Shown: positions 1 to 64,000 of the stretch, piece after piece
How the letters are laid out: each line of letters begins with the position of its first letter
Numbering within the stretch: the first letter of the stretch is position 1
NCBI RefSeq assembly: GCF_039233145.1
Contig: NZ_CP136419.1
Span: 62,001-126,000 of the forward strand
Origin: Moorella humiferrea
GTDB taxonomy: Bacteria; Bacillota; DSM-521; Neomoorellales; Neomoorellaceae
Direction: 5' to 3'
Length of the DNA: 64,000 nucleotides
The notes under the pieces: model-generated
Database searches by the model: none
What the model was told of the DNA's origin: nothing
The model's input: the letters and a program-made list of their open reading frames with translations, nothing else
Position numbers and translations under genes: made by a program

Positions 1-285
1 ACTCGACCGGAACAAGTTGTCCTGTCTTGCGGCGATGTAGTTATCTTGTATACCGATGGCCTGGTAGAAGCCCGCGATGCCAATGGTCAAAATTATGGTT
101 TAAATCGCCTTGAAGAGATAGTTGCCGCCAATACTTGCCTGGATGCAGTTGAACTCCGGGAGGTTATCTTAAATGACTTGTTTACCTTTACCGGCTGCAG
201 GCAGCAAAGGGATGATGTAACCCTGGTAATACTTAAGAAAGACCTGGAAAGGGGGGGTGAGTGTGTTGGAGATCAAGGTAAATAA
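1..285 (+). CDS. SpoIIE/RsbU-type PP2C serine phosphatase, C-terminal part
   Basis: The reading frame is open from base 1, so the 5' end lies outside the window. The visible 94 residues are the end of a PPM/PP2C (SpoIIE-type) phosphatase domain: a strand followed by LYTDGLVEARD, which carries the metal-binding Asp-Gly of the family, then a basic helix, and the late DDVTLVILK motif with the last metal-binding Asp. Such proteins dephosphorylate STAS anti-anti-sigma proteins, and the next gene, overlapping by 29 bases, encodes exactly such a STAS protein. Translational coupling and a partner-switching role are inferred from that. The input domains (PAS, GAF, receiver or HAMP) cannot be seen. Confidence 0.85.
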   Translation, partial: TRPEQVVLSCGDVVILYTDGLVEARDANGQNYGLNRLEEIVAANTCLDAVELREVILNDLFTFTGCRQQRDDVTLVILKKDLERGGECVGDQGK

Positions 286-586
286 AGAAAAGGAAAAGGC
301 CACCCTGCTGGTAGCGGGAGAATTGGACTACAGCAATGTTGCCCAGCTGCAGCAAGAGATTGCAAGGCAGGAGGCTCCCGTGGTGGAGGTAGTTCTTAAG
401 GACCTGCAGTTTATGGATTCCTCTGGTGCCGGGATGCTTCTCAACCAGGCCAGGTTGTTGAGCCGGCAGAACCGCGTTTTAAAAATTACCCATATCCCCG
501 CAAATATTCGCCATGACCTGGAAATAATTGGCTTTTTTCGCGTCTTAGAAACCCTTAAAGGCACCCCTCAAAGTGGAGGGGAGTGA
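257..586 (+). CDS. STAS-domain anti-sigma factor antagonist
   Basis: A 109-residue single STAS domain of the SpoIIAA/RsbV type. The phosphorylatable loop is visible as FMDSSGAGMLL, with Ser55/Ser56 as the likely kinase target of an anti-sigma factor. GTG start at 257 behind a G-rich ribosome binding site inside the end of the phosphatase gene; GTG at 263 is an alternative. In the family the unphosphorylated protein binds the anti-sigma kinase and frees a sigma factor, and the upstream phosphatase would reactivate it. No anti-sigma kinase gene follows, so the partner is unknown. The gene is followed directly by a FapA/DUF342 gene, so the module may act on something other than a sigma factor. 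Confidence 0.85.
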   Translation: MSVLEIKVNKEKEKATLLVAGELDYSNVAQLQQEIARQEAPVVEVVLKDLQFMDSSGAGMLLNQARLLSRQNRVLKITHIPANIRHDLEIIGFFRVLETLKGTPQSGGE

Positions 587-2401
587 TTGCATGTGGAATC
601 TTTAAAGACTGGAGCCCTTGAACAACCCGGGGAAAATGGCGTGGCACCCAGGGCGGCCGTAATAAACGGACAGCTGGTAATAAAACACCCGCCCGGAGGC
701 CCTTATCCGGTGATCGTGCCCTGCCCGGGGTTGCGCCTAGTAGTAAACGGGGAAGAACGAAGCGAACCGACGCCTGTAAATGAGAAGGATAGGGTGGAAA
801 TAATCGTTCTGGATGAAAGGAGGGAAGGATACTGGCAGATAAAGGTTAGTGCGGATAAACAGGAGGCACTTTTACAGGTAAAACCCTGGGTGTTAGTCCG
901 GCGGCAAGTGCGGGACCTGCTACCGGCGCGGGTTTTATACCTGGAGGTCCTGGAGCAGGAGGAGTTCTATAAACCTTTTACTCTGGAAGATTTAACCAGA
1001 GAGATGGGGCGTCAGGGTATCAAATATGGTATCGATTGGCAGGCCTGTGCCCGGGGACTTGAAGCCTCAACCGAGGGTACCTTAATTATTGCCCGGGGGC
1101 AACCCCCCGTACCAGGTAAAGACGCCACGGTAGAATTATTTTTTACTACCCAGCAAAAGGTTCCAGTAGCAGTCGGAGAAGAAGAGACGGTGAACTTCCG
1201 GGAAAGATTTCGTTTCACCGCGGTTGAGGCCGGAATGGTCCTGGCCAGGAAACATCCGGCTGAAGTTGGGCGGCCGGGGAAGGCGGTAACGGGGGAAATA
1301 ATCGTGCCCCCCGAGCCCAGGGATATTCAAATGACAGCCGGTTCCGGCGCTGTTTTAAGCAAAGATGGTTTGGAGGTCATTGCTACCATAGCCGGCCGCC
1401 CCGTGGCAAGGGGGGTTAAAGGGCGGGTTGTTATCAGTGTGCTCCCTGCCCTCATGCACCCTGGTAATGTTGATATTACCTCGGGAAACATTTCTTTCAC
1501 CGGTGATGTAATGATTGCCGGCCAGGTTGAAGAAGGAATGAGTGTTGAGGCTGGCGGTAATATTTATATAGAGGGCGCTGTATCCAGGGCCATGGTCCGG
1601 GCCGGGGGCTTAATTGAGGTAGGCGGCAACGTTTTTTCTTCCCTGCTGGCCGCCGGGAGTACGGGGGCTTTGCAACAGAAATGCGGCGCGATACTTGCCA
1701 GGGTTGCTGCCATCCTGGAGCAATTTGTAGCCGCTGCTACCCAGCTTTTCCATCATCCTTCCTTTAAAAAGGATGACCTTAAAGGTGGTATTGGTCCCCT
1801 GGTATTATTGCTTTTAGAGAAGAAATTTCGCGAGCTTCCTGCGGCGGTAGAATTACTAAAAAAGGAAGCCTACAGCCTTCCTGCTATATCAATGAATAGT
1901 TCGACGGCATTGATAAATGAACTGGAACGTCTGGTAAGGACACCATTGGCCATCAACAGTTTAGAACAACTGGAATCAATGTTGAAAGAAATTATAACCT
2001 GGCGGGATGAGATTAATACACCGCCTCAAGGTGCGTCCGACATTATAATTCACTACGCCATTAACTCAACCGTTATAGCCACCGGTAACATTAAAGTACT
2101 AGGTGATGGCTGTTATCATTCCAGGTTGCAGGCCGGGAAAGCGGTAGCTGTGCATGGTGTGTTCCGCGGTGGGGAGATCCAGGCCCAGGGTGACGTTTAT
2201 ATTAAGGAACTGGGCTCCCGTACCGGTACGAGCACCAGGGTCGAAACCCAGGCCGGGGCTACTGTGACCATAGATCATGCTTTTGAGAATACTTCCATCC
2301 GTATAGGTTCCCGTCAGTATAGTTTTGTTCAGGAAGAATGGGGAGTGCAGCTATGGCTTGACCGGGAAGGAAATCTGGCCAGGCGTAATATTCCAGCCTG
2401 A
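587..2401 (+). CDS. FapA/DUF342 family polymer-forming protein
   Basis: A 604-residue protein of the DUF342/FapA family. Residues 1-90 form a beta-rich N-terminal region (LVIKHPPGGPYPVIVP), followed by the conserved DUF342 core from about residue 190 (VLARKHPAEVGRPGKAVTGE) and a right-handed beta-helix built of short glycine-rich turns (ITSGNISFTGDVMIAGQV, EAGGNIYIEGAV). The middle, about 360-480, is helical and the last 100 residues return to beta-helix. TTG at 587 is chosen for the GTGGAGGGGA ribosome binding site; GTG at 593 is possible. In Vibrio, FapA affects flagellar assembly and polar localisation, but no flagellar gene is nearby here. Co-transcription with the phosphatase and STAS genes suggests a signalling link (inference). 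Confidence 0.75.
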   Translation: MHVESLKTGALEQPGENGVAPRAAVINGQLVIKHPPGGPYPVIVPCPGLRLVVNGEERSEPTPVNEKDRVEIIVLDERREGYWQIKVSADKQEALLQVKPWVLVRRQVRDLLPARVLYLEVLEQEEFYKPFTLEDLTREMGRQGIKYGIDWQACARGLEASTEGTLIIARGQPPVPGKDATVELFFTTQQKVPVAVGEEETVNFRERFRFTAVEAGMVLARKHPAEVGRPGKAVTGEIIVPPEPRDIQMTAGSGAVLSKDGLEVIATIAGRPVARGVKGRVVISVLPALMHPGNVDITSGNISFTGDVMIAGQVEEGMSVEAGGNIYIEGAVSRAMVRAGGLIEVGGNVFSSLLAAGSTGALQQKCGAILARVAAILEQFVAAATQLFHHPSFKKDDLKGGIGPLVLLLLEKKFRELPAAVELLKKEAYSLPAISMNSSTALINELERLVRTPLAINSLEQLESMLKEIITWRDEINTPPQGASDIIIHYAINSTVIATGNIKVLGDGCYHSRLQAGKAVAVHGVFRGGEIQAQGDVYIKELGSRTGTSTRVETQAGATVTIDHAFENTSIRIGSRQYSFVQEEWGVQLWLDREGNLARRNIPA

Positions 2402-2422
2402 TAGAAGCTAGCCGGATACAAA

Positions 2423-2442
2423 ACCCCCTGAAGGGGGTTTTT
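2423..2442 (+). terminator. Rho-independent terminator after the FapA-like gene
   Basis: A 7-bp stem (ACCCCCT/AGGGGGT) with a GA loop, followed by a short T run, 22 bases after the stop codon. It closes the phosphatase-STAS-FapA operon. Confidence 0.8.
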
Positions 2443-2524
2443 ACTTGCAGGAGGAAATCAAGGGTGGAGGAAGAATTATTAATGCGTTCTCGCGATAGCT
2501 AGACTGGGATGAAGAAGGGATATC

Positions 2525-3547
2525 ATGCAACTGGAAGACATCAAGGGAATAACCGTTTTAGGCACCGGCACCATGGGCCACGGCATTGCTTTATTATGCG
2601 CCCTGGCAGGTTATCAAGTGCGGCTTTTTGGCCGCAGTGATGCCAGCCTGGAGCGTGGCTTCAGCCAGATACGCTCCGGCCTGGAGTTGCTGGCAAGGAA
2701 CGGTCTTGTAGATGACTTTCGCATTGAAGGGGTAATGGAAAACATTAAAGGGGTTACGACCCTTGCTGAGGCCGCTGCAGGGGCCGATTTTGTCATTGAA
2801 GCCGTGGTGGAAAACCTGGCCGTGAAGCAGGGGCTATTTCAAGAACTCGATGCCCTGGCCCCGCCTCACGCCATCCTGGCTTCAACCACATCCGGCCTGG
2901 ACCCCACAGAGCTGGCGGCATTAACCAGGCGGCCGGAAAGGGTTATTGTTACCCACTTCTGGAATCCACCACATTTACTCCCCCTGGTAGAGATTGTCCG
3001 GGGAGAAAAAACGTCTGATGCTACCGTGGAACTGGCTAGGGCCCTGGTAATCAGGCTGGGCAGGAAGCCCATTAAAGTCAAAAAGGCCGTGCCCGGATTT
3101 GTGGGCAACCGCCTGCAGCTCGCCCTCCTGCGCGAGGCCCTGTACATCGTCGAACAGGGTTGGGCGACGCCGGAGGATGTAGATGCGGCCGTTAAATACG
3201 GTTTCGGTCGGCGTCTCGCGGTCACCGGCCCCCTGGAAAGCGCGGACCTTGGAGGCCTGGATGTGTTTTATAGCATCCAGTCTTACCTTAACCAGGACCT
3301 CTGCCACGAAAGAGGGCCGTCACAACTTCTCAAGGAAAAAGTAGAGCGGGGAGAACTGGGGATAAAGACCGGCCGCGGCTTTTACGACTGGCAGGATGAA
3401 CGGGTAGCTGCCGTTAAGAAAGCCAGGGAAGAAGACCTGATTAAGCGGATGAAGGAAGATTTAGGGTTTATACCCGCGTTTCCAGCCAAAGCCGCAGCGG
3501 CTTATATGGCGGAGGCGGCCCGGGCGGGGGAACGACCGGGGAGATAA
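2525..3547 (+). CDS. 3-hydroxyacyl-CoA dehydrogenase family protein
   Basis: A 340-residue two-domain NAD-dependent dehydrogenase. The Rossmann fold is visible at VLGTGTMGHGIA (residues 11-22). The catalytic region reads VTHFWNPPHLLPLVEI, giving the His and downstream Glu of the family; the C-terminal helical dimerisation domain starts near PGFVGNRLQLALLREA. The WNPPH variant differs from the HFFNP of classical 3-hydroxybutyryl-CoA dehydrogenases and resembles enzymes acting on other 3-hydroxy acids (carnitine or gulonate dehydrogenase-like), so the substrate is open. ATG at 2525 has GAAGAAGGGA upstream. It stands alone: no thiolase, crotonase or acyl-CoA dehydrogenase is adjacent. The 3' end overlaps the convergent gene by 80 bases, which is unusual. 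Confidence 0.8.
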   Translation: MQLEDIKGITVLGTGTMGHGIALLCALAGYQVRLFGRSDASLERGFSQIRSGLELLARNGLVDDFRIEGVMENIKGVTTLAEAAAGADFVIEAVVENLAVKQGLFQELDALAPPHAILASTTSGLDPTELAALTRRPERVIVTHFWNPPHLLPLVEIVRGEKTSDATVELARALVIRLGRKPIKVKKAVPGFVGNRLQLALLREALYIVEQGWATPEDVDAAVKYGFGRRLAVTGPLESADLGGLDVFYSIQSYLNQDLCHERGPSQLLKEKVERGELGIKTGRGFYDWQDERVAAVKKAREEDLIKRMKEDLGFIPAFPAKAAAAYMAEAARAGERPGR

Positions 3548-4124
3548 TCCTGCTGCCCAAACATTGGATCGTAACATTTACCTCCAGGTAGCCGGAGGCC
3601 GGGTAGACGACGGCCTGTTGGCGGCGGGGGCCGGATTGCAGGATAAGGGTGAACGTCCTGCCGGCCCTATCGGCATAAACTACTTCGACTTCATAAGAGT
3701 AGCAAGCCACGGCAATGGCCTGATCGCCCGGGGATAGGGGGAGCAATCGTCCCTGGGGCACAATGTTTTTTATCGTGCAGGTGAGGATCTTTACCGGCAC
3801 GCCGGTCGCCGGACCGGTCGGGATATAAGGTCTGACAAGGAAGTTGTCGTCTGCACGCCAGGTCGAAGCCAGCACCCTTTTAGCCGCAATTAACTCAACG
3901 CGGTAGGGAAAAGTTTGCCGGGCACCCTCCTGCCAGCCCGGCCAGCCAGGGACAAGTAGCTGGCCGGGCCTAACCGGCTGTAATTCGCGGGCGGGGATCA
4001 GCATTAGGGTATCCTGGAGAATATTGAAGGTCACAAGCTCCCCTACCGCCACCTGAATATCGATCCTGGGCCCAATGCGGAACAGGTTGCCTTTATTGGC
4101 CACACTGGGAGCCGTGAACGGCAT
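3468..4124 (-). CDS. Hypothetical beta-rich protein, proline-rich C-terminus
   Basis: I do not recognise this protein. From the chosen ATG (4124, preceded by GGGTGGTGG on the minus strand and 24 bases after the stop of the upstream glycosyltransferase) it has 218 residues; a longer frame to 4193 would overlap that gene by 46 bases. It is strand-rich, contains two segments resembling each other in composition (VRPGQLLVPGWPG, LSPGDQAIAVACYSYEVEV), and ends in a PPPGPPPPYKP stretch before a charged tail. There is no signal peptide or membrane segment. It is last in a minus-strand group with two glycosyltransferases and a TasA-like protein, so a structural or glycosylated surface role is possible but only inferred. 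Confidence 0.6.
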   Translation of the reverse strand: MPFTAPSVANKGNLFRIGPRIDIQVAVGELVTFNILQDTLMLIPARELQPVRPGQLLVPGWPGWQEGARQTFPYRVELIAAKRVLASTWRADDNFLVRPYIPTGPATGVPVKILTCTIKNIVPQGRLLPLSPGDQAIAVACYSYEVEVVYADRAGRTFTLILQSGPRRQQAVVYPASGYLEVNVTIQCLGSRIISPVVPPPGPPPPYKPLRLWLETRV

Positions 4125-4147
4125 CTGCCACCACCCGCTTGCAAAAC

Positions 4148-5266
4148 CTAGCGAAATACCTCCCCCATAACCTTGGCCCAGCGCTCGGCCCATATTTTCC
4201 GGTCAAAGGTCAGGGCTACTTCCCGGGCACGCCGGCCCATCAGCTTTCTCTTGTCCTTATCTAGGGCCAGATCTTCAATGGCTGCCACCAGGTTTTCTAC
4301 AGTCGGCTTAATTAAATAACCGTTATAGCCGTGGATGATGATGTCGCTTAGACCGCCCGCCAGCCCGGCAATTACCGGCTTACCGCAGGCCATGGCTTCC
4401 AGGGCAGCCAGGCTGGTGCCTTCAGTTGAGCGGGAGGGGATCAGGACAATATCGGCCTGCCGGTAAATTTCCGGCATCATCTCCAGGGGTTTCCAGTAGT
4501 AGAAACAGCGCTCCCGACCGGCTGCCCACTGGGCCATGAGTTTTTCGGCATTATCATTATGGCCGCGGCCGCAGAAGTGAAACTCAAGCCAGGGGTAGCG
4601 GGAGAGCAGTTTTTCTGCCGCCCGCATGGTCTCGTTGACACCCCTCACGGGGACCAGACGACGGGGAAAAAGGATGCGAACAGTATCCGTACCGGCTTGC
4701 TCTTCTTCCGACGGACGAAAGAGGTCAGTATCAACATAGTTGGGGATGTACTCCCATTTATGATAAAAGCCGGGTAGGGTAGCGTTAAAAAAGTTAATGG
4801 TATTGGTATCAACGGATACTAGTTTAGAGGGGCCTGCCAGGGCGATACCCAGGCGCCGCAGCCATTCCTGGCGGCTTTCGGGTTTACCGGCCACCAGGTC
4901 AAAACCCGGCCAATCCCAGAATACCCCATGGCTGATGGCTATGCTTTTTTCCCTGGCCACCGGGTAAGCCAGGGTGAGGATAAAGTAGATGGCGTAATCA
5001 AAGGCCATGGAGTTTTCATAAAAGGCGGTGGTTAGGTCGGGGAAGGTATAGTATTCACTTTTTGTTACCGGGATGCTGCGAATCCGTATGCCATCGAATT
5101 CTCTGGTCCAGCCGCTGCCGATCTGCCAGACCTCGACGTAAAAGCCCATTTCTTTAAGCAGGCGGCAGAGATCCACTTGGTAACGTTCGGCCCCACCCAT
5201 GATAATTCGCTCGCCCGCTGGATTAAAGAAATTGGTGGTCAGGAGGGCCACTTTTTTTGCAACCAT
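4148..5266 (-). CDS. Glycosyltransferase family 4 (GT-B)
   Basis: A 372-residue GT-B enzyme. The N-terminal half has the glycine-rich acceptor loop IMGGAERYQVDLCRLL. The C-terminal half carries the nucleotide-sugar site: LFPRRLVPVRGVNE, the second-domain FCGRGH turn, and the E-x7-E motif at STEGTSLAALEAMACGKPV followed by GYNGYLIKP. These are typical of GT4 retaining transferases. Start at 5266 is chosen for AGGAAGGTGAC upstream; the frame stays open 34 codons further, which I consider untranslated. Donor and acceptor cannot be read from sequence. It is downstream of a TasA-like gene and a family-2 glycosyltransferase on the same strand. Confidence 0.85.
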   Translation of the reverse strand: MVAKKVALLTTNFFNPAGERIIMGGAERYQVDLCRLLKEMGFYVEVWQIGSGWTREFDGIRIRSIPVTKSEYYTFPDLTTAFYENSMAFDYAIYFILTLAYPVAREKSIAISHGVFWDWPGFDLVAGKPESRQEWLRRLGIALAGPSKLVSVDTNTINFFNATLPGFYHKWEYIPNYVDTDLFRPSEEEQAGTDTVRILFPRRLVPVRGVNETMRAAEKLLSRYPWLEFHFCGRGHNDNAEKLMAQWAAGRERCFYYWKPLEMMPEIYRQADIVLIPSRSTEGTSLAALEAMACGKPVIAGLAGGLSDIIIHGYNGYLIKPTVENLVAAIEDLALDKDKRKLMGRRAREVALTFDRKIWAERWAKVMGEVFR

Positions 5267-5302
5267 ATCTGTCACCTTCCTGGGGCCAATTTTAGGAGAT
5301 TC

Positions 5303-5324
5303 AAGCCCGGCCAGCGCCGGGCTT
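5303..5324 (-). repeat. Intergenic inverted repeat
   Basis: Perfect 9-bp arms (AAGCCCGGC/GCCGGGCTT) around a 4-base loop between the TasA-like gene and the glycosyltransferase. On the transcribed minus strand it has no T run, so it looks more like an mRNA-stabilising or attenuating hairpin than a full terminator. It could reduce expression of the downstream genes relative to the TasA-like gene. Confidence 0.6.
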
Positions 5325-5327
5325 TTC

Positions 5328-5789
5328 CTAGACCAGGGGTGAAGCCTGGGCGGTAAAGACGAGATCAACGCTTAAATCCAGGTTTTGCACGATATTGCCG
5401 ACGGTTTCCGGAAGGCTGACGACGAAGGTCAACAGGTCGTCCTGGGGTGAAACAAGGAGGCGACCGCCGGCAGGTTGGTTATAAAGGCCGGAAAGGGGGC
5501 CGTCATAAAGGACGGTGGAAGGACTTGCTTCGATATAGATGTTCAGGCGGTCGGCAAGAATCTGGGCTTCCGTGGCCGTGGTAGGGCTAATCCCCTGCCA
5601 GTCGGCAAATATAAAGTAGTATTCATCTACGGTGCCGGTATTGGACACCTGGAGCTGGGGCGATCCGACGGATTGGCCCGGCACCAGGTTGGCCGGTGAA
5701 AAGAGGGCCGTCGTCGGGCTGAGGCTCAATGCCACGTCGGCCGTTCCTACCGTATTACCCGCTGCGGTGGCGCTGACGGTTAGGGGCAT
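5328..5789 (-). CDS. TasA/camelysin-like beta-sandwich protein without signal peptide
   Basis: A 153-residue protein resembling the mature part of TasA/CalY (camelysin, M73) proteins: LVPGQSVGSPQLQVSNTGTV matches the strand pair that leads into the conserved Asn-x-Gly turn, LADRLNIYIEASPSTVLYDG matches the middle strands, and LTFVVSLPETVGNIVQ and LDLSVDLVFTAQA the final ones. Family members normally have a signal peptide; here the ATG (RBS AAAAGGAG, 7 bases away) opens directly into the domain and no upstream in-frame extension exists before the stop of the preceding gene. It may therefore stay in the mother cell or spore coat, or leave by another route. It is flanked by glycosyltransferases, which suggests a modified surface protein (inference). 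Confidence 0.65.
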   Translation of the reverse strand: MPLTVSATAAGNTVGTADVALSLSPTTALFSPANLVPGQSVGSPQLQVSNTGTVDEYYFIFADWQGISPTTATEAQILADRLNIYIEASPSTVLYDGPLSGLYNQPAGGRLLVSPQDDLLTFVVSLPETVGNIVQNLDLSVDLVFTAQASPLV

Positions 5790-5826
5790 AACCCATCACT
5801 CCTTTTATTACCTTTGTTGTAATAAC

Positions 5827-6555
5827 TTATGATTTACGGTAAGGGATGGTAACCCCTTCGCACCATTTTTCAAGGTGTATTTTTTCGGGAGGCCAGAGGA
5901 TGCTTTCGTAATGCTCCCGGGGCAGATACAGGCAATCTGGATCCCGGCTAACGGCGCGTTCATATTTCAGCCGGAGTTCCGCCGGGTTGGCCCATCCCAG
6001 GTGTTTAATCCTAAGGTCACTTTCCAGGTGAGGCAGGCGACGGTAGGCCAGGGGCAGGCGGCCGCAGTGAAACGGTAACGGCGGCCATTCCGACGAGAGA
6101 TGGGGTTGGTACTTTACCAGGTAAATAGCAAAACCCCTCAACCACGGATTCCACAGGCCGTCAACGCGGTAATAGTCTTCGCCACCCCAACAGTCGAAAA
6201 GGCGGAAGCTGACGGCGGAAAAGAGTTTTTGCTTAAGGAGATAGGGGAGTTCATAGGCCGCCCTAGCTTCCAGCAACTCGTCGGCATCAAGGGCCAGGAT
6301 CCATTCGGGATTGCCGGCAACGGCGTAAGTCCAGAGTTCATGGCGTAACCGCGATTCATCGAGGAGAAAAAGGGAAGTTTCGCGGCGGTAAAGCTTAACA
6401 AGAGGGAAACTTAAGCATATTTCCGGGGTGGCATCGGTAGAACCGTCGTCCAGGACGACGATCTCGTCTGCATAAGTGGTTAAAGACCGCAGGCAACGTT
6501 CTAAGTAGCGGTCGGCTTCATTGTAGACGATCATCATGGCAGTGAGCTTAGGCAT
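5827..6555 (-). CDS. Glycosyltransferase family 2 (GT-A)
   Basis: A 242-residue GT-A enzyme. The N-terminus has TAMMIVYNEADRYLERCL and EIVVLDDGSTDATPEIC, with the family's DDGSTD nucleotide-binding motif; the metal-binding DXD is ILALDADELLE near residue 100. The C-terminal part is rich in aromatic residues and lacks membrane segments. ATG at 6555 is preceded by AGGAGG at a good distance; the longer frame to 6642 has no ribosome binding site. It is the first gene of the minus-strand group ending at 3468. The size and motif set recall CgeD-like and other spore-associated GT2 enzymes, but the acceptor is unknown. Confidence 0.85.
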   Translation of the reverse strand: MPKLTAMMIVYNEADRYLERCLRSLTTYADEIVVLDDGSTDATPEICLSFPLVKLYRRETSLFLLDESRLRHELWTYAVAGNPEWILALDADELLEARAAYELPYLLKQKLFSAVSFRLFDCWGGEDYYRVDGLWNPWLRGFAIYLVKYQPHLSSEWPPLPFHCGRLPLAYRRLPHLESDLRIKHLGWANPAELRLKYERAVSRDPDCLYLPREHYESILWPPEKIHLEKWCEGVTIPYRKS

Positions 6556-6649
6556 TACCCTTCGCCTCCTTCCCTTGTAGGTCGACGCCCTTAAATTTTT
6601 ATGCTTCCCACTCCCGTTGGGTGAATTGCCCGCCGGCCGCAAAAAAGAA

Positions 6650-6685
6650 AAGCCTGCGAAAAGGGGGAACCCTTTTCGCAGGCTT
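6650..6685. terminator. Strong bidirectional terminator
   Basis: 16-bp arms (5' arm AAGCCTGCGAAAAGGG) around a GGAA loop, with T runs on both strands. It lies just after the stop of the PFOR gene on the minus strand and is the expected end of that transcript. Confidence 0.9.
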
Positions 6686-6696
6686 TTTCGACGGGT

Positions 6697-10230
<3,534 letters not shown>

Positions 10231-10280
10231 TCACCAAAAATTTAACTATACCCCTGGTCCCTATATTTTATTCCTCTATT

Positions 10281-10309
10281 AATCTATCATTAGAGCTTTA
10301 AACGGTCAA
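10281..10309 (-). promoter_or_regulatory. Probable sigma-A promoter for PFOR
   Basis: On the minus strand, TTGACC (10304-10309) and TAGATT (10281-10286) are separated by 17 bases, about 55 bases upstream of the start codon. The -35 is good and the -10 is moderate. Confidence 0.5.
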
Positions 10310-10348
10310 TACCAAGTATGCAATATACCAATTAAGCACTTGCTAGGT

Positions 10349-11626
10349 TTAAGGACCTGTACCAATGGTGTCGATGCGCCACCCAGTAGTAGGCGTCTCC
10401 TGCCGCAGGGTAAAAAACAGTATGCGCCTGCCGCTGTCGTAGGTCACTACCCTGCGTACGTTGAGGTCGACTTCTACCATAAATTTTTTTACGTCATCCC
10501 GGCCTGCTGTGGCAGGATCGTTTATGGGCTGGATGCGAATTATCCTGGCCCGGGTGATGTTGCCGATCTCATCGGCATCGTTAGTTGCGTAGGAGTAATT
10601 ATACAAGCGGTTGTTGTCCATATTGCGGAACAAGTAACTTACCAGGCGGCGGCGCGTTTCTGTCGCGTGGGCAGTACGGGGATCATTGTTGTTAATGGCC
10701 TCGTAATAGGTTTCAATGACTTTTTCCGGAGACATCTGGCTGATCAGCTTTTCCTGGGGATTTTGGTGGTCGATATACTGGTCGACCCACTCCCCCCAAC
10801 TTTTGCCGGTAATTTCCTCCAAACGGCGCCCCTTAAGAGAACACGCGAAGGCATCATGGCGTCCGGCATCGAGCCAGGCTCCAATTATTTTAATCCCGTC
10901 CTTAACAATGACGGCCCGGTTGGCATCCCGGCGCGGCTCCATAAAAGGGGGTAGGGGCTCTTCGATTTTATAAAGATTGACGGTGACCGTTTTACCCAGG
11001 TAGGGGGTGATGTCAAGGCCGACATCCCTGCTTAACTCATTGTTGTAGGCATAGTAAAGGGATACGGGATATTCCCCGGATTCATGGATGAATTTATCAG
11101 GGAGACGGCCGGTATAGGTTTTAATTTTGTAAAAGATGGTCCAGCCGTATTGTTTTAAAAAGGCGGCATCTTGAGGATCGATATCGCTGGAGGCTTCGGT
11201 ATATTCGGCAAGGGGTGCCAGCTTGGTATAAAATTCTGCCGCTACCTGATGCCAGCCGTCTTCCAGTTCCAGATAACCGGGGGCATTATCCTGGTGCCAG
11301 AAAGGGTAACGTTTGCTGACGGCTATTTCACCGTTTTTGTTATATTTAAAGGCAAGGTAGTCTTTTTTCCCCTTCCAATCCTCAGGTGGAGGTTCTGTTT
11401 TGGGTAGTGGGCCGAGAAGGTTTAAAAAGCGTTGGGTCAACTGCCTGTCGACAAGGTTTATTATCTGACGCGGTTCCTCGCCGGGCTTTTCGGTCGCATA
11501 GACTTCTATGCCGGTAATTTCATTTTGAAATTCTTTAAACGCAGCCGCCGTTTCTTTGCGGGACTGGCAGCCGGAAAGGTTTAGTAAAATTAAGAGCAAC
11601 AGGAGGACGGGCAAACTTTTTCGCAT
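10349..11626 (-). CDS. Lipoprotein with C-terminal DUF4829-like domain
   Basis: A 425-residue secreted lipoprotein: a short basic N-terminus, a leucine-rich segment and the lipobox LSGC with Cys20. The central region (about 30-290) has no motif I recognise; the last 120 residues begin MSPEKVIETYYEAINNNDP and have the helix-plus-sheet pattern of NTF2-like/DUF4829 domains common in Firmicute lipoproteins. It is a single gene between the PFOR promoter and the divergent tungstate regulator; nothing in the context suggests a role. Confidence 0.75.
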   Translation of the reverse strand: MRKSLPVLLLLLILLNLSGCQSRKETAAAFKEFQNEITGIEVYATEKPGEEPRQIINLVDRQLTQRFLNLLGPLPKTEPPPEDWKGKKDYLAFKYNKNGEIAVSKRYPFWHQDNAPGYLELEDGWHQVAAEFYTKLAPLAEYTEASSDIDPQDAAFLKQYGWTIFYKIKTYTGRLPDKFIHESGEYPVSLYYAYNNELSRDVGLDITPYLGKTVTVNLYKIEEPLPPFMEPRRDANRAVIVKDGIKIIGAWLDAGRHDAFACSLKGRRLEEITGKSWGEWVDQYIDHQNPQEKLISQMSPEKVIETYYEAINNNDPRTAHATETRRRLVSYLFRNMDNNRLYNYSYATNDADEIGNITRARIIRIQPINDPATAGRDDVKKFMVEVDLNVRRVVTYDSGRRILFFTLRQETPTTGWRIDTIGTGP

Positions 11627-11776
11627 ACCAATACCCCTTTGTATAGAAGTGCCTATCTTATATAGACGTCTCTCTCCAAATAAGGTTCCCCACTGGAAAA
11701 TAGGATTTATACTTCCACCAAGAGCTATTGTACACCTAAAGGCGGTTGCTGCAAATAGGTTTGATGGGCTAAAACC

Positions 11777-11805
11777 TTGACTATGTTTTTCTGGAAATTT
11801 ATAAT
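11777..11805 (+). promoter_or_regulatory. Sigma-A promoter for the ModE-like gene
   Basis: TTGACT (11777-11782), 17-base spacer, TATAAT (11800-11805), 25 bases before the ATG. A near-consensus promoter that probably drives the regulator and possibly the whole tungstate operon. Confidence 0.85.
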
Positions 11806-11830
11806 TTAATTAGTTTATCGAGGTGGGAAA

Positions 11831-12160
11831 ATGCGCGTACGTTATAAGTTGTGGTTGGAAGACGATGAACACGTTTTTGGCGAAGGGCTTTTTGAACTCC
11901 TCCAGGAAATCGAGCGAAGGGGTTCCATTAACCAGGCGGCCCGCAAACTAAAGATGTCCTACCGGCAGGCCTGGGGCCAGGTAAAGAAGGCGGAAGGGCG
12001 CCTGGGAGAAAAGCTGATTTATACAAGGGTGGGAGGTGAGACGGGCGGCGGCGCCGAACTGACTCCTGCTGGCAAGTGGTTTTTGCAGCGTTTCAGGCAG
12101 TTTAAATACGAGGCCGGAGAGGCCATCGAAGCGGCTTTTCAACGCTACTTTGGTTGTTAA
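11831..12160 (+). CDS. ModE-type HTH regulator, DNA-binding domain only
   Basis: A 109-residue protein consisting of the LysR/ModE-type winged helix-turn-helix (RGSINQAARKLKMSYRQAW, residues 30-48) and a wing (LIYTRVGGETGGGAELTPAGK). Full-length ModE carries C-terminal molbindin domains that bind oxyanions; these are absent, so it cannot sense molybdate or tungstate through them. It lies 58 bases upstream of the tungstate-binding protein gene, and short regulators of this type adjoin tungstate or molybdate transporters in many anaerobes. Sensing could depend on other residues or on another protein (inference). ATG at 11831 has AGGTGGGA upstream. Confidence 0.85.
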   Translation: MRVRYKLWLEDDEHVFGEGLFELLQEIERRGSINQAARKLKMSYRQAWGQVKKAEGRLGEKLIYTRVGGETGGGAELTPAGKWFLQRFRQFKYEAGEAIEAAFQRYFGC

Positions 12161-12180
12161 GGTTATTTTTTATACCGTCG

Positions 12181-12200
12181 TTATGCTAAATAAAACATAA
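12181..12200. repeat. Inverted repeat in the tupA leader
   Basis: TTATG and CATAA arms separated by 10 bases lie 19 bases before the tupA start, with partly matching outer bases (CG before the left arm). The spacing of about one and a half helical turns suits a dimeric winged-helix protein, so it is a candidate site for the neighbouring ModE-type regulator. Arms are short, so this could be chance. Confidence 0.35.
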
Positions 12201-12218
12201 TGAGAGAAGGAACGATGT

Positions 12219-13142
12219 ATGTATAAAAGTAAGAGACGTACCGTTGCTTTACTTATTTTTGCTTTTCTGCTGGCGGTTATAGCGGGCGGCTGCAGCCGAA
12301 ATGCTGGGCAGGGAAACAATCAGGCCGCTTCTACAGTTGGTGGAACCAGCGGAAAAGAATCGGCTCAAAAAAAAGAAATAATTCTGGCCACCACAACCAG
12401 CACAATGGATACCGGGCTGCTCGACGTCCTCATTCCTATGTTTGAGAAAAAAACCGGCTATATCGTTAAGCCCAATGCCGTAGGTACGGGACAGGCGCTG
12501 GCCATGGGTGAACAGGGCAATGCCGATGTCCTCCTCGTCCACGCTCCGGAGGCGGAAATGGAGCTAGTGGCAAAGGGGACGGTGATCAACCGTCGTCTGG
12601 TGATGCACAACGATTTCATTATCGTCGGGCCGCCGGAAGATCCGGCCGGGATTAGGGGGATTAAAAAGGCGGATGGGGCTTTTAAGCAGATTGCCGCCGG
12701 TAAGGCTCTATTTATTTCCCGGGGTGACGATTCTGGCACCCACAAAATGGAGAAAAAAATCTGGCAGAAGGCAGGCATAAAACCTGAAGGTAAATGGTAC
12801 CAGGAAGCCGGTTCCGGCATGGGGCAGACTTTAAATATCGCTTCCGAAAAGGGTGGCTATACCCTCACAGATCGTGGCACTTATCTCGCCCTGCAAAAAA
12901 ACCTTAAATTGGAGGTTATGGTGGAAGGGGACAGGGCTTTACTAAATATCTATCATGTTATGCAGGTCAACCCAGATAAATTTCCGGGTATAACCCTTAA
13001 CAGCGACGGGGCCCAGGCCTTCGTAGACTTTATGACCGATCCGGAGACTCAAAAAGTAATCGGCGACTTTGGCAGAGATAAATTCGGCCAGCCCCTTTTC
13101 TTCCCCGACGCAGGGAAAGACGAAGCTTCCTTGGGGCAATAA
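12219..13142 (+). CDS. tupA: Tungstate ABC transporter, substrate-binding lipoprotein TupA
   Basis: A 307-residue lipoprotein: basic start, hydrophobic segment, lipobox AGGC with Cys25, then a low-complexity linker. The mature part starts IILATTTSTMDTGLLDVL, the TupA/WtpA-type oxyanion pocket signature TTTS-x-DTGL, followed by NAVGTGQALAMGEQGNADV and SRGDDSGTHKMEKKIW, both conserved in TupA proteins. TupA selects tungstate over molybdate, which suits an acetogen with a tungsten formate dehydrogenase. ATG with GAGAGAAGGA upstream; it is first of a tight tupABC run (9 and 18 base gaps). Confidence 0.93.
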   Translation: MYKSKRRTVALLIFAFLLAVIAGGCSRNAGQGNNQAASTVGGTSGKESAQKKEIILATTTSTMDTGLLDVLIPMFEKKTGYIVKPNAVGTGQALAMGEQGNADVLLVHAPEAEMELVAKGTVINRRLVMHNDFIIVGPPEDPAGIRGIKKADGAFKQIAAGKALFISRGDDSGTHKMEKKIWQKAGIKPEGKWYQEAGSGMGQTLNIASEKGGYTLTDRGTYLALQKNLKLEVMVEGDRALLNIYHVMQVNPDKFPGITLNSDGAQAFVDFMTDPETQKVIGDFGRDKFGQPLFFPDAGKDEASLGQ

Positions 13143-13151
13143 GGGGGTAGA

Positions 13152-13874
13152 ATGGTGGAGGCAGTCTGGCGGGGCTTGGTACAGGCCTTCCGCCTTCTTT
13201 TTACCCTTGATCCCGAAGTCCTGGAAATAGTGTATTTAACCCTTAAGGTATGCGGATTGGCTACGGTTATCAGCGTGATTATAGGCGTACCTTTAGGTAT
13301 TTTTTTGGCTTTAAAGGAGTTTCCCGGGAGGCGGCTGGTGGTCAGCCTGGTCAATACCGGCATGGGCCTGCCGCCGGTAGTCGTCGGGCTGTGGGTTAGT
13401 TTTCTCCTCTGGCGCAGCGGCCCCCTGGGGCGGCTGGGCCTCATCTATACCCCGACGGCCATGGTAATTGCCCAGGCCTTCATTGCCACACCCATGGTTA
13501 CCGGCCTGTCCATGGCGGCCGTTCAGCAGCTGCCCGCCAAGCTCCAGGCCCAGATTATGGCGATGGGGGCCTCACCCTGGCAGCTTTACTGGACAATCAT
13601 CAGAGAGGCCCGCCTGGGCCTTCTGGCGGCCGTCATCGCCGGGTTCGGTGCCGTCGTCTCCGAGGTGGGGGCGGCTTCCATGGTCGGCGGTAACATTATG
13701 CACCACACGAGGGTCCTGACCACGGCTACGGTGATGGAGGTATCCAGGGGCCATTTCGATCTCGCCATGGCCCTGGGCTTTATCCTTCTTGGTCTGGCCT
13801 TTAGCATAACGGCCTTCCTTACCTTTCTTCAACAGAAGGCCCGCGGTGTACCCGGTAACGGGAGGGTTAAATAA
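13152..13874 (+). CDS. tupB: Tungstate ABC transporter permease TupB
   Basis: A 240-residue membrane protein with about five to six hydrophobic helices and the ABC permease EAA loop (QIMAMGASPWQLYWTIIREA), which docks on the ATPase. The short N-terminal amphipathic segment (FRLLFTLDPEVLEIVYLT) is characteristic of TupB/WtpB permeases. It starts 9 bases after tupA and belongs to the same transcript. Confidence 0.92.
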   Translation: MVEAVWRGLVQAFRLLFTLDPEVLEIVYLTLKVCGLATVISVIIGVPLGIFLALKEFPGRRLVVSLVNTGMGLPPVVVGLWVSFLLWRSGPLGRLGLIYTPTAMVIAQAFIATPMVTGLSMAAVQQLPAKLQAQIMAMGASPWQLYWTIIREARLGLLAAVIAGFGAVVSEVGAASMVGGNIMHHTRVLTTATVMEVSRGHFDLAMALGFILLGLAFSITAFLTFLQQKARGVPGNGRVK

Positions 13875-13892
13875 CATTTTTGGAGGGGTTCC

Positions 13893-14960
13893 ATGGGTAT
13901 CGAAATTAGACTGGAAGGGATACGCGTGCAGAAAGGCGGGCGCGAGGTCCTGGCGGTGGATGAACTGGTCGTTAGGGGCAGTGAGGTATGGGCATTGATC
14001 GGACCCAATGGAGCCGGCAAAAGCACCCTCCTCGAGGTTATGGCCCTGCTAGAAGAACCGGACAGGGGAAGGGTTTTTTATGATGGCCATAAAATTGATT
14101 ATCGCCGTGCCCTCTTCTGGCGGCGTAGAATGGCGGTAGTCTTTCAAGAAGCTTTATTGCTGGATACAACTGTATTTAATAACGTGGCTTTAGGCCTGCG
14201 GTTCCGGGGATATCCCCGGTCGGTTATCAAGGATAAGGTCGAACACTGGTTGGAGGTTTTCCGCATCGGCAATCTCGCCGACCGACCGGCGCGTTGCCTT
14301 TCCGGAGGCGAAGCCCAGCGGGTCAGCCTGGCCCGTGCCTTTGTTCTGGAACCCCAGGTCCTTTTTTTGGATGAACCCTTTGCCGCCCTGGATCTTCCCA
14401 CCAGGAGTTCCCTTATAGAAGAACTCCATTATATATTGAGGCAGACGGGCATTACGGCCGTTTTCGTTACCCATGATTTTACCGAGCTGCCCTTTTTGGC
14501 CGATCATGTGGCGGCCCTTCAGGGGGGGCGCATCATCCAGCGCGGTACTCCCGGCCATATCCTCCGCCGTCCGGCAAGCATTGAACTGGCCGGCCTCGTC
14601 GGTATAAGCAACATCCTTCCGGGTGAGGCCTGGTTGCAGGGGGGTACCGTCAGGGTGCGCCTGCAGGGAGGGGTAACCCTGTTGGCCGGTACGCGCTTAA
14701 ACGGGCGAGTGGTGGCCTGCCTGAGGCCGGAAGAAATAACCCTTCAAGCCCCCGATACTTCGGCGCCGGCGGCCAACGTCCTGCGGGGCTGTATAAGGCG
14801 TATAGTTCCCCGGGGTAGCCTCTGTCGCATTGAGCTGGACTGCGGCATCCCCCTGGTGGCTGAGACGGGAATCCATCAGCTGCGGCAGGAAGGCCTCACC
14901 CCGGGCAAAGAGGTTTTAGCCGCCTTTCCTCCTGATGCGGTGCATTTAATCCCGGCATAA
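13893..14960 (+). CDS. tupC: Tungstate ABC transporter ATP-binding protein TupC with MOP/TOBE domain
   Basis: A 355-residue ABC ATPase: Walker A GPNGAGKS near residue 36, Q-loop FQEALLLDTTVF, signature LSGGEAQR, Walker B VLFLDEPFAALD and the H-loop VTHDFTE. After residue 240 comes a C-terminal regulatory domain (VVACLRPEEITLQ) of the MOP/TOBE type. That domain binds oxyanions in ModC-type ATPases and may inhibit transport when the anion is plentiful. The N-terminal region GIRVQKGGREVLAVDEL is typical of TupC. ATG 13893 has TTGGAGGGG upstream. Confidence 0.92.
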   Translation: MGIEIRLEGIRVQKGGREVLAVDELVVRGSEVWALIGPNGAGKSTLLEVMALLEEPDRGRVFYDGHKIDYRRALFWRRRMAVVFQEALLLDTTVFNNVALGLRFRGYPRSVIKDKVEHWLEVFRIGNLADRPARCLSGGEAQRVSLARAFVLEPQVLFLDEPFAALDLPTRSSLIEELHYILRQTGITAVFVTHDFTELPFLADHVAALQGGRIIQRGTPGHILRRPASIELAGLVGISNILPGEAWLQGGTVRVRLQGGVTLLAGTRLNGRVVACLRPEEITLQAPDTSAPAANVLRGCIRRIVPRGSLCRIELDCGIPLVAETGIHQLRQEGLTPGKEVLAAFPPDAVHLIPA

Positions 14961-14978
14961 TTTTTTAATACCCTCTCC

Positions 14979-15008
14979 TTGTCGGTGTTAAATGATTTAA
15001 GTTATAAT
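14979..15008 (+). promoter_or_regulatory. Sigma-A promoter for the response regulator
   Basis: TTGTCG, 18-base spacer, TATAAT, 23 bases before the preferred GTG start. Transcription would begin near 15015, which argues against the upstream GTG at 15020. Confidence 0.65.
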
Positions 15009-15031
15009 AAGCGCTAAAGGTGGTGAAAGCG

Positions 15032-15712
15032 GTGCCGAAAATCCTGATCGTTGATGATGAACCGGCCATAGTGGAACTGGTAGCCTACAATTTGCAGCAG
15101 GCAGGTTTTACTACCGTTACGGCCGGCGACGGAGCGGAGGCCCTGGCCAAGGCAGAGACGGAAAAGCCCGACCTCATTATATTAGATGTTATGTTGCCGA
15201 AGGTCGACGGGTTTGAAGTATGCCGCAGCCTGAGGGCCCGCGGCAATACCCCTATTCTCATGCTTACGGCACGCCGGGAAGAGATCGATCGGGTTCTGGG
15301 GCTGGAGCTGGGGGCGGACGATTATCTTACCAAACCCTTTAGCCCCCGGGAGCTGGTGGCCCGGGTCCGCGCCATTTTGCGCCGGGCGGAAAGCAACATG
15401 CAGCAAAAGGAAGAAATAATCGCCGTGGACGACGTGGTAATTAATCCCGCCGGCCATGTAGTCACTGTTAAAGGGAAACCTGTAGACTTAACATTAAAGG
15501 AGTATCAGCTCCTGTATTTGCTGGCGGCCAATAGGGGCCGGGTATTCACCCGGGAGGCACTGCTGGAACGCCTGTGGGAGGGGGACTATTACGGCGATAT
15601 GCGAACAATCGATGTGCATATTCGCCATCTGCGGGAAAAAATAGAAGAAAACCCCAGCAACCCGCGGTATATCCTTACGGTTCGTGGGGTGGGGTACAAG
15701 TTTCGCGACTGA
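15032..15712 (+). CDS. OmpR/PhoB-family response regulator, orphan
   Basis: A 226-residue two-domain regulator. The receiver domain has the acidic pair IVDDEP, the phosphoacceptor Asp in DLIILDVMLP, the switch Thr in ILMLTARREE and the Lys in YLTKPFSP. The C-terminal winged helix carries LTLKEYQLLYLLAANRGRVFTREALLERLW and TIDVHIRHLREKIE, typical of PhoB/WalR/PhoP. GTG 15032 is chosen for GGTGG eight bases upstream. No histidine kinase gene follows; the next gene is convergent, so the kinase is elsewhere. The pstB-phoU pair 31 kb away hints at phosphate control, but that is speculation. Confidence 0.92.
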   Translation: MPKILIVDDEPAIVELVAYNLQQAGFTTVTAGDGAEALAKAETEKPDLIILDVMLPKVDGFEVCRSLRARGNTPILMLTARREEIDRVLGLELGADDYLTKPFSPRELVARVRAILRRAESNMQQKEEIIAVDDVVINPAGHVVTVKGKPVDLTLKEYQLLYLLAANRGRVFTREALLERLWEGDYYGDMRTIDVHIRHLREKIEENPSNPRYILTVRGVGYKFRD

Positions 15713-15715
15713 CGG

Positions 15716-15994
15716 TTAATCGTGGCGGGGCGATTCCTTGACCTTCATCAAGGCCTCGGTAAGGGCGCGGTAGATATCAGCCCGGTGCTGGGCTTCAAGC
15801 ATGGCCAGTTTGGAATAAATTTCTCCCTTTTCCCTGACCACATAGCGGGGCGGTAAATGATTCAAAGCCAGGGCTACGATATCATACCGGCAGGTATCGC
15901 AGCGGCAGGCTTCGGGATCCTGGGCGAGGACCTGATCCAACAGTTCCCAGACGCAGTCTTCCATATAGTTTTTTAAAAATATTTCCTTGGTCAT
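15716..15994 (-). CDS. comFB: ComFB family protein
   Basis: A 92-residue protein of the late-competence ComFB family: LKNYMEDCVWELLDQVLAQ, then the cysteine cluster CRCDTCRYDIVALALNHLPPRYV, then a helical tail. The paired cysteines (C-x-C-x2-C) suggest zinc binding. ATG at 15994 has GGAGG at correct spacing; GTG at 16003 lies within that site. ComFB proteins are widespread outside competent bacteria, and some bind cyclic dinucleotides, so a competence role should not be assumed. It converges with the response regulator, only 3 bases apart. Confidence 0.85.
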   Translation of the reverse strand: MTKEIFLKNYMEDCVWELLDQVLAQDPEACRCDTCRYDIVALALNHLPPRYVVREKGEIYSKLAMLEAQHRADIYRALTEALMKVKESPRHD

Positions 15995-16090
15995 TTTTTG
16001 CACCTCCAGGGCCTAAATATTCGCCCCGGTCGGCCGTTCTTCCTGCTTTTGTCCCGGAGGAAAATTAGTAATAAAAGGAGATGCCTTTTT

Positions 16091-16948
16091 TTGGATGCCC
16101 TTAAGGTGCGGGCTTATGGTAAAATAAATTTGACTCTTAAGGTTCTAGACCGCCGTCCCGACGGTTATCACAATTTAAGCACCATTTTTCAAAGCATCGC
16201 CCTCCAGGATACACTGGAGTTAAACCGAGAGGCGGAAGGCATCGCTATTGAAGTCAAAGGAGCTTCCCTGCCTACGGGGAAAGATAATTTGATTTACCGG
16301 GCGGCCGCCTTGCTTAAACGGCGATACGGTTTTTCAGGAATACGTATCATCCTTACAAAGAAAATTCCCATTGCGGCCGGCCTGGGAGGGGGCAGCAGTG
16401 ACGCTGCAGCCACGCTGGTGGGAATAAACTACCTTTTCAACCTGGGATTAACGCCGGGACAGCTGGTGCGGCTGGGAGCAGAGGTGGGAGCGGACGTCCC
16501 CTTTTGTGTGCTGGGCGGCACTGCCCTGGGTCGGGGCAGGGGTGATGAGTTAAGCCTGTTGCCGTCGCCGCCCCGGTTGTGGTTGGTACTGGTGAAGCCT
16601 TCCTTCGGGGTAAGCACCGCCGCGGTATACCGGCACTGGGATACCGATCCCCCCGGGGAGAATCCGGAACCTCCCAATGAAGGGAGGATCCTGGAGGCCA
16701 TAAAGGCGGGCGACCGGAAGCTGCTCATCGATTCCCTGGGTAACGACCTCGAAACAATAACCTGCCGTCTGTATCCGGAGGTAAAGGATATAAAATTAAA
16801 GCTTATGGAGGCCGGGGCGGAACGGGCCGTCATGTGCGGCAGCGGTCCCACGGTTTTCGGTGTGGCCCCCGATAAGGAGACGGCCCAACAGATCGCTGCC
16901 CGGCTGCGAAGGATTTACCCTCAAACAATAGTCACCTGCACCCTGTAA
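16091..16948 (+). CDS. ispE: 4-diphosphocytidyl-2-C-methyl-D-erythritol kinase
   Basis: A 285-residue GHMP kinase of the non-mevalonate isoprenoid pathway, phosphorylating CDP-ME at the 2-hydroxyl. Visible: the N-terminal AYGKINLTLKVLDRRPDGYHNL signature with catalytic Lys, the ATP loop KKIPIAAGLGGGSSDAAA, the ADVPFC motif with catalytic Asp, and the C-terminal GSGPTVFGV loop. TTG at 16091 fits AAAGGAG ten bases upstream; the longer frame to 15998 has no such site. The ispE-regulator-glmU arrangement resembles the ispE-purR-spoVG-glmU order of Bacillus. Confidence 0.95.
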   Translation: MDALKVRAYGKINLTLKVLDRRPDGYHNLSTIFQSIALQDTLELNREAEGIAIEVKGASLPTGKDNLIYRAAALLKRRYGFSGIRIILTKKIPIAAGLGGGSSDAAATLVGINYLFNLGLTPGQLVRLGAEVGADVPFCVLGGTALGRGRGDELSLLPSPPRLWLVLVKPSFGVSTAAVYRHWDTDPPGENPEPPNEGRILEAIKAGDRKLLIDSLGNDLETITCRLYPEVKDIKLKLMEAGAERAVMCGSGPTVFGVAPDKETAQQIAARLRRIYPQTIVTCTL

Positions 16949-17013
16949 GTAGGATATAACCCCGGGGACGAGGGGGTGTAAGCTTGATAAACGGCATTAA
17001 CAAGGGTGGTAGA

Positions 17014-17712
17014 ATGAAAAATATTCTTAACGGCAAGCTGGAAAATTACAAACCCTTACGGGAAATAGTATTTGAAACCCTGCGGGAGGCCATTATCAAC
17101 GGTCAGTTGAAGGCCGGGGAGAGACTGATGGAAGTTCAGCTGGCGGAAGAACTGGGCGTCAGCCGGACACCCGTCAGAGAGGCCATCCGCAAGCTGGAGC
17201 TGGAGGGTTTCGTTGTCATGCTCCCGCGCAAGGGAGCATATGTGGCGGATCTTTCCACCAAAGATATCGCCGATGTTTTTGAAATTCGGTCGGCGCTGGA
17301 ATCCCTGGCCGCCGCCCTGGCCTGCGAACGCATAACCGATGAAGAACTGGACGAGCTGGAACGCCTGTTGATAAAGGTGGCCGATTGCGTAGCCAAGGAC
17401 GATTTGGAAACCTTAATTGAAGTAGATACCCAATTTCACGACGTCTTGTACCGGGCCAGCCGCAATGACCGCCTGGTACAGATAATTAATAATTTGCGGG
17501 AACAAATCCAGCGTTTCCGCACCACTTCCCTGGGTACTCCCGGCCGTATGCGGGAAACCCTGGAAGAGCATAAGCAGCTGGTGGAAGCCATTACGGCCCG
17601 CAATGTAGAATTGGCCCGCCGTCTGGCCCTGGAACACATTGAAAATGCCGAAAACCGGATGATGGAAGCCATTAGGGAAGAAATGCGGTCCAGCAGCAAC
17701 CCACGAAAATAG
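17014..17712 (+). CDS. GntR/FadR-family regulator with FCD domain
   Basis: A 232-residue regulator: N-terminal winged HTH (LREAIINGQLKAGERLMEVQLAEELGVSRTPVREAIRK spans about 18-55) and a C-terminal FCD helical bundle with metal-ligand candidates D-x3-H in VDTQFHDVLYRAS and later His in LEEHKQLV and ALEHIENAE. FCD regulators usually respond to organic acids. It sits where purR is found in Bacillus and directly upstream of a nucleotidyltransferase and glmU. ATG at 17014 follows AAGGGTGG; TTG at 16984 behind AGGGGGTG is a real alternative (10 more residues). Confidence 0.88.
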   Translation: MKNILNGKLENYKPLREIVFETLREAIINGQLKAGERLMEVQLAEELGVSRTPVREAIRKLELEGFVVMLPRKGAYVADLSTKDIADVFEIRSALESLAAALACERITDEELDELERLLIKVADCVAKDDLETLIEVDTQFHDVLYRASRNDRLVQIINNLREQIQRFRTTSLGTPGRMRETLEEHKQLVEAITARNVELARRLALEHIENAENRMMEAIREEMRSSSNPRK

Positions 17713-17724
17713 GGGAGGATAATT

Positions 17725-18468
17725 TTGCAGGTAGATGCCATCGTCCTCGCGGGGGACCGGGAAGGCCGGGCCCTGTTACCTGTTGGTTCCCGACCCATGA
17801 TTCTCTGGGTGCTAGAAGCCCTTCAATATTCGGGTTGTATCCGTCGGTTAGTTGTATCGGGTCCCCAGGAGCTTACCGCAGTCCTTCCCGCGGGGGTGAC
17901 CCTCGTACCTGCCGGGAAGACGGCCGTGGAGAGCGCCCTGAACGGAGCCGCCCTTTTTCCTGATGCCGAGTGGCTGCTTCTGGTAACCGCCGACATTCCT
18001 CTTTTAAAACCGGAGGCCGTGCAGGATTTTTTGGAGCGCTGCCGCCGACGGAGGGCCGATTTTTATTATCCCATAGTCAGCCGCGAGCGCAATGAAGCAA
18101 GCTATCCCGGCGTTAAACGCACTTACGTCCGTCTACGAGATGGGATTTTTACCGGGGGAAACATGGTATTAATCCGGGCGGCGATTTTACCTGATTGCGC
18201 CAGGAAGAGCCAGGAACTGGTGAGGTTGCGTAAAAGCCCCCTTGCCTTAAGCCGCCTGGCGGGTTTGGGGTTTATCATAAAATTTTTAACCCGTCGCCTA
18301 ACCATAGCTGAGGCTGAAAAGGAGTTTTCCCGCCTGCTGGGTGCCAGGGGAGCGGCTATAATTTCCCCCCATCCGGAAATCGGCATCGACGTCGATAAAG
18401 AAAGCGATCTGCAGCTTGCCAGAAGGGTCTTAGGCAGTGGGCCGGCGACGTGCTCCACTAAAAAGTAA
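17725..18468 (+). CDS. MobA-like NTP transferase domain protein
   Basis: A 247-residue nucleotidyltransferase-fold protein: VDAIVLAGDREGRALLPVGSRPM is a degenerate form of the LAAGxGxRM-K NTP-binding loop, TADIPLLKP matches the metal-binding Asp motif, and GIDVDKESDLQLARR is the C-terminal IDVDTxEDL motif of MobA/GlmU-like enzymes. The loop differs from canonical MobA (no G-x-S-x-R-M-G), so MobA itself is unlikely. Close to glmU (24 bases), with a TTG start after GGGGAGG. The substrate is unknown. Confidence 0.75.
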   Translation: MQVDAIVLAGDREGRALLPVGSRPMILWVLEALQYSGCIRRLVVSGPQELTAVLPAGVTLVPAGKTAVESALNGAALFPDAEWLLLVTADIPLLKPEAVQDFLERCRRRRADFYYPIVSRERNEASYPGVKRTYVRLRDGIFTGGNMVLIRAAILPDCARKSQELVRLRKSPLALSRLAGLGFIIKFLTRRLTIAEAEKEFSRLLGARGAAIISPHPEIGIDVDKESDLQLARRVLGSGPATCSTKK

Positions 18469-18492
18469 GAACATGAAGGGGGAGGAGAGCCT

Positions 18493-19860
18493 ATGGCCGC
18501 AGTTGTTGCCGTTATCCTGGCCGCCGGCCAGGGAAAACGTATGCGTTCGCGCCTGCCCAAGGTCCTCCACAGGATAGCCGGACGCAGCCTGGTCGAGCAT
18601 GTCATGGCCGCTGCCGGAGAAGCGGGCGTTGAGGAGAACGTCATTGTCATTGGCCATGGCGCCGAAGAAATAAAGGCCGCCCTTGGTGCCGGGCAGAAAT
18701 ACGCCTTCCAGGAACGACAGCTGGGTACGGGTCATGCCCTGGCTCAAGCCCAGGGCGCCGTCGGAAATGCCAATGACATACTGGTCCTCTGCGGTGATAC
18801 CCCCCTAATCAGGGGGACGACCTTGAAAAAGCTCCTACACCATCATTTTGTCACCGGAGCGACTGCAACCCTTTTAACGGCGCGGTTGGCAAATCCCCAA
18901 GGGTACGGACGCATTGTTCGCGATGAGGAAGGAAGGGTAAAGGCCATTGTCGAAGAAAGGGACGCCGCTCCGGAGGAAAAAGCGATTAAGGAAATAAATA
19001 CGGGCATCTACTGTTTTAAGGCGGATTTTATCTGGCCTGCCCTGCAGCAATTAAAACCGGATAATGATCAAGGCGAATACTACCTTACTGATGTCGTAGC
19101 CCTGGCTCAAGCCCGGGGACTGTCAATAGAGGCGGTCACCGTTGAAGATGAAGAAGAAGTGCTGGGGGTAAACGATCGCGTCCAGCTGGCAGAAGCCGCG
19201 GCCATTTTGCGGCGACGGATAAATCAAGCCCATATGCAGGCCGGGGTAACTATTGTCGATCCGGCAACGACATATATCGACGTCACGGTAACAATTGAAA
19301 AGGATACAATTATTTATCCAGGAACCTTCCTGGAGGGGAATACTATTATCGGCGCCGGTTGTTTTCTGGGCCCCGGGACGACTATTAGGGACAGCCGGGT
19401 GGGCGAGGGCAGCACCATTAGCCATGCCGTAGTTCTGGAAAGCGTTATAGGCCCCGGCTGTCAGGTAGGTCCCTTTGCCTACCTGCGGCCGGGAACCGTT
19501 TTAGAAGCCGGCGTCAAGGTAGGTGATTTTGTCGAGATTAAAGCTTCACGGGTGGGCCGGGGCTCCAAGGTGCCGCACCTGACCTATTTGGGCGATGCCA
19601 CCGTGGGGAAGGAAGTAAACATCGGCGCCGGGACCATCACCTGCAATTATGACGGCAGCAAGAAATGGCCTACAGTAATTGAGGACGGAGTCTTTATCGG
19701 CAGCAACACCAACCTGGTCGCTCCGGTGAAGGTGGGTGCGGGGGCCGTTGTAGGTGCCGGTTCTACCATTACCGAAGATGTACCGCCCGGGGCATTGGCC
19801 CTGGCCCGGGAAAGACAAGTTAATTTGCCTTACAGGGGTAAAAAGATAGAGAAAAAATGA
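18493..19860 (+). CDS. glmU: Bifunctional UDP-GlcNAc pyrophosphorylase / GlcN-1-P acetyltransferase
   Basis: A 455-residue GlmU, making UDP-GlcNAc for peptidoglycan and teichoic acids. N-terminal uridyltransferase domain with [18 protein letters not shown] and CGDTPLI; linker; C-terminal left-handed beta-helix acetyltransferase with hexapeptide repeats from about 250 ([17 protein letters not shown]) and the active-site region [16 protein letters not shown]. Full length and all key motifs are intact. ATG 18493 after GGGGGAGGAG. Followed by prs, as in Bacillus. Confidence 0.97.
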
Positions 19861-19936
19861 AGGAAAAACGCCAATAAAGGCGAAGTAAAATACACGTTAA
19901 ACCCTTCCCCTGAATTTGGAGGTTATTTACAGTAAA

Positions 19937-20884
19937 ATGGAAACAGAGAGCGCACGGTTAAAAATTTTTAGCGGCAACGCTAACCCCGAGCTGGCCAGGG
20001 AGATCGGCGCCTACCTGGGAGTACCCCTTGGCGCGGCCAAGGTTAGCCGTTTCAGCGACGGTGAAATCAGCATTGCCATTGACGAAAGCGTCCGGGGGGA
20101 GGATGTTTTCGTCATTCAACCCACCTGTGAGCCCGTCAACGATAATCTAATGGAACTTTTAATTTTAATCGACGCATTGCGCCGCGCTTCGGCCTGGCGC
20201 ATTACCGCAGTGGTTCCCTATTACGGTTATGCCCGCCAGGAACGCAAAACCAGGGCGCGGGATCCCATTTCGGCCAAACTTGTCGCCAATTTAATTACCG
20301 CCGCCGGCGCCGACAGAGTCCTTACCATGGACCTCCATGCGGCGGCAATCCAGGGCTTTTTTGACATCCCCGTTGACCACCTGACGGCGGTGCCGATCCT
20401 GGCCGATTATTTCAATAGTAAAGGTTTTGATCGGGCCGTAGTCGTTTCCCCCGATCTTGGCGGTGTCACTAGGGCGCGGAATTTTGCCGAGCGCATCGGC
20501 GCCGAGATTGCTATTATCGATAAACGGCGGCCGGCTCCCAATGTGGCAGAAATCATGAACCTCATCGGTGACGTGAAAAATAAAACGGTCATCATGATTG
20601 ATGACCTCATCGACACCGCCGGGACCATCTGCCTGGGGGCAAAGGCTTTGCTGGAGCACGGGGCCAGGGCTGTCTACGCCTGCTGTACCCACCCCGTTTT
20701 ATCGGGACCGGCCCGGGAACGTCTGGCAGCTGCCCCTTTAGAAGAAGTAGTTGTCTGCAATACCATCCCCGTACCGGAAAACAAGGAAATCGAAAAGTTG
20801 CGCCGTCTATCGGTGGCCCCTTTACTCGGCGAAGCCATTATCCGCATCCACAAGGACCTGTCTGTGAGCAAACTTTTCGATTAG
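19937..20884 (+). CDS. prs: Ribose-phosphate pyrophosphokinase
   Basis: A 315-residue PRPP synthetase, converting ribose 5-phosphate and ATP to PRPP for nucleotide, histidine and NAD synthesis. Visible: [14 protein letters not shown] at the start, the flexible ATP loop [18 protein letters not shown], the catalytic region [12 protein letters not shown] and the PRPP-binding loop [16 protein letters not shown] 19937 gives the usual family length, though the GGAGG is rather far (14 bases); the frame opens at TTG 19916 overlapping that site. The stop overlaps the convergent PRC-barrel gene by 4 bases. Confidence 0.96.
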
Positions 20885-21540
20885 CTCCCTTCAGGGGGGA
20901 CATCCTTGTTATTTTTACGTCCGAAGGGGAGGTTACGGCAGTAGCGGTTGAGGGTTTCCGTTGCCCGGCGGGTGAAGGTACGGGCTTCTTGAAGGGCCTT
21001 ACCGGCTCCGGCGGCGGTATCCTGCCATTGGATGTTTAGCAGACCGGCAGGCTTTTTTAGCGTTTCTTCGGCCCCGGCCCGGGCTATGATGGCGTCCCTG
21101 CCGCAGGTAACGATTTGCGCAGTTTCCAGGCTTTTACTCCCATGGAGCAAACCGCTTTTAATGTCTAGATAGTAGATCTTGCCGTCCTGGGGGTCGAAGC
21201 GGAAGTCTTCAACGGTTCCCAATACGGTGCCTTCCTCCGTAATCACCCTGGCGCCCAAAATGGGCAGGGGATGCCTGGCCAGGGCCTCCAGTTCGGGCAG
21301 GGAACTTAACTTCACCACGGCACTGGCCTGATCAACGGTAACGGCATGGTTGCCTACGCTTTTGACGTGGTTATAGGGAATTACTGGTTGTTCTTTGAAC
21401 CATCCTTTTCGTTCAACGGTAAAAGCGACGATGGCCAGTTTTTGCGGGTCGATTAAAAGGCGCTTGATCCGTCCCAGCTGATGGCCGTCCGCCAGGCTGA
21501 CTACGGGCATTCCGGTAAGCTTTTTGCTGGTATAAAACAT
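20881..21540 (-). CDS. PRC-barrel domain protein, two repeats
   Basis: A 219-residue protein with two PRC-barrel domains: residues 5-75 ([23 protein letters not shown]) and 82-150 ([20 protein letters not shown]), followed by a helical basic tail. The YlmC/YrrD type of PRC-barrel is common in sporulating Firmicutes and is thought to bind RNA or protein partners. It interrupts the otherwise plus-strand prs - ctc order of Bacillus. RBS GGGAGGTG precedes the ATG. No catalytic motif is visible. Confidence 0.85.
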
Positions 21541-21641
21541 CCCTTTTCACCTCCCGGCTTATAACATGCTTATTCATATAATATGGGGTTTATGCTGTTT
21601 CCAGTTGGGCTAAACTTTAAATGCTGAAAGGAGTTGGTAAT

Positions 21642-22259
21642 ATGCAGGTGCAGACAATCAATGCTGAAGTGAGGCCTGACACTGGAAAACAGACGGCCGG
21701 ACGTATGCGGCGGCAGGGTAAGGTGCCGGGTGTTATTTACGGTAAAAAGGTGGGCAACCTTCCCCTGGCAGTTCCCCGCAAAGAGCTGGAAAGGGTTCTG
21801 GACCGGGAAGGCGGGAGTGCCCTGCTTAAAGTAATAATCGGCGGTCAAGGGCAGGCAAGGGAATTCACGGCAATGGTCAGGGAGGTCCAGCGCCATCCCA
21901 TCAAAGGCGAAATTATCCATATCGATTTTCATCAAATTTCCCTGGACGAAGAGATTAGGGCCACCGTCCCCATCGTTTTGGAAGGAGAGGCTCGGGGTGT
22001 TCGAAACGGCGGCATCCTCCAGTACGGCCTGCGGGAGGTAGAAGTGGAGGCCCTTCCTGCCGACTTGCCGGAAACCCTTACGATAGACATCAGCGACCTG
22101 GATGTTGGCGAACACTTATCGGTTGCCGATATTAAAGCGCCGCGGGGGGTAAAAATCCTTACCGAACCCGACGCCGTAATTGCCACCATAGTGAGCACCC
22201 GGGCCGTAGAAGCGGAAGAAGACGCGGCGCCTGATGGAGAAACGCAGGCTGCAGAATAG
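21642..22259 (+). CDS. rplY: 50S ribosomal protein L25 / general stress protein Ctc
   Basis: A 205-residue CTC-type L25: N-terminal 5S rRNA-binding domain (VPGVIYGKK, FHQISLDEEIRATVPI) plus the C-terminal TL5 beta-domain (GILQYGLREVEVEALPADLP, LSVADIKAPRGVKIL), ending in an acidic tail. ATG 21642 has AAAGGAG upstream; a 7-codon longer frame exists. Its place between prs and pth matches ctc in Bacillus. Confidence 0.95.
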   Translation: MQVQTINAEVRPDTGKQTAGRMRRQGKVPGVIYGKKVGNLPLAVPRKELERVLDREGGSALLKVIIGGQGQAREFTAMVREVQRHPIKGEIIHIDFHQISLDEEIRATVPIVLEGEARGVRNGGILQYGLREVEVEALPADLPETLTIDISDLDVGEHLSVADIKAPRGVKILTEPDAVIATIVSTRAVEAEEDAAPDGETQAAE

Positions 22260-22287
22260 AGAAACATACGGTTTTGGAGGCGCTGAT

Positions 22288-22863
22288 TTGCCTGTGCAGA
22301 TGGTTGTGGGCCTGGGCAATCCCGGGCCCCAGTATGAGGCAACCCGCCATAACGCCGGTTTCATGGCGGTCGATCTCCTTGCCGACGAATTAGGAATCGC
22401 ATTTAAGACAGACAAGCACCGGGCCCTGGTCGGTGGGGGAAACGTTGCTGGCAGGGAGGTTCTCCTGGTTAAACCCCTTACTTATATGAACAACAGCGGC
22501 GAGGCCGTGGCGCCTTTGGTCCGGTGGTACGGCATCATTCCGGAGGAGTTGATAGTTGTCCACGACGATCTGGATCTGTCTCTGGGAATGATGCGTATCA
22601 GGGCTAAGGGGAGCTCGGGCGGCCATCGCGGTTTACAATCAATCATCGCCGCCCTGGGGACAACAGCCGTACCCAGGTTAAAGATAGGTATCGGCCGGCC
22701 GCCGGCTGGGCAAGATGTAGTTGATTATGTCCTGCAGCCCTTCAGCAGGGATGAATGGTCCCTGGTGGCTCCCGCCCTCCGGCGGGCGGCAGCAGCCCTT
22801 CGTTTTCTCCTGGAAGGCGGAACTTTAGAAGAGGGCATGAATCTTTTTAACCGCAGATTATGA
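22288..22863 (+). CDS. pth: Peptidyl-tRNA hydrolase
   Basis: A 191-residue Pth that frees tRNA from stalled peptidyl-tRNA. Visible: VVGLGNPGPQYEATRHNAGF with the catalytic His, KPLTYMNNSGEAV, the catalytic Asp in VHDDLDL and GSSGGHRGLQSII. TTG 22288 is chosen for GGAGG seven bases upstream; the frame is open to 22234 but would overlap rplY. Its stop overlaps the start of the next gene (ATGA). Confidence 0.96.
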   Translation: MPVQMVVGLGNPGPQYEATRHNAGFMAVDLLADELGIAFKTDKHRALVGGGNVAGREVLLVKPLTYMNNSGEAVAPLVRWYGIIPEELIVVHDDLDLSLGMMRIRAKGSSGGHRGLQSIIAALGTTAVPRLKIGIGRPPAGQDVVDYVLQPFSRDEWSLVAPALRRAAAALRFLLEGGTLEEGMNLFNRRL

Positions 22864-23285
22864 TCTTTTGGCAAACCTTTGCGGCTGGTTTTCTTGCCGC
22901 CGGGACGGCATTGGTGGTAAACAATCTTCTTCTACGGCTGGGTCCGGGAGGAAGACCCGTTCTTGCTTTTTTAGGCCCATTAGGAGAAGAGGCGTTAAAA
23001 ACCGCTTTATCTTTTATGACGGGAGCCCCCCTGGCCGGCGTACATTTTGTTTTCGGCTGCGTCGAAGCCTGCTGGGAGCTTACCGGATCTTTACGTTCAG
23101 GCAGGGGCAGTTATTTAAAACCCGCCCTGGCCGCGGTGGCGGGGCATACCCTTTTCGGCCTGGCGGCCTCTGCGGTTTTGGCCGCAACCTCTAGACCTGA
23201 AGGGGCCCTGGTGGGGAGCGTCCTCGTCCACATGGCCTGGAACAGGTTTATTTTATCCCTGCATTATTTTGGGCGAAAACTATAA
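22860..23285 (+). CDS. PrsW-like integral membrane protease candidate
   Basis: A 141-residue protein with about four hydrophobic segments. It carries, in order, GPLGEEALKTALS (EE-x2-K), VHFVFGCVEACWE (second Glu motif), AGHTLFGLAAS and LVHMAWNRF (two intramembrane His). This order matches the PrsW / glutamic intramembrane protease pattern, though I cannot check the alignment and the protein is shorter than typical PrsW. It overlaps pth by 4 bases (ATGA) and so is translationally coupled to it. In Bacillus this slot holds fin, an anti-sigma gene; this protein has no similarity to Fin. PrsW proteins cleave anti-sigma factors, but a target here is unknown. Confidence 0.55.
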   Translation: MIFWQTFAAGFLAAGTALVVNNLLLRLGPGGRPVLAFLGPLGEEALKTALSFMTGAPLAGVHFVFGCVEACWELTGSLRSGRGSYLKPALAAVAGHTLFGLAASAVLAATSRPEGALVGSVLVHMAWNRFILSLHYFGRKL

Positions 23286-23288
23286 ACC

Positions 23289-23318
23289 TTGACTTATTTC
23301 CGGGGAACAGAATATAAT
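23289..23318 (+). promoter_or_regulatory. Sigma-A promoter upstream of mfd
   Basis: TTGACT (23289-23294), 18-base spacer, TATAAT (23313-23318). Transcription would start near 23325, upstream of the terminator-like hairpin at 23345. Confidence 0.75.
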
Positions 23319-23344
23319 AATAGCAGGAATGAAAGTTAGAAAAT

Positions 23345-23372
23345 AAAAGGCCCTGGGAAAGGGCCTTTTATT
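23345..23372 (+). terminator. Terminator or attenuator in the mfd leader
   Basis: 10-bp stem (AAAAGGCCCT/AGGGCCTTTT) with a GGGAA loop and a T-rich tail. It lies downstream of the 23289 promoter and 55 bases before mfd. It could end the pth operon, but it would also stop the mfd transcript unless read-through is controlled. A five-codon frame (ATG at 23329, stop at 23344) with AGCAGGA upstream lies between promoter and hairpin. Confidence 0.75.
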
Positions 23373-23426
23373 AATAGGTAGGGGCTTGTATTTAGGGTGC
23401 TAATTGGCAATTGGAGTGTAAGATAA

Positions 23427-26400
23427 ATGTATAATCATTATGGTATATTGCAAATTGTCAGAGAAAGTTCCCAATTTCACAGCATAATTAAAGGTTTGGA
23501 GCAGGGTTTGGCGGAGCAGCAGCTCTACGGCCTGCCGGAAGGATTAAAGGGGGTATGGCTGGCGGCCCTGCTTGCGGACTGTCGTCCCGTTGTTTGTGTA
23601 ACGGCGGGTAGCGATGAAGCGGGGAAGCTGGCAGCCGATATTACCTCTTTCTTGACGGCGGCCAGGGTTGACTATTTTCCGGCGCGGGAACTTCTGCCCC
23701 TCGAAGTCTATACCCACAGTCCCGAACTTTCTGACCAGCGTTTACATGTTTTGCACCATGTCCTTACGGGAAAAATCGAGCTGGTGATTGTACCGGTAGA
23801 CGCCCTTTTGCAGAAATTGCCGCCGCCTGAAACCCTAAAAGACGCCCTCATATCGTTGGAAGTCGGACAGACCATCAACCGCGAGGTTCTTTTGGAAAAA
23901 TTAGTTTCCCTGGGCTACCGGCGGCAAGAGGTAGTAAGTGCGCCCGGCCATATGGCCGTACGGGGCGGCGTTATTGACGTTTATCCGGTGGGTTCTGCCG
24001 AGCCGGTGCGTCTGGAATTATTCGGCGACGAAATAGACTCTTTACGTTTCTTTAATCCGGAAACACAGCTTTCGGTAGCGGAGACGCGCTCCGTAACTAT
24101 AGGTCCCGCCCGCGAGGTTTTGCCTCCGGCCGATATAGAACCTGGGATGGCCACTCTTAAGGCGGAATTTGAGGAAGTCCATGCTGCCTTACGCCGCCGC
24201 CAGCCCCAGGCGGCCCGGGAATTAAAGCAAAGGTTTGAGAAAATGGCAGAGCGCCTGGAAATGGGCGACTGGCCTGAAGGCATAGAACAGCTTCAGGCGG
24301 CTTTTTATCCGCGCCTGGCCACCCTTTTCGACTACTTTCCCCGGACCCCGCTGTTGGTTTTCGACGACCCGGCGCGCATTTTTGAAGAAATACAACGGCG
24401 AGAGCAACAGCGCCTGGGTATTTTTACGGAGATGTTGACCGGTGGCATGGCCCTGCCCCTACAGGGGCAGGCCTATATGGAAGGCCACGAGCTGGTGCAT
24501 CTTTTTAGTCGTTACCAGCGCCTTTATTTTTCCATTTTACCCAGGCGGGCACCGGGTACCAGCCCTCGTCAGCTCCTGGGTGTTACGGCACAGCCCGTTC
24601 CGGCTTTTCAAGGGCGAATGCATCTTTTGCTGGATGAGCTGAGTCGCTGGCGGCGCCAGGGCTATCGCATAATTTTTATGGTTCCCGAACCGGAACGCAT
24701 GGCGGGCCTGCGCCAGGCCCTGTCCGAGGGGAACATCATGAGCCAGAACGTCAACGACGTGGCCACTGTTCCGGAAAAGGGCCAGGTACTTTTTGTTACC
24801 GGGCGCCTGCATCAGGGTTTTACCTGGCCGGAGATGGGTCTGGCCGTCCTGGGCGATGCGGAGATTTACGGTGGGGTAAAGAGGCCAAGGCGAGTCAAGC
24901 CGGCCGGAGAAGGGACGAAAATAACCTCTTTCCAGGATCTTCGGGAAGGTGATTACGTCGTTCACGTCCATCACGGCATTGGACGCTATCTGGGATTAAA
25001 GCAGCTGGAAGTAGGCGGGGTTAAGAAGGATTATCTCCTCATTCAATACGCCGGTCAGGACCGTCTTTACGTACCCGTCGAACAAATCTCCCTGGTGCAA
25101 AAGTATGTGGGTGCCGAGGGTCATGTTCCCCGTCTGTACCGCCTGGGAGGTAATGAATGGCATAAAGTTAAAAGCCGCGTTCAGGAAGCAGTCCAGGCCA
25201 TGGCCGAAGAATTACTGGATATTTACGCTAAAAGGGAGGCCATGCCGGGTTATGCCTTTTCCCCTGATACCCCCTGGCAGCGGGAATTTGAAGAGGCTTT
25301 TCCTTATACTGAGACGCCGGACCAGCTCAAAGCCATCGCTGAGGTCAAGGCCGACATGGAACAGCCCCGGCCCATGGATCGCCTGCTGTGCGGGGACGTT
25401 GGGTACGGCAAGACCGAGGTGGCCATGCGGGCGGCTTTTAAAGCCGTCATGGACGGCAAGCAGGTAGCCGTACTGGTGCCGACGACCATCCTCGCCCAGC
25501 AGCACTACAACACCTTTAAAGGGCGTTTTGAAAATTTTCCTGTGAAAATAGCCGTATTAAGCCGCTTTTCCTCACCCGCTGAGCAGAAAAGGGTGATCAA
25601 GGCCTTAAAGAAGGGCGAAATAGATATTATCATCGGTACCCACCGTTTACTGTCCAAAGACGTTGCCTTTAAGGATTTAGGCCTGGTAATTATTGATGAA
25701 GAGCAGCGCTTCGGTGTGGCCCACAAAGAAAAATTGAAAAAACTGCGTTACAGCGTCGACGTTCTCACCATGACGGCCACTCCCATCCCCCGCACCTTGC
25801 ATATGGCCCTGGCCGGGGTCCGCAACATGAGCCTTATCGAGACGCCGCCGGAAGACCGCTTTCCTGTCCAGACCTATGTGGTGGAGTACAGCCCGGAGCT
25901 GGTACGCGAGGCCATTCGGCGGGAACTGGACCGTGGTGGTCAGGTATATTTTGTTCACAACAGGGTAATGGACATCGATCGTTTTGCCTACCACGTCCAG
26001 CAATTGGTGCCGGAGGCCAGGGTGGCGGTGGCCCACGGCCAGATGGAGGAAAGGGAACTGGAAAGGGTCATGCTTGATTTTATCGAGGGGCGTTACGACG
26101 TTCTTGTTTGTACTACCATTGTAGAAAACGGCCTTGATATTCCCAACGTCAACACCCTGATCGTCGATGAGAGCGACTGCTTTGGCCTGGCCCAACTATA
26201 CCAGCTCCGGGGGCGTGTAGGCCGCAGCAGCCGTTTGGCATACGCCTACTTTACCTACCGTCCGGATAAGGTTTTGGGAGAGGTGGCCGAAAAGCGTTTG
26301 GCGGCCATAAGGGAATTTACGGCCCTCGGTTCGGGATATAAAATCGCCCTGAGGGATCTTCAGATACGGGGAGCGGGCAACCTTCTAGGGCCGGAACAGC

Positions 26401-26978
26401 ATGGTCATATGCTTGCCGTAGGCTTTGACCTTTATTGCCAATTATTAGAAGAAGCGGTCCAAAAATTAAAACGCCAGCGCGGCGAGATTTTGCTCCAGGA
26501 AAAAGAAGGGCCTCCTCCTGCGTCAGTAGAACTACATGTAGATACTTTCTTAAGCGACGACTATATTCCCGACGATGCTTTAAAAATGGAATTTTATCAA
26601 CGCCTGATGGCGGCCGGGGATTTATCCCAGGTCGAGGCCATTGCCGAGGAAATGGAAGATCGTTTCGGCAGGCCTCCGGCTGCGGCGGAAAACCTCATCA
26701 GCCTTAGCAGGGTTCGCCTTTTAGCCAGGGAGGTCGGCGTCGCCGGCGTTCACCAGAACGGCCGGGAGGTGGAACTGCATTTCGGCCACACCCATAACTT
26801 GCGGGGAGAAAAGCTGATGCACCTGACCCAACATTTTCCCCGCAAGCTCACATTTTCTTCCGCAGGCGGTTTAACCATCAAGGTGCGGACGGCCGGCCTC
26901 GACCAGCAGGGACTCCTGACCCTGTTAGAGGACGTTTTAACCCGCATTAAATACTTGGTGGCCGAAGCGGCTGGTTAA
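23427..26978 (+). CDS. mfd: Transcription-repair coupling factor
   Basis: A 1183-residue Mfd. It displaces stalled RNA polymerase and recruits UvrA. Domains in order: UvrB-homology N-terminal module (about 1-350, [20 protein letters not shown]), the RNA polymerase-interacting CarD-like domain ([20 protein letters not shown], near 505), the superfamily 2 helicase with Walker [14 protein letters not shown] (about 655) and DEEQ box [10 protein letters not shown] (about 755), the helicase C-terminal half ([31 protein letters not shown]) and the C-terminal TRCF domain. Full length, no missing motif. ATG with GGAGTG upstream. Confidence 0.97.
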
Positions 26979-26993
26979 AAAGGGGTGGGGAAG

Positions 26994-27866
26994 ATGCCGA
27001 ATGTAAACTGGTATGCCTTGTGGCTTGGTTTAAAGCCGCGCATGCTGATATTCCTTGAAAAGCTTTTTTGGGCGGCGCTTATTGCCCTGGCCGCCCTCGT
27101 TGCCCTCAATCTGGCCACGAGTCTTATTCGCCGCTTTTTTAAGGGCAGGAAGCGGGATCCACATAAAGAAAAAACCCTGGAAACCCTGTTGACGTCGGCG
27201 CTGCGATATCTCGTTTATGCCGTGGCCGTGATGCTGATCCTGGAACAATTTGTAGATATTACTCCCATAATTGCCGGGGCCGGCGTTTTGGGTCTGGCGG
27301 TTGGCTTCGGCGCCCAGAGCCTGGTAAAGGACCTGATTACGGGCTTTTTCATCATTTTTGAAGACCAGTTTCATGTAGGCGATTTTGTAGAAATCAACGG
27401 CCAGGTGTCGGGTACGGTGGAGGAACTGGGGCTGCGCCTGACCACAATCCGGGAATGGAGCGGCAAAAAGTTTTACATCGCCAACAGCGAGATTAAGACG
27501 GTGCGGAATTACAACCGGGAAGAAATGCGGGCCATCGTTACGGCCACCTTTCCCTTTGAAGAGGATCCCCGTAAAATACGGGAGGTACTGGAAGAAGTTT
27601 GCCGCGAGGCGGCATTTGAACTGGCCGATGAACTCATTCAAGGGCCGGACGGCCCGGTGGAGCCACCCCATGTCCATGGTGTCACGGATATTGATAAATC
27701 GGATAAAGGAGGCCAGTTTACCATTACCGCCCTGACCAAGCCGGGTTCTTTGTGGGTGGTGGAGAAAACTTTACGGGAAAAGGTTTGGCAGGCCTGCCGG
27801 GACAACGGTATCCGTCTTGCTTATCCGGCCAGGGTTTATCTCGGCGGTCGCAATAATGAATTCTAG
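26994..27866 (+). CDS. Small-conductance mechanosensitive channel MscS
   Basis: A 290-residue MscS-family channel: three transmembrane segments, the last (TM3) with the glycine/alanine-rich helix PIIAGAGVLGLAVGFGAQSLVKDLITG that lines the pore, then the beta domain (DQFHVGDFVEINGQVSGTVEELGLRLTTIR) and a C-terminal alpha/beta domain. ATG 26994 follows GGGGTGGGGAAG. It protects against hypo-osmotic shock. It is inserted between mfd and spoVT, which are closer in Bacillus. Confidence 0.93.
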   Translation: MPNVNWYALWLGLKPRMLIFLEKLFWAALIALAALVALNLATSLIRRFFKGRKRDPHKEKTLETLLTSALRYLVYAVAVMLILEQFVDITPIIAGAGVLGLAVGFGAQSLVKDLITGFFIIFEDQFHVGDFVEINGQVSGTVEELGLRLTTIREWSGKKFYIANSEIKTVRNYNREEMRAIVTATFPFEEDPRKIREVLEEVCREAAFELADELIQGPDGPVEPPHVHGVTDIDKSDKGGQFTITALTKPGSLWVVEKTLREKVWQACRDNGIRLAYPARVYLGGRNNEF

Positions 27867-27926
27867 TATTTCCCTGGGTGCGGCCTTTTATCCATGGTAC
27901 CAGTTCTAGAAAAGGCAGGGAAAAAA

Positions 27927-27957
27927 TGAATAAACCTTCCGTGCTGATTATATACTA
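27927..27957 (+). promoter_or_regulatory. SigG-type promoter for spoVT
   Basis: TGAATA (27927-27932), 18-base spacer, TATACTA (27951-27957). This closely fits the forespore SigG consensus (TGnATA, 17-18 bases, CATACTA) as known from Bacillus, where spoVT is a SigG target. The predicted leader is about 57 bases. Confidence 0.75.
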
Positions 27958-28020
27958 ACAGTGAAAGCTAATCCTTAGAAAAGGGCACCCTAAAGGAGGG
28001 TAAAGGGGGGATAGACAGCA

Positions 28021-28572
28021 GTGAAAGCGACAGGCATTGTACGACGCATTGACGATCTAGGACGCGTGGTAATACCCAAGGAAATCAGGCGCACCCTGCG
28101 GATTCGCGAAGGTGATCCCTTGGAAATCTTCGTCGACCGCGAAGGCGAAGTAATTTTAAAAAAATATTCGCCCATTGGTGAGCTTGGAGATTTTGCCAAG
28201 GAATACGCCGATTCCCTTCATGAAGCCATCGGGCATATAGCCTGTATTGCCGACCGGGACAATATTATTGCGGTGGCCGGTGCCCCCAAAAAGGAATTCC
28301 TGGATAAGCCCATCGGGCCGGCAGTGGAAAAGGTTATGGAAGAGCGCAAACCCGTGCTCATAAACTCGCCCACAGAAGAATGGTTGCCCATTGACGGAGA
28401 AGGGGAGGCATATAAATTTACGGCTGAGGTTATAGCGCCCATAATTGCCGAAGGCGATCCCATAGGGGCCGTGATTATCTGTTCCCGGGAGCCTGGGGTA
28501 AAAATGGGGGATATGGAACTAAAATTGGCCGAGACGGCGGCGGGTTTTCTGGCCAAACAAATGGAACAATAA
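28021..28572 (+). CDS. spoVT: Stage V sporulation protein T
   Basis: A 183-residue forespore transcription regulator. N-terminal AbrB/MazE-type swapped-hairpin DNA-binding domain (TGIVRRIDDLGRVVIPKEIR, LRIREGDPLEIFVDREGEVIL) and a C-terminal GAF-like domain (residues 60-180). GTG start with GGGGGATAG upstream. SpoVT modulates SigG-dependent genes, and the SigG-type promoter ahead fits that. A terminator follows, so it is a single-gene unit. Confidence 0.96.
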   Translation: MKATGIVRRIDDLGRVVIPKEIRRTLRIREGDPLEIFVDREGEVILKKYSPIGELGDFAKEYADSLHEAIGHIACIADRDNIIAVAGAPKKEFLDKPIGPAVEKVMEERKPVLINSPTEEWLPIDGEGEAYKFTAEVIAPIIAEGDPIGAVIICSREPGVKMGDMELKLAETAAGFLAKQMEQ

Positions 28573-28602
28573 GGCGGCGTAAAGACGCCGCTTTCTTTTT
28601 TT
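28573..28602 (+). terminator. spoVT terminator
   Basis: GCGGCGT/ACGCCGC stem with an AAAG loop and a T-rich tail directly after the stop codon. Confidence 0.88.
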
Positions 28603-28655
28603 CCCGGCGTTGTGGTACAATAATACGGTATACTTTTCCTGTGGAGCTGAGAACA

Positions 28656-30128
28656 ATGTCGGGCGGAATAGTAATTGCCGGTATGGGGCCCGGGGATCCG
28701 GCCCAGGTGCCGCCGGCGCTTATGAAAATATTACAGGAAGTAGATAGGATTTTTTTAAGGACGGAGCGACATCCGGCGGTGTCGGCTTTAAAAGAAGGCG
28801 GTTTTAAGTGGCAGACCTTTGATGCCTTATACGAACACGCCAGAAATTTTGACGAGCTTTACCGCCAGATCGCATCCGTCGTAATCCAGGAAGCCTCAAA
28901 CCTGCGGGTGGCCTATGTCGTGCCGGGGCACCCCATGGTAGCCGAAAAAAGCGTAACCCTTATTTTAGAAAGCGCCCGGCAGGCGGGAATAGATACCCGG
29001 GTAGTTCCGGCCATGAGCTGCCTGGATGCCCTTTATGCCACTTTAAAGTTGGACCCCACCCTGGGATTGACCGTTGTTGACGCCCTGACGTTAAACGTCG
29101 ACGGCCTGGATCCGGGGCTGGGCTTGATTATCACCCAGGTTTACAGTCAGCAGGTTGCTTCAGATACCAAGCTGACCCTTATGGAGCTTTATCCAGACGA
29201 ATACCCGGTGACGGTGGTACGGGGAGCCGGTCTGCCCGAAGGGGAGCGGGTGGAAATCGTGCCCTTGTACGCCCTTGACAGACTGCCCTGGATCGATCAC
29301 CTTACCAGCGTCTATCTACCGCCCTTTATCAAGGGGCGGGAGCGAACCCTTGCCGGGTTAAAGGAGATTATGGCTCGCCTGCGCGGGAAAGAAGGTTGTC
29401 CCTGGGACCGGGAACAGGATCACCACTCTTTAAAACGCTATCTGGTGGAAGAAACCTACGAAGTGCTGGAAGCCATCGAGGCCGCCGACATGCATAAACT
29501 TTGCGAGGAGTTGGGAGACTTACTGCTACAGATAGTCTTTCATGCCCGTTTGGCTGAAGAGCGGGGCGATTTTACCCTGGCCGACTGTCTGGAAACTATA
29601 TGCACCAAAATGCGCCGGCGCCATCCCCACGTTTTTGGTACCATTAGCGTAAATACATCCGGAGAAGTTTTGGCCCGCTGGGATAAGATTAAAATGGCCG
29701 AAAAACAAAAAGATGGTCTGAAGACCCCATCTTTGCTGAGTGTACCGCGGGGACTGCCGGCCCTCTTGAAGGCTTTAAAGGTTCAGGAACAGGCAGCCCG
29801 GGTGGGATTTGACTGGGAAGACGCGGCAGGCGTTTGGTCGAAGGTGGAAGAAGAGCTTGAAGAGCTGAGAGAGGCCGCGAAGGGAGCGGGCGCCGCGGAA
29901 CGGACTGCGGAATTGGGGGATGTATTATTTGCCCTGGTAAATCTGGCCCGCTGGCTCGGGGTTGAGCCTGAGGAGGCCCTGCAGGCCAGTGTTGCCAGAT
30001 TTATGGAACGCTTTCAATACATCGAGGAGAAGGCGCGGCAGAAAGGCTTGGAATTAGAAAAGCTTTCCCTTGCTGAAATGGATAACTTATGGGAAGAGGC
30101 AAAAAAAGTTAAGGAAAATAAGGGTTAA
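28656..30128 (+). CDS. yabN: YabN: tetrapyrrole-methylase-like domain fused to MazG pyrophosphohydrolase
   Basis: A 490-residue fusion. Residues 1-215 form a SAM-dependent methylase-like (TP methylase) domain beginning IVIAGMGPGDPAQVPPAL; from about 245 come two MazG NTP pyrophosphohydrolase units, with the first (CPWDREQDHHSLKRYLVEET) carrying the E-E-x-x-E and E-x-x-D metal sites (EETYEVLEA, ELGDLLLQIVFHARLAEE) and a second (EEELEELREA, ELGDVLFALVNLARW). It probably removes non-canonical nucleoside triphosphates; the methylase domain's role is unknown. ATG 28656 behind GTGGAG. Confidence 0.93.
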   Translation: MSGGIVIAGMGPGDPAQVPPALMKILQEVDRIFLRTERHPAVSALKEGGFKWQTFDALYEHARNFDELYRQIASVVIQEASNLRVAYVVPGHPMVAEKSVTLILESARQAGIDTRVVPAMSCLDALYATLKLDPTLGLTVVDALTLNVDGLDPGLGLIITQVYSQQVASDTKLTLMELYPDEYPVTVVRGAGLPEGERVEIVPLYALDRLPWIDHLTSVYLPPFIKGRERTLAGLKEIMARLRGKEGCPWDREQDHHSLKRYLVEETYEVLEAIEAADMHKLCEELGDLLLQIVFHARLAEERGDFTLADCLETICTKMRRRHPHVFGTISVNTSGEVLARWDKIKMAEKQKDGLKTPSLLSVPRGLPALLKALKVQEQAARVGFDWEDAAGVWSKVEEELEELREAAKGAGAAERTAELGDVLFALVNLARWLGVEPEEALQASVARFMERFQYIEEKARQKGLELEKLSLAEMDNLWEEAKKVKENKG

Positions 30129-30197
30129 TGCAGGAGATTGTTGGATTATAGCGAATTAATGTGAACAAGGGTATACCCGATACAGGAGGGATAACTA

Positions 30198-30473
30198 TTG
30201 AACAAGGTGGATCTAGTGGCCAGCGTGGCGGAAAAGGCCGACCTTACTAAGAAAGAGGCAGAAAAGGTTGTCGGCGCCGTCCTCGCCAGTATCGAAGAAG
30301 CCCTGGCCCAGGGCGATAAGGTGCAGCTTGTCGGTTTTGGCACCTTCGAGGTCAAAGAAAGGGCCGCTCGCGTGGGACGCAACCCGCGCACCGGCGAGGA
30401 AATTAAGATAGCGGCCACGCGGGTGCCGGTATTCAAGCCCGGCAAAGCCTTGAAAGAAGCTGTGGCCAAATAA
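30198..30473 (+). CDS. hup: HU family DNA-binding protein
   Basis: A 91-residue [22 protein letters not shown] at the start, the core [21 protein letters not shown] with the DNA-intercalating Pro arm, and the basic end [14 protein letters not shown] start with AGGAGGG upstream. It compacts DNA as a dimer. Between yabN and rqcP, as in several Clostridia. Confidence 0.96.
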
Positions 30474-30482
30474 AAGTAAGGG

Positions 30483-30508
30483 AAATCAGGCGCTATGCCT
30501 GATTTTTC
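30483..30508 (+). terminator. hup terminator
   Basis: 9-bp stem AAATCAGGC/GCCTGATTT with a five-base loop and T tail, ten bases after the stop codon. Confidence 0.88.
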
Positions 30509-30526
30509 TATGTGGGGGTTTAAAAA

Positions 30527-30796
30527 ATGCGCCTTGATAAATTTTTAAAGGTATCCCGTTTAATTAAACGGCGCACATTGGCCAAAGAGGTCTGCGACGG
30601 CGGCGGCGTAGAAGTGAACCGCCGGCCGGCCAAGGCCGGCACGGAGGTCAAACCGGGAGACGTCATCACATTAAAATTGGGAAACCGATGGCAGACTATA
30701 GAGATATTGGCGACGCCGGAAAATATACCCGCCGACCGCGCCAAAGAAATTTACCGCGTCCTCGCCGAGGGAAGAGATGATACGGGGAATGCATAG
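30527..30796 (+). CDS. rqcP: S4-domain RNA-binding protein, RqcP/YabO-like
   Basis: An 89-residue protein with an N-terminal S4 domain: MRLDKFLKVSRLIKRRTLAK and VCDGGGVEVNRRPAKAGTEV followed by GDVITLKLGN. This is the size and arrangement of Bacillus RqcP (YabO), which with RqcH adds alanine tails to nascent chains on split 50S subunits, and of Hsp15. Gene order after yabN/hup supports YabO. ATG follows a GTGGGGG ribosome binding site. Confidence 0.9.
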   Translation: MRLDKFLKVSRLIKRRTLAKEVCDGGGVEVNRRPAKAGTEVKPGDVITLKLGNRWQTIEILATPENIPADRAKEIYRVLAEGRDDTGNA

Positions 30797-30821
30797 CCGT
30801 GGAGGGCTTCTGCCTATACTA
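30790..30821 (+). promoter_or_regulatory. SigG-like promoter for the SpoIID-like gene
   Basis: TGCATA (30790-30795), 19-base spacer, TATACTA (30815-30821). Same -10 as the spoVT promoter but one base longer spacing. It would give a 22-base leader with AAGGCAGGAG before the TTG start. Confidence 0.45.
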
Positions 30822-30849
30822 AAAAATAAAAAGGCAGGAGCGATAAACA

Positions 30850-31773
30850 TTGCGGCGTAAGATTGGAACGTTGATAGCGACCCTGTTATTGTTAAGTGCT
30901 GTCTTGGAGGGGTGCCGGGCACCGGCCAGGCGACCGGCGGCGGAGGAACCCACCATTTCCCTTTATATTAATCAAACGGGCGAAGTTAAACGGATGAAAA
31001 TAGAGGAATACCTTCCCGGCGTAGTGGCGGCCGAAATGGAACCAACATGGCCCCTTAATGCCCTGGCGGCCCAGGCAATCCTTGCCCGGACCTTTACCAT
31101 GAAGAAGATCCAAGAAGGCGGTGTTAAAGCCCACAGCACCGACGCCTCCACCAGCGTTGAGGAGTTTCAAGCATACGACCCAACGAGGGTCAATGACAAC
31201 GTGCGCCGGGCGGTGGAAATGACCAGGGGCCAGGTTATTAAGTATAAAGGAGATTATGTCAATGCCTGGTTTTATGCTTCCGGCGGCCCGCGGACGGCGG
31301 CTTCGGCGGTAGAAGGCCTCAACTTTAACAGAGAACCGGCCCCGTACATTCAAAGCGTTCCTGACCCGGGAATGGCCATAACCACACCGGAAAATAAAAG
31401 CTGGACGGCGACCTTTACCAATGCCGAGATAGCCGCTGCGGTAAGGAAGCTGACGGGGCAGGATCCGGGACCGTTTACATCGGTAAATATTGAGGCCAAA
31501 GGTCCCTCGGGACGGGCCACCAAGTTTAAGGTGGGGAGATTGACGGTTGATGCGCCCGCACTGCGCTTGGCCCTGGGCAACGATCGCCTGCGCTCAACCC
31601 TCATTACAGGCATTACCGCCGACGGCGGCCGGGTGACCTTCAAGGGACAAGGGTACGGACATGGTGTAGGAATGAGCCAGTGGGGGGCCAGGGCACTGGC
31701 GGAACAAGGCAAATCACCCCAGGAGATCATTAAATACTTTTTCAAAGACGTGGAGCTGGTGAAGGCCTGGTAG
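30850..31773 (+). CDS. SpoIID/LytB-domain lipoprotein, putative lytic transglycosylase
   Basis: A 307-residue protein with lipobox LEGC (Cys22) and a SpoIID domain. Visible: IEEYLPGVVAAEMEPTWPLNALAAQAILART, whose Glu in AAEMEP corresponds to the catalytic Glu of SpoIID, and the C-terminal GYGHGVGMSQWGARALAEQG. SpoIID cleaves glycan strands during engulfment. SpoIID of Bacillus is encoded near murAA rather than here, so this may be a paralogue. TTG start. The SigG-like promoter would place it in the forespore, whereas Bacillus spoIID is a mother-cell gene. Confidence 0.88.
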   Translation: MRRKIGTLIATLLLLSAVLEGCRAPARRPAAEEPTISLYINQTGEVKRMKIEEYLPGVVAAEMEPTWPLNALAAQAILARTFTMKKIQEGGVKAHSTDASTSVEEFQAYDPTRVNDNVRRAVEMTRGQVIKYKGDYVNAWFYASGGPRTAASAVEGLNFNREPAPYIQSVPDPGMAITTPENKSWTATFTNAEIAAAVRKLTGQDPGPFTSVNIEAKGPSGRATKFKVGRLTVDAPALRLALGNDRLRSTLITGITADGGRVTFKGQGYGHGVGMSQWGARALAEQGKSPQEIIKYFFKDVELVKAW

Positions 31774-31793
31774 GCGGCCGCCGGCTTTTTTAT

Positions 31794-31822
31794 TTCATTT
31801 TTGCTCCCATTCCTCATAAAAA
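31794..31822 (+). promoter_or_regulatory. Weak SigE-like promoter for yabPQ
   Basis: TTCATTTT (31794-31801), 13-base gap, CATAAAAA (31815-31822). It partly fits the SigE consensus. yabP is a SigE gene in Bacillus; the match alone would not be convincing. Confidence 0.3.
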
Positions 31823-31844
31823 TAAATAGAGGGGGAATGGGCGC

Positions 31845-32111
31845 ATGGCCGACGGGCAGCACCAGATCACCATAGTCAACCGGCAAAAACTCATGATAAG
31901 CGGCGTTCTTCATGTATTGAATTATGATGAAGAAGAAATACTCCTGGAAACCACCATGGGCCTTTTGACGGTAAAGGGCAAAGACTTTAACATCAGCAGT
32001 TTGAATCTGGAAACCGGCAACCTTGAAGCCGAGGGAATGGTAAACAATTTTTCTTACAGCGAGGGGAAGGGCGCCCGGGGAAAAAACATTCTCCAGCGCC
32101 TCCTCCGATGA
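31845..32111 (+). CDS. yabP: Sporulation protein YabP
   Basis: An 88-residue YabP/YqfC family protein: HQITIVNRQKLMISGVLHVL and GLLTVKGKDFNISSLNLETG, alternating short strands with a glycine turn pattern. Required at the mother-cell stage of spore formation in Bacillus; the molecular role is unknown. ATG after GAGGGGG. It overlaps yabQ by 4 bases (ATGA). Confidence 0.92.
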   Translation: MADGQHQITIVNRQKLMISGVLHVLNYDEEEILLETTMGLLTVKGKDFNISSLNLETGNLEAEGMVNNFSYSEGKGARGKNILQRLLR

Positions 32112-32545
32112 TCCCTTTGCCGGAACAGTGGCAGATATTTATGGCGCTGGGCGGCGGCGGGCTCCTTCTGGCCTTTCTTTTTGATTGTTACCGCGTCGGC
32201 CGCTATTTTTGGCGTCCGCGGGGAATGACAAGCCATTTGGGAGATGCCGTATTTTGGTTGATTTTAACCGTTTTTACCTTTGCCTTGTTGATGTTCATCA
32301 ATTGGGGCGAAATGCGGGCCTACGTTTTTCTGGGTTTGGGCATGGGCGTAACCTCCTATAGTTTATTTTTAAGCGGGAGTGTACGTCCCTGGCTTTACCG
32401 CAGTGGCCGCTTACTGGGCAAAGTCATGGCCGGCGGGCGACGCCTTATTACAGGGGTGTTTTTTATCGTTATTATTCCGGGGCGGATTGTTTATAGACTG
32501 ACGTCCCTTTTTCACCGGCACCGGCCGCCGCACCCATTAGAATAA
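32108..32545 (+). CDS. yabQ: Spore cortex protein YabQ
   Basis: A 145-residue membrane protein with four hydrophobic segments (ALGGGGLLLAFLFDCYRVG, AVFWLILTVFTFALLMFINW, VFLGLGMGVTSYSLFLSG, LITGVFFIVIIPGRIVY). YabQ localises to the spore membrane and is needed for cortex formation. Translationally coupled to yabP. Confidence 0.92.
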   Translation: MIPLPEQWQIFMALGGGGLLLAFLFDCYRVGRYFWRPRGMTSHLGDAVFWLILTVFTFALLMFINWGEMRAYVFLGLGMGVTSYSLFLSGSVRPWLYRSGRLLGKVMAGGRRLITGVFFIVIIPGRIVYRLTSLFHRHRPPHPLE

Positions 32546-32600
32546 TTTTTCTCCATGGCAGGATTTTTTTACCGGAGGGAGAATATAATTATGTACAATA

Positions 32601-32634
32601 TTTGTCCACAGATTGTGCATAAACTGTGGACAAA
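32601..32634. repeat. Perfect inverted repeat of DnaA-box-like 9-mers, likely operator
   Basis: Arms TTTGTCCACAG (32601-32611) and CTGTGGACAAA (32624-32634) around 12 bases. Each arm holds TTGTCCACA, one base from the DnaA box TTATCCACA. It lies just downstream of a TATAAT at 32584-32589 and immediately upstream of the small HTH gene, an operator-like position. It could also fold as an mRNA hairpin with an 11-bp stem; no T run follows. Confidence 0.7.
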
Positions 32635-32649
32635 TCCGGGGATAAGGAC

Positions 32650-32874
32650 GTGCAGATTGAAATTCGTGGAGCTGAAAAATTGAGTTTTCGTGAACGCCAG
32701 GTGGTGACCTTGAAGGAGATGGGTCTAAGCAATGAAGAAGTGGCCCGCCGTTTAAATCTAAGCATTAGCAGCGTGGCCACCCTTTACCATCGCGCCCGGA
32801 CGAAGGGCTACCAGGTAGTTATCGTTATTCCGGGTGAAACTTTAGGCATATTTACGGGTGAAGAAGATGGGTAA
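32650..32874 (+). CDS. Small sigma-region-4/LuxR-type HTH protein
   Basis: A 74-residue protein that is mostly one helix-turn-helix: LSFRERQVVTLKEMGLSNEEVARRLNLSISSVATLYHRAR, as in sigma-70 region 4 and LuxR-type domains, then a short strand-rich tail. GTG 32650 follows GGGGATAAGGAC; GTG 32626 would start inside the inverted repeat. No such gene is present at this place in Bacillus. It may bind the repeat just upstream (autoregulation, inference). It overlaps divIC by 8 bases, so it may influence expression of that cell-division gene. Confidence 0.75.
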   Translation: MQIEIRGAEKLSFRERQVVTLKEMGLSNEEVARRLNLSISSVATLYHRARTKGYQVVIVIPGETLGIFTGEEDG

Positions 32875-33211
32875 AGTAGTCCGCTTGCCAAAACGGTCTT
32901 TAAACTGGCGGGTTATTGCCGCCGGAATGTTAACTTTATACTTCTTTTTTTCCTTTATACGTCTGGGTGTTGCTTTATATCAAACTAACCTGCAAATTAA
33001 ATCTTATAGCGAGCAAAAAGCCCTTTTAGAGGCGGAAGGCAATCGTCTGCGGGAACAAATCCGAGAATTAAACGATAATGATTATATTGAACGCCTGGCC
33101 CGGGAAGAACTCGGTTTGGTTAAACCCGGGGAAACAGTGGTGATAACGGCCGTGCCGGGACAAGTCCGGCCCTACATACCTCCCCGCCCCGGGCAAGAAT
33201 TTCGCGATTAA
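32867..33211 (+). CDS. divIC: Septum formation initiator DivIC
   Basis: A 114-residue FtsB/DivIC family protein: one transmembrane helix (WRVIAAGMLTLYFFFSFIRL), a coiled coil (SYSEQKALLEAEGNRLREQ) and the conserved NDNDYIERLAREELGLVKPGE end. It works with FtsL and DivIB in the divisome. ATG 32867 is preferred over GTG 32858 because GGTGAAGAAG serves as its ribosome binding site. Confidence 0.93.
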   Translation: MGKVVRLPKRSLNWRVIAAGMLTLYFFFSFIRLGVALYQTNLQIKSYSEQKALLEAEGNRLREQIRELNDNDYIERLAREELGLVKPGETVVITAVPGQVRPYIPPRPGQEFRD

Positions 33212-33227
33212 AAATTCCTCCAGGTTA

Positions 33228-33257
33228 TTGACAAATTTCTTAACTATTGCATATAAT
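33228..33257 (+). promoter_or_regulatory. Consensus sigma-A promoter for yabR
   Basis: TTGACA (33228-33233), 18-base spacer, TATAAT (33252-33257): both hexamers perfect. The start codon is 38 bases further on. Confidence 0.9.
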
Positions 33258-33295
33258 TAGATAGACTTTTAAAAAATAGGAGGAATAACACCCGC

Positions 33296-33691
33296 ATGTC
33301 CATCGCCGTAGGCACCGTGGTAGAAGGAGTGGTCAGCGGGATCACCCGGTTCGGTGCCTTTGTTGAACTGCCAGGAGGCCTTACGGGCCTGGTCCATATT
33401 TCCGAGGTGGCCGATACCTATGTGAAGGACGTCAAAGATTTCCTGAAGGAGAGGGATCGGGTTAAGGTTAAAGTCATCAACATTGATGAAAACGGCAAAA
33501 TCGGACTCTCAATTAAACAGGCGGATCCCAATTACAACGAAAACCGACGGGAGAACCGCCGCCGTCGCGCCGCCGCCTCGACCTCCTTTGAGGATAAGCT
33601 CGCCCGCTTTTTGAAGGAAAGCGACGAACGGTTGCAGGATTTAAGGCGGCATACGGAAGCAAGGCGCGGGGGGAGAAGTGCAAGACAATGA
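33296..33691 (+). CDS. yabR: S1 RNA-binding domain protein YabR
   Basis: A 131-residue protein with one N-terminal S1 domain: GTVVEGVVSGITRFGAFVEL, TGLVHISEVADTYVKDVKDF and DRVKVKVINIDENGKIGLSIKQ. The C-terminal 50 residues are highly basic (RRENRRRRAAAS) and probably add RNA affinity. ATG after AGGAGGAAT. The slot after divIC matches yabR of Bacillus, and the promoter is strong. Confidence 0.93.
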   Translation: MSIAVGTVVEGVVSGITRFGAFVELPGGLTGLVHISEVADTYVKDVKDFLKERDRVKVKVINIDENGKIGLSIKQADPNYNENRRENRRRRAAASTSFEDKLARFLKESDERLQDLRRHTEARRGGRSARQ

Positions 33692-33693
33692 TC

Positions 33694-33718
33694 AGGGCAC
33701 CAAAGGGTGCCCTTTATA
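33694..33718 (+). terminator. Probable yabR terminator
   Basis: AGGGCACC and GGTGCCCT arms around a short AAAG loop, then a T-rich tail interrupted by A. Confidence 0.6.
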
Positions 33719-33736
33719 TTGTGCAGGTGAAAGGTT

Positions 33737-34657
33737 GTGGCGTATTATGCAGCTTTGGACGTGGGTTCTAATTCCGTGCGTCTAATGGTTGGCGAAGTGC
33801 GGGAGGCCAAAGTGTATCCCGTACGAACGGCACTGCGCAGCACCAGGTTGCTGGCTGGAGCGGTAAATGGATGGCTCCAGGAAGAAGCAGTTATACGAAC
33901 GGCGGCGGCCGTGGCCGAATTGGCCGCCGTGGCCCGGGAGTGGCAGCCTGCGGCAATAATATGCATTGCCACCAGTGCGGCCCGGGAAGCCCGTAACCTT
34001 GATTTTTTACGTAGCACGGTGAAAAGACGGGCTGGTCTGGAATTAACGGTGATTGACGGGGAGACTGAGGCCCGTTTGGCCTACGAAGGCGCTCTGGCGG
34101 GGTTCGAAGACGCCGGAAAGAATCCCCTGGTGATTGATATAGGAGGCGGTAGTACAGAACTGAGCTGGATGGATGGGGGACGGCTGCAGCTTTTTAGCGT
34201 GAGAGTCGGTGCCGTTCGCGCGACGGAAACGGCGATGACCAGGGAAATGATTGCGGCCGCCCTGGCCCCGGTCCTTTTACGGGCCCGTGGGGTCAGTCGT
34301 GACCGCATTATAGGTACCGGGGGTACCATAACTACAGCGGCGGCTATGGAGCTAGGCCTGGAACCCTACCTGCCGGAGCGGGTCCATGGTACTTTTTTAA
34401 CTACCGCCCGGGTGAAAGACTGGCGAAGCCGTCTGGAGGCAATGCCCTTATCGCAAAGACGCCTTCTTCCGGGCCTGCAGCCGGAACGGGCCGATATTAT
34501 CGTTGCCGGGTTGCTCATATTGGAAATAATCCTCGAAGGCCTTGGGGCGGAAGGTGTGGTGGCCAGCGAAGCCGACCTGTTATGGGGGCTAATTCTTAAC
34601 TACGCCACCAAAGACGGAGGAAAGGATGGAAAAGGTTGCAGTCGTTTACCTATATAG
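33737..34657 (+). CDS. ppx: Ppx/GppA family phosphatase
   Basis: A 306-residue ASKHA-fold enzyme: AALDVGSNSVRLMVGEV (first phosphate loop), VIDGETEARLAYEGAL with the catalytic Glu region, VIDIGGGSTELSW (second loop) and GTGGTITTAAAMEL. It corresponds to the short exopolyphosphatase/pppGpp phosphatase without the C-terminal HD domain. Its gene follows yabR. GTG start after CAGGTGAAAGG. It overlaps the next gene by 22 bases. Confidence 0.92.
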   Translation: MAYYAALDVGSNSVRLMVGEVREAKVYPVRTALRSTRLLAGAVNGWLQEEAVIRTAAAVAELAAVAREWQPAAIICIATSAAREARNLDFLRSTVKRRAGLELTVIDGETEARLAYEGALAGFEDAGKNPLVIDIGGGSTELSWMDGGRLQLFSVRVGAVRATETAMTREMIAAALAPVLLRARGVSRDRIIGTGGTITTAAAMELGLEPYLPERVHGTFLTTARVKDWRSRLEAMPLSQRRLLPGLQPERADIIVAGLLILEIILEGLGAEGVVASEADLLWGLILNYATKDGGKDGKGCSRLPI

Positions 34658-35037
34658 CCGGTAAAGGGCGATACAGGGTTTTTTGTCGCGTCTATCCGCT
34701 TATGGAAGGTTATATCGCCTTCCTTATGGGCGGGACCAAATACCATGTGGGCGCCGTAGCCCTGGGGCTGCCGCGGCCGAGTTTAAAGGGAGACAAAACC
34801 AGCGCCACCACTTCCGTTTTGGCCGTTTTGGGCCATAAAGACGATGAACTGGCACGACCGGCGGCGGCCCAAATGGCCGCCCGGTTGCAGATGCCGGCCG
34901 TGGTAGTGGCCGGAGTACATATAGATAAAGCCGCCCCTGCGGAACTGGCGCTTTTGGCGGCTAACGGCCGCCGGGCGGTGGCCGGCGTCATCAAGGTATT
35001 ACTCCGGCGACTTAAAAACCCAAAGCCTGTAAAGTAG
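34636..35037 (+). CDS. LpdD-like domain protein (prenylated flavin chaperone-like)
   Basis: A 133-residue protein with alternating strands and helices. The pattern FLMGGTKYHVGAVALG near the start and VVVAGVHIDKAAPAEL later recalls LpdD (GG-x2-PHIG ... GIHV), a small accessory protein of UbiD-type decarboxylases. No ubiD or ubiX gene is present in the window, so a link to prenylated FMN is unsupported by context. TTG 34636 has GGATGGAAAAGG upstream; it overlaps ppx by 22 bases and the convergent L,D-transpeptidase by 26. Confidence 0.5.
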   Translation: MQSFTYIAGKGRYRVFCRVYPLMEGYIAFLMGGTKYHVGAVALGLPRPSLKGDKTSATTSVLAVLGHKDDELARPAAAQMAARLQMPAVVVAGVHIDKAAPAELALLAANGRRAVAGVIKVLLRRLKNPKPVK

Positions 35038-35947
35038 CGATATCGGCCGTGCCGGTGACCTTTAAGCCGTGGAAAAGCTGGAATTCTTTTACTGCGAGTT
35101 CAGTCATTAAACCGTAATCGCCGTCGGTGGGACCAAAGAGGTAAAAACCCTTTTCCCGCAGCCTTGCCTGGAGGGTCACAACTTCCGGGGCGCTGGCGCC
35201 CGGTTTCAAGGGGGCGGTGGGTTGGATATAGGGGCCTTTAACTATTACCGGCGTACCGACGGGCAGCCAGGGAAAAATTTCTTCGATATCTTCATTATAC
35301 ATGCGAAAACAGCCTGCCGAAGCCGCCCAGCCGATGGACCAGGGACGGTTTGTCCCGTGAATGCCGTAATTGCCCCAGGGTACATTTAGTCCCATCCAGC
35401 GGGTGCCGAAGACGCCCCCGCTTTCATAGGCCTTGTCGATTATTTTCCATTCCCCTACCGGCGAAGGACTGGTATATTTTCCTATGGCGACCGGATATTG
35501 GCTAAAGACCTGATCGTCGACCATTATGCTTAGGAGAAGGCGGTCGGTATCGACGACGACTTTAAGTTTTTTGCCCTTGGGCGGGGCGGGCCTGGCGACG
35601 GAAACCCTGGAACTTAAAGATTTTTCGTCCAGGGCCAACCAGGTGGCTGAATCAACTACACCAACAGTTGTCAACCCATGCTCCTTTTGAAAGTTGACGA
35701 CGGCCCGTTGGGTGATAGTGTCATAAACGCCGGTTAAAGGACCGAAGTAATAGCCGAGTCGGGCCAGGCGCAGCTGAAGGAGCTGGACATCCGGGCCTTC
35801 CAGGGGAGGTTGGGTGAGCTTTAGCAATCGCTCTTCTTGAAAAAAGCAGCCACATAAGGGGTGGGCCAGTGCCTCCGGCAGCATCCAGATTAAAAACACA
35901 AACGTGACGGCCGAAAAAAAAGCCAAACAACGTACTTTTAAATTCAA
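35012..35947 (-). CDS. Secreted L,D-transpeptidase with two peptidoglycan-binding domains
   Basis: A 311-residue exported protein: signal peptide (LAFFSAVTFVFLIWMLPEALAH), N-terminal PG_binding_1 (VQLLQLRLARLGYYFGPLTG, residues 53-105), the YkuD catalytic domain with HGTNRPWSIGWAASAGCFRM (HGT and S-x-G-C-x-R, catalytic Cys), and a second C-terminal PG_binding_1 (VVTLQARLREKGFYLFGPTDG). The arrangement binding-catalysis-binding is less common than a single binding domain. Such enzymes make 3-3 crosslinks; in sporulators many act in the spore cortex. Confidence 0.93.
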   Translation of the reverse strand: MNLKVRCLAFFSAVTFVFLIWMLPEALAHPLCGCFFQEERLLKLTQPPLEGPDVQLLQLRLARLGYYFGPLTGVYDTITQRAVVNFQKEHGLTTVGVVDSATWLALDEKSLSSRVSVARPAPPKGKKLKVVVDTDRLLLSIMVDDQVFSQYPVAIGKYTSPSPVGEWKIIDKAYESGGVFGTRWMGLNVPWGNYGIHGTNRPWSIGWAASAGCFRMYNEDIEEIFPWLPVGTPVIVKGPYIQPTAPLKPGASAPEVVTLQARLREKGFYLFGPTDGDYGLMTELAVKEFQLFHGLKVTGTADIATLQALGF

Positions 35948-36098
35948 CTTTTTTCCCTCGCCGTAGTTGAAAATATTTTAGCAGAACCCCTTCTATAGTA
36001 TTTCCCGAGATTTTTTCCTATACGTTTTATACTTCCCTGGTTTATCCTTCCGCGGTTCGGGGCAAATTAAATTTAAACGAAAAGGGAAGGGAGTTCTA

Positions 36099-36530
36099 AT
36101 GCTGGCGGCCCTTTTTTTGGCCCTTGTCGCGGGTATAGCCATGGCTTTTCAGGGTTCTTTAAATGCCGCTTTAGGAAAAATCATCGGGCTTTTACAGGCG
36201 ACACTGATTGTTCACCTTACGGCCACCCTGGCAGTATTAATCCTTCTTTTTACTCCTTTAAGTAACGGCAGTTTAGGCAAGCTGTTTCAATGCCCCTGGT
36301 ATCTTTGGCTGGGGGGGCTTATCGGCGTAGTGATAACTTACGGGGTGGTGGCCAGCATCCCCAAGGTGGGCGTGGCCCTGGCCACGACGGCCATTATTGT
36401 CGGTCAGGTATCCACGGCCCTATTGATTGACCATTTTGGTTTATTCGGCCTGGAGAAAATGCCCTTCACCTGGTGGAAGGCCGCCGGCTTGGTCCTCCTC
36501 GCCGCCGGCGCCCGCTTGATGCTTAATTGA
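36099..36530 (+). CDS. DMT-superfamily transporter, YdcZ/DUF606 type
   Basis: A 143-residue membrane protein with five hydrophobic helices. LVAGIAMAFQGSLNAALGK at the start and TTAIIVGQVSTALLIDHFGLFG are the conserved repeats of the DUF606 (YdcZ) small drug/metabolite transporter-like family, which function as homo- or heterodimers. ATG after GAAGGGAGG. Single gene, substrate unknown. Confidence 0.85.
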   Translation: MLAALFLALVAGIAMAFQGSLNAALGKIIGLLQATLIVHLTATLAVLILLFTPLSNGSLGKLFQCPWYLWLGGLIGVVITYGVVASIPKVGVALATTAIIVGQVSTALLIDHFGLFGLEKMPFTWWKAAGLVLLAAGARLMLN

Positions 36531-36547
36531 AGCCCGTTACTTACCCC

Positions 36548-36576
36548 TTGACAAAAGGGAGAGATTTAGGCATAAT
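36548..36576 (+). promoter_or_regulatory. Promoter for the two tRNA genes
   Basis: TTGACA (36548-36553), 17-base spacer, CATAAT (36571-36576), 11 bases before the first tRNA. Confidence 0.8.
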
Positions 36577-36587
36577 ATCTGTTGCAT

Positions 36588-36664
36588 GGCGGTGTAGCTC
36601 AGCTGGTTAGAGCATGCGGTTCATACCCGCAGTGTCGTAGGTTCGAATCCTACCACCGCTACCA
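36588..36664 (+). tRNA. tRNA-Met (anticodon CAT), elongator type
   Basis: 77 bases including encoded CCA. Acceptor GGCGGTG/CACCGCT, D-arm with AGCTCAGCTGGTTAGAGC, anticodon stem TGCGG/CCGCA with loop TTCATAC, T-arm GTAGGTTCGAATCCTAC. It matches Bacillus elongator tRNA-Met in the acceptor stem and lacks the features of initiator tRNA (no unpaired first base, no GGG/CCC anticodon stem). Confidence 0.93.
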
Positions 36665-36671
36665 TTTTCAT

Positions 36672-36746
36672 GGCCCGTTAGTCAAGGGGTTAAGACACCG
36701 GTCTTTCAAGCCGGTAACAGGGGTTCGAATCCCCTACGGGCCACCA
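36672..36746 (+). tRNA. tRNA-Glu (anticodon TTC)
   Basis: 75 bases including encoded CCA. Acceptor GGCCCGT/ACGGGCC (7 pairs), anticodon stem CCGGT/GCCGG around loop CTTTCAA, T-arm AGGGGTTCGAATCCCCT. Seven bases after tRNA-Met, same transcript. Confidence 0.95.
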
Positions 36747-36755
36747 TTACTACGG

Positions 36756-36785
36756 AAACCACCCATAAATGGGTGGGTTTTTATT
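36756..36785 (+). terminator. Terminator of the tRNA transcript
   Basis: CCACCCAT/ATGGGTGG stem with an AA loop, followed by a T-rich tail. Confidence 0.85.
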
Positions 36786-36786
36786 T

Positions 36787-36853
36787 TGTCGAAAAAATAC
36801 CCACTATCCTTACCTTGACTTGACAAAATTTCCTGGATGGAAAGATATATAAT
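36787..36853 (+). promoter_or_regulatory. Spo0A box and widely spaced sigma-A promoter for spoIIE
   Basis: TGTCGAA at 36787-36793, within TTTTGTCGAAAAAA, is a perfect Spo0A box. A -35 TTGACA (36820-36825) and -10 TATAAT (36848-36853) lie 22 bases apart instead of 17. The Bacillus spoIIE promoter is a Spo0A-activated sigma-A promoter with a 21-base spacer, so both features are conserved. TGACAAA overlapping the -35 may be a second, weaker box. Confidence 0.8.
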
Positions 36854-36885
36854 AAAGACCAGGAAATGGTAAGGATGGTGGTTTT

Positions 36886-38910
36886 ATGTCCGAACGGGCT
36901 GGCGTTCAATTTTACCGGAAGGAAATCGAGCTTACGGGGGCTGTCCGCCTGGGTCTGGATCTGCTTTTCTTATGTACCGTATTTTTTCAGGCGCGGGGTG
37001 CCCTGTTGGGGGAAATTTTTCCCTTCGGCCCCGCTGCGGTGGTTGCCGTCGCCGGAAGACGACCGCGTCTTCTTTGGCCCGCGGTTGCAATTGCCACGAC
37101 AGGCGCATGGTTCGGTAACCCCGGAACTATCTACACCTCCGCGTTTCTTTATCTGTTACTGGGCGTCATTTTTAGTATTTATCCCGTCCTGCGCAAGGCG
37201 GGCGTCCTGACCCAGGGCACCGTGGCGCCGGCTGCCGTCATCCTGGTCAAAGGTTTAAGCCTGACTTTCTCGCAACCTTCTTTTTACGGGTGGGTGCAGA
37301 TAATTTTTGAGGCCCTTCTTTCCTGGGGCTTGAGCTGTGCCTTCCTCCATGCCGCCGTGACCTCGCGGCATGAGGAACGCTACTTGGGTGTGGGACTTTT
37401 TCTTCTGGGAGTACTCCTCGGCTTTCAAGGTTTACATCTTTTTGACCTCTCCCTGCAGGGCACCATCAGCCGCTACATAATTTTACTGGCGGCCCTGGCG
37501 GGAGGCCCGGGGGCGGGAGCGGCGGCGGGAGCGGCGGTGGGCTTCTTGCCCAGCCTTGCCCAGATAGTGCCTCCGGCCCTGGCCGGTCTTCTGGCCTTTG
37601 CCGGTTTAATTGCAGGTTCTTTGAAGACAATGGGTAAAGTGGGGGTCGTTGGGGGCTTTCTTTTGGCCCATCTTCTTTTAGCCAATTATTTCCTGGGACA
37701 AGACAATGTTTTGACGGCGTTAAAGGAAGGCGTGGTGGTGGCCCTGGCCTTAATGATGACCCCTTCCACTTTGATAAATAATATAGAGCGGTATTTTGCA
37801 CCGCCGGCCATAGTGCCGGCCGGGTCTTCCGGGTATGGGCGACATGAAGCCTTAAAAACGGCCTTAAAAGGTATGGCCCGCAGTTTAAAGTTTACGGGCT
37901 TTGCGGAAAGTCCTGAGGTGACCGTAAGACAGGTGGCCGGAGCGACTTGCCGGGGATGTCCGGCCGGCAAGGTCTGCTGGGAATTGGAAGGCATGCAGAT
38001 GTTAACCCTATTACAGGATTTACTGCAAAAAGGCGACCATGGTACCCTTACTTCGGCGGACATTCCTGAATGGTTGGCGTCGCGTTGCGGCCGCACCCGG
38101 GAATTATTGGCGGCGTTGACCCATGAGGCCGTTAAATTAAAGGGACTTGCGGCAGAAAACGCCCTGGCCGACTGGCTGGCCAATACCTTTGACACCCTGG
38201 CGTCTCTCATTACGACCGGCGTTGAGGAAGGGGAGGCGGAAGAACAACGGCTAAAATTAGTTGTGGGAACGGCAACCATACCTCGGTACCAGGCAGACGT
38301 TTGTGGCGATACATTTATGTCGGCAAAGCTGGAGGCGGAGAAACAGCTTTTAGTACTTGCAGATGGGATGGGCGCTGGACGCGAGGCTGCCGAAATGAGC
38401 GCTACGACCGTAGAATTGGTACGCGACCTCTTGGCGGCCGGTTTCCCGCCGGACAAAACCCTGCAGGCACTTAATATGATCTTGCTTTTAAGGGCGACCA
38501 GAGAAGCCTTTACTACTTGCGATGTGGCTTTAATCAACTGTTGTACCGGCGCGGCAGAATTTTACAAACTGGGGGCCTGCCCGACCTTTATTCTGCGGGA
38601 CGGCACAGTTAAGACTTGCGGCAGCCCTTCGCTGCCGGCCGGTATTTTGGAGGAGATACGGATTGAACCGGTATACGAAGAACTCCAGGAGGGCGATTTG
38701 CTCGTCATGGTGAGCGACGGCGTTCTGGAAGCCCATCGCGAGATAAACGAAAAGGAAAAATGGCTGGTCAAAGCCCTGCAGCGGGCCGGAGAGGGTCGGC
38801 CGCAGGAAATAGCCGATCGGTTGTTAAAGCAAGCCCGCGCCCTGGCAAACGGCAGGCCCAGGGATGATATGGCGATTATAGTTGCCCGTATTGAAAGGAT
38901 TGGTGTATAA
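36886..38910 (+). CDS. spoIIE: Stage II sporulation protein E
   Basis: A 674-residue SpoIIE, shorter than the about 827 residues in Bacillus. The N-terminal 300 residues contain about ten membrane segments; then a linker with a cysteine cluster (ATCRGCPAGKVCWELEGM) and the PP2C phosphatase domain: VCGDTFMSAKLEAEKQLLVLADGMGAG with the DGMG metal site, and VMVSDGVLEA, ending RDDMAIIVARIE. It dephosphorylates SpoIIAA to activate SigF in the forespore and helps polar division. ATG after AAGGATGGTGG. Confidence 0.96.
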   Translation: MSERAGVQFYRKEIELTGAVRLGLDLLFLCTVFFQARGALLGEIFPFGPAAVVAVAGRRPRLLWPAVAIATTGAWFGNPGTIYTSAFLYLLLGVIFSIYPVLRKAGVLTQGTVAPAAVILVKGLSLTFSQPSFYGWVQIIFEALLSWGLSCAFLHAAVTSRHEERYLGVGLFLLGVLLGFQGLHLFDLSLQGTISRYIILLAALAGGPGAGAAAGAAVGFLPSLAQIVPPALAGLLAFAGLIAGSLKTMGKVGVVGGFLLAHLLLANYFLGQDNVLTALKEGVVVALALMMTPSTLINNIERYFAPPAIVPAGSSGYGRHEALKTALKGMARSLKFTGFAESPEVTVRQVAGATCRGCPAGKVCWELEGMQMLTLLQDLLQKGDHGTLTSADIPEWLASRCGRTRELLAALTHEAVKLKGLAAENALADWLANTFDTLASLITTGVEEGEAEEQRLKLVVGTATIPRYQADVCGDTFMSAKLEAEKQLLVLADGMGAGREAAEMSATTVELVRDLLAAGFPPDKTLQALNMILLLRATREAFTTCDVALINCCTGAAEFYKLGACPTFILRDGTVKTCGSPSLPAGILEEIRIEPVYEELQEGDLLVMVSDGVLEAHREINEKEKWLVKALQRAGEGRPQEIADRLLKQARALANGRPRDDMAIIVARIERIGV

Positions 38911-39007
38911 GAAAGAATATTTAAGGAAAAACTCACCAGATGAGGCAGGAAAAATGATAGTTGTGCCGAAATATGTTAGTAAATGAAGGTTTTTAAGGTA
39001 GAAATTC

Positions 39008-40378
39008 ATGTTGGAACGTGTCCGGCAGACAATTAGACGTTATGAACTCCTCGAACCCGGGGATAAGGTAGTGGTGGGGGTATCGGGAGGGCCGGATTCC
39101 CTGGCCCTGTTGCACGTGCTAAACACGCTGCGGGAAGAATTTTGCTGCACTTTACACGTAGCCCATTTAAACCACTGCCTACGCCCGGATGCGGAAGCCG
39201 ATGCCGAGTACGTCCGTAAACTGGCGGCAGAATGGGGTTTGGAAGCTACCATAGAGGGACGGGATGTAGCCGCCTACCAGCGCGCCAAACATCTTTCCCT
39301 TGAAGAAGCGGCCCGGGAGGTCAGATATAGCTTCCTTCAGGAAGTGGCGGCGGCCGTTGGGGCCACTAAAATTGCCGTCGGCCATCAGGCCGACGACCAG
39401 GCCGAAACGGTTCTTTTGAATTTACTCAGGGGTAGCGGGCTGACAGGACTAAAAGCCATGGTTCCCCGGCGCGGCCAGATTATAAGGCCGTTGCTTTTTA
39501 TTTCCCGTGAGGAGATAGAGGAATACTGTCAGCGGCAAGGAATAAATCCGCGCCGGGACTTTACCAATGAGGACCTTACCCTGCGGCGTAATAAAATTCG
39601 TCATCTATTATTACCCTTTTTAGCCCGGGAATTCAACCCGGCCATTATCCGGGCTTTAAGCCGTACGGCAGTAATCTTGCAGGAGGAAGAAGAAATTTTA
39701 GCCGGTTTGGCTAAAGAAGCCTTTAACGGTCTGTTGAAGGAAAAGGACCGCGACGGTAAAAATCTGGTCTTGAACCGGCAGAAAATGCTCACCATGCCTG
39801 TGGGCCTGCAGCGCCGGGTTTTACGCCTAGCGGCGTCCGCGCTGGGCAGGACGGTTGACTTTGAACAGGTAGAAGGGGCGAGGGAAGCGGCCTTAAGGGG
39901 AGGCGTCATCTCCTGGCCGGGGCATCTTAAGGTGGAAGCCCGGGAAACAGAGCTGGTCTTTATTTTACCGCAGGAAAAGGCGCGGTTCGATGGTTTTTTC
40001 CATTATCTGCAGGTTCCTGGTTTGACTCCCATACCGGAAGCCGGCTGGGCCATTCGAGCTGAGGTTACCGCGCCGCCTTCTGTTTTTTCTGGCGGGGAAG
40101 ATGAAGCCTGGCTGGACTGGGATAAAATTCACCGACCGCTGATAGTGCGCAACTGGCGGCCGGGAGACAAATTTCATCCCCTGGGCATGGTCGGGAGAAA
40201 AAAACTCCAAGATTTTTTTAGTGACATACGTTTTCCTGTAGCCAGACGCCGCTTGGTACCTGTTATTGTATGCGGGGAGCACATTGCATGGGTGGCCGGT
40301 CTTCGTCTGGCCGATGATTTTAAAATTACACCGGCTACCCGCCGGGCCCTGCATCTAAAGTTAGAACCCTGGCCGTAA
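39008..40378 (+). CDS. tilS: tRNA(Ile)-lysidine synthase
   Basis: A 456-residue TilS, which converts C34 of tRNA-Ile2 (CAU) to lysidine. PP-loop SGGPDS at residues 26-31, then VGHQADDQAETVLLNLLRGSGLTGL and RNKIRHLLLPFL; the C-terminal TilS domain has RNWRPGDKFHPLGMVGRKKLQDFF. Full length. It lies between spoIIE and ftsH as in Bacillus, but the hprT gene usually found between tilS and ftsH is missing. Confidence 0.96.
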   Translation: MLERVRQTIRRYELLEPGDKVVVGVSGGPDSLALLHVLNTLREEFCCTLHVAHLNHCLRPDAEADAEYVRKLAAEWGLEATIEGRDVAAYQRAKHLSLEEAAREVRYSFLQEVAAAVGATKIAVGHQADDQAETVLLNLLRGSGLTGLKAMVPRRGQIIRPLLFISREEIEEYCQRQGINPRRDFTNEDLTLRRNKIRHLLLPFLAREFNPAIIRALSRTAVILQEEEEILAGLAKEAFNGLLKEKDRDGKNLVLNRQKMLTMPVGLQRRVLRLAASALGRTVDFEQVEGAREAALRGGVISWPGHLKVEARETELVFILPQEKARFDGFFHYLQVPGLTPIPEAGWAIRAEVTAPPSVFSGGEDEAWLDWDKIHRPLIVRNWRPGDKFHPLGMVGRKKLQDFFSDIRFPVARRRLVPVIVCGEHIAWVAGLRLADDFKITPATRRALHLKLEPWP

Positions 40379-40393
40379 ATAAATAAATCCCAA

Positions 40394-40422
40394 ATTGCAA
40401 TTAAATTTACCATATGCTACAA
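40394..40422 (+). promoter_or_regulatory. Probable sigma-A promoter for ftsH
   Basis: TTGCAA (40394-40399), 17-base spacer, TACAAT (40417-40422), 45 bases before the TTG start. Confidence 0.65.
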
Positions 40423-40467
40423 TATATATCTATAAGATGCAGGGCGGCTTAAGAGGAGGATGAATCT

Positions 40468-42405
40468 TTGAATCGCATTTTTAAGAACCTGGCCGTATAT
40501 TTGCTGATTGTACTCCTGGCTGTTTCTATAATAAGGTTGTCGACACCCACCGAACGCACCATCGAAGAGTGGGACTTAACACGTTTTTTCCAGGCGGTAG
40601 ACCAGGGTCAGGTTCAAGAGGTCACCTTGACGCCCCACGATAGTATCATTAAAATAGACGGCATATTGAAAAACAACACCCGGTTTACAGTTAACGCTCC
40701 TGCATCCGTGAATTTAATTGACAGACTTACCGCCAAAAACGTCACCGTCAAGGCCCAACTGCCGCCGCAGCCGCCTTGGTGGACCAATCTTTTGGGGAGC
40801 CTGCTGCCCATTCTCCTTTTGGTAGGGCTGGTGGTTTTTATGATGCAGCAGACCCAGGGCGGCGGCTCGCGGGTGATGCAGTTTGGCAAAAGCCGGGCGC
40901 GGCTGCATACTGATGAGAAGCGAAAAGTCACCTTCAATGACGTCGCCGGTGCCGATGAGGCCAAGGAAGAGCTGGAAGAGGTAGTCGAGTTTCTCAAAAA
41001 TCCCCGCAAGTTTAATGAACTGGGGGCAAGGATTCCCAAAGGCGTTTTGCTATATGGGCCTCCGGGAACGGGGAAAACCCTCTTGGCCCGGGCCGTCGCC
41101 GGGGAAGCCGGCGTACCTTTTTTCAGCATCAGCGGTTCTGATTTTGTAGAAATGTTTGTAGGCGTGGGTGCCTCCAGGGTGCGGGATCTCTTCGAGCAGG
41201 CCAAGAAAAATTCACCGTGCATCGTCTTTATCGATGAGATCGATGCCGTGGGGCGCCAGCGGGGTGCCGGTTTAGGCGGCGGCCATGATGAGCGGGAGCA
41301 GACTTTAAACCAGCTCCTGGTGGAAATGGACGGGTTTAGTGCCAACGAGGGGATTATTATCATCGCGGCCACCAACCGCCCCGATATACTCGATCCGGCG
41401 CTCTTGCGGCCGGGCCGTTTTGACCGCCAAATCGTTGTTGACGTGCCCGATGTCGTGGGCCGGAAAGAGATATTAAAGGTCCATGTCCGCGGTAAACCTC
41501 TGGCCGAGGATGTCGACCTTGACGTTTTGGCGCGGCGTACCCCCGGATTTACCGGGGCCGATTTGGCCAACATGGTCAACGAGGCGGCCCTGCTGGCCGC
41601 CAGACGCGGCAAGAAGAAGATCGGCATGGATGAGATGGAAGACGCCATTGAACGGGTGATAGCCGGTCCGGAGAAAAAGTCCCGGGTCATTAGCGATTAC
41701 GAAAAACGGCTGGTAGCCTTCCACGAAGCCGGTCACGCCCTGCTGGGGCATTACCTGCCCCATACCGATCCTTTGCACAAAGTGTCAATAATACCCCGGG
41801 GTCGGGCCGGGGGCTATACCCTGCTCCTTCCCAAAGAAGACCGCCGCTATATGACGAAATCCCAGATTTTAGACCAGGTAACGATGCTTTTAGGCGGCAG
41901 GGTGGCCGAAGCGCTGGTGCTCAAAGAAATCAGTACGGGAGCCCAGAATGATTTAGAAAGGGCCACCGAGCTAGTACGTAAAATGATTACCGAGTTCGGC
42001 ATGTCTGATGAACTTGGGCCCCTGACCTTCGGCCGCAGACAGGAAACCGTCTTTTTAGGCCGTGATATAGCCAGGGACCGCAATTACAGCGAGGCAGTGG
42101 CCTTTTCCATCGACAAGGAGGCCCGTCATATTATCGACGAATGTTACAACCGGGCTAAAGAGATACTCCAGAAACACATGGATGAGTTGCATCTTGTGGC
42201 CCGGGCTCTCATGGAAAAAGAAACCCTGGAAGCCGAAGAATTCACGGCAATAATCGAGGCCTACAATCAGGAGCACCGGCCCCAGGAAGACAACAGCAAG
42301 CTGCCGGAGGGAGACAACAAACCTCCAGAGGCCGGTGGCGGCACTCCTGCCAAGGAGCCGGTGATTAAACTAAACTATTTTCACTGCTTGAAAGGAGTAT
42401 GGTAG
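40468..42405 (+). CDS. ftsH: ATP-dependent zinc metalloprotease FtsH
   Basis: A 645-residue membrane AAA protease. N-terminal transmembrane helix ([18 protein letters not shown]), short external domain, second helix ([19 protein letters not shown]), AAA domain with Walker A GPPGTGKT, Walker [12 protein letters not shown] and the second region of homology [18 protein letters not shown], then the zinc site HEAGH at about 419-423. The C-terminus is a proline/glutamate-rich tail ending in [12 protein letters not shown], which reads through the ndk ribosome binding site and 7 bases into ndk. TTG start with GAGGAGG. Confidence 0.97.
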
Positions 42406-42824
42406 TGGAACGCACCTTTGCCATGATTAAGCCCGAAGGGGTCGCAAGGGGCCTCGTCGGGGCCATAATTCAAAGGATTGAAAGGAAAGGGTACCGGATT
42501 GTCGCCCTGAAGATGCTGCGTTTAACCCCGGAAATGGCTGCCAGGCATTATGCCGAGCACCAGGGTAAACCTTTTTATGGAGCACTAGTCGACCACATTA
42601 CATCTGGCCCTGTAGTGGCCATGGTACTGGAAGGACCTGGGGTTATTGCCGGCCTGCGACGGATGATGGGTCCCACCAATCCTCAGGATGCTCCTCCCGG
42701 TACCATTCGCGGCGATTTTGCCCTGGAAGTAGGGCAAAACGTCATCCACGGCTCAGATTCCCCGGCGAGTGCCGAACGGGAGATAGCCCTTTTCTTCAGC
42801 CCAGCCGAGTTGACTGATAAATAG
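42399..42824 (+). CDS. ndk: Nucleoside diphosphate kinase
   Basis: A 141-residue NDK balancing nucleoside triphosphates. N-terminal [18 protein letters not shown], the [23 protein letters not shown] segment, and the active-site NVIHGSDS with phospho-His117. ATG after AAAGGAG; overlap of 7 bases with ftsH makes coupling likely. Confidence 0.97.
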
Positions 42825-42851
42825 GCCGGAATAGCCCGGCCCTTTTCTTTA
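42824..42851 (+). terminator. ndk terminator
   Basis: GGCCGG/CCGGCC stem with loop AATAGC, beginning at the last base of the stop codon, followed by a T-rich stretch. Confidence 0.75.
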
Positions 42852-42876
42852 TAGGGGTGGACGGAGGGGTTAGGGC

Positions 42877-43386
42877 ATGAAAACTCAAGAACGACGTCAG
42901 AGGCTTTTACAGCTTTTAAACAGCGAGCAGCCCCGGAAGGGTACCGAACTGGCTGCCCTCCTGGGCGTCAGCCGCCAGGTTATTGTTCAGGACGTGGCCG
43001 TGATGCGGGCCGCGGGAGTCAATATTTTAGCCACCCCCCAGGGGTATCTTCTGCCCGACGTGAACAACAGAAGCCGGCGTATTTTTCCCTGCCTGCATGG
43101 CTTCGAAGCCATTGAGAGGGAACTCCAGGTAATAGTTGATTGTGGCGGCAAGGTAATTGATGTGATCGTTGAACATCCCCTTTACGGCGAAATTCGGGGC
43201 TACCTTATGATCGCCTCCCGCTTTGACGTACAAAAATTTATTGGCGATTTAAAGGAGAGCGGGGCTCAGCCCCTTTACACCCTGACGGAGAGCGGCGTCC
43301 ATCTCCATACGGTGGAAGCACCCCGGGAAGAAGTTTTAGATATAATCGCAGAAAAGCTGGCTCAAGAAGGTTTCCTTATAAAATAG
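42877..43386 (+). CDS. niaR: NiaR/YrxA-type repressor with 3H domain
   Basis: A 169-residue regulator: N-terminal HTH_11 (RKGTELAALLGVSRQVIVQDVAVMRAAG) and C-terminal 3H domain with its three conserved His regions (CLHGFEAIERELQ, VEHPLYGEIRGYL, GVHLHTVEAP). NiaR represses NAD salvage and synthesis genes in response to niacin. None of those genes (nadABC, niaP, pncB) is in the window, so its targets are elsewhere. ATG after GGACGGAGGGG. Confidence 0.93.
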   Translation: MKTQERRQRLLQLLNSEQPRKGTELAALLGVSRQVIVQDVAVMRAAGVNILATPQGYLLPDVNNRSRRIFPCLHGFEAIERELQVIVDCGGKVIDVIVEHPLYGEIRGYLMIASRFDVQKFIGDLKESGAQPLYTLTESGVHLHTVEAPREEVLDIIAEKLAQEGFLIK

Positions 43387-43608
43387 ATTAATTTTGCCTT
43401 GGTTAAGGTGTATTAAGTAAAAAAATAACAATTTATTTTTTATTAAACAAGGGTTATTATTATAAGTAAAAAGATACGTCGTTTTAGATTTAAGTTGTAA
43501 ATATTATCATAATGGACGATCAGGCAGGAAAGTTGGCTTTTGTGTAGAATTTTACTAATATCCACCGAGGTGGATGTTCATTTTATTGAAACGAGAGGAG
43601 TGGTCAGT
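43387..43608 (+). promoter_or_regulatory. AT-rich leader region of fhs
   Basis: 222 bases without a gene, far more AT-rich than the surroundings. It contains a hairpin (ATCCAC/GTGGAT, 43560-43575) just before the ribosome binding site AGAGGAG. The fhs reading frame is open back to 43540. I see no confident -35/-10 pair and no conserved elements of the ZTP riboswitch that precedes fhs in some bacteria. Confidence 0.4.
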
Positions 43609-45288
43609 TTGGCCAAAATACCCAGCGACATCGAAATCGCCCAGGCGGCGAAAATGAAGCCGGTAATGGAACTGGCCCGGGCCCTGGGGATCGAGGAAGA
43701 TGAGGTGGAACTCTACGGTAAATACAAGGCCAAAATCTCCCTTGATGTGTATAAACGTCTTAAAAATAAACCGGACGGGAAGCTAATTCTAGTTACCGCC
43801 ATAACGCCGACACCTGCTGGCGAAGGCAAAACGACAACCAGTGTGGGCCTTACGGACGCCCTTGCCCGTTTGGGTAAAAAGGTGATGGTGTGTCTGCGGG
43901 AACCCTCCTTGGGGCCCAGCTTTGGTATTAAAGGAGGGGCGGCCGGCGGTGGATACGCCCAGGTTGTTCCCATGGAAGATATAAATTTGCACTTTACAGG
44001 CGACATTCATGCCGTTACTTATGCCCACAACCTCCTGGCCGCCATGGTAGACAACCACCTGCAGCAGGGAAATGCCTTAAACATTGATCCCCGTACCGTC
44101 ACCTGGCGGCGGGTCATCGATCTTAACGACCGCGCCCTGCGCCACATCGTCATCGGATTGGGAGGCAAGGCCAACGGCGTGCCGCGGGAAACGGGCTTTG
44201 ATATTTCCGTTGCTTCGGAGGTCATGGCCTGCCTTTGTTTGGCCAGCGACCTCATGGATCTGAAGGAACGTTTCCGCCGCATTGTTGTGGGTTACACTTA
44301 CGACGGTAAGCCCGTAACCGCCGGCGATCTGGAGGCCCAGGGGTCCATGGCCCTTTTGATGAAGGACGCCATCAAACCCAACCTGGTCCAAACCCTGGAG
44401 AACACCCCGGCCTTCGTCCACGGCGGTCCCTTCGCCAACATCGCCCACGGATGTAATAGTATTGTAGCTACCAGGACGGCTTTGAAGCTGGCCGACTATG
44501 TGGTGACGGAAGCCGGATTCGGCGCCGACCTGGGCGCGGAGAAGTTTTTTGATGTTAAATGCCGTTATGCCGGTTTAAAGCCGGACGCCACGGTAATCGT
44601 GGCTACCGTCCGCGCCTTAAAGATGCACGGTGGCGTGCCTAAAGGGGAGCTGGCCGCAGAAAATCTGGAGGCCCTGCGTCAGGGATTTGCCAATCTGGAA
44701 AAACATATTGAAAATGTAGGCAAGTTCGGCGTACCGGCGGTTGTGGCCATTAACGTATTCCCCACCGATACCCGCGCCGAACTGGATCTCCTTTTTGAAC
44801 TATGCCGCAAAGCCGGCGCGGAAGTGGCCATATCCGAAGTATGGGCCAGGGGCGGTGCCGGGGGCCTCGAGTTAGCCCAGAAGGTCCTCAGCACCATTGA
44901 AACCAAGCCTTCGAATTTCCGTCCCCTCTATGAACTGGAACTGGGCATAAAGGAAAAGATCCATAAAATCGCCACGGAAATTTACGGTGCCGACGGCGTC
45001 AACTATACAGCGGAAGCCGACAAGGCCATTGAACGCTATGAAGCAATGGGTTACGGCAATCTTCCCGTGGTCATGGCCAAAACCCAGTATTCCTTTTCGG
45101 ATGACATGACCAAACTCGGCAGGCCGCAGAACTTTACCATTACCGTTCGTGAGGTAAGGCTGTCGGCGGGGGCGGGTTTCATCGTTCCCATAACCGGGGC
45201 CATCATGACCATGCCCGGTTTGCCGAAGCGCCCGGCGGCCTGCAGCATCGATATCGATGCCGACGGTGTAATTACCGGCCTATTCTAA
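43609..45288 (+). CDS. fhs: Formate-tetrahydrofolate ligase
   Basis: A 559-residue FTHFS, the ATP-dependent step of the methyl branch of the Wood-Ljungdahl pathway: formate + THF + ATP to 10-formyl-THF. Visible: the P-loop [31 protein letters not shown], the monovalent-cation and folate-site segments, and [11 protein letters not shown] near the end. It looks nearly identical to the Moorella thermoacetica enzyme in both length and sequence. TTG at 43609 is chosen for AGAGGAG eight bases upstream and the familiar [11 protein letters not shown] start; the frame extends upstream to 43540. Confidence 0.97.
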
Positions 45289-45315
45289 AAAAGAAACACC
45301 GCTTGAAAGTATCTC

Positions 45316-45339
45316 CCCCACCCATGTGGTGGGGTTTTT
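45316..45339 (+). terminator. fhs terminator
   Basis: CCCCACC/GGTGGGG stem with a CATGT loop and five T. Confidence 0.88.
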
Positions 45340-45354
45340 GCTTCATCGGTCGGG

Positions 45355-45363
45355 TGGTATAAT
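45355..45363 (+). promoter_or_regulatory. Extended -10 promoter for folP
   Basis: TGG directly followed by TATAAT, an extended -10 element; no -35 at proper distance. RBS AGAGGAGTGG follows. Confidence 0.55.
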
Positions 45364-45387
45364 TTAGGATAGAGGAGTGGATTATGA

Positions 45388-46584
45388 ATGGCTTGGCAGG
45401 AAGATATCGAGATAATAGAAATACCGGACGGCACTACGGCCAGGCGTCTGATGGCTGACATCGGCGTCGAGGGGCGGGGCATTGAGCTGATGACGCCCAA
45501 GGCCCTTTACTACTGCCTTAAGTTAAAGGACGTACCGGCCAGGGCAGCCAATATTTTAAAACAGGAAATGCTGGCCAGGGGTGGAGAGGCGGCCATGGCC
45601 GCGGGTGTGGCCGGTTGGTCTGTTGAAAGGACAGATGTCCTTCTCTTTGCCACCGCCCGCCAGCTGGAACTTTTGGCCGACAAGCTTAAAGAACAGTATT
45701 TCGGTCTGAATAGACTGGCCATCGCCATCCGCGAGGCCCTGAAAGCATGGGAAGGGCGGGGTGAAATCCGTGAAATAAAGTGCCCGCGTGGACCCCTAAT
45801 TATCGGGCGGCGGACCTTGATCATGGGAATACTCAATGTGACGCCCGACTCCTTTTCGGACGGAGGGCGCTTCTATGACCCCGGCGCGGCCGTGGAGCAT
45901 GCCCACCGCCTGGTGGAAGAGGGCGCCGATATCATCGATGTCGGAGGAGAATCAACCCGGCCCGGCCACAGGCCGATAGACGCCGAGGAAGAATGGCGGC
46001 GCCTGGAGCCGGTTTTAAAGCGCCTGGTGGCGGAGATCAAAGTTCCCATTTCTGTAGATACCTATAAGGCGGTTACGGCCAGACGGGCCCTGGATTTGGG
46101 GGTAGACATCATTAACGATATCTGGGGCTGCCGGGCTGATGCCCATATGGCATCCGTTTGCGGTCGCTACCGGGCGCCGGTAGTCATTATGCATAACCAG
46201 GAAGGGACAACCTACAACGATTTAATGTTTGACATTTTGTCGTTTTTAAGGACCGGCATCCGCCTTCTGGAAGACAACGGCGTCCCTCCTGAAAACATCA
46301 TCGTCGATCCCGGCATCGGCTTTGGCAAAGATCTGCAGCAGAACCTGGAGGTTATGGGACGTTTACGGGAACTTAAAGTGCTGGGGAAACCCGTGCTCCT
46401 GGGAACTTCGCGTAAATCGATGATCGGGAAAGTCCTCGATCTGCCGGTGGATCAGCGTTTAGAGGGTACGGCGGCCACAGTGGCCCTGGGGATATCCCAG
46501 GGGGTGGACATCGTCCGCGTTCATGACGTAAGAGCCATGCTGCGGGTGGCCAGGATGACCGACGCCGTTGTACGGCGGGCTTAA
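45388..46584 (+). CDS. folP: Dihydropteroate synthase with N-terminal extension
   Basis: A 398-residue protein. The catalytic TIM barrel begins near residue 145 with IMGILNVTPDSFSDGGRF, followed by IDVGGESTRPGH, VDTYKA, a HNQEGTTYNDL variant of the Met-His segment, and VLLGTSRKSMIG, all DHPS signatures. It joins pterin pyrophosphate and p-aminobenzoate. The first about 140 residues (MADIGVEGRGIELMTPKALY ... VERTDVLLFATARQLELLAD) are an extra domain absent from the typical 270-residue enzyme. Folate supply is central for an acetogen; fhs precedes it. Confidence 0.94.
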   Translation: MAWQEDIEIIEIPDGTTARRLMADIGVEGRGIELMTPKALYYCLKLKDVPARAANILKQEMLARGGEAAMAAGVAGWSVERTDVLLFATARQLELLADKLKEQYFGLNRLAIAIREALKAWEGRGEIREIKCPRGPLIIGRRTLIMGILNVTPDSFSDGGRFYDPGAAVEHAHRLVEEGADIIDVGGESTRPGHRPIDAEEEWRRLEPVLKRLVAEIKVPISVDTYKAVTARRALDLGVDIINDIWGCRADAHMASVCGRYRAPVVIMHNQEGTTYNDLMFDILSFLRTGIRLLEDNGVPPENIIVDPGIGFGKDLQQNLEVMGRLRELKVLGKPVLLGTSRKSMIGKVLDLPVDQRLEGTAATVALGISQGVDIVRVHDVRAMLRVARMTDAVVRRA

Positions 46585-46611
46585 GTTAAACCAAAATTAA
46601 AGGTTTTTTTA

Positions 46612-46640
46612 TTGCTCCTTAAGAATGCCTGCGTTACAAT
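46612..46640 (+). promoter_or_regulatory. Probable sigma-A promoter for pstB-phoU
   Basis: TTGCTC (46612-46617), 17-base spacer, TACAAT (46635-46640), about 45 bases before pstB. Confidence 0.65.
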
Positions 46641-46685
46641 GGTTTTAGGTCTACACCTTTGCTCCCCGGGGGAGGTAGAAACGCG

Positions 46686-47444
46686 ATGTTTCGCCCCAAA
46701 GTTAAGGTAACAAACCTTAATTTTTATTATGGAACCAAGTGGGCCTTAAAGGATATCAGTATGGAGATAAAACCTAATTCCGTTACGGCTCTGATCGGCC
46801 CTTCGGGGTGCGGTAAATCCACTTTTTTACGCACGTTAAACCGTTTAAACGACCTTATTGAAGGAGTGAAAATCTCCGGAGAAGTTCTTCTGGATGGGGA
46901 AAACATCTACGCGCCCGATGTAGATCCTATAAGCCTGCGCAGGCGAGTGGGCATGGTATTTCAGCAGCCCAATCCCTTCCCTATGTCCATTTACGACAAT
47001 GTAGCGTACGGTCCCCGGATTCACGGCATTAAAAGGAAAGAACAACTCGATGCAATCGTAGAAAGAAGTCTTAAAAGGGCGGCATTATGGGATGAAGTGG
47101 CCGACCGTCTCCACCGGCCGGCGCTAGGTTTGTCCGGCGGACAGCAGCAGCGCCTGTGTATAGCCAGACTTTTAGCCGTAGAGCCGGAGGTCGTCCTCAT
47201 GGATGAACCTTCATCGGCCCTGGACCCCATTTCAACTTTAAAAATTGAAGAGTTGATACGGGTTTTAAAGGAAAGTTACACCATTGTGATAGTAACCCAT
47301 AATATGCAGCAGGCGGCCCGCGTTTCCGACTACACGGCCTTTTTCCTTGACGGGGAAATGATCGAATACGATGATACGGAGATTATTTTTACCAGGCCGC
47401 GGGACCAGCGTACCGAAGATTATATCACCGGCCGTTTCGGTTGA
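46686..47444 (+). CDS. pstB: Phosphate ABC transporter ATP-binding protein
   Basis: A 252-residue ABC ATPase with PstB hallmarks: [17 protein letters not shown], Walker [10 protein letters not shown], the inserted [21 protein letters not shown], signature [16 protein letters not shown], Walker [14 protein letters not shown], and [16 protein letters not shown] 46686 after GGGGGAGGT; a longer frame to 46659 is unlikely. The usual pstS, pstC and pstA genes are not adjacent: upstream is folP. Confidence 0.95.
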
Positions 47445-47464
47445 TATAAGGGAGGTGAAAACGA

Positions 47465-48145
47465 ATGGGAGAAAAGACCTTCACTATGCGGCAAGGTTTT
47501 CAACATTCCCTGGAAGAATTGCAGCAGAATATTTTACGCATGGGGAGCATCGTGGAACAAACTATTGCTAAATCGGTAGAATGTCTGGCCCGTCAGGATG
47601 CCCGGATGGCCGCCGAAGTAGTGGAGGGCGATGTCGTAGTTGACGAAATGGAGTTGAAGATTGAGGAGCAGTGTTTGAAGCTCATTGCCACCCAGCAGCC
47701 CATGGCCAAGGATTTGCGCAAAATAGCTGCCGGTTTTAAAATCATAACCGACTTAGAGCGCATGGCCGATTATTCCGTGGACATCGCCCGCGTGGCCCAG
47801 CGTATTATGGAAACCGGTCAGCCCTTAATCAAACCCTTAATCGATATTCCGCGGATGGCGGAGCTGTCCCAGTTAATGGTTAAGCAGGCCCTGGATGCCT
47901 ATGTGCGTGAAGACACGGAGCTGGCCTACACAGTAGCCAGGGCAGACGACCAGATCGATATGCTGCACAACCAGGTTTTTCGGGAACTGCTCGTGTTCAT
48001 GATGGAAGACCCCAAAACCATTACCCAGGCAACCTATCTGCTTTTCGTCAGCCGCTATTTAGAAAGGATAGCCGATCATGCCACCAATATTGCCGAAGAG
48101 GCTATCTACCTGGCCACGGGTGAAAGGAAGGAATTAAACGATTAA
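47465..48145 (+). CDS. phoU: Phosphate uptake regulator PhoU
   Basis: A 226-residue PhoU: two tandem three-helix bundles. Metal-binding motifs LKIEEQCLKLIATQQPMAKDLR, IITDLERMADYSVDIAR and the repeat YLLFVSRYLERIADHATNIAEEA carry the E(D)xxxD pattern. It links Pst activity to the PhoR-type kinase. It starts 21 bases after pstB with GGGAGGTG upstream. Confidence 0.95.
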   Translation: MGEKTFTMRQGFQHSLEELQQNILRMGSIVEQTIAKSVECLARQDARMAAEVVEGDVVVDEMELKIEEQCLKLIATQQPMAKDLRKIAAGFKIITDLERMADYSVDIARVAQRIMETGQPLIKPLIDIPRMAELSQLMVKQALDAYVREDTELAYTVARADDQIDMLHNQVFRELLVFMMEDPKTITQATYLLFVSRYLERIADHATNIAEEAIYLATGERKELND

Positions 48146-48152
48146 AGGGATT

Positions 48153-48186
48153 AAAAAACCCGGGTAAAATATGGCCCGGGTTTTTT
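48153..48186. terminator. Bidirectional terminator between phoU and the MFS gene
   Basis: Stem with CCCGGG core flanked by A and T runs on either side, so it can stop transcription from both directions. It overlaps the last codon of the convergent MFS gene. Confidence 0.85.
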
Positions 48187-49399
48187 AATGACTGGGAAGC
48201 AATTGGGGAGGCAGCATTTTTTCCGCATGGATATAAAAGGAGGCTAAAACAGCGATTACACCCACCAGCAAAGCGGCGCCGAGGAAAAGGGGCATCCTCC
48301 AGGTCAAGGCCAGTCCGAAGACCGGCGGCCCCAGGGCCACCCCCAGAAAACGCATGGAACCGTAAAGACAGGTAATGCCGCCCCTTTCTTTGGAACTGAT
48401 ACTGGTTATTAAAGTATTAACTGACGGCAAAACTACCCCCGTACCGATGCCCATGGCAACCATGGCCGGGAAGAACACATAAATGTTATTTATAAAGCCC
48501 ATCACCGCCAGGGCTCCCGCATCCACGAGAAGGCCGGCGACAATGGCCGGTTTCAGGCTGCCGCCTGCCATTTGCTGCAGATAATTACCGGAAAGATATG
48601 ATGTTAAGGCCATAGCGGCTACGGGTACGGCGATGATTAAACCGGTACGCAGACCACGGACGTCATAGTCAGTTTCCAGAACATCGGAAATATAACTCAA
48701 AACTCCAAACAAAATAAAGAGAACGACCATCCCCGCCAGTATGCATGCCAGGAGGGAAAGCCCCCTGTTCTGTAAAATCTGGCCCAAATTATGAAAATAT
48801 GTTTTAAAAGTTATTCCTCCTGTTTTTTGCTCCGGTTCTTTGACAATAAACCAAACGGCAAGGCCCGCAGGGATGGCCAGGATGCCGTATACAAAAAAAG
48901 GGGCAAACCATGAAATGAGACCAATTAAGGCGCCGGCTATGGGGCTGACCACCTTGCCCAGGCCGTTGGCGGCCTCCAGTAACCCCAGGGCTTTAGTGCG
49001 CTCCTTACTTTGAAAGATGTCCCCGGTTAGGGCCATGGCCAGCTGATAAGTGCCCCCGGCGCCTATGCCCTGAAGGATGCGGCTTCCCAGGATTAAATAA
49101 TAAGGAGAAGTCGCCAGCCAGGCAGCCAGACCCGCCAGAAGACCGCCGAGGCCGTAAAGGATGAGGGCGGGAGCCATTATGGGTTTACGGCCATAGGCAT
49201 CGGAAAGAAAACCGGCAAAGGGTATAACAAGACCGGCGGGAAGGGAGAAGGCCGTAATGAGCAGGCTTATCTGCACCAGGCTGACGTTTAAAGCAGAACG
49301 CATAAGGGGGAGCAGGGGCACCAGCATAGAGTTGCCGAGGACCATAATAAAAGGAACGGCACACAAAATGGCAAAGGGCAATTTCATAGCTGACCGCAT
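48185..49399 (-). CDS. Major facilitator superfamily exporter
   Basis: A 404-residue MFS protein with twelve predicted helices. The loop-2 signature GFLSDAYGRKPIMAPALILYG and the loop after TM4-5 LILGSRILQGIGAGGTY identify DHA1-type drug exporters (Bmr/TetA-like). The second half starts after a cytoplasmic loop (VKEPEQKTGG). ATG 49399 (GGGAGG upstream on the minus strand) is chosen; the frame is open to 49696 but would run through the yqhV gene on the other strand. Substrate unknown. Confidence 0.88.
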   Translation of the reverse strand: MRSAMKLPFAILCAVPFIMVLGNSMLVPLLPLMRSALNVSLVQISLLITAFSLPAGLVIPFAGFLSDAYGRKPIMAPALILYGLGGLLAGLAAWLATSPYYLILGSRILQGIGAGGTYQLAMALTGDIFQSKERTKALGLLEAANGLGKVVSPIAGALIGLISWFAPFFVYGILAIPAGLAVWFIVKEPEQKTGGITFKTYFHNLGQILQNRGLSLLACILAGMVVLFILFGVLSYISDVLETDYDVRGLRTGLIIAVPVAAMALTSYLSGNYLQQMAGGSLKPAIVAGLLVDAGALAVMGFINNIYVFFPAMVAMGIGTGVVLPSVNTLITSISSKERGGITCLYGSMRFLGVALGPPVFGLALTWRMPLFLGAALLVGVIAVLASFYIHAEKMLPPQLLPSH

Positions 49400-49475
49400 A
49401 TATCGGCAAACCTCCCTGGATACGCTTCTTCTATTTTGCCTCATCTGCGCATAAAAAATAATGGGAGGAGATGCC

Positions 49476-49754
49476 ATGTTTTTCTTTTTAGCTGATAAAC
49501 ATGTGCTGGCCATGGCGGTGCTGCGCCTTTTATCTAGCATGATAGAGCTCATGGCGGCGGTCTTGATGCTCAAACTGAACCGTGTAGACGCCGCCTTAAA
49601 AATTAACGCCGTCCTGGCCCTTGTGGGTCCGACGGTAATGATGACGGTGATGGCTTTAGGTCTCTGGGGTCTGGCCGGTAAAATAGCACCGGCCAAAATG
49701 GTAACTATTATCGTCGGAGTAGGTCTTATCTTTTACGGCGTCAGGCAGCAGTAA
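49476..49754 (+). CDS. yqhV: YqhV-like membrane protein (DUF2619)
   Basis: A 92-residue protein with three hydrophobic helices: LADKHVLAMAVLRLLSSMIE, the NRVDAALKINAVLALVGPTV segment and a last helix ending YGVRQQ. This is the DUF2619/YqhV family, in Bacillus found next to the spoIIIA operon. ATG 49476 after GGGAGGAG. It is divergent from the MFS gene with only 76 bases between. Confidence 0.85.
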   Translation: MFFFLADKHVLAMAVLRLLSSMIELMAAVLMLKLNRVDAALKINAVLALVGPTVMMTVMALGLWGLAGKIAPAKMVTIIVGVGLIFYGVRQQ

Positions 49755-49875
49755 TGGTGGGGCAACAGTCATCATACCTGTGAAAATGTACCGCCGTTCC
49801 CTGTGGTACCCCCCTTCCGGTTAAGGCATAAAGATAAAAAAGCCAGATTAAAAATAAGCGCGAAGGGGTGGAACC

Positions 49876-50748
49876 ATGCAGGATAGGAGCAGGCGCTGGA
49901 AGCCAAGGTTAGTGGATGGTATGATGAATGAAGGTGCCTGGAGCGGCGTTCTAGAATTTCCCATCGGGGGACGCCGGCAGAAACCGAGGCATGTGGGATT
50001 AACCATGGTCATCGATAAAGGCTTGGGCCTGACGGAGTTTGGGGATTTATTGGAGGTGGCGGCGCCTTATATTGATTTTATTAAACTGGGTTTCGGTACG
50101 TCCGTGTTTTATCCAGCGCCCATTTTGCGGGAAAAGATACGCCTGGCGCGGTCGTACGGAGTGGAAATTTTCCCCGGAGGGACTTTTTTTGAGGTGGCCG
50201 TCCTTCAGGGAAGACTTGAACTGTATCTTAAAACTGCCGGAGAACTGGGATACACCTTTATTGAAGTTTCCGATGGTACTATTAATATGAGTTTGGCCCA
50301 ACGTTATGATGCCGTGGCCCGGGCGCGGGAGGCAGGTTTTGGCGTAATTACCGAAGTGGGCAAAAAAGATCCCCGGGATGCCGTGGGCGAAATCAAGATT
50401 TTAAACCTGATGGCCACCGATGTGGAAGCAGGAGCCGACTACGTCATTGTTGAAGGCAGGGAAACGGGCCAAGGCGTAGTGATTTACGACAAAAATGGCG
50501 TAGTTAAAGAAGAAACCCTGGAGCTTCTGTTGCAAGGGGTGCAGAATGCAGAGAGGATTATTTGGGAGGCCCCGCAAAAACAACAGCAGCAGGCATTGAT
50601 CATGCGCCTGGGCCCGAACGTCAACCTGGGCAACGTCCAACCGGGAGACGTTTTGGCCCTGGAAGCCTTGCGTGTCGGCCTTAGAGGCGACACTTTAAGA
50701 GCAGCCTTAAAAAAAGACCTGCAGGTAAAGGCGGTGGGCGAAATTTAG
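49876..50748 (+). CDS. comA: Phosphosulfolactate synthase
   Basis: A 290-residue ComA-type TIM barrel. Conserved segments: GLTMVIDKGLGLTEFGDLL, IDFIKLGFGTSVFYPAPIL, VEIFPGGTFFEVAVLQGR, FIEVSDGTINM and ITEVGKKDP. It adds sulfite to phosphoenolpyruvate to give phosphosulfolactate, the first step toward sulfolactate (bacterial spores) or coenzyme M (methanogens). ComB follows, so sulfolactate is the likely product. ATG after GAAGGGGTGG. The first 25 residues are an N-terminal extension. Confidence 0.92.
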   Translation: MQDRSRRWKPRLVDGMMNEGAWSGVLEFPIGGRRQKPRHVGLTMVIDKGLGLTEFGDLLEVAAPYIDFIKLGFGTSVFYPAPILREKIRLARSYGVEIFPGGTFFEVAVLQGRLELYLKTAGELGYTFIEVSDGTINMSLAQRYDAVARAREAGFGVITEVGKKDPRDAVGEIKILNLMATDVEAGADYVIVEGRETGQGVVIYDKNGVVKEETLELLLQGVQNAERIIWEAPQKQQQQALIMRLGPNVNLGNVQPGDVLALEALRVGLRGDTLRAALKKDLQVKAVGEI

Positions 50749-50756
50749 CGGCTGAG

Positions 50757-50797
50757 GGAGCGGGAGACGCCGGCGTTCCCCGCTCCTTGATAATTTT
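50757..50797 (+). terminator. Hairpin after comA
   Basis: GGAGCGGG/CCCGCTCC arms enclosing a further ACGCC/GGCGT stem, followed by a weak T-rich stretch. A partial terminator or processing site between comA and comB. Confidence 0.6.
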
Positions 50798-50884
50798 ACC
50801 AGGAGATACGCGCCCGGCAGGAATCCGCCCCGTCCTTCGCGAATAACTATTAGCACCCGTAAAAAGCTGGAGGTGCCATAGCGT

Positions 50885-51604
50885 TTGGAAATAGATGTTT
50901 TTACAGGGATAAATGGTATACCGGATGAGGCTATCAACAATAAAACGGTTATAGTCATAGACGTATTAAGGGCTACGACCACAATCACCGTGGCCCTGGC
51001 GGCCGGCTGTCTGGAAGTGATACCCGTACTTACCCCTGAGGAAGCCATTGAGATGCGCGCGCGCCTGGGAGACGAGCGGGTCCTCCTCGGCGGCGAGCGA
51101 AACGCCCTGAAAATCCCGGGTTTTGATCTAGGCAACTCTCCCCGGGAGTATACACCGGAAATCGTCGCCGGGAAACGCTTAATTATTACCACCACCAACG
51201 GTACGCGGGCCATCAGAAGGGCCGCGGGCGGTCACCAGGTATTTCTAGGCGCCATGGTAAACGCCCCCTCTGTAGCTACGGCGGCGGCCTGGGGAGAAGA
51301 AGATATAACCATTATTTGTTCCGGCACAAAGGATCGCTTTTCCCTTGAAGATTTTCTGGCCGCCGGCTTTATAGTCGACCGTTTGACCGCCTTGAACGGT
51401 TTTACCCTGCGTGACGGTGCGAGGGCGGCCCGCGATTATTATCTCTATCGCCGGGACGATCCGGCCGCAGCCCTGAAAGAGAGTTATCACGGTCGTCTGC
51501 TGGAAGAACTGGGCCTCGGCGAGGACGTGGACTTTTGTTCCCGTGTGGGGACCTTTGACGTGGTGCCTGTATACGGCGGGGGTATTATTAAAAAGATAGG
51601 TTAA
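50885..51604 (+). CDS. comB: 2-phosphosulfolactate phosphatase
   Basis: A 239-residue ComB: VIVIDVLRATTTITVALAAG near the start, LLGGERNALKIPGFDLGNSP, and LIITTTNGTRAI, followed by ICSGTKDRFSLEDFLAAG. It removes phosphate from 2-phosphosulfolactate to give sulfolactate. TTG start with GGAGGTG nine bases upstream. No comC dehydrogenase or comDE decarboxylase is adjacent, so the pathway encoded here stops at sulfolactate. Confidence 0.93.
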   Translation: MEIDVFTGINGIPDEAINNKTVIVIDVLRATTTITVALAAGCLEVIPVLTPEEAIEMRARLGDERVLLGGERNALKIPGFDLGNSPREYTPEIVAGKRLIITTTNGTRAIRRAAGGHQVFLGAMVNAPSVATAAAWGEEDITIICSGTKDRFSLEDFLAAGFIVDRLTALNGFTLRDGARAARDYYLYRRDDPAAALKESYHGRLLEELGLGEDVDFCSRVGTFDVVPVYGGGIIKKIG

Positions 51605-51692
51605 AACCGCCCACGACGTTCTTGTCCCTATCCTTTCGGCATATATTTATTATTGTTAAAGGAGACATGGCTGGGAATGAGGGGCGTATGGA

Positions 51693-52148
51693 ATGAACGC
51701 GACCACGGCCATCCTTCTGCTCATAATGCTTTTGGGCATCCTGGGTCGTTCCAACGTTATTGCCGCCGCCGCCGCCATTCTCCTGCTCCTTCAGTTTACC
51801 AACCTTCAAAGGCTCTATCCCCTCCTTGAACGCCGCGCACTGGAGGCCGGTCTTATTTTTTTAGTAGTTTCCGTCCTGGTGCCCTTTGCTTCCGGAAGGG
51901 TTTCGGCGCGCGACCTACTTTCTTCCTTTATCTCTCTACCGGGTATTATTGCCGTGGCCAGCGGCATTATTGCCACCCATATGAACTGTCAGGGACTGGA
52001 GCTATTGCAGCGTTTTCCCCAGATGATGATTGGTATGGTTTTGGGCTCCATCATTGGAGTGGCTTTTTTTGGAGGTATTCCCGTAGGTCCACTTATGGCG
52101 GGCGGCATTGCCGCCCTCCTGGTAAATCTCCTGGGTTGGCTGCGATAA
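51693..52148 (+). CDS. DUF441 family membrane protein
   Basis: A 151-residue protein with four to five membrane helices. LLGILGRSNVIAAAAAILLL, GLIFLVVSVLVPFASGRVS, LPGIIAVASGIIATHMNCQGL and GSIIGVAFFGGIPVGPLMAGG match the DUF441 (YeaL/YtwI) family, of unknown function. ATG at 51693. Confidence 0.9.
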   Translation: MNATTAILLLIMLLGILGRSNVIAAAAAILLLLQFTNLQRLYPLLERRALEAGLIFLVVSVLVPFASGRVSARDLLSSFISLPGIIAVASGIIATHMNCQGLELLQRFPQMMIGMVLGSIIGVAFFGGIPVGPLMAGGIAALLVNLLGWLR

Positions 52149-52191
52149 ATTTTTTGTAACCAGCAGGAGTTTTAGGTTTTATCGAGTAATA

Positions 52192-52210
52192 TATTATACA
52201 GTGTATAATA
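52192..52210. promoter_or_regulatory. 19-bp perfect palindrome upstream of the acyl-CoA cluster
   Basis: TATTATACA, a central G, TGTATAATA. It lies 143 bases before the first gene of the 52353 cluster and contains a TATAAT (52204-52209) that could be a -10. A second weaker repeat, TACCC/GGGTA around CTATA, follows at 52220-52234. The form is typical of a dimeric repressor site, e.g. of a GntR or LysR-like protein; no regulator gene is adjacent. Confidence 0.6.
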
Positions 52211-52352
52211 AAGAAATTATACCCCTATAGGGTAGAGAGAAAAATGATATTCAAAGTCAAAATAATTTTTAAGGGGGGATTGCAGGAGGAGGGAACTCGA
52301 TACACCTGTCGTCTTTCCAATTCCAACAAATTTTTGTGGAAGGGACGAAAGT

Positions 52353-53621
52353 ATGGCTAAGCTTTTAGAGTATCAAGGTAAAGAATGGTTACGCAAAGCA
52401 GGGATCCCGGTTCCGGTCGGCCGGGCGGCATCTTCGCCTGAGGAAGCGGAACAGATCGCGGCGGAGTTGGGCAAGCCCGTCGCCGTAAAGGCCCAGGTGC
52501 AGGCCGGCGGCAGAGGCAAATCTGGGGCGGTTAAACTCGTCAACACCCCGGCGGAAGCCCGGGAAGCCGCGACTTCCATCCTGGGTACGGTTATAAAGGG
52601 TTATCCCGTACGCAAAGTCCTCGTGGAAGAAAAACTGGATATTGCCCGTGAATATTACGTAACCATTATTGTAAATTCCGCACGTAACGCCCGGTGCCCT
52701 ATGATGATGTTTAGCACCGAAGGCGGTATGGATATTGAAAGTGTTCCCGAGGACAAGATTTTCAGGCTTTTAATTTCGCCCCTGTTCGGCCTCGAGGTAT
52801 ACGACGCCGTAGATATGCTGGTGAAAGCCGGCATCCCCAATGATCAGGTAACGACCTTTGCCAATTTGTTGGTCAAGCTGTGGAATGCTTACAAAAAGTA
52901 TGATTGCTTTACCCTGGAAATCAATCCCCTGGTAATGACGGCGGACGGGCAACTGGTAGCGGCCGACTGCAAGATGGAGGTCGACAACAGCAGCGTCTAC
53001 CGCCATCCGGAAATGGGTATTGAAATCGCCAGGGACTTCCCCCATGAGCCAACCGAGCTCGACCGCATCGGTTGGGGGATTGAGAAGGCCGATACCCGCG
53101 GTTCCGGCTTCGTCATGAGCATGGGCTTTGATGAAAAGAGCCCGGGTTATATCGGCTACCATCCCATCGGTGGCGGTTCGGCCATGATGGGCATGGATGC
53201 CCTGAACAAGGTCGGTTTGAAGCCCGCCAACTATGCCGATACCAGCGGCAATCCCGTGGCCTCCAAGGTTTACCGGGTGGCCAAGGTGGTATTGTCCCAG
53301 CCCAACATCGACGGTTACCTGCTGGGCGGCTTTATGATGGCCAATCAGGAACAGTGGCATCACGCCCATGCCGTGGTCAAAGCCTTACGTGAGATTCTAC
53401 CCAAAAAACCCGGCCTCCCGTGCGTGCTGCTTCTCTGCGGCAATAAAGAAGAGGAATCCCTGGCCATCTTACGGGAAGGCCTGAGCAACGTAGAAGGCGC
53501 CACCAGGGTGGAAATTTACGGCCGGGAACATGTAACCGACACCGATTTTATCGGTCAACGCCTGTTGGCCCTTGTTAAAGAATATCAAGCCGAGAAGCGA
53601 AAGCAGGGTGGAGACCAGTGA
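52353..53621 (+). CDS. ATP-grasp acyl-CoA synthetase beta-like subunit, malate thiokinase candidate
   Basis: A 422-residue protein of the SucC/MtkA family. The ATP-grasp domain is clear: LLEYQGKEWLRKAGIPVPVG, VKAQVQAGGRGKSGAVKLV and FTLEINPLVMTADGQLVAADCK with the metal-binding residues. The C-terminal CoA-ligase half diverges from succinyl-CoA synthetase: the nucleotide/CoA helix reads GGGSAMMGMDALNKVG instead of the usual NGAGLAMGTMD, and the NIFGGI motif is replaced by GGFMMANQEQ. It is also about 35 residues longer than SucC. Such a pair would form an acyl-CoA from acid, CoA and ATP, or make ATP in reverse. A malate specificity is inferred from the lyase and malic enzyme genes downstream; citrate, citramalate or succinate are alternatives. 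ATG after GGAAGGGACG. Confidence 0.75.
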   Translation: MAKLLEYQGKEWLRKAGIPVPVGRAASSPEEAEQIAAELGKPVAVKAQVQAGGRGKSGAVKLVNTPAEAREAATSILGTVIKGYPVRKVLVEEKLDIAREYYVTIIVNSARNARCPMMMFSTEGGMDIESVPEDKIFRLLISPLFGLEVYDAVDMLVKAGIPNDQVTTFANLLVKLWNAYKKYDCFTLEINPLVMTADGQLVAADCKMEVDNSSVYRHPEMGIEIARDFPHEPTELDRIGWGIEKADTRGSGFVMSMGFDEKSPGYIGYHPIGGGSAMMGMDALNKVGLKPANYADTSGNPVASKVYRVAKVVLSQPNIDGYLLGGFMMANQEQWHHAHAVVKALREILPKKPGLPCVLLLCGNKEEESLAILREGLSNVEGATRVEIYGREHVTDTDFIGQRLLALVKEYQAEKRKQGGDQ

Positions 53622-53926
53622 TTGAATTCTGGGAAAGGACAATTAAGGTTACCATCGATACTGATAAATGCGATGCATGCGAGACGAAGGCCTGCATCGA
53701 CGCTTGTAAAAAGTTCGCCCGGGGGCTCCTGCAGCTTAAAGACGGCAGGCCTTCGGTGGAACATTTGACGGAAGACGGCATTAAGCGTCTGGGCACGGAA
53801 TGCCTTGCCTGCGAGTATGAATGCTGGTTCCGCGGCAAGAGCGCCATCAAAATTGACGTCCCCATCGAGGGATTGGACGAGTACCTGCGCAAGCGGGGTT
53901 TGCTGGAAGAAAACGCCAACCAGTAA
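53618..53926 (+). CDS. Seven-cysteine ferredoxin-like protein inside the synthetase operon
   Basis: A 102-residue protein with Cys18, 21, 26 and 30 (C-x2-C-x4-C-x3-C) and Cys62, 65 and 69 (C-x2-C-x3-C). The two groups sit like those of a two-cluster bacterial ferredoxin, but the first spacing is one to two residues longer than the standard C-x2-C-x2-C-x3-C and one cysteine of the second group is missing. Seven cysteines could hold one [4Fe-4S] and one [3Fe-4S] cluster, or bind zinc. GTG start overlaps the previous stop (GTGA), and the next gene follows after 20 bases. Position suggests a third subunit or a redox switch of the synthetase; no family role is known to me. Confidence 0.75.
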   Translation: MIEFWERTIKVTIDTDKCDACETKACIDACKKFARGLLQLKDGRPSVEHLTEDGIKRLGTECLACEYECWFRGKSAIKIDVPIEGLDEYLRKRGLLEENANQ

Positions 53927-53946
53927 AAGGATAAAGAGGGATTAGC

Positions 53947-54843
53947 ATGGGGATTTTAATTGATAGAAACACCAAAGTCATCGTCCAGGGCATTACCGGT
54001 AGGGAGGGTTCCCTCCGGGCCAAGTATATGAAAGATTATGGTACCAAGGTGGTGGCAGGGACGAGCCCCGGAAAAGGCGGAGAAGAGGTGGCGGGTATTC
54101 CCGTCTACCATACCGTCAAACAGGCCGTCGCCGAACACGGGGAAATCGACTTCAGCGTTATATTCGTTCCCGGCCGGGCCTTGAAAGCGGCGGTTAAAGA
54201 AGCCGCCGACGCCGGTGTAAAAAACATCGTCCCCTGCGTAGAGTCGGTACCCATTCACGACATCATGGAAATGGTCGAGTATTGCAAGCTTAAAGGTGTC
54301 CGGTTGATCGGCCCGGGATCCATCGGCATCATCACTCCCGGCGAGGCGGTCGTCGGCTGGCTGGGCGGCAATGTGGAATGGGCCAACTCCTTCTTCCGGC
54401 CCGGTCCCATTGGCGTTTTCTCCCGCAGCGGCGGTCAGTCGGGAACCATTCCCTGGATCCTCAAGGAAAACGGCTATGGTGTCAGCACCGTCGTGCACAC
54501 GGGTACGGAACCGGTCCTGGGAACTTCCTTTGCCGATTTGCTACCGTTGTTTGAAGAAGATCCGCAAACAGAGGCCGTAGCTGTCTTCTCCGAAATCGGC
54601 GGTACCCAGGAAGAAGAATGCGCGGAAGTAATTGCCTCCGGCAAATTCACCAAGCCCTTCGTTATTTACGTGGCAGGCGCCTGGGCGCCGGAAGGCCAGC
54701 GTTTCTCCCATGCCTCCAGCATTGTGGAACGGGGACGCGGTTCGGCCAAGAGCAAGATGGAAGCCATTCAAAAGGCTGGCGGCTATGTGGCCATGAGCCC
54801 CAATGATATACCGCGTATCCTGAAGAGTGTATTAAAACATTAA
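53947..54843 (+). CDS. CoA-binding acyl-CoA synthetase alpha-like subunit, malate thiokinase candidate
   Basis: A 298-residue SucD/MtkB-family protein. N-terminal CoA-binding Rossmann domain with [20 protein letters not shown]; the ligase domain has [15 protein letters not shown] and the phosphohistidine loop [20 protein letters not shown] with His255 in the place of the phosphorylated His of SucD (GHAGAI). The surrounding residues differ (SHASSIV), which fits a substrate other than succinate. All features for ADP-forming acyl-CoA synthesis are present together with the ATP-grasp subunit at 52353. It starts 20 bases after the ferredoxin-like gene and ends 13 bases before the lyase gene. Confidence 0.78.
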
Positions 54844-54856
54844 GGAGGTAATCACC

Positions 54857-55753
54857 ATGGCTGTAATGCGTTCCGTTCTATACGTTCCCGGCAACAATCC
54901 CAAGATGATTGCCAAGGCCCCTTCTTTCCCTGCCGATATCATTACCCTCGACCTGGAGGATTCTGTGCCGCCGGCGGAAAAGGAAACCGCGCGTCAGCTT
55001 ATCCGTGAAAACCTGAAGGCCGTTGGTGCCAACGGTTCAGAAGTATATGTGCGCATCAATAACTGGGAAACCGAGATGACCAACGACGATTTAGAAGCCG
55101 TCGTTTATGAAGGGCTACATGGTGTGACCTTGGCCAAGTGCGGCCATCCCGATCATGTAAAGCGCCTGGATTGGAAACTGGAAGAGCTGGAGCGCCGCAG
55201 GGGTCTCCCCATCGGCAGCATTAAGGTTAGTCTCCTTCTCGAAACGGCTAAGGGTGTAATTAACGCCTACGAATCTTGTATCGCCAGCCCGCGGGTGGTA
55301 AGTGCCATCTTCGGCGCCGTCGATTACTGCAAGGATATGCGGGTAAAACTGACCCCCGAGGGCAAAGAACAGGAATACGCCCGCGCCCACATCGCCGTAG
55401 CCGCCAGGGCGGCTGGAATTGTAGCCATCGATTGCCCCTTTGTAAACTACCAGGATATGGAAGCGTTTGAAAAGAGCGTTCTGCAGGGCCGCCAGATGGG
55501 TTATGAAGGCCGTATGCTCATCCATCCCAGCCAGGTGGAACCCGCCAACCGGCTCTACGCTCCCGATCCGGCAGATGTAGAGTGGGCCCGCGGCGTGGTC
55601 AAGGCCTTTGAAGAGGAAGGCATCGCCAAGGGTCGGGCTGCTATTTCCTACCAGGGTAAGATGGTCGATACGCCCGTCTACCTCAACGCCAAAGACATCC
55701 TGAATGCCTACGAAGAAATTCAGGCCAAAGAAGCGGCTAGAAAGAAGGCCTAA
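54857..55753 (+). CDS. HpcH/CitE-type acyl-CoA lyase, malyl-CoA lyase candidate
   Basis: A 298-residue TIM-barrel protein of the CitE/malyl-CoA lyase/HpaI superfamily. Visible: MRSVLYVPGNNPKMIAKAPS, the metal and substrate region LDLEDSVPPAEKETAR, VRINNWET, LLETAKGVINA with a metal-binding Glu, and IFGAVDYCKDM with the second acid (VD in place of the usual ED). The C-terminus has MLIHPSQVEPANRLYAP, a conserved CitE segment. No citD/citF subunits are nearby, so it is not part of citrate lyase. Candidate reaction: malyl-CoA to acetyl-CoA and glyoxylate; citramalyl-CoA or citryl-CoA are other options. ATG after AAGGAGGT. Confidence 0.85.
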   Translation: MAVMRSVLYVPGNNPKMIAKAPSFPADIITLDLEDSVPPAEKETARQLIRENLKAVGANGSEVYVRINNWETEMTNDDLEAVVYEGLHGVTLAKCGHPDHVKRLDWKLEELERRRGLPIGSIKVSLLLETAKGVINAYESCIASPRVVSAIFGAVDYCKDMRVKLTPEGKEQEYARAHIAVAARAAGIVAIDCPFVNYQDMEAFEKSVLQGRQMGYEGRMLIHPSQVEPANRLYAPDPADVEWARGVVKAFEEEGIAKGRAAISYQGKMVDTPVYLNAKDILNAYEEIQAKEAARKKA

Positions 55754-55770
55754 AGTTTTACAGTTAAAGC

Positions 55771-55798
55771 CGGGGCGGTATTTTAAAAAGCCGCCCCG
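55771..55798 (+). repeat. Hairpin between lyase and malic enzyme genes
   Basis: CGGGGCGG/CCGCCCCG arms with a 12-base AT-rich loop. There is no T run after it, so it is probably an mRNA processing or stability element rather than a terminator. Confidence 0.5.
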
Positions 55799-55842
55799 CT
55801 ACCCAACTTTAGATAGTCTGAAATGAAGGGGGACGAAGGGCT

Positions 55843-57069
55843 GTGAATACCCAAGAAAGGGCCCTGCAGCTACATAAAGAGTGGCAGGGTAAAATTGAAA
55901 TTAAGGGTCGTGCGCCGGCGCGGGACGCGGTAGATCTTTCTCTAGCTTATACTCCCGGTGTCGCCGAGCCCTGCAAGGAAATCCATAAAGATCCCAAACT
56001 GGTGGACGTCTATACCCGTCGCTGGAACCTGGTGGCCGTCGTATCCGACGGGTCGGCGGTCTTGGGTCTCGGCAACATCGGCGCCCGGGCGGCCATGCCG
56101 GTCATGGAAGGCAAAAGCCTTCTCTTTAAAACCTTTGCCGGCGTAGACGCCTTCCCCATCTGCATCGATTCCCAGGATGTAGATGAAATCGTCAGGACTG
56201 TCCAATTGTTAACGCCGACCTTTGGCGGTGTCAACCTGGAAGACATTGCCGCACCCCGCTGCTTTGAAATTGAGCGGCGCCTTAAAGAGACGACTGACAT
56301 CCCTATCTTCCATGACGATCAGCACGGTACCGCAGTAGTCGTATTGGCAGGCATTATCAATGCCTGTAAAGTTACCAAGCGGGAACTGGGCGATTTGAAG
56401 GTGGTAATTAACGGCGCCGGTGCCGCCGGCATCGCCTCGGCCAAGCTCCTCTTGAGTGTCGGAGTAAAGGACGTTATCCTGTGCGATTCCAAGGGTATCA
56501 TTTCTTCGAAACGCCAGGATCTCAATACCGAAAAGCAAGAAATGCTCAAAATCACCAATAAAGAAGACCGCAGCGGCACCCTGGCCGACGCCATGGTGGG
56601 CGCCAACTGCTTCATCGGGCTTTCGGTGAAGGACGCCGTTACCCAGGATATGGTGCGCTCCATGGGTAAGGATGCCATCCTCTTTGCCATGGCCAATCCC
56701 ATTCCCGAGATCTATCCCGACAAAGCCAAGGAAGCAGGTGCCGCCGTCGTTGGTACCGGTCGCAGCGACTTCCCCAACCAGGTCAACAACGTTTTGGGCT
56801 TCCCCGGCATCTTCCGCGGCGCCCTTGATGTAAAAGCCAGCGATATCAACGACGCTATGAAGATTGCCGCCGCCCACGCCCTGGCTGATCTGGTGGGCGA
56901 ACGCCTGTCGGCGGAGTTTGTCCTGCCTGAAGCCTTCGACATGCGGGTGGCTCCGGCAGTGGCCGCCGCCGTCGCCAAGGCCGCCATGGAGAGCGGCGTA
57001 GCCCGCGAGCCCAAGGACCCCGAATGGGTAAAGAAACATACAGAAGAATTAATCGGCCTGAATCGCTGA
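55843..57069 (+). CDS. NAD(P)-dependent malic enzyme, decarboxylating
   Basis: A 408-residue malic enzyme of the short bacterial type, turning malate and NAD(P) into pyruvate, CO2 and NAD(P)H. Catalytic Tyr36 in SLAYTPGVAEP, Lys region in RRWNLVAVVSDGSAVLGLGNIG, metal ligands in DDQHGTAVV, and nucleotide loop VINGAGAAGIASAKLLL. It has no C-terminal phosphotransacetylase domain. GTG start after AAGGGGGACGAAGG. It follows the lyase gene by 90 bases and completes a route malyl-CoA - malate - pyruvate. Confidence 0.93.
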   Translation: MNTQERALQLHKEWQGKIEIKGRAPARDAVDLSLAYTPGVAEPCKEIHKDPKLVDVYTRRWNLVAVVSDGSAVLGLGNIGARAAMPVMEGKSLLFKTFAGVDAFPICIDSQDVDEIVRTVQLLTPTFGGVNLEDIAAPRCFEIERRLKETTDIPIFHDDQHGTAVVVLAGIINACKVTKRELGDLKVVINGAGAAGIASAKLLLSVGVKDVILCDSKGIISSKRQDLNTEKQEMLKITNKEDRSGTLADAMVGANCFIGLSVKDAVTQDMVRSMGKDAILFAMANPIPEIYPDKAKEAGAAVVGTGRSDFPNQVNNVLGFPGIFRGALDVKASDINDAMKIAAAHALADLVGERLSAEFVLPEAFDMRVAPAVAAAVAKAAMESGVAREPKDPEWVKKHTEELIGLNR

Positions 57070-57098
57070 TTAAGGTTACAACACCTTACCCAGATAAT

Positions 57099-57125
57099 GC
57101 CGTCCAGCAATTGGACGGCTTTTTT
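57099..57125 (+). terminator. Terminator after the malic enzyme gene
   Basis: GCCGTCCA/TGGACGGC stem with a short AT-containing loop and six T. It ends the 52353-57069 unit. Confidence 0.9.
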
Positions 57126-57143
57126 GATGCATTGCGGCCGTAG

Positions 57144-57323
57144 ATGGCGGAAAGAATAAAGGAAAAAAAGGCGGTGTTAATCTTGCAAAACCGTATAGAA
57201 AACCCCAATTATCCCCTGGAGGCGCCAAAGCCCGACAGCGTACCCCATCCCGAAACCTCTCCGCCGGAGTTTCCCCAGGAAAGACCTATACTTGATCCCC
57301 CCGCGGGGGATTTTCTGTTATAA
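57144..57323 (+). CDS. Small proline-rich reading frame, doubtful
   Basis: A 59-residue frame (ATG 57144; GTG 57174 and TTG 57183 are alternatives) with a basic start (MAERIKEKKAV) and a proline/glutamate-rich end (PHPETSPPEFPQERPILDPP). No family recognised. The ribosome binding site is weak for the ATG and moderate (AAGG) for the others. A terminator-like hairpin overlaps its 3' end. It may be a real small protein or a chance frame in the leader of panB. Confidence 0.3.
   Translation: MAERIKEKKAVLILQNRIENPNYPLEAPKPDSVPHPETSPPEFPQERPILDPPAGDFLL
57294..57316 (+). terminator. Terminator-like hairpin before panB
   Basis: ATCCCCC/GGGGGAT stem with a three-base loop and TTTT tail, 70 bases before panB. 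Together with the TATAAT at 57319-57324 just after it, it may separate the panB transcript from upstream transcription. Confidence 0.55.
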
Positions 57324-57384
57324 TACATATAGATGGGCATGATTTCCAAGCTGGCGCATGCCAGGGAATAGGAGGGAGATAATA

Positions 57385-58194
57385 ATGGCCGGACGCGCTA
57401 AAGTCACCCTGCCCCAGCTCCAGGCCATGAAGGAGAGGGGAGATAAGATTGCCATGGTCACCGCTTATGATTATTCCGCCGCGCTGCTGGCGGATAGGGC
57501 CGGTATGGATATGATCCTGGTAGGCGATTCTTTGGGTATGGTTGTCCTGGGCTATTCAAGTACCGTACCCGTAACAATGGAAGAGATGATCCATCATACG
57601 AAGGCCGTTATGCGGGCCAATCCGGCGGCCCTGGTGGTGGCCGACCTGCCCTTCCTGTCTTACCAGACCGGTATAAAGGATGCCGTTTACAACGCCGGGC
57701 GTCTGGTAAAGGAGGGCGGTGCTGACGCCGTCAAGCTCGAGGGAGGTCGGGCTATGGCGCCTGTGGTACGGGCCATAGTAGATGCCGGCATTCCAGTAAT
57801 GGGCCATTTAGGGCTGACCCCCCAGTCGGCCGTCCAGCTCGGCGGCTACCGGGTCCAGGGACGCGAGCAAGAAGCCGCCGACAGGATTGCCGCCGATGCC
57901 GAAGCCCTGGCGGAAGCCGGCGTTTTCTCCCTGGTGCTGGAATGCGTACCTGTAGAGCTGGCGCGGCGGATAACGGCAGCCTTGAAGGTTCCCACCATCG
58001 GCATCGGCGCCGGGCCCCATTGTGACGGGCAGGTCCTGGTCTTCCACGACCTCCTGGGCCTTTTCGATCGTTTCCGACCCAAGTTTGTCAAGTGTTATGT
58101 TAATCTTAGTGAGATTATAGTGAATGCCCTCGCTTCCTACCGGGAAGAAGTGCGCCAGGGCAGATTCCCCGACGAAGGGCATAGTTTTCAATAA
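57385..58194 (+). CDS. panB: 3-methyl-2-oxobutanoate hydroxymethyltransferase
   Basis: A 269-residue PanB, making ketopantoate from 2-ketoisovalerate and methylene-THF for pantothenate and CoA. Visible: IAMVTAYDYSAALLADRAGMD, ILVGDSLGMVVLGYSSTVPV (metal-binding Asp), DAVKLEGG with metal Glu/Lys region, and IGIGAGPHCDGQVLVFHDLLG. ATG 57385 with AGGAGGGAG; the longer frame to 57358 is unlikely. panC and panD do not follow. It uses a C1-folate, thus draws on the same pool as fhs. Confidence 0.95.
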   Translation: MAGRAKVTLPQLQAMKERGDKIAMVTAYDYSAALLADRAGMDMILVGDSLGMVVLGYSSTVPVTMEEMIHHTKAVMRANPAALVVADLPFLSYQTGIKDAVYNAGRLVKEGGADAVKLEGGRAMAPVVRAIVDAGIPVMGHLGLTPQSAVQLGGYRVQGREQEAADRIAADAEALAEAGVFSLVLECVPVELARRITAALKVPTIGIGAGPHCDGQVLVFHDLLGLFDRFRPKFVKCYVNLSEIIVNALASYREEVRQGRFPDEGHSFQ

Positions 58195-58219
58195 AAGCGT
58201 CCATGGAGGGCACAACCTC

Positions 58220-58930
58220 TTGCTCAATTATGTGGACCTGCTTTTGCTTTTGTTACTGGCGGCGGGAGCCTGGCAGGGGTACCGCTACGGGTTCGTGAAC
58301 CTGATCGCCGGCTGGATTAGTTACCTGGTGGCGGCGTTGGCGGGCGTCCTTTACGCCCGGCCCCTGGCGGAAGTCCTGGACCGGGCCTGGAACTTAACCG
58401 ATCGGTGGGGCCAAAACATTGCACCCCTTTTACCCCTGCCGCGTCCGGTTTTAGGCCAGCCCTGGGGAAAAGAGGCCTTAAACCAGCTGGGAATCCTCTT
58501 AAATAGCCTGCCACTACCTGAAACGGTTAAACAAAGCATCCTGGAGGGGGCCGCGGGGGCTTCCGGCAACATCCTGGGACAGGTCCTGGCAGCAAGGATT
58601 GCTTTTTTAGGCCTCGAGTTGTTGACCCTTGCCGGCATCTTCGGAGGAACATTATTTTTCTTACGCCGGCTGGCACGGTGGGGTATGAAGGGCGGTATAG
58701 TACCCGGGGGCTTTTTCAACCGCGGTCTGGGTCTATTTATGGGCCTTCTAGGCAGGGCATTTTGGCTGGCCGTGGCGGTAGGAGCGGCGCGCTCCATCTT
58801 TTCTTTACCCTTTGCGACTGCAGTCCCGGCCCTTGTGCCCGTGGCCAGGCAATTTTACAACTCGGAGGTAGCCCGTCACCTTAACCAATTTTATGACTGG
58901 CTGCTTGTCTTGTGGTATACCCTAATTTAG
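58220..58930 (+). CDS. CvpA-family membrane protein
   Basis: A 236-residue protein with four to five hydrophobic segments. NYVDLLLLLLLAAGAWQGYRYGFVN is the CvpA signature (D-x2-L ... GxxRGF-type turn), with later helices IAFLGLELLTLAGIFGGTLFF and GLFMGLLGRAFWLAVAVGAA. TTG 58220 has GGAGGG nine bases before; the frame overlaps panB upstream but without a ribosome binding site. Role of Firmicute CvpA homologues is unknown. Confidence 0.75.
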   Translation: MLNYVDLLLLLLLAAGAWQGYRYGFVNLIAGWISYLVAALAGVLYARPLAEVLDRAWNLTDRWGQNIAPLLPLPRPVLGQPWGKEALNQLGILLNSLPLPETVKQSILEGAAGASGNILGQVLAARIAFLGLELLTLAGIFGGTLFFLRRLARWGMKGGIVPGGFFNRGLGLFMGLLGRAFWLAVAVGAARSIFSLPFATAVPALVPVARQFYNSEVARHLNQFYDWLLVLWYTLI

Positions 58931-58956
58931 AAGAGCGATCGAAGGAGGATTATTCC

Positions 58957-60387
58957 ATGACAGATAGGGAAGAGAATAGGGCTAAAAAATTATTGGAAGA
59001 GTTGTCCCTGCCGCAAAAGAGTGCCTGGGAGCGTATAGACAGTGAAACAAAAGAAAAGGTTTTTTCCTTTGCTGAAGGATATAAGGCTTTCTTAAGCCGT
59101 GCTAAGACGGAACGTGAGGCCGTGCGCCTTGCCCTGGATGCTGCCGTGAGAAGAGGGTTTACTTCCCTTCTGGACTGCCCTTCAGGCCGGGTATTAAGTG
59201 CCGGCAGCCGTTTTTATTTAGAATGGCGGGGGAAAGTATTGCTTTTAGGGATAGTAGGGAGGACCGGCCTTGATGAAGGGGTAAGGCTAATAGGAGCCCA
59301 TGTTGATGCGCCCCGGCTGGACTTAAAACCCATGCCCCTCTATGAAAAAGCGGGACTGGCCCTGTTTAAAACCCATTATTATGGCGGCATCAAAAAATAC
59401 CAGTGGACGGCTCTGCCCCTGGCCCTGCATGGTGTTATTATGTTAAGAAACGGCAGACGGGTGGAGGTGGTAATCGGCGAGGGTGAGGACGAACCTATTT
59501 TTACCATCAGCGACTTGCTACCCCATCTGGCCAAGGAACAAATGAAGAAAAATATGGAAGAGGCTTTAAGCGGAGACGATTTAAACCTGGTGGTAGGCAG
59601 TATGCCTTATCCTGCCGGTGACGATGTCAAAGATAAGGTCCGCCTGGCTGTCCTCAATTTGTTAAATGAGCGCTACGGCGTTGTGGAAGAGGACTTGATA
59701 ACAGCCGAACTCGAGTTGGTGCCGGCCGGTCCGGCCCGGGATTTGGGCTTTGACCGTTCCCTGGTGGGGGGGTACGGTCAGGACGACCGCGTATGCGCCT
59801 ATACCGCCCTCCAAGCCCTTCTTGATACGGACGTTCCCCATAACACGGCCCTGGTACTCCTGGTCGATAAAGAGGAAATCGGGAGCACCGGGAACACCGG
59901 TGCCCATTCCCGGTTTTTAGAATATGCCCTGACGGAGCTGGCGGCGCGGACGGGCGGTACCGATATAATCCAGGTGGGAAGGATTATGGCCAATTCCCAG
60001 GCCCTCTCCGCCGACGTGACCGCCGGCGTCGATCCTACCTACGAAAACGTCTTCGATCTGTATAATGCATCCCGTCTGGGATACGGCGTGGTTTTAAACA
60101 AGTATTCCGGCTCAAGGGGTAAATATGATGCCAACGACGCCAGTGCCGAATTCATGGGCCGGCTGCGCGATATCTTCAACCAGAACCGTGTGATCTGGCA
60201 GAGCGGCGAACTGGGCAAGGTGGACGCCGGCGGCGGCGGAACGATAGCCAAGTTTCTGGCCTATTTCGGCCTGGACGTGGCCGACTGCGGTCCGGCCCTC
60301 TTATCCATGCATGCCCCTTTGGAGATAGCCAGCAAGGTGGATATTTATATGGCCTACCGGGCATACAGGGCCTTCCTTGCCGGATAG
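58957..60387 (+). CDS. M18 family aminopeptidase
   Basis: A 476-residue zinc aminopeptidase of the M18 (aspartyl aminopeptidase-like) family. Metal and catalytic motifs: IGAHVDAPRLDLKPMPLYE (first His/Asp), VLLVDKEEIGSTGNTGAHS (catalytic Glu), SADVTAGVDPTYENVFD, and a C-terminal SMHAPLEIASKVD with the last His. ATG 58957 after GAAGGAGG; the frame to 58912 overlaps the previous gene. It removes N-terminal residues from peptides, cytosolic. Confidence 0.94.
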   Translation: MTDREENRAKKLLEELSLPQKSAWERIDSETKEKVFSFAEGYKAFLSRAKTEREAVRLALDAAVRRGFTSLLDCPSGRVLSAGSRFYLEWRGKVLLLGIVGRTGLDEGVRLIGAHVDAPRLDLKPMPLYEKAGLALFKTHYYGGIKKYQWTALPLALHGVIMLRNGRRVEVVIGEGEDEPIFTISDLLPHLAKEQMKKNMEEALSGDDLNLVVGSMPYPAGDDVKDKVRLAVLNLLNERYGVVEEDLITAELELVPAGPARDLGFDRSLVGGYGQDDRVCAYTALQALLDTDVPHNTALVLLVDKEEIGSTGNTGAHSRFLEYALTELAARTGGTDIIQVGRIMANSQALSADVTAGVDPTYENVFDLYNASRLGYGVVLNKYSGSRGKYDANDASAEFMGRLRDIFNQNRVIWQSGELGKVDAGGGGTIAKFLAYFGLDVADCGPALLSMHAPLEIASKVDIYMAYRAYRAFLAG

Positions 60388-60432
60388 ATTTAAGCAGGAA
60401 AAGTAAATAACATGGAGAAAATATAAAACTAT

Positions 60433-60476
60433 AGCCCTGGTACCTTTTAAAGAGCGGGCGCCGGGGCTTTTCTTTT
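60433..60476 (+). terminator. Terminator after the aminopeptidase gene
   Basis: AGCCCTGG/CCGGGGCT arms (one G-T pair) with a 20-base loop, then a T-rich tail. Confidence 0.6.
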
Positions 60477-60495
60477 AAAAGGAGGATTGAAAGGC

Positions 60496-61077
60496 TTGGA
60501 AAAGGTAGTAGACGCCCGCGGGCTGGCCTGCCCCCAGCCGGTTATCCAGACGAAGAAAGCCCTGGAAACCCTGTCACCGGACGGCGAGCTGGTAACCATC
60601 GTCGACAATGAAGTGGCCCGGGATAACGTTTTAAAACTGGTACGCAGCATGGAATGCGTTGCCAGCGTGAGGGAGCAGGGAAATGAATACTATATCCACA
60701 TCCGCAAGGAATCCCTACCGTCCACCCAATTAAGCGTCCATCCCGGCCAGGTGCTTCTGGTGACCTCGGCGACCTTGGGCCGTGGTTCGGAAGAACTGGG
60801 CGGCGTCCTCATGCGCAGTTTTTTCTACAGCCTGAGTGAAACGGAGGTATTGCCCCGGCGAATAATTTTTATTAACAGCGGCGTTCATCTTTGCTGCCAG
60901 GGCTCACCGGTGCTGGACAGCCTGTTGGCTTTAGAACAAAAGGGAGTTGAAGTTCTGGCCTGCGGGACCTGCCTCGACTATTACCATCTGAAAGAAAAAT
61001 TGTGCATCGGTAGTGTTACTAATATGTACACCATTATTGAGCACCTGACGGCTGCTGAAAAGGTCATTACCCTCTAG
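60496..61077 (+). CDS. yedF: YedF: TusA domain fused to DsrE-like domain, selenium metabolism protein
   Basis: A 193-residue protein: N-terminal TusA-like domain (VVDARGLACPQPVIQTKKAL, Cys12 in the CPxP motif) and C-terminal DsrE-like domain with IIFINSGVHLCCQGSPVLDS and CGTCLDYYHLKEKLCIGSVTNM. This fusion is the YedF family seen with selenium-dependent pathways. It fits an organism with selenocysteine formate dehydrogenase. No selABD or selenouridine gene is adjacent. TTG 60496 is chosen because GGAGG lies 10 bases upstream; TTG 60487 is too close. Confidence 0.9.
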   Translation: MEKVVDARGLACPQPVIQTKKALETLSPDGELVTIVDNEVARDNVLKLVRSMECVASVREQGNEYYIHIRKESLPSTQLSVHPGQVLLVTSATLGRGSEELGGVLMRSFFYSLSETEVLPRRIIFINSGVHLCCQGSPVLDSLLALEQKGVEVLACGTCLDYYHLKEKLCIGSVTNMYTIIEHLTAAEKVITL

Positions 61078-61090
61078 GAAGTGATGCCTC

Positions 61091-61972
61091 ATGCTGTGGA
61101 GGCTCGGGCGCTACCGGGACAAGGGGCGACTGGCCCAGGCCCTGGCGGAAAGCCGGGGCAAAATCCCCGGGGCCCTGCGCCGGGAATTGCTGCGGCTGGG
61201 GGCCGTGGAATTGGCCCGTTTTCTGGCAGATCTGTGGCCGCAGCTGGAACGGGCCACCAGGCAACAATTGACCGCCCTGGCAGAAGAAGAAGGTATAATC
61301 GGCGCCTGGCTGGAAGTGCTGGAGGAGGGGAAACCCTTCGAGAAAACGGCGGCGGCCGCCGTCCTCGGGGAAATGGAAGTCAAGGCCGCCCTCGGCCCTT
61401 TGCTGGCGGCCCTGGGGGATGGAGATGGAGGCGTACAGATGGCCGTTACCGCCGCCCTCATTCGCCTGGGTGATGCGCGCTGCCTCGGCCCCCTGCTGGT
61501 GGCCCTGAAGGAACCCCGGCGCTGGCCGCCGGCTCGGGTGGCTGAGATACTCCTGGCCTTTAAACAGGAAAGCCTGCCCCTTCTCCTGGAACTCCTGGAG
61601 CGGGAAACCGACGAAGAAATGACTGTGCGGTTAATAAATATCCTCGCCACCTTTAAGGAAGGGCAGTCGTTGACCGCTTTGACACGTTTCCTTGACGACG
61701 AACGGGAAGATGTGCGCCGGGCGGCGGCTTCAGCCCTGGGTGAAATAGGCTGTTTTACTGGCGCCCGGGCGTTGGTAAAGGCCTTGAAGGATCCTTCCGC
61801 CGGGGTGAGGGCGGCGGCCGCCCTTGCCCTGGGGAAGTTAAAATCCAGGGAAGCCTTAAGCTCTTTAAAGGAATGTCTGGCCGATAAATCCTGGGAGGTC
61901 CGGACTGCCGCCGCCGCTGCCCTTGGGGAGATAGGAACGGCAGGAGAAGCCCATCCGACGAAGGGGGAATGA
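61091..61972 (+). CDS. HEAT-repeat protein
   Basis: A 293-residue all-helical protein with about six HEAT/PBS-lyase-type repeats: TAAAAVLGEMEVKAALGPLL, ALIRLGDARCLGPLLVALK, ASALGEIGCFTGARALVKAL and ALALGKLKSREALSSLKECL are successive units of roughly 31 residues. Such solenoids bind other proteins; some are phycobilin-lyase relatives, which makes no sense here. ATG 61091, 14 bases after yedF, in one operon with yedF and the DUF951 gene. Confidence 0.85.
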   Translation: MLWRLGRYRDKGRLAQALAESRGKIPGALRRELLRLGAVELARFLADLWPQLERATRQQLTALAEEEGIIGAWLEVLEEGKPFEKTAAAAVLGEMEVKAALGPLLAALGDGDGGVQMAVTAALIRLGDARCLGPLLVALKEPRRWPPARVAEILLAFKQESLPLLLELLERETDEEMTVRLINILATFKEGQSLTALTRFLDDEREDVRRAAASALGEIGCFTGARALVKALKDPSAGVRAAAALALGKLKSREALSSLKECLADKSWEVRTAAAAALGEIGTAGEAHPTKGE

Positions 61973-61976
61973 GAGG

Positions 61977-62162
61977 GTGGACTTGCGCGTCGGCGATATT
62001 GTCCAGACTAGAAAAAAGCACCCCTGCGGCAGCGATCGTTGGGAGATTTTGCGGGTGGGAATGGATTTCCGCCTGCGGTGCCTGGGGTGCGGTCGCCTCA
62101 TCCTCATACCCCGTCTTAAGGCGGAAAAAAGCATTAAAAAGGTGGAGGTTAAATCGCCTTAA
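61977..62162 (+). CDS. DUF951 family protein
   Basis: A 61-residue protein matching DUF951: DLRVGDIVQTRKKHPCGSDRW, then ILRVGMDFRLRCLGCGRLILIPR. Three conserved Cys and a His suggest zinc. Function unknown; in Firmicutes it often lies near ychF or rpsF. GTG start with GGGGG upstream; it overlaps the convergent gene by 14 bases. Confidence 0.92.
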   Translation: MDLRVGDIVQTRKKHPCGSDRWEILRVGMDFRLRCLGCGRLILIPRLKAEKSIKKVEVKSP

Positions 62163-62658
62163 GGAAAGATGTCAGGGACATCTTATCCGAGGCCGGGGCG
62201 GTCTTTCTCTCACATAAAAGGCGCAGGTAATTAAGATTGAGGAGAAGCCGGCGACATTCGTTGAGACTGGGCACATGGTCCGGCTTTAGGATCACGGTGG
62301 AATACCGGCGGGCTTCCTCTGCCTCCAGGTAGCTTCCCAGGAGCACCGGTCGTCCCAGTTCTTTTTCGATTGTTTTTGCCGCCGCCTTAGCCGTGGGACA
62401 GTGGTTGGCTAAAAACATACATGTAGGGAAGACGAAACAATCTACTTTATCCCGGCGAATCATGCGCCGGGCTATCTCCAGCCGGGCATCCCCGGGACAT
62501 CCGGGGCAGGGTTCAAAAGACACTATTTTAGCGCCCGGGAGGCCGCCTAAAGGCCCTTCTTTTTTTTCTACGGCCAGAAAGCAGAGGACGTGGGCTTGAT
62601 GGCCGGGGCAGCCCTTTTTCCAATAATCGCCGCAGGTAATAATACCGACACGCAGCAT
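62149..62658 (-). CDS. CGGC-domain protein (putative metal-binding)
   Basis: A 169-residue protein beginning LRVGIITCGDYWKKGCPGH, with the core CPGCPGDARLEIARRMIR (variant of the CGGC motif) and VFPTCMFLANHCP; a typical late PVLLGSYLEAE matches the (V)GTH region. CGGC proteins are thought to bind metal through the cysteines; no enzymatic role is established. RBS AAAAGGAG precedes the ATG on the minus strand. Single gene, convergent with DUF951. Confidence 0.75.
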   Translation of the reverse strand: MLRVGIITCGDYWKKGCPGHQAHVLCFLAVEKKEGPLGGLPGAKIVSFEPCPGCPGDARLEIARRMIRRDKVDCFVFPTCMFLANHCPTAKAAAKTIEKELGRPVLLGSYLEAEEARRYSTVILKPDHVPSLNECRRLLLNLNYLRLLCERKTAPASDKMSLTSFLKAI

Positions 62659-62828
62659 GACGTAAAACTCCTTTTAACGTTTCTCCATTAACATCAAACG
62701 ATAGCAGTTTAACATATTTTTCTAGAAAAAAATGTCGGAAGGTGGCAGGCAGGACAACTTAATAATTTTAAAAAAAATTAAATTGCTCTTGAGAAGACTA
62801 TCGTATGGTTTATATTTCTTCTTAAGTA

Positions 62829-62837
62829 TGGTAGAAT
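62829..62837 (+). promoter_or_regulatory. Extended -10 promoter for the thioesterase gene
   Basis: TGG followed by TAGAAT (62832-62837). Transcription near 62844 would leave the ATG at 62841 untranscribed and favours the ATG at 62874. Confidence 0.4.
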
Positions 62838-62873
62838 AAAATGGTAACTTTATACTGCACGCTGGTGATCTAC

Positions 62874-63638
62874 ATGTTTCCCGCTACATACCAGAGGTCC
62901 TATGAAGTCCGCTATTATGAAACAAATTTTATGCTGGAAGCCACGCCGGTTACCATACTGGGTTACCTGGAAGAAACGGCGACCTATCATTCCCAAACTG
63001 TCGGCAATACCATTAAAAGGCTTCAAGATCTCGGGCGGGGCTGGGTCGTCTATCGCTATCATTTGCAAATGGAGCGTTATCCCTGCTGGCAGGAAAGGAT
63101 AACCGTAACGACGTGGGTGGAACGTTTCCAGCGATGTTTCGCCTACCGTAATTTTTACATTTACGATGCCGGCGCCAACCTGGTGGGCCGGGCTGCTTCC
63201 GTATGGATTTTTTTAGATATCGCCGCGAGAAAGCCCTTACGGATACCGCCTGAGATAATGGCACCTTATGGAATACATCCGGAGGCGGCCGTGCCGGAGG
63301 GTTTTAGCGATCTTGTTGAGCCGGAAGAACTGGAAACCGTGGGGGAATTTACCGTAGGAGCGGCCGACCTGGACATCAACCGCCATGCCAACAACAAACG
63401 CTATATTCACTGGCTCCTCGAGGGGGTTCCCCTGGAAGTTCACCGCTGTGCCTTTGCCAACGAGCTGGAGGTTATCTATAAAAAAGACGCCCGGTACGGC
63501 GATCATATCGTAAACCAGTGCCGGGAATTAGAGGGTGGAGACGGAGCCCGGCACTATCTTCACCGCCTTATCTGCCCCGAGAAGGAGCTGGTGCTCACCC
63601 TGGCCAGAACTTCCTGGCAGAAGCGTAAAGACCCGTGA
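62874..63638 (+). CDS. Acyl-ACP thioesterase (FatA/B family)
   Basis: A 254-residue double hotdog protein. First domain: YEVRYYETNFMLEATPVTILGYLEETATYHS; second domain: LDINRHANNKRYIHWLLEGV, the N/H catalytic motif of FatA/FatB, with YKKDARYGDHI close after. It releases fatty acids from acyl carrier protein. In bacteria it likely supplies free fatty acids for membrane or spore lipids. ATG 62874 is preferred from promoter position; ATG 62841 gives 11 more residues. Confidence 0.9.
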   Translation: MFPATYQRSYEVRYYETNFMLEATPVTILGYLEETATYHSQTVGNTIKRLQDLGRGWVVYRYHLQMERYPCWQERITVTTWVERFQRCFAYRNFYIYDAGANLVGRAASVWIFLDIAARKPLRIPPEIMAPYGIHPEAAVPEGFSDLVEPEELETVGEFTVGAADLDINRHANNKRYIHWLLEGVPLEVHRCAFANELEVIYKKDARYGDHIVNQCRELEGGDGARHYLHRLICPEKELVLTLARTSWQKRKDP

Positions 63639-63657
63639 GGGCGAAAGGGGGAAGGGG

Positions 63658-63918
63658 ATGCGACCCGATTTGGAAGTAAAGCTTACCCACGACGGGAGGG
63701 AATGGATTGCCGCCGACGGGGATTTCGAGGTGCGCGGGCGCACCTTAAAGGAGCTGGATCAAAATATAAAAAAGGCGCTGGAGTCAAGGGGAGGATTTTG
63801 CGAAGGGACACAGGTAAAGATATTGATGAAGTTCGCCCACGAAACCCTGCCTGACTACCAACGCGTCCGCCAGTATATGCCCGCCTATTTCAACCGCTGG
63901 CTCGTTATTAAAATGTAA
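63658..63918 (+). CDS. Small hypothetical protein
   Basis: An 86-residue protein, strand-rich at first (LEVKLTHDGREWIAADGDFEVRG) then a helix (LKELDQNIKKALES), ending in FAHETLPDYQRVRQYMPAYF. I do not recognise a family. ATG 63658 with an unusually strong purine-rich GGGGGAAGGGG upstream; 19 bases after the thioesterase stop, same operon. Confidence 0.7.
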   Translation: MRPDLEVKLTHDGREWIAADGDFEVRGRTLKELDQNIKKALESRGGFCEGTQVKILMKFAHETLPDYQRVRQYMPAYFNRWLVIKM

Positions 63919-63937
63919 ACTTTAAACCGAATAAATC

Positions 63938-63967
63938 TTGCTTCCCGAAAATCTTTTATGATATAAT
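63938..63967 (+). promoter_or_regulatory. Sigma-A promoter at the window end
   Basis: TTGCTT (63938-63943), 18-base spacer, TATAAT (63962-63967). It probably drives a gene starting beyond base 64000. Confidence 0.7.
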
Positions 63968-64000
63968 CTACCAGAATAACTTCCCTGCTCCACCAAGGGT

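Follow-up and report, generated by a model that had tools for sequence, protein, structure and literature searches.

The closest described relatives of the ligase considered here are succinyl-CoA synthetase itself (SCS, SucCD) and, by expected reaction, the malate-CoA ligase MtkAB of methylotrophs. To our knowledge, SCS-type acyl-CoA-making enzymes are not known to require Fe-S clusters. Anaerobic glycolate or glyoxylate breakdown by way of a malyl-CoA pathway has been described for Moorella, Desulfofustis glycolicus and Syntrophobotulus glycolicus (PMC6313629, PMC8092247); Friedrich & Schink and Sakai et al. 2008 are cited there for the pathway. The passages on this pathway in the two papers leave the ligase genes unnamed and name no Fe-S subunit.

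We analyzed a stretch of 64,000 nucleotides (hereafter the window) from the complete, 2.67 Mb genome of Moorella humiferrea, in which the gene for a small ferredoxin-like protein, Fd, is wedged between SucC-like and SucD-like genes. Fd is most plausibly an obligate third subunit of a ligase of the SCS superfamily.

Results

Five genes oriented in the same direction occupy positions 52353-57069 of the window:

52353..53621, + strand: putative SucC-like beta (ATP-grasp) subunit, malate-CoA-ligase-type; 422 aa; Pfam ATP-grasp_2, E 3e-55
53618..53926, + strand: putative ferredoxin-like (Fd) third subunit; 102 aa, 7 Cys; sub-threshold Fer4 in Pfam
53947..54843, + strand: SucD-like alpha (CoA-binding) subunit; 298 aa; Pfam CoA_binding 2e-25, Ligase_CoA 1e-9
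54857..55753, + strand: CitE/HpcH-HpaI-type C-C lyase, probable malyl-CoA lyase; Pfam HpcH_HpaI 1e-47
55843..57069, + strand: malic enzyme; Pfam malic 1.5e-31, Malic_M 2.4e-24

The Fd start codon is a GTG at 53618, within a GTGA that also contains the SucC stop; the two genes overlap by 4 bases, and 20 bases separate Fd from SucD. The original prediction, which described a 102-residue protein with seven cysteines starting inside the SucC stop and ending 20 bases before SucD, was thus accurate on each of these points. Because the cysteines are invariant and homologues occupy the equivalent place in several phyla, the gene is not a chance one, and conservation of the sequence in distant taxa rules out a misread open reading frame. 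Two tRNAs, far from the Fd locus, were the only matches when the window was scanned with Rfam. Elsewhere in the genome there is an ordinary SucC (L159), which has no Fd.

By their domains, the two large subunits belong to the SCS superfamily (ATP-grasp beta, CoA-binding/ligase alpha). Among solved structures, the Thermus SCS beta chain is closest in sequence to the SucC-like protein (3e-69), and SCS alpha chains are closest to the SucD-like protein (8e-85). The SucC-like protein falls below every NCBIfam equivalog cut-off, scoring 268.5 bits against 370 for succinate ligase and 198.8 against 604 for malate-CoA ligase (NF010647), and the SucD-like protein reaches 281.9 of the 336 bits set for succinate ligase. 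His255 of SucD, in the motif GQRFSHAS, is retained by 97% or more of 70 relatives and lines up, by sequence, with the histidine in the KRMGHA-type motif of solved SCS alpha chains, a position that we take to be the phosphohistidine site of E. coli SucD. In the SucC-like protein, a nearly invariant NQEQWHH stretch is located at the SCS beta substrate loop.

A locus search limited to one genome per species returned 67 other loci. Fd homologues with 33-88% identity lie between SucC and SucD in several phyla, and every intact locus that reaches far enough on its contig has SucC, Fd and SucD in this order on the same strand, the lone exception among the 67 being a damaged assembly (L077). We regard this damage, and an apparent fusion in L075, as assembly artefacts. 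The lyase gene comes next in nearly all related loci, and malic enzyme adjoins the cluster in relatives from Bacillota and Actinomycetota.

A profile built from 62 Fd members was run on about 1,550 genomes, in groups labelled after the named locus that served as the centre of each sample. All 47 strong matches (47/47) lie between SucC-like and SucD-like genes: 15 in 348 Bacillota-group genomes, 20 in 297 Desulfobacterota-group genomes, 3 in 201 Chloroflexota-group genomes, 1 each in 249 Pseudomonadota-group and 227 Actinomycetota-group genomes (both being the seed genomes) and 7, again all in SucC/SucD context, in 230 archaeal-group genomes. No strong match in the about 1,550 genomes lay apart from synthetase genes, and the outcome held to count against the original prediction, homologues found mainly away from such genes, did not occur. 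Weak profile matches (L119-L127, E 1e-5 to 1e-3), which lie away from SucC/SucD pairs, were taken as generic ferredoxins; a weak SucD-like match lies close to one of them, L121.

Fd also comes and goes with one kind of SucC. In the 297 Desulfobacterota-group genomes, SucC matches of at least 343 bits together with one truncated copy number 20 and pair with the 20 Fd places, and ordinary SucC in the same genomes score at most 206 bits and have no Fd. A SucC match at 255 bits, in L187, is accompanied by a frame-broken Fd. Two Moorella-group genomes (G007 and G014) have neither Fd nor the Fd-type SucC. In a tree of 70 SucC proteins built by maximum likelihood, all Fd-bearing SucC lie on one side of a single branch with 100/99 support, and the seven-cysteine class forms one clade among them (98/99). 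Methylotroph MtkA (NF010647) lies among ordinary SucC on the far side of the 100/99 branch, and the window SucC is therefore not its orthologue. The methylotroph mtkA genes (L200-L203) nest among ordinary SucC (L193-L208), so that two or more separate origins of malate-CoA ligase activity are probable. SucC-SucD pairs that have a CitE-like lyase and no Fd occur in G004, a genome of the window's family (L158, L166), and their SucC fall in the Fd-less half of the tree. As a separate observation, the SucC gene of another Moorella-group genome (G013, L150:1738-1740) has an in-frame TAG at codon 80, a Glu codon in relatives; the gene is otherwise intact and the genome is in a single contig, leaving a pseudogene, a sequencing error or suppression as candidate causes.

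In six genomes Fd is the C-terminal domain of SucC itself: L101 (508 aa), L128 (522 aa), L078 (554 aa) and the archaeal L215, L216 and L217 (536-542 aa). These fusions sit at three or more separate places on the SucC tree, archaea included, and the partner of Fd is always SucC. Repeated fusion to one partner in separate lineages is standard evidence of physical association, by reasoning and not by experiment. Apparent fusions in L007, L008 and L058 were dropped, as the alignment had run through a stop codon. The SucC-Fd linker of L078 (6576-8237) resembles a translated dispersed repeat, and this fusion may therefore be accidental. Constant genomic linkage and gene fusion, the marks by which we judged a ligase subunit, are thus both present; together with the presence or absence of Fd alongside one ligase clade, they give strong support to the proposal that Fd is a third subunit of the synthetase.

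The cysteines of the window Fd are arranged as C18-x2-C21-x4-C26-x3-C30 and C62-x2-C65-x3-C69, and all seven are invariant in 62 of the 62 rows of our Fd alignment (A1). These are the spacings first reported for the protein; the accompanying claim that they depart from standard ferredoxins holds less well. Motif II is the canonical C-x2-C-x2-C-x3-C with Gly59 substituting the first Cys, and motif I, C-x2-C-x4-C-x3-C, resembles the Fer4_2/Fer4_6-type motifs that are the best, sub-threshold, Pfam matches of this protein. A majority of the divergent Fd relatives have eight cysteines, with a canonical motif II. In the window's clade, the first motif II Cys (C5) is Gly in 77 of 77 sequences, which leaves seven of the eight cysteine ligands expected of a 2[4Fe-4S] ferredoxin. 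By homology with such ferredoxins, C18, C21, C26 and C69 would presumably bind cluster 1 and C30, C62 and C65 cluster 2, making cluster 1 complete and reducing cluster 2 to three Cys ligands. Other departures are C5D in L129, C6D in L130 and C4D in L215. With ligands assigned in this way, every departure from eight cysteines falls on cluster 2 and none on cluster 1. As the seven-cysteine proteins are one clade, the pattern fits a single loss of the ligand, with Gly retained afterwards.

We found no Cys in SucC or SucD that tracks the loss of C5 when the seven-cysteine class is compared with the other sequences. SucC C206 is invariant in that class yet present in 8 of 12 others, SucC C362 is found in 62 of 77 members, and SucD has no conserved Cys. 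A substitute ligand from a partner protein is accordingly not supported, with C206 still a candidate. Certain SucC and SucD positions do differ between the seven- and eight-cysteine classes, some of them in SCS substrate-binding loops.

AlphaFold2 predicts the window Fd as two beta-alpha-beta halves in a ferredoxin fold (mean pLDDT 91.7). Foldseek matched this model weakly but consistently to ferredoxins, none with E <0.001; 4ov1 gave a TMt of 0.65, and the matches included 1siz, a [3Fe-4S] ferredoxin. No Pfam Fer4 model exceeds its cut-off for the window Fd, although many family members match Fer4 weakly (best E 1e-5), and searching the PDB by sequence, with either the single Fd or an Fd profile as query, gave no significant match. 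We also modelled the archaeal L216, an eight-cysteine SucC-Fd fusion, without its alpha subunit and with 36 further aligned rows, most of which read through the SucC stop where the genes are in frame and so keep the partners paired. This beta-Fd model, represented by scores and not by PAE or coordinates, has a mean pLDDT of 90.4 and a pTM of 0.85. Block means across the linker are pLDDT 84-87, against the low values of a free linker, and the SucC part matches SCS beta chains at TM 0.80 normalized to the target. The scores are compatible with a fixed SucC-Fd arrangement, short of proof.

The neighborhoods of these loci bear on the reaction. In Desulfofustis glycolicus the neighbors of the cluster are a DctP transporter protein, a GlcF-like protein and the glycolate oxidase GlcD, which scores above the TIGR00387 cut-off and has a GlcE-like part; in one Bacillota relative they are an LdhH protein, malic enzyme and a LUD-domain protein. 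The Fd loci agree with the reported anaerobic malyl-CoA pathway in gene set and host organisms. From the flanking genes and the pathway reports we therefore infer that the window genes encode a putative malate-CoA ligase, malyl-CoA lyase and malic enzyme. The original prediction had left the pathway unnamed; the flanking lyase and malic enzyme now suggest a malyl-CoA route. Divergent branches adjoin genes for citryl-CoA lyase (above cut-off) or for aconitase-like, fumarase-like or PrpD-like proteins, which suggests a wider ligase family acting on hydroxy-di- and tricarboxylates. Three divergent Fd-bearing ligases (L134:3992-7252, L133:4450-7778 and L135:5622-8921), two of them SucC-Fd fusions, are followed by citryl-CoA lyase or a close relative and have fumarase-like or aconitase-like genes nearby; they are possible Fe-S citryl-CoA synthetases. 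In the archaeal group, L221:201-5664 carries SucC-Fd-SucD-lyase and then, by eye, two fumarase-subunit-like genes and one resembling homocitrate/citramalate synthase, and reads as an archaeal variant of the pathway.

Discussion

We propose that Fd is an obligate third subunit of a ligase that would use ATP to interconvert malate and malyl-CoA. This ligase, the lyase and malic enzyme would together run the glyoxylate-oxidizing cycle of glycolate/glyoxylate-using anaerobes, the ligase probably in the ATP-forming direction. Fd would retain the 2[4Fe-4S] ferredoxin fold and pack against the beta subunit, with cluster 1 (C18, C21, C26, C69) as a complete, stable core and cluster 2 (C30, C62, C65) as a [3Fe-4S] cluster, or a [4Fe-4S] cluster with an open iron. 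MtkAB and the Fd-less SucCD-lyase operons (L158, L166) work without Fd, which is therefore not chemically required, and the clusters would be dispensable for the phosphoryl/CoA chemistry itself. Because that chemistry involves no redox step and relatives work without Fd, we favor stabilization with redox or oxygen gating: the clusters most likely stabilize the complex and, by analogy, would tie its activity to redox state or to the absence of oxygen. Taken whole, from obligate subunit and malate/malyl-CoA ligase to three-Cys cluster 2 and its gating role, we hold this account to be probable, with ample room for doubt. The analysis shows the gene order, the co-occurrence, the fusions, the ligand pattern and the predicted fold, whereas a physical complex in Moorella, its cluster content, its substrate, the direction of the reaction and the regulatory role are inferred.

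Two other roles for the clusters seem to us improbable, and equally so. The first places cluster 2 in the active site. Aconitase binds citrate at the open iron of its [4Fe-4S] cluster, and cluster 2 might likewise be a [4Fe-4S] cluster whose open iron binds malate or its CoA ester. Gly59 stands at a cluster-2 ligand in 77/77 sequences of the malyl-type clade, the departures (the C5G clade, L129, L130 and L215) concern cluster 2 only, the lyases and hydratases encoded alongside are indicative of hydroxy-di- and tricarboxylates, and the SucC/SucD differences between the seven- and eight-cysteine classes include SCS substrate-loop positions. However, eight-cysteine relatives with the same lyase type are fully ligated, the methylotroph malate-CoA ligase works without a cluster, SCS has its own substrate site and nothing places cluster 2 near it, and four departures that all fall on one cluster out of two carry little statistical weight. 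A broader version, unlikely though a little less so, is that an Fe-S ligase family was founded once and spread over bacteria and archaea, cluster 2 of the malate type having become site-differentiated for substrate binding or gating.

The second role is electron transfer or docking, in which Fd would be a relay or metabolon anchor to the Fe-S subunit of glycolate dehydrogenase, to LutB-like proteins or to pyruvate:ferredoxin oxidoreductase. The predicted ferredoxin fold and the GlcF- and LdhH/LutB-like redox Fe-S proteins that adjoin the cluster in several genomes are in keeping with such a role, but the ligase reaction has no redox step, the redox neighbors differ from lineage to lineage where SucC and SucD are constant, and the fusions are to SucC without exception.

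That Fd is an ordinary soluble ferredoxin merely sharing the operon is very improbable. Its fold and Cys motifs are ferredoxin-like, and genes of one operon often serve one pathway; yet Fd keeps its place between beta and alpha in both bacteria and archaea and in several phyla, is fused to beta in several lineages, and is missing, like the ligase, from Moorella G007 and G014. On this context and the fusions we reject a stand-alone ferredoxin. Least credible of all is a purely structural metal-site scaffold holding zinc or no metal, since the failure of the window Fd to reach any Fer4 cut-off and its one absent ligand are set against eight-cysteine relatives with the canonical C-x2-C-x2-C-x3-C, the many weak Fer4 matches and the ferredoxin-like predicted fold.

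If Fd is indeed an obligate ligase subunit, it would give an SCS-superfamily acyl-CoA synthetase an Fe-S subunit, a cofactor unneeded on paper, and supply candidate genes for the malyl-CoA synthetase step that has been proposed in anaerobic glycolate/glyoxylate users. The putative malyl-CoA synthetase of these anaerobes would not be orthologous to the methylotroph enzyme, and two genes may not suffice for engineers moving malyl-CoA routes between organisms. The fixed loss of one ligand in one clade poses a sharp question, namely whether the cluster is structural, a sensor or catalytic. The large subunits belong to a known superfamily; the Fe-S subunit is the new part by the literature searched, which covered few subscription papers and in which we found no description of such a subunit in SCS-type ligases.

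The ligase resembles SCS (SucCD) in the domain families and fold of both large subunits, the ATP-grasp domain and the conserved alpha His. Unlike the window proteins, SCS has no third Fe-S subunit, and they in turn lie under its equivalog cut-offs and carry NQEQWHH at the place of the substrate loop. The ligase is expected to carry out the MtkAB reaction and, like MtkAB, would be paired with a malyl-CoA lyase in its pathway, but the window SucC scores far under the NF010647 cut-off and belongs to a separate clade. CcsAB and ATP-citrate lyase are likewise SCS-superfamily ligases that hand their CoA product to a lyase, separate or fused, for cleavage, and divergent Fd-bearing relatives adjoin citryl-CoA lyase, whereas the solved 6hxq and ACLY entries, as listed, are without an Fe-S subunit. 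Bacterial 2[4Fe-4S] and 7Fe ferredoxins share with Fd the fold, as predicted, and the two-motif Cys pattern; in contrast to them, Fd was never seen away from ligase genes in the genomes searched, has one cluster-2 ligand fixed as Gly and carries a conserved C-terminal PIxGLxEY segment.
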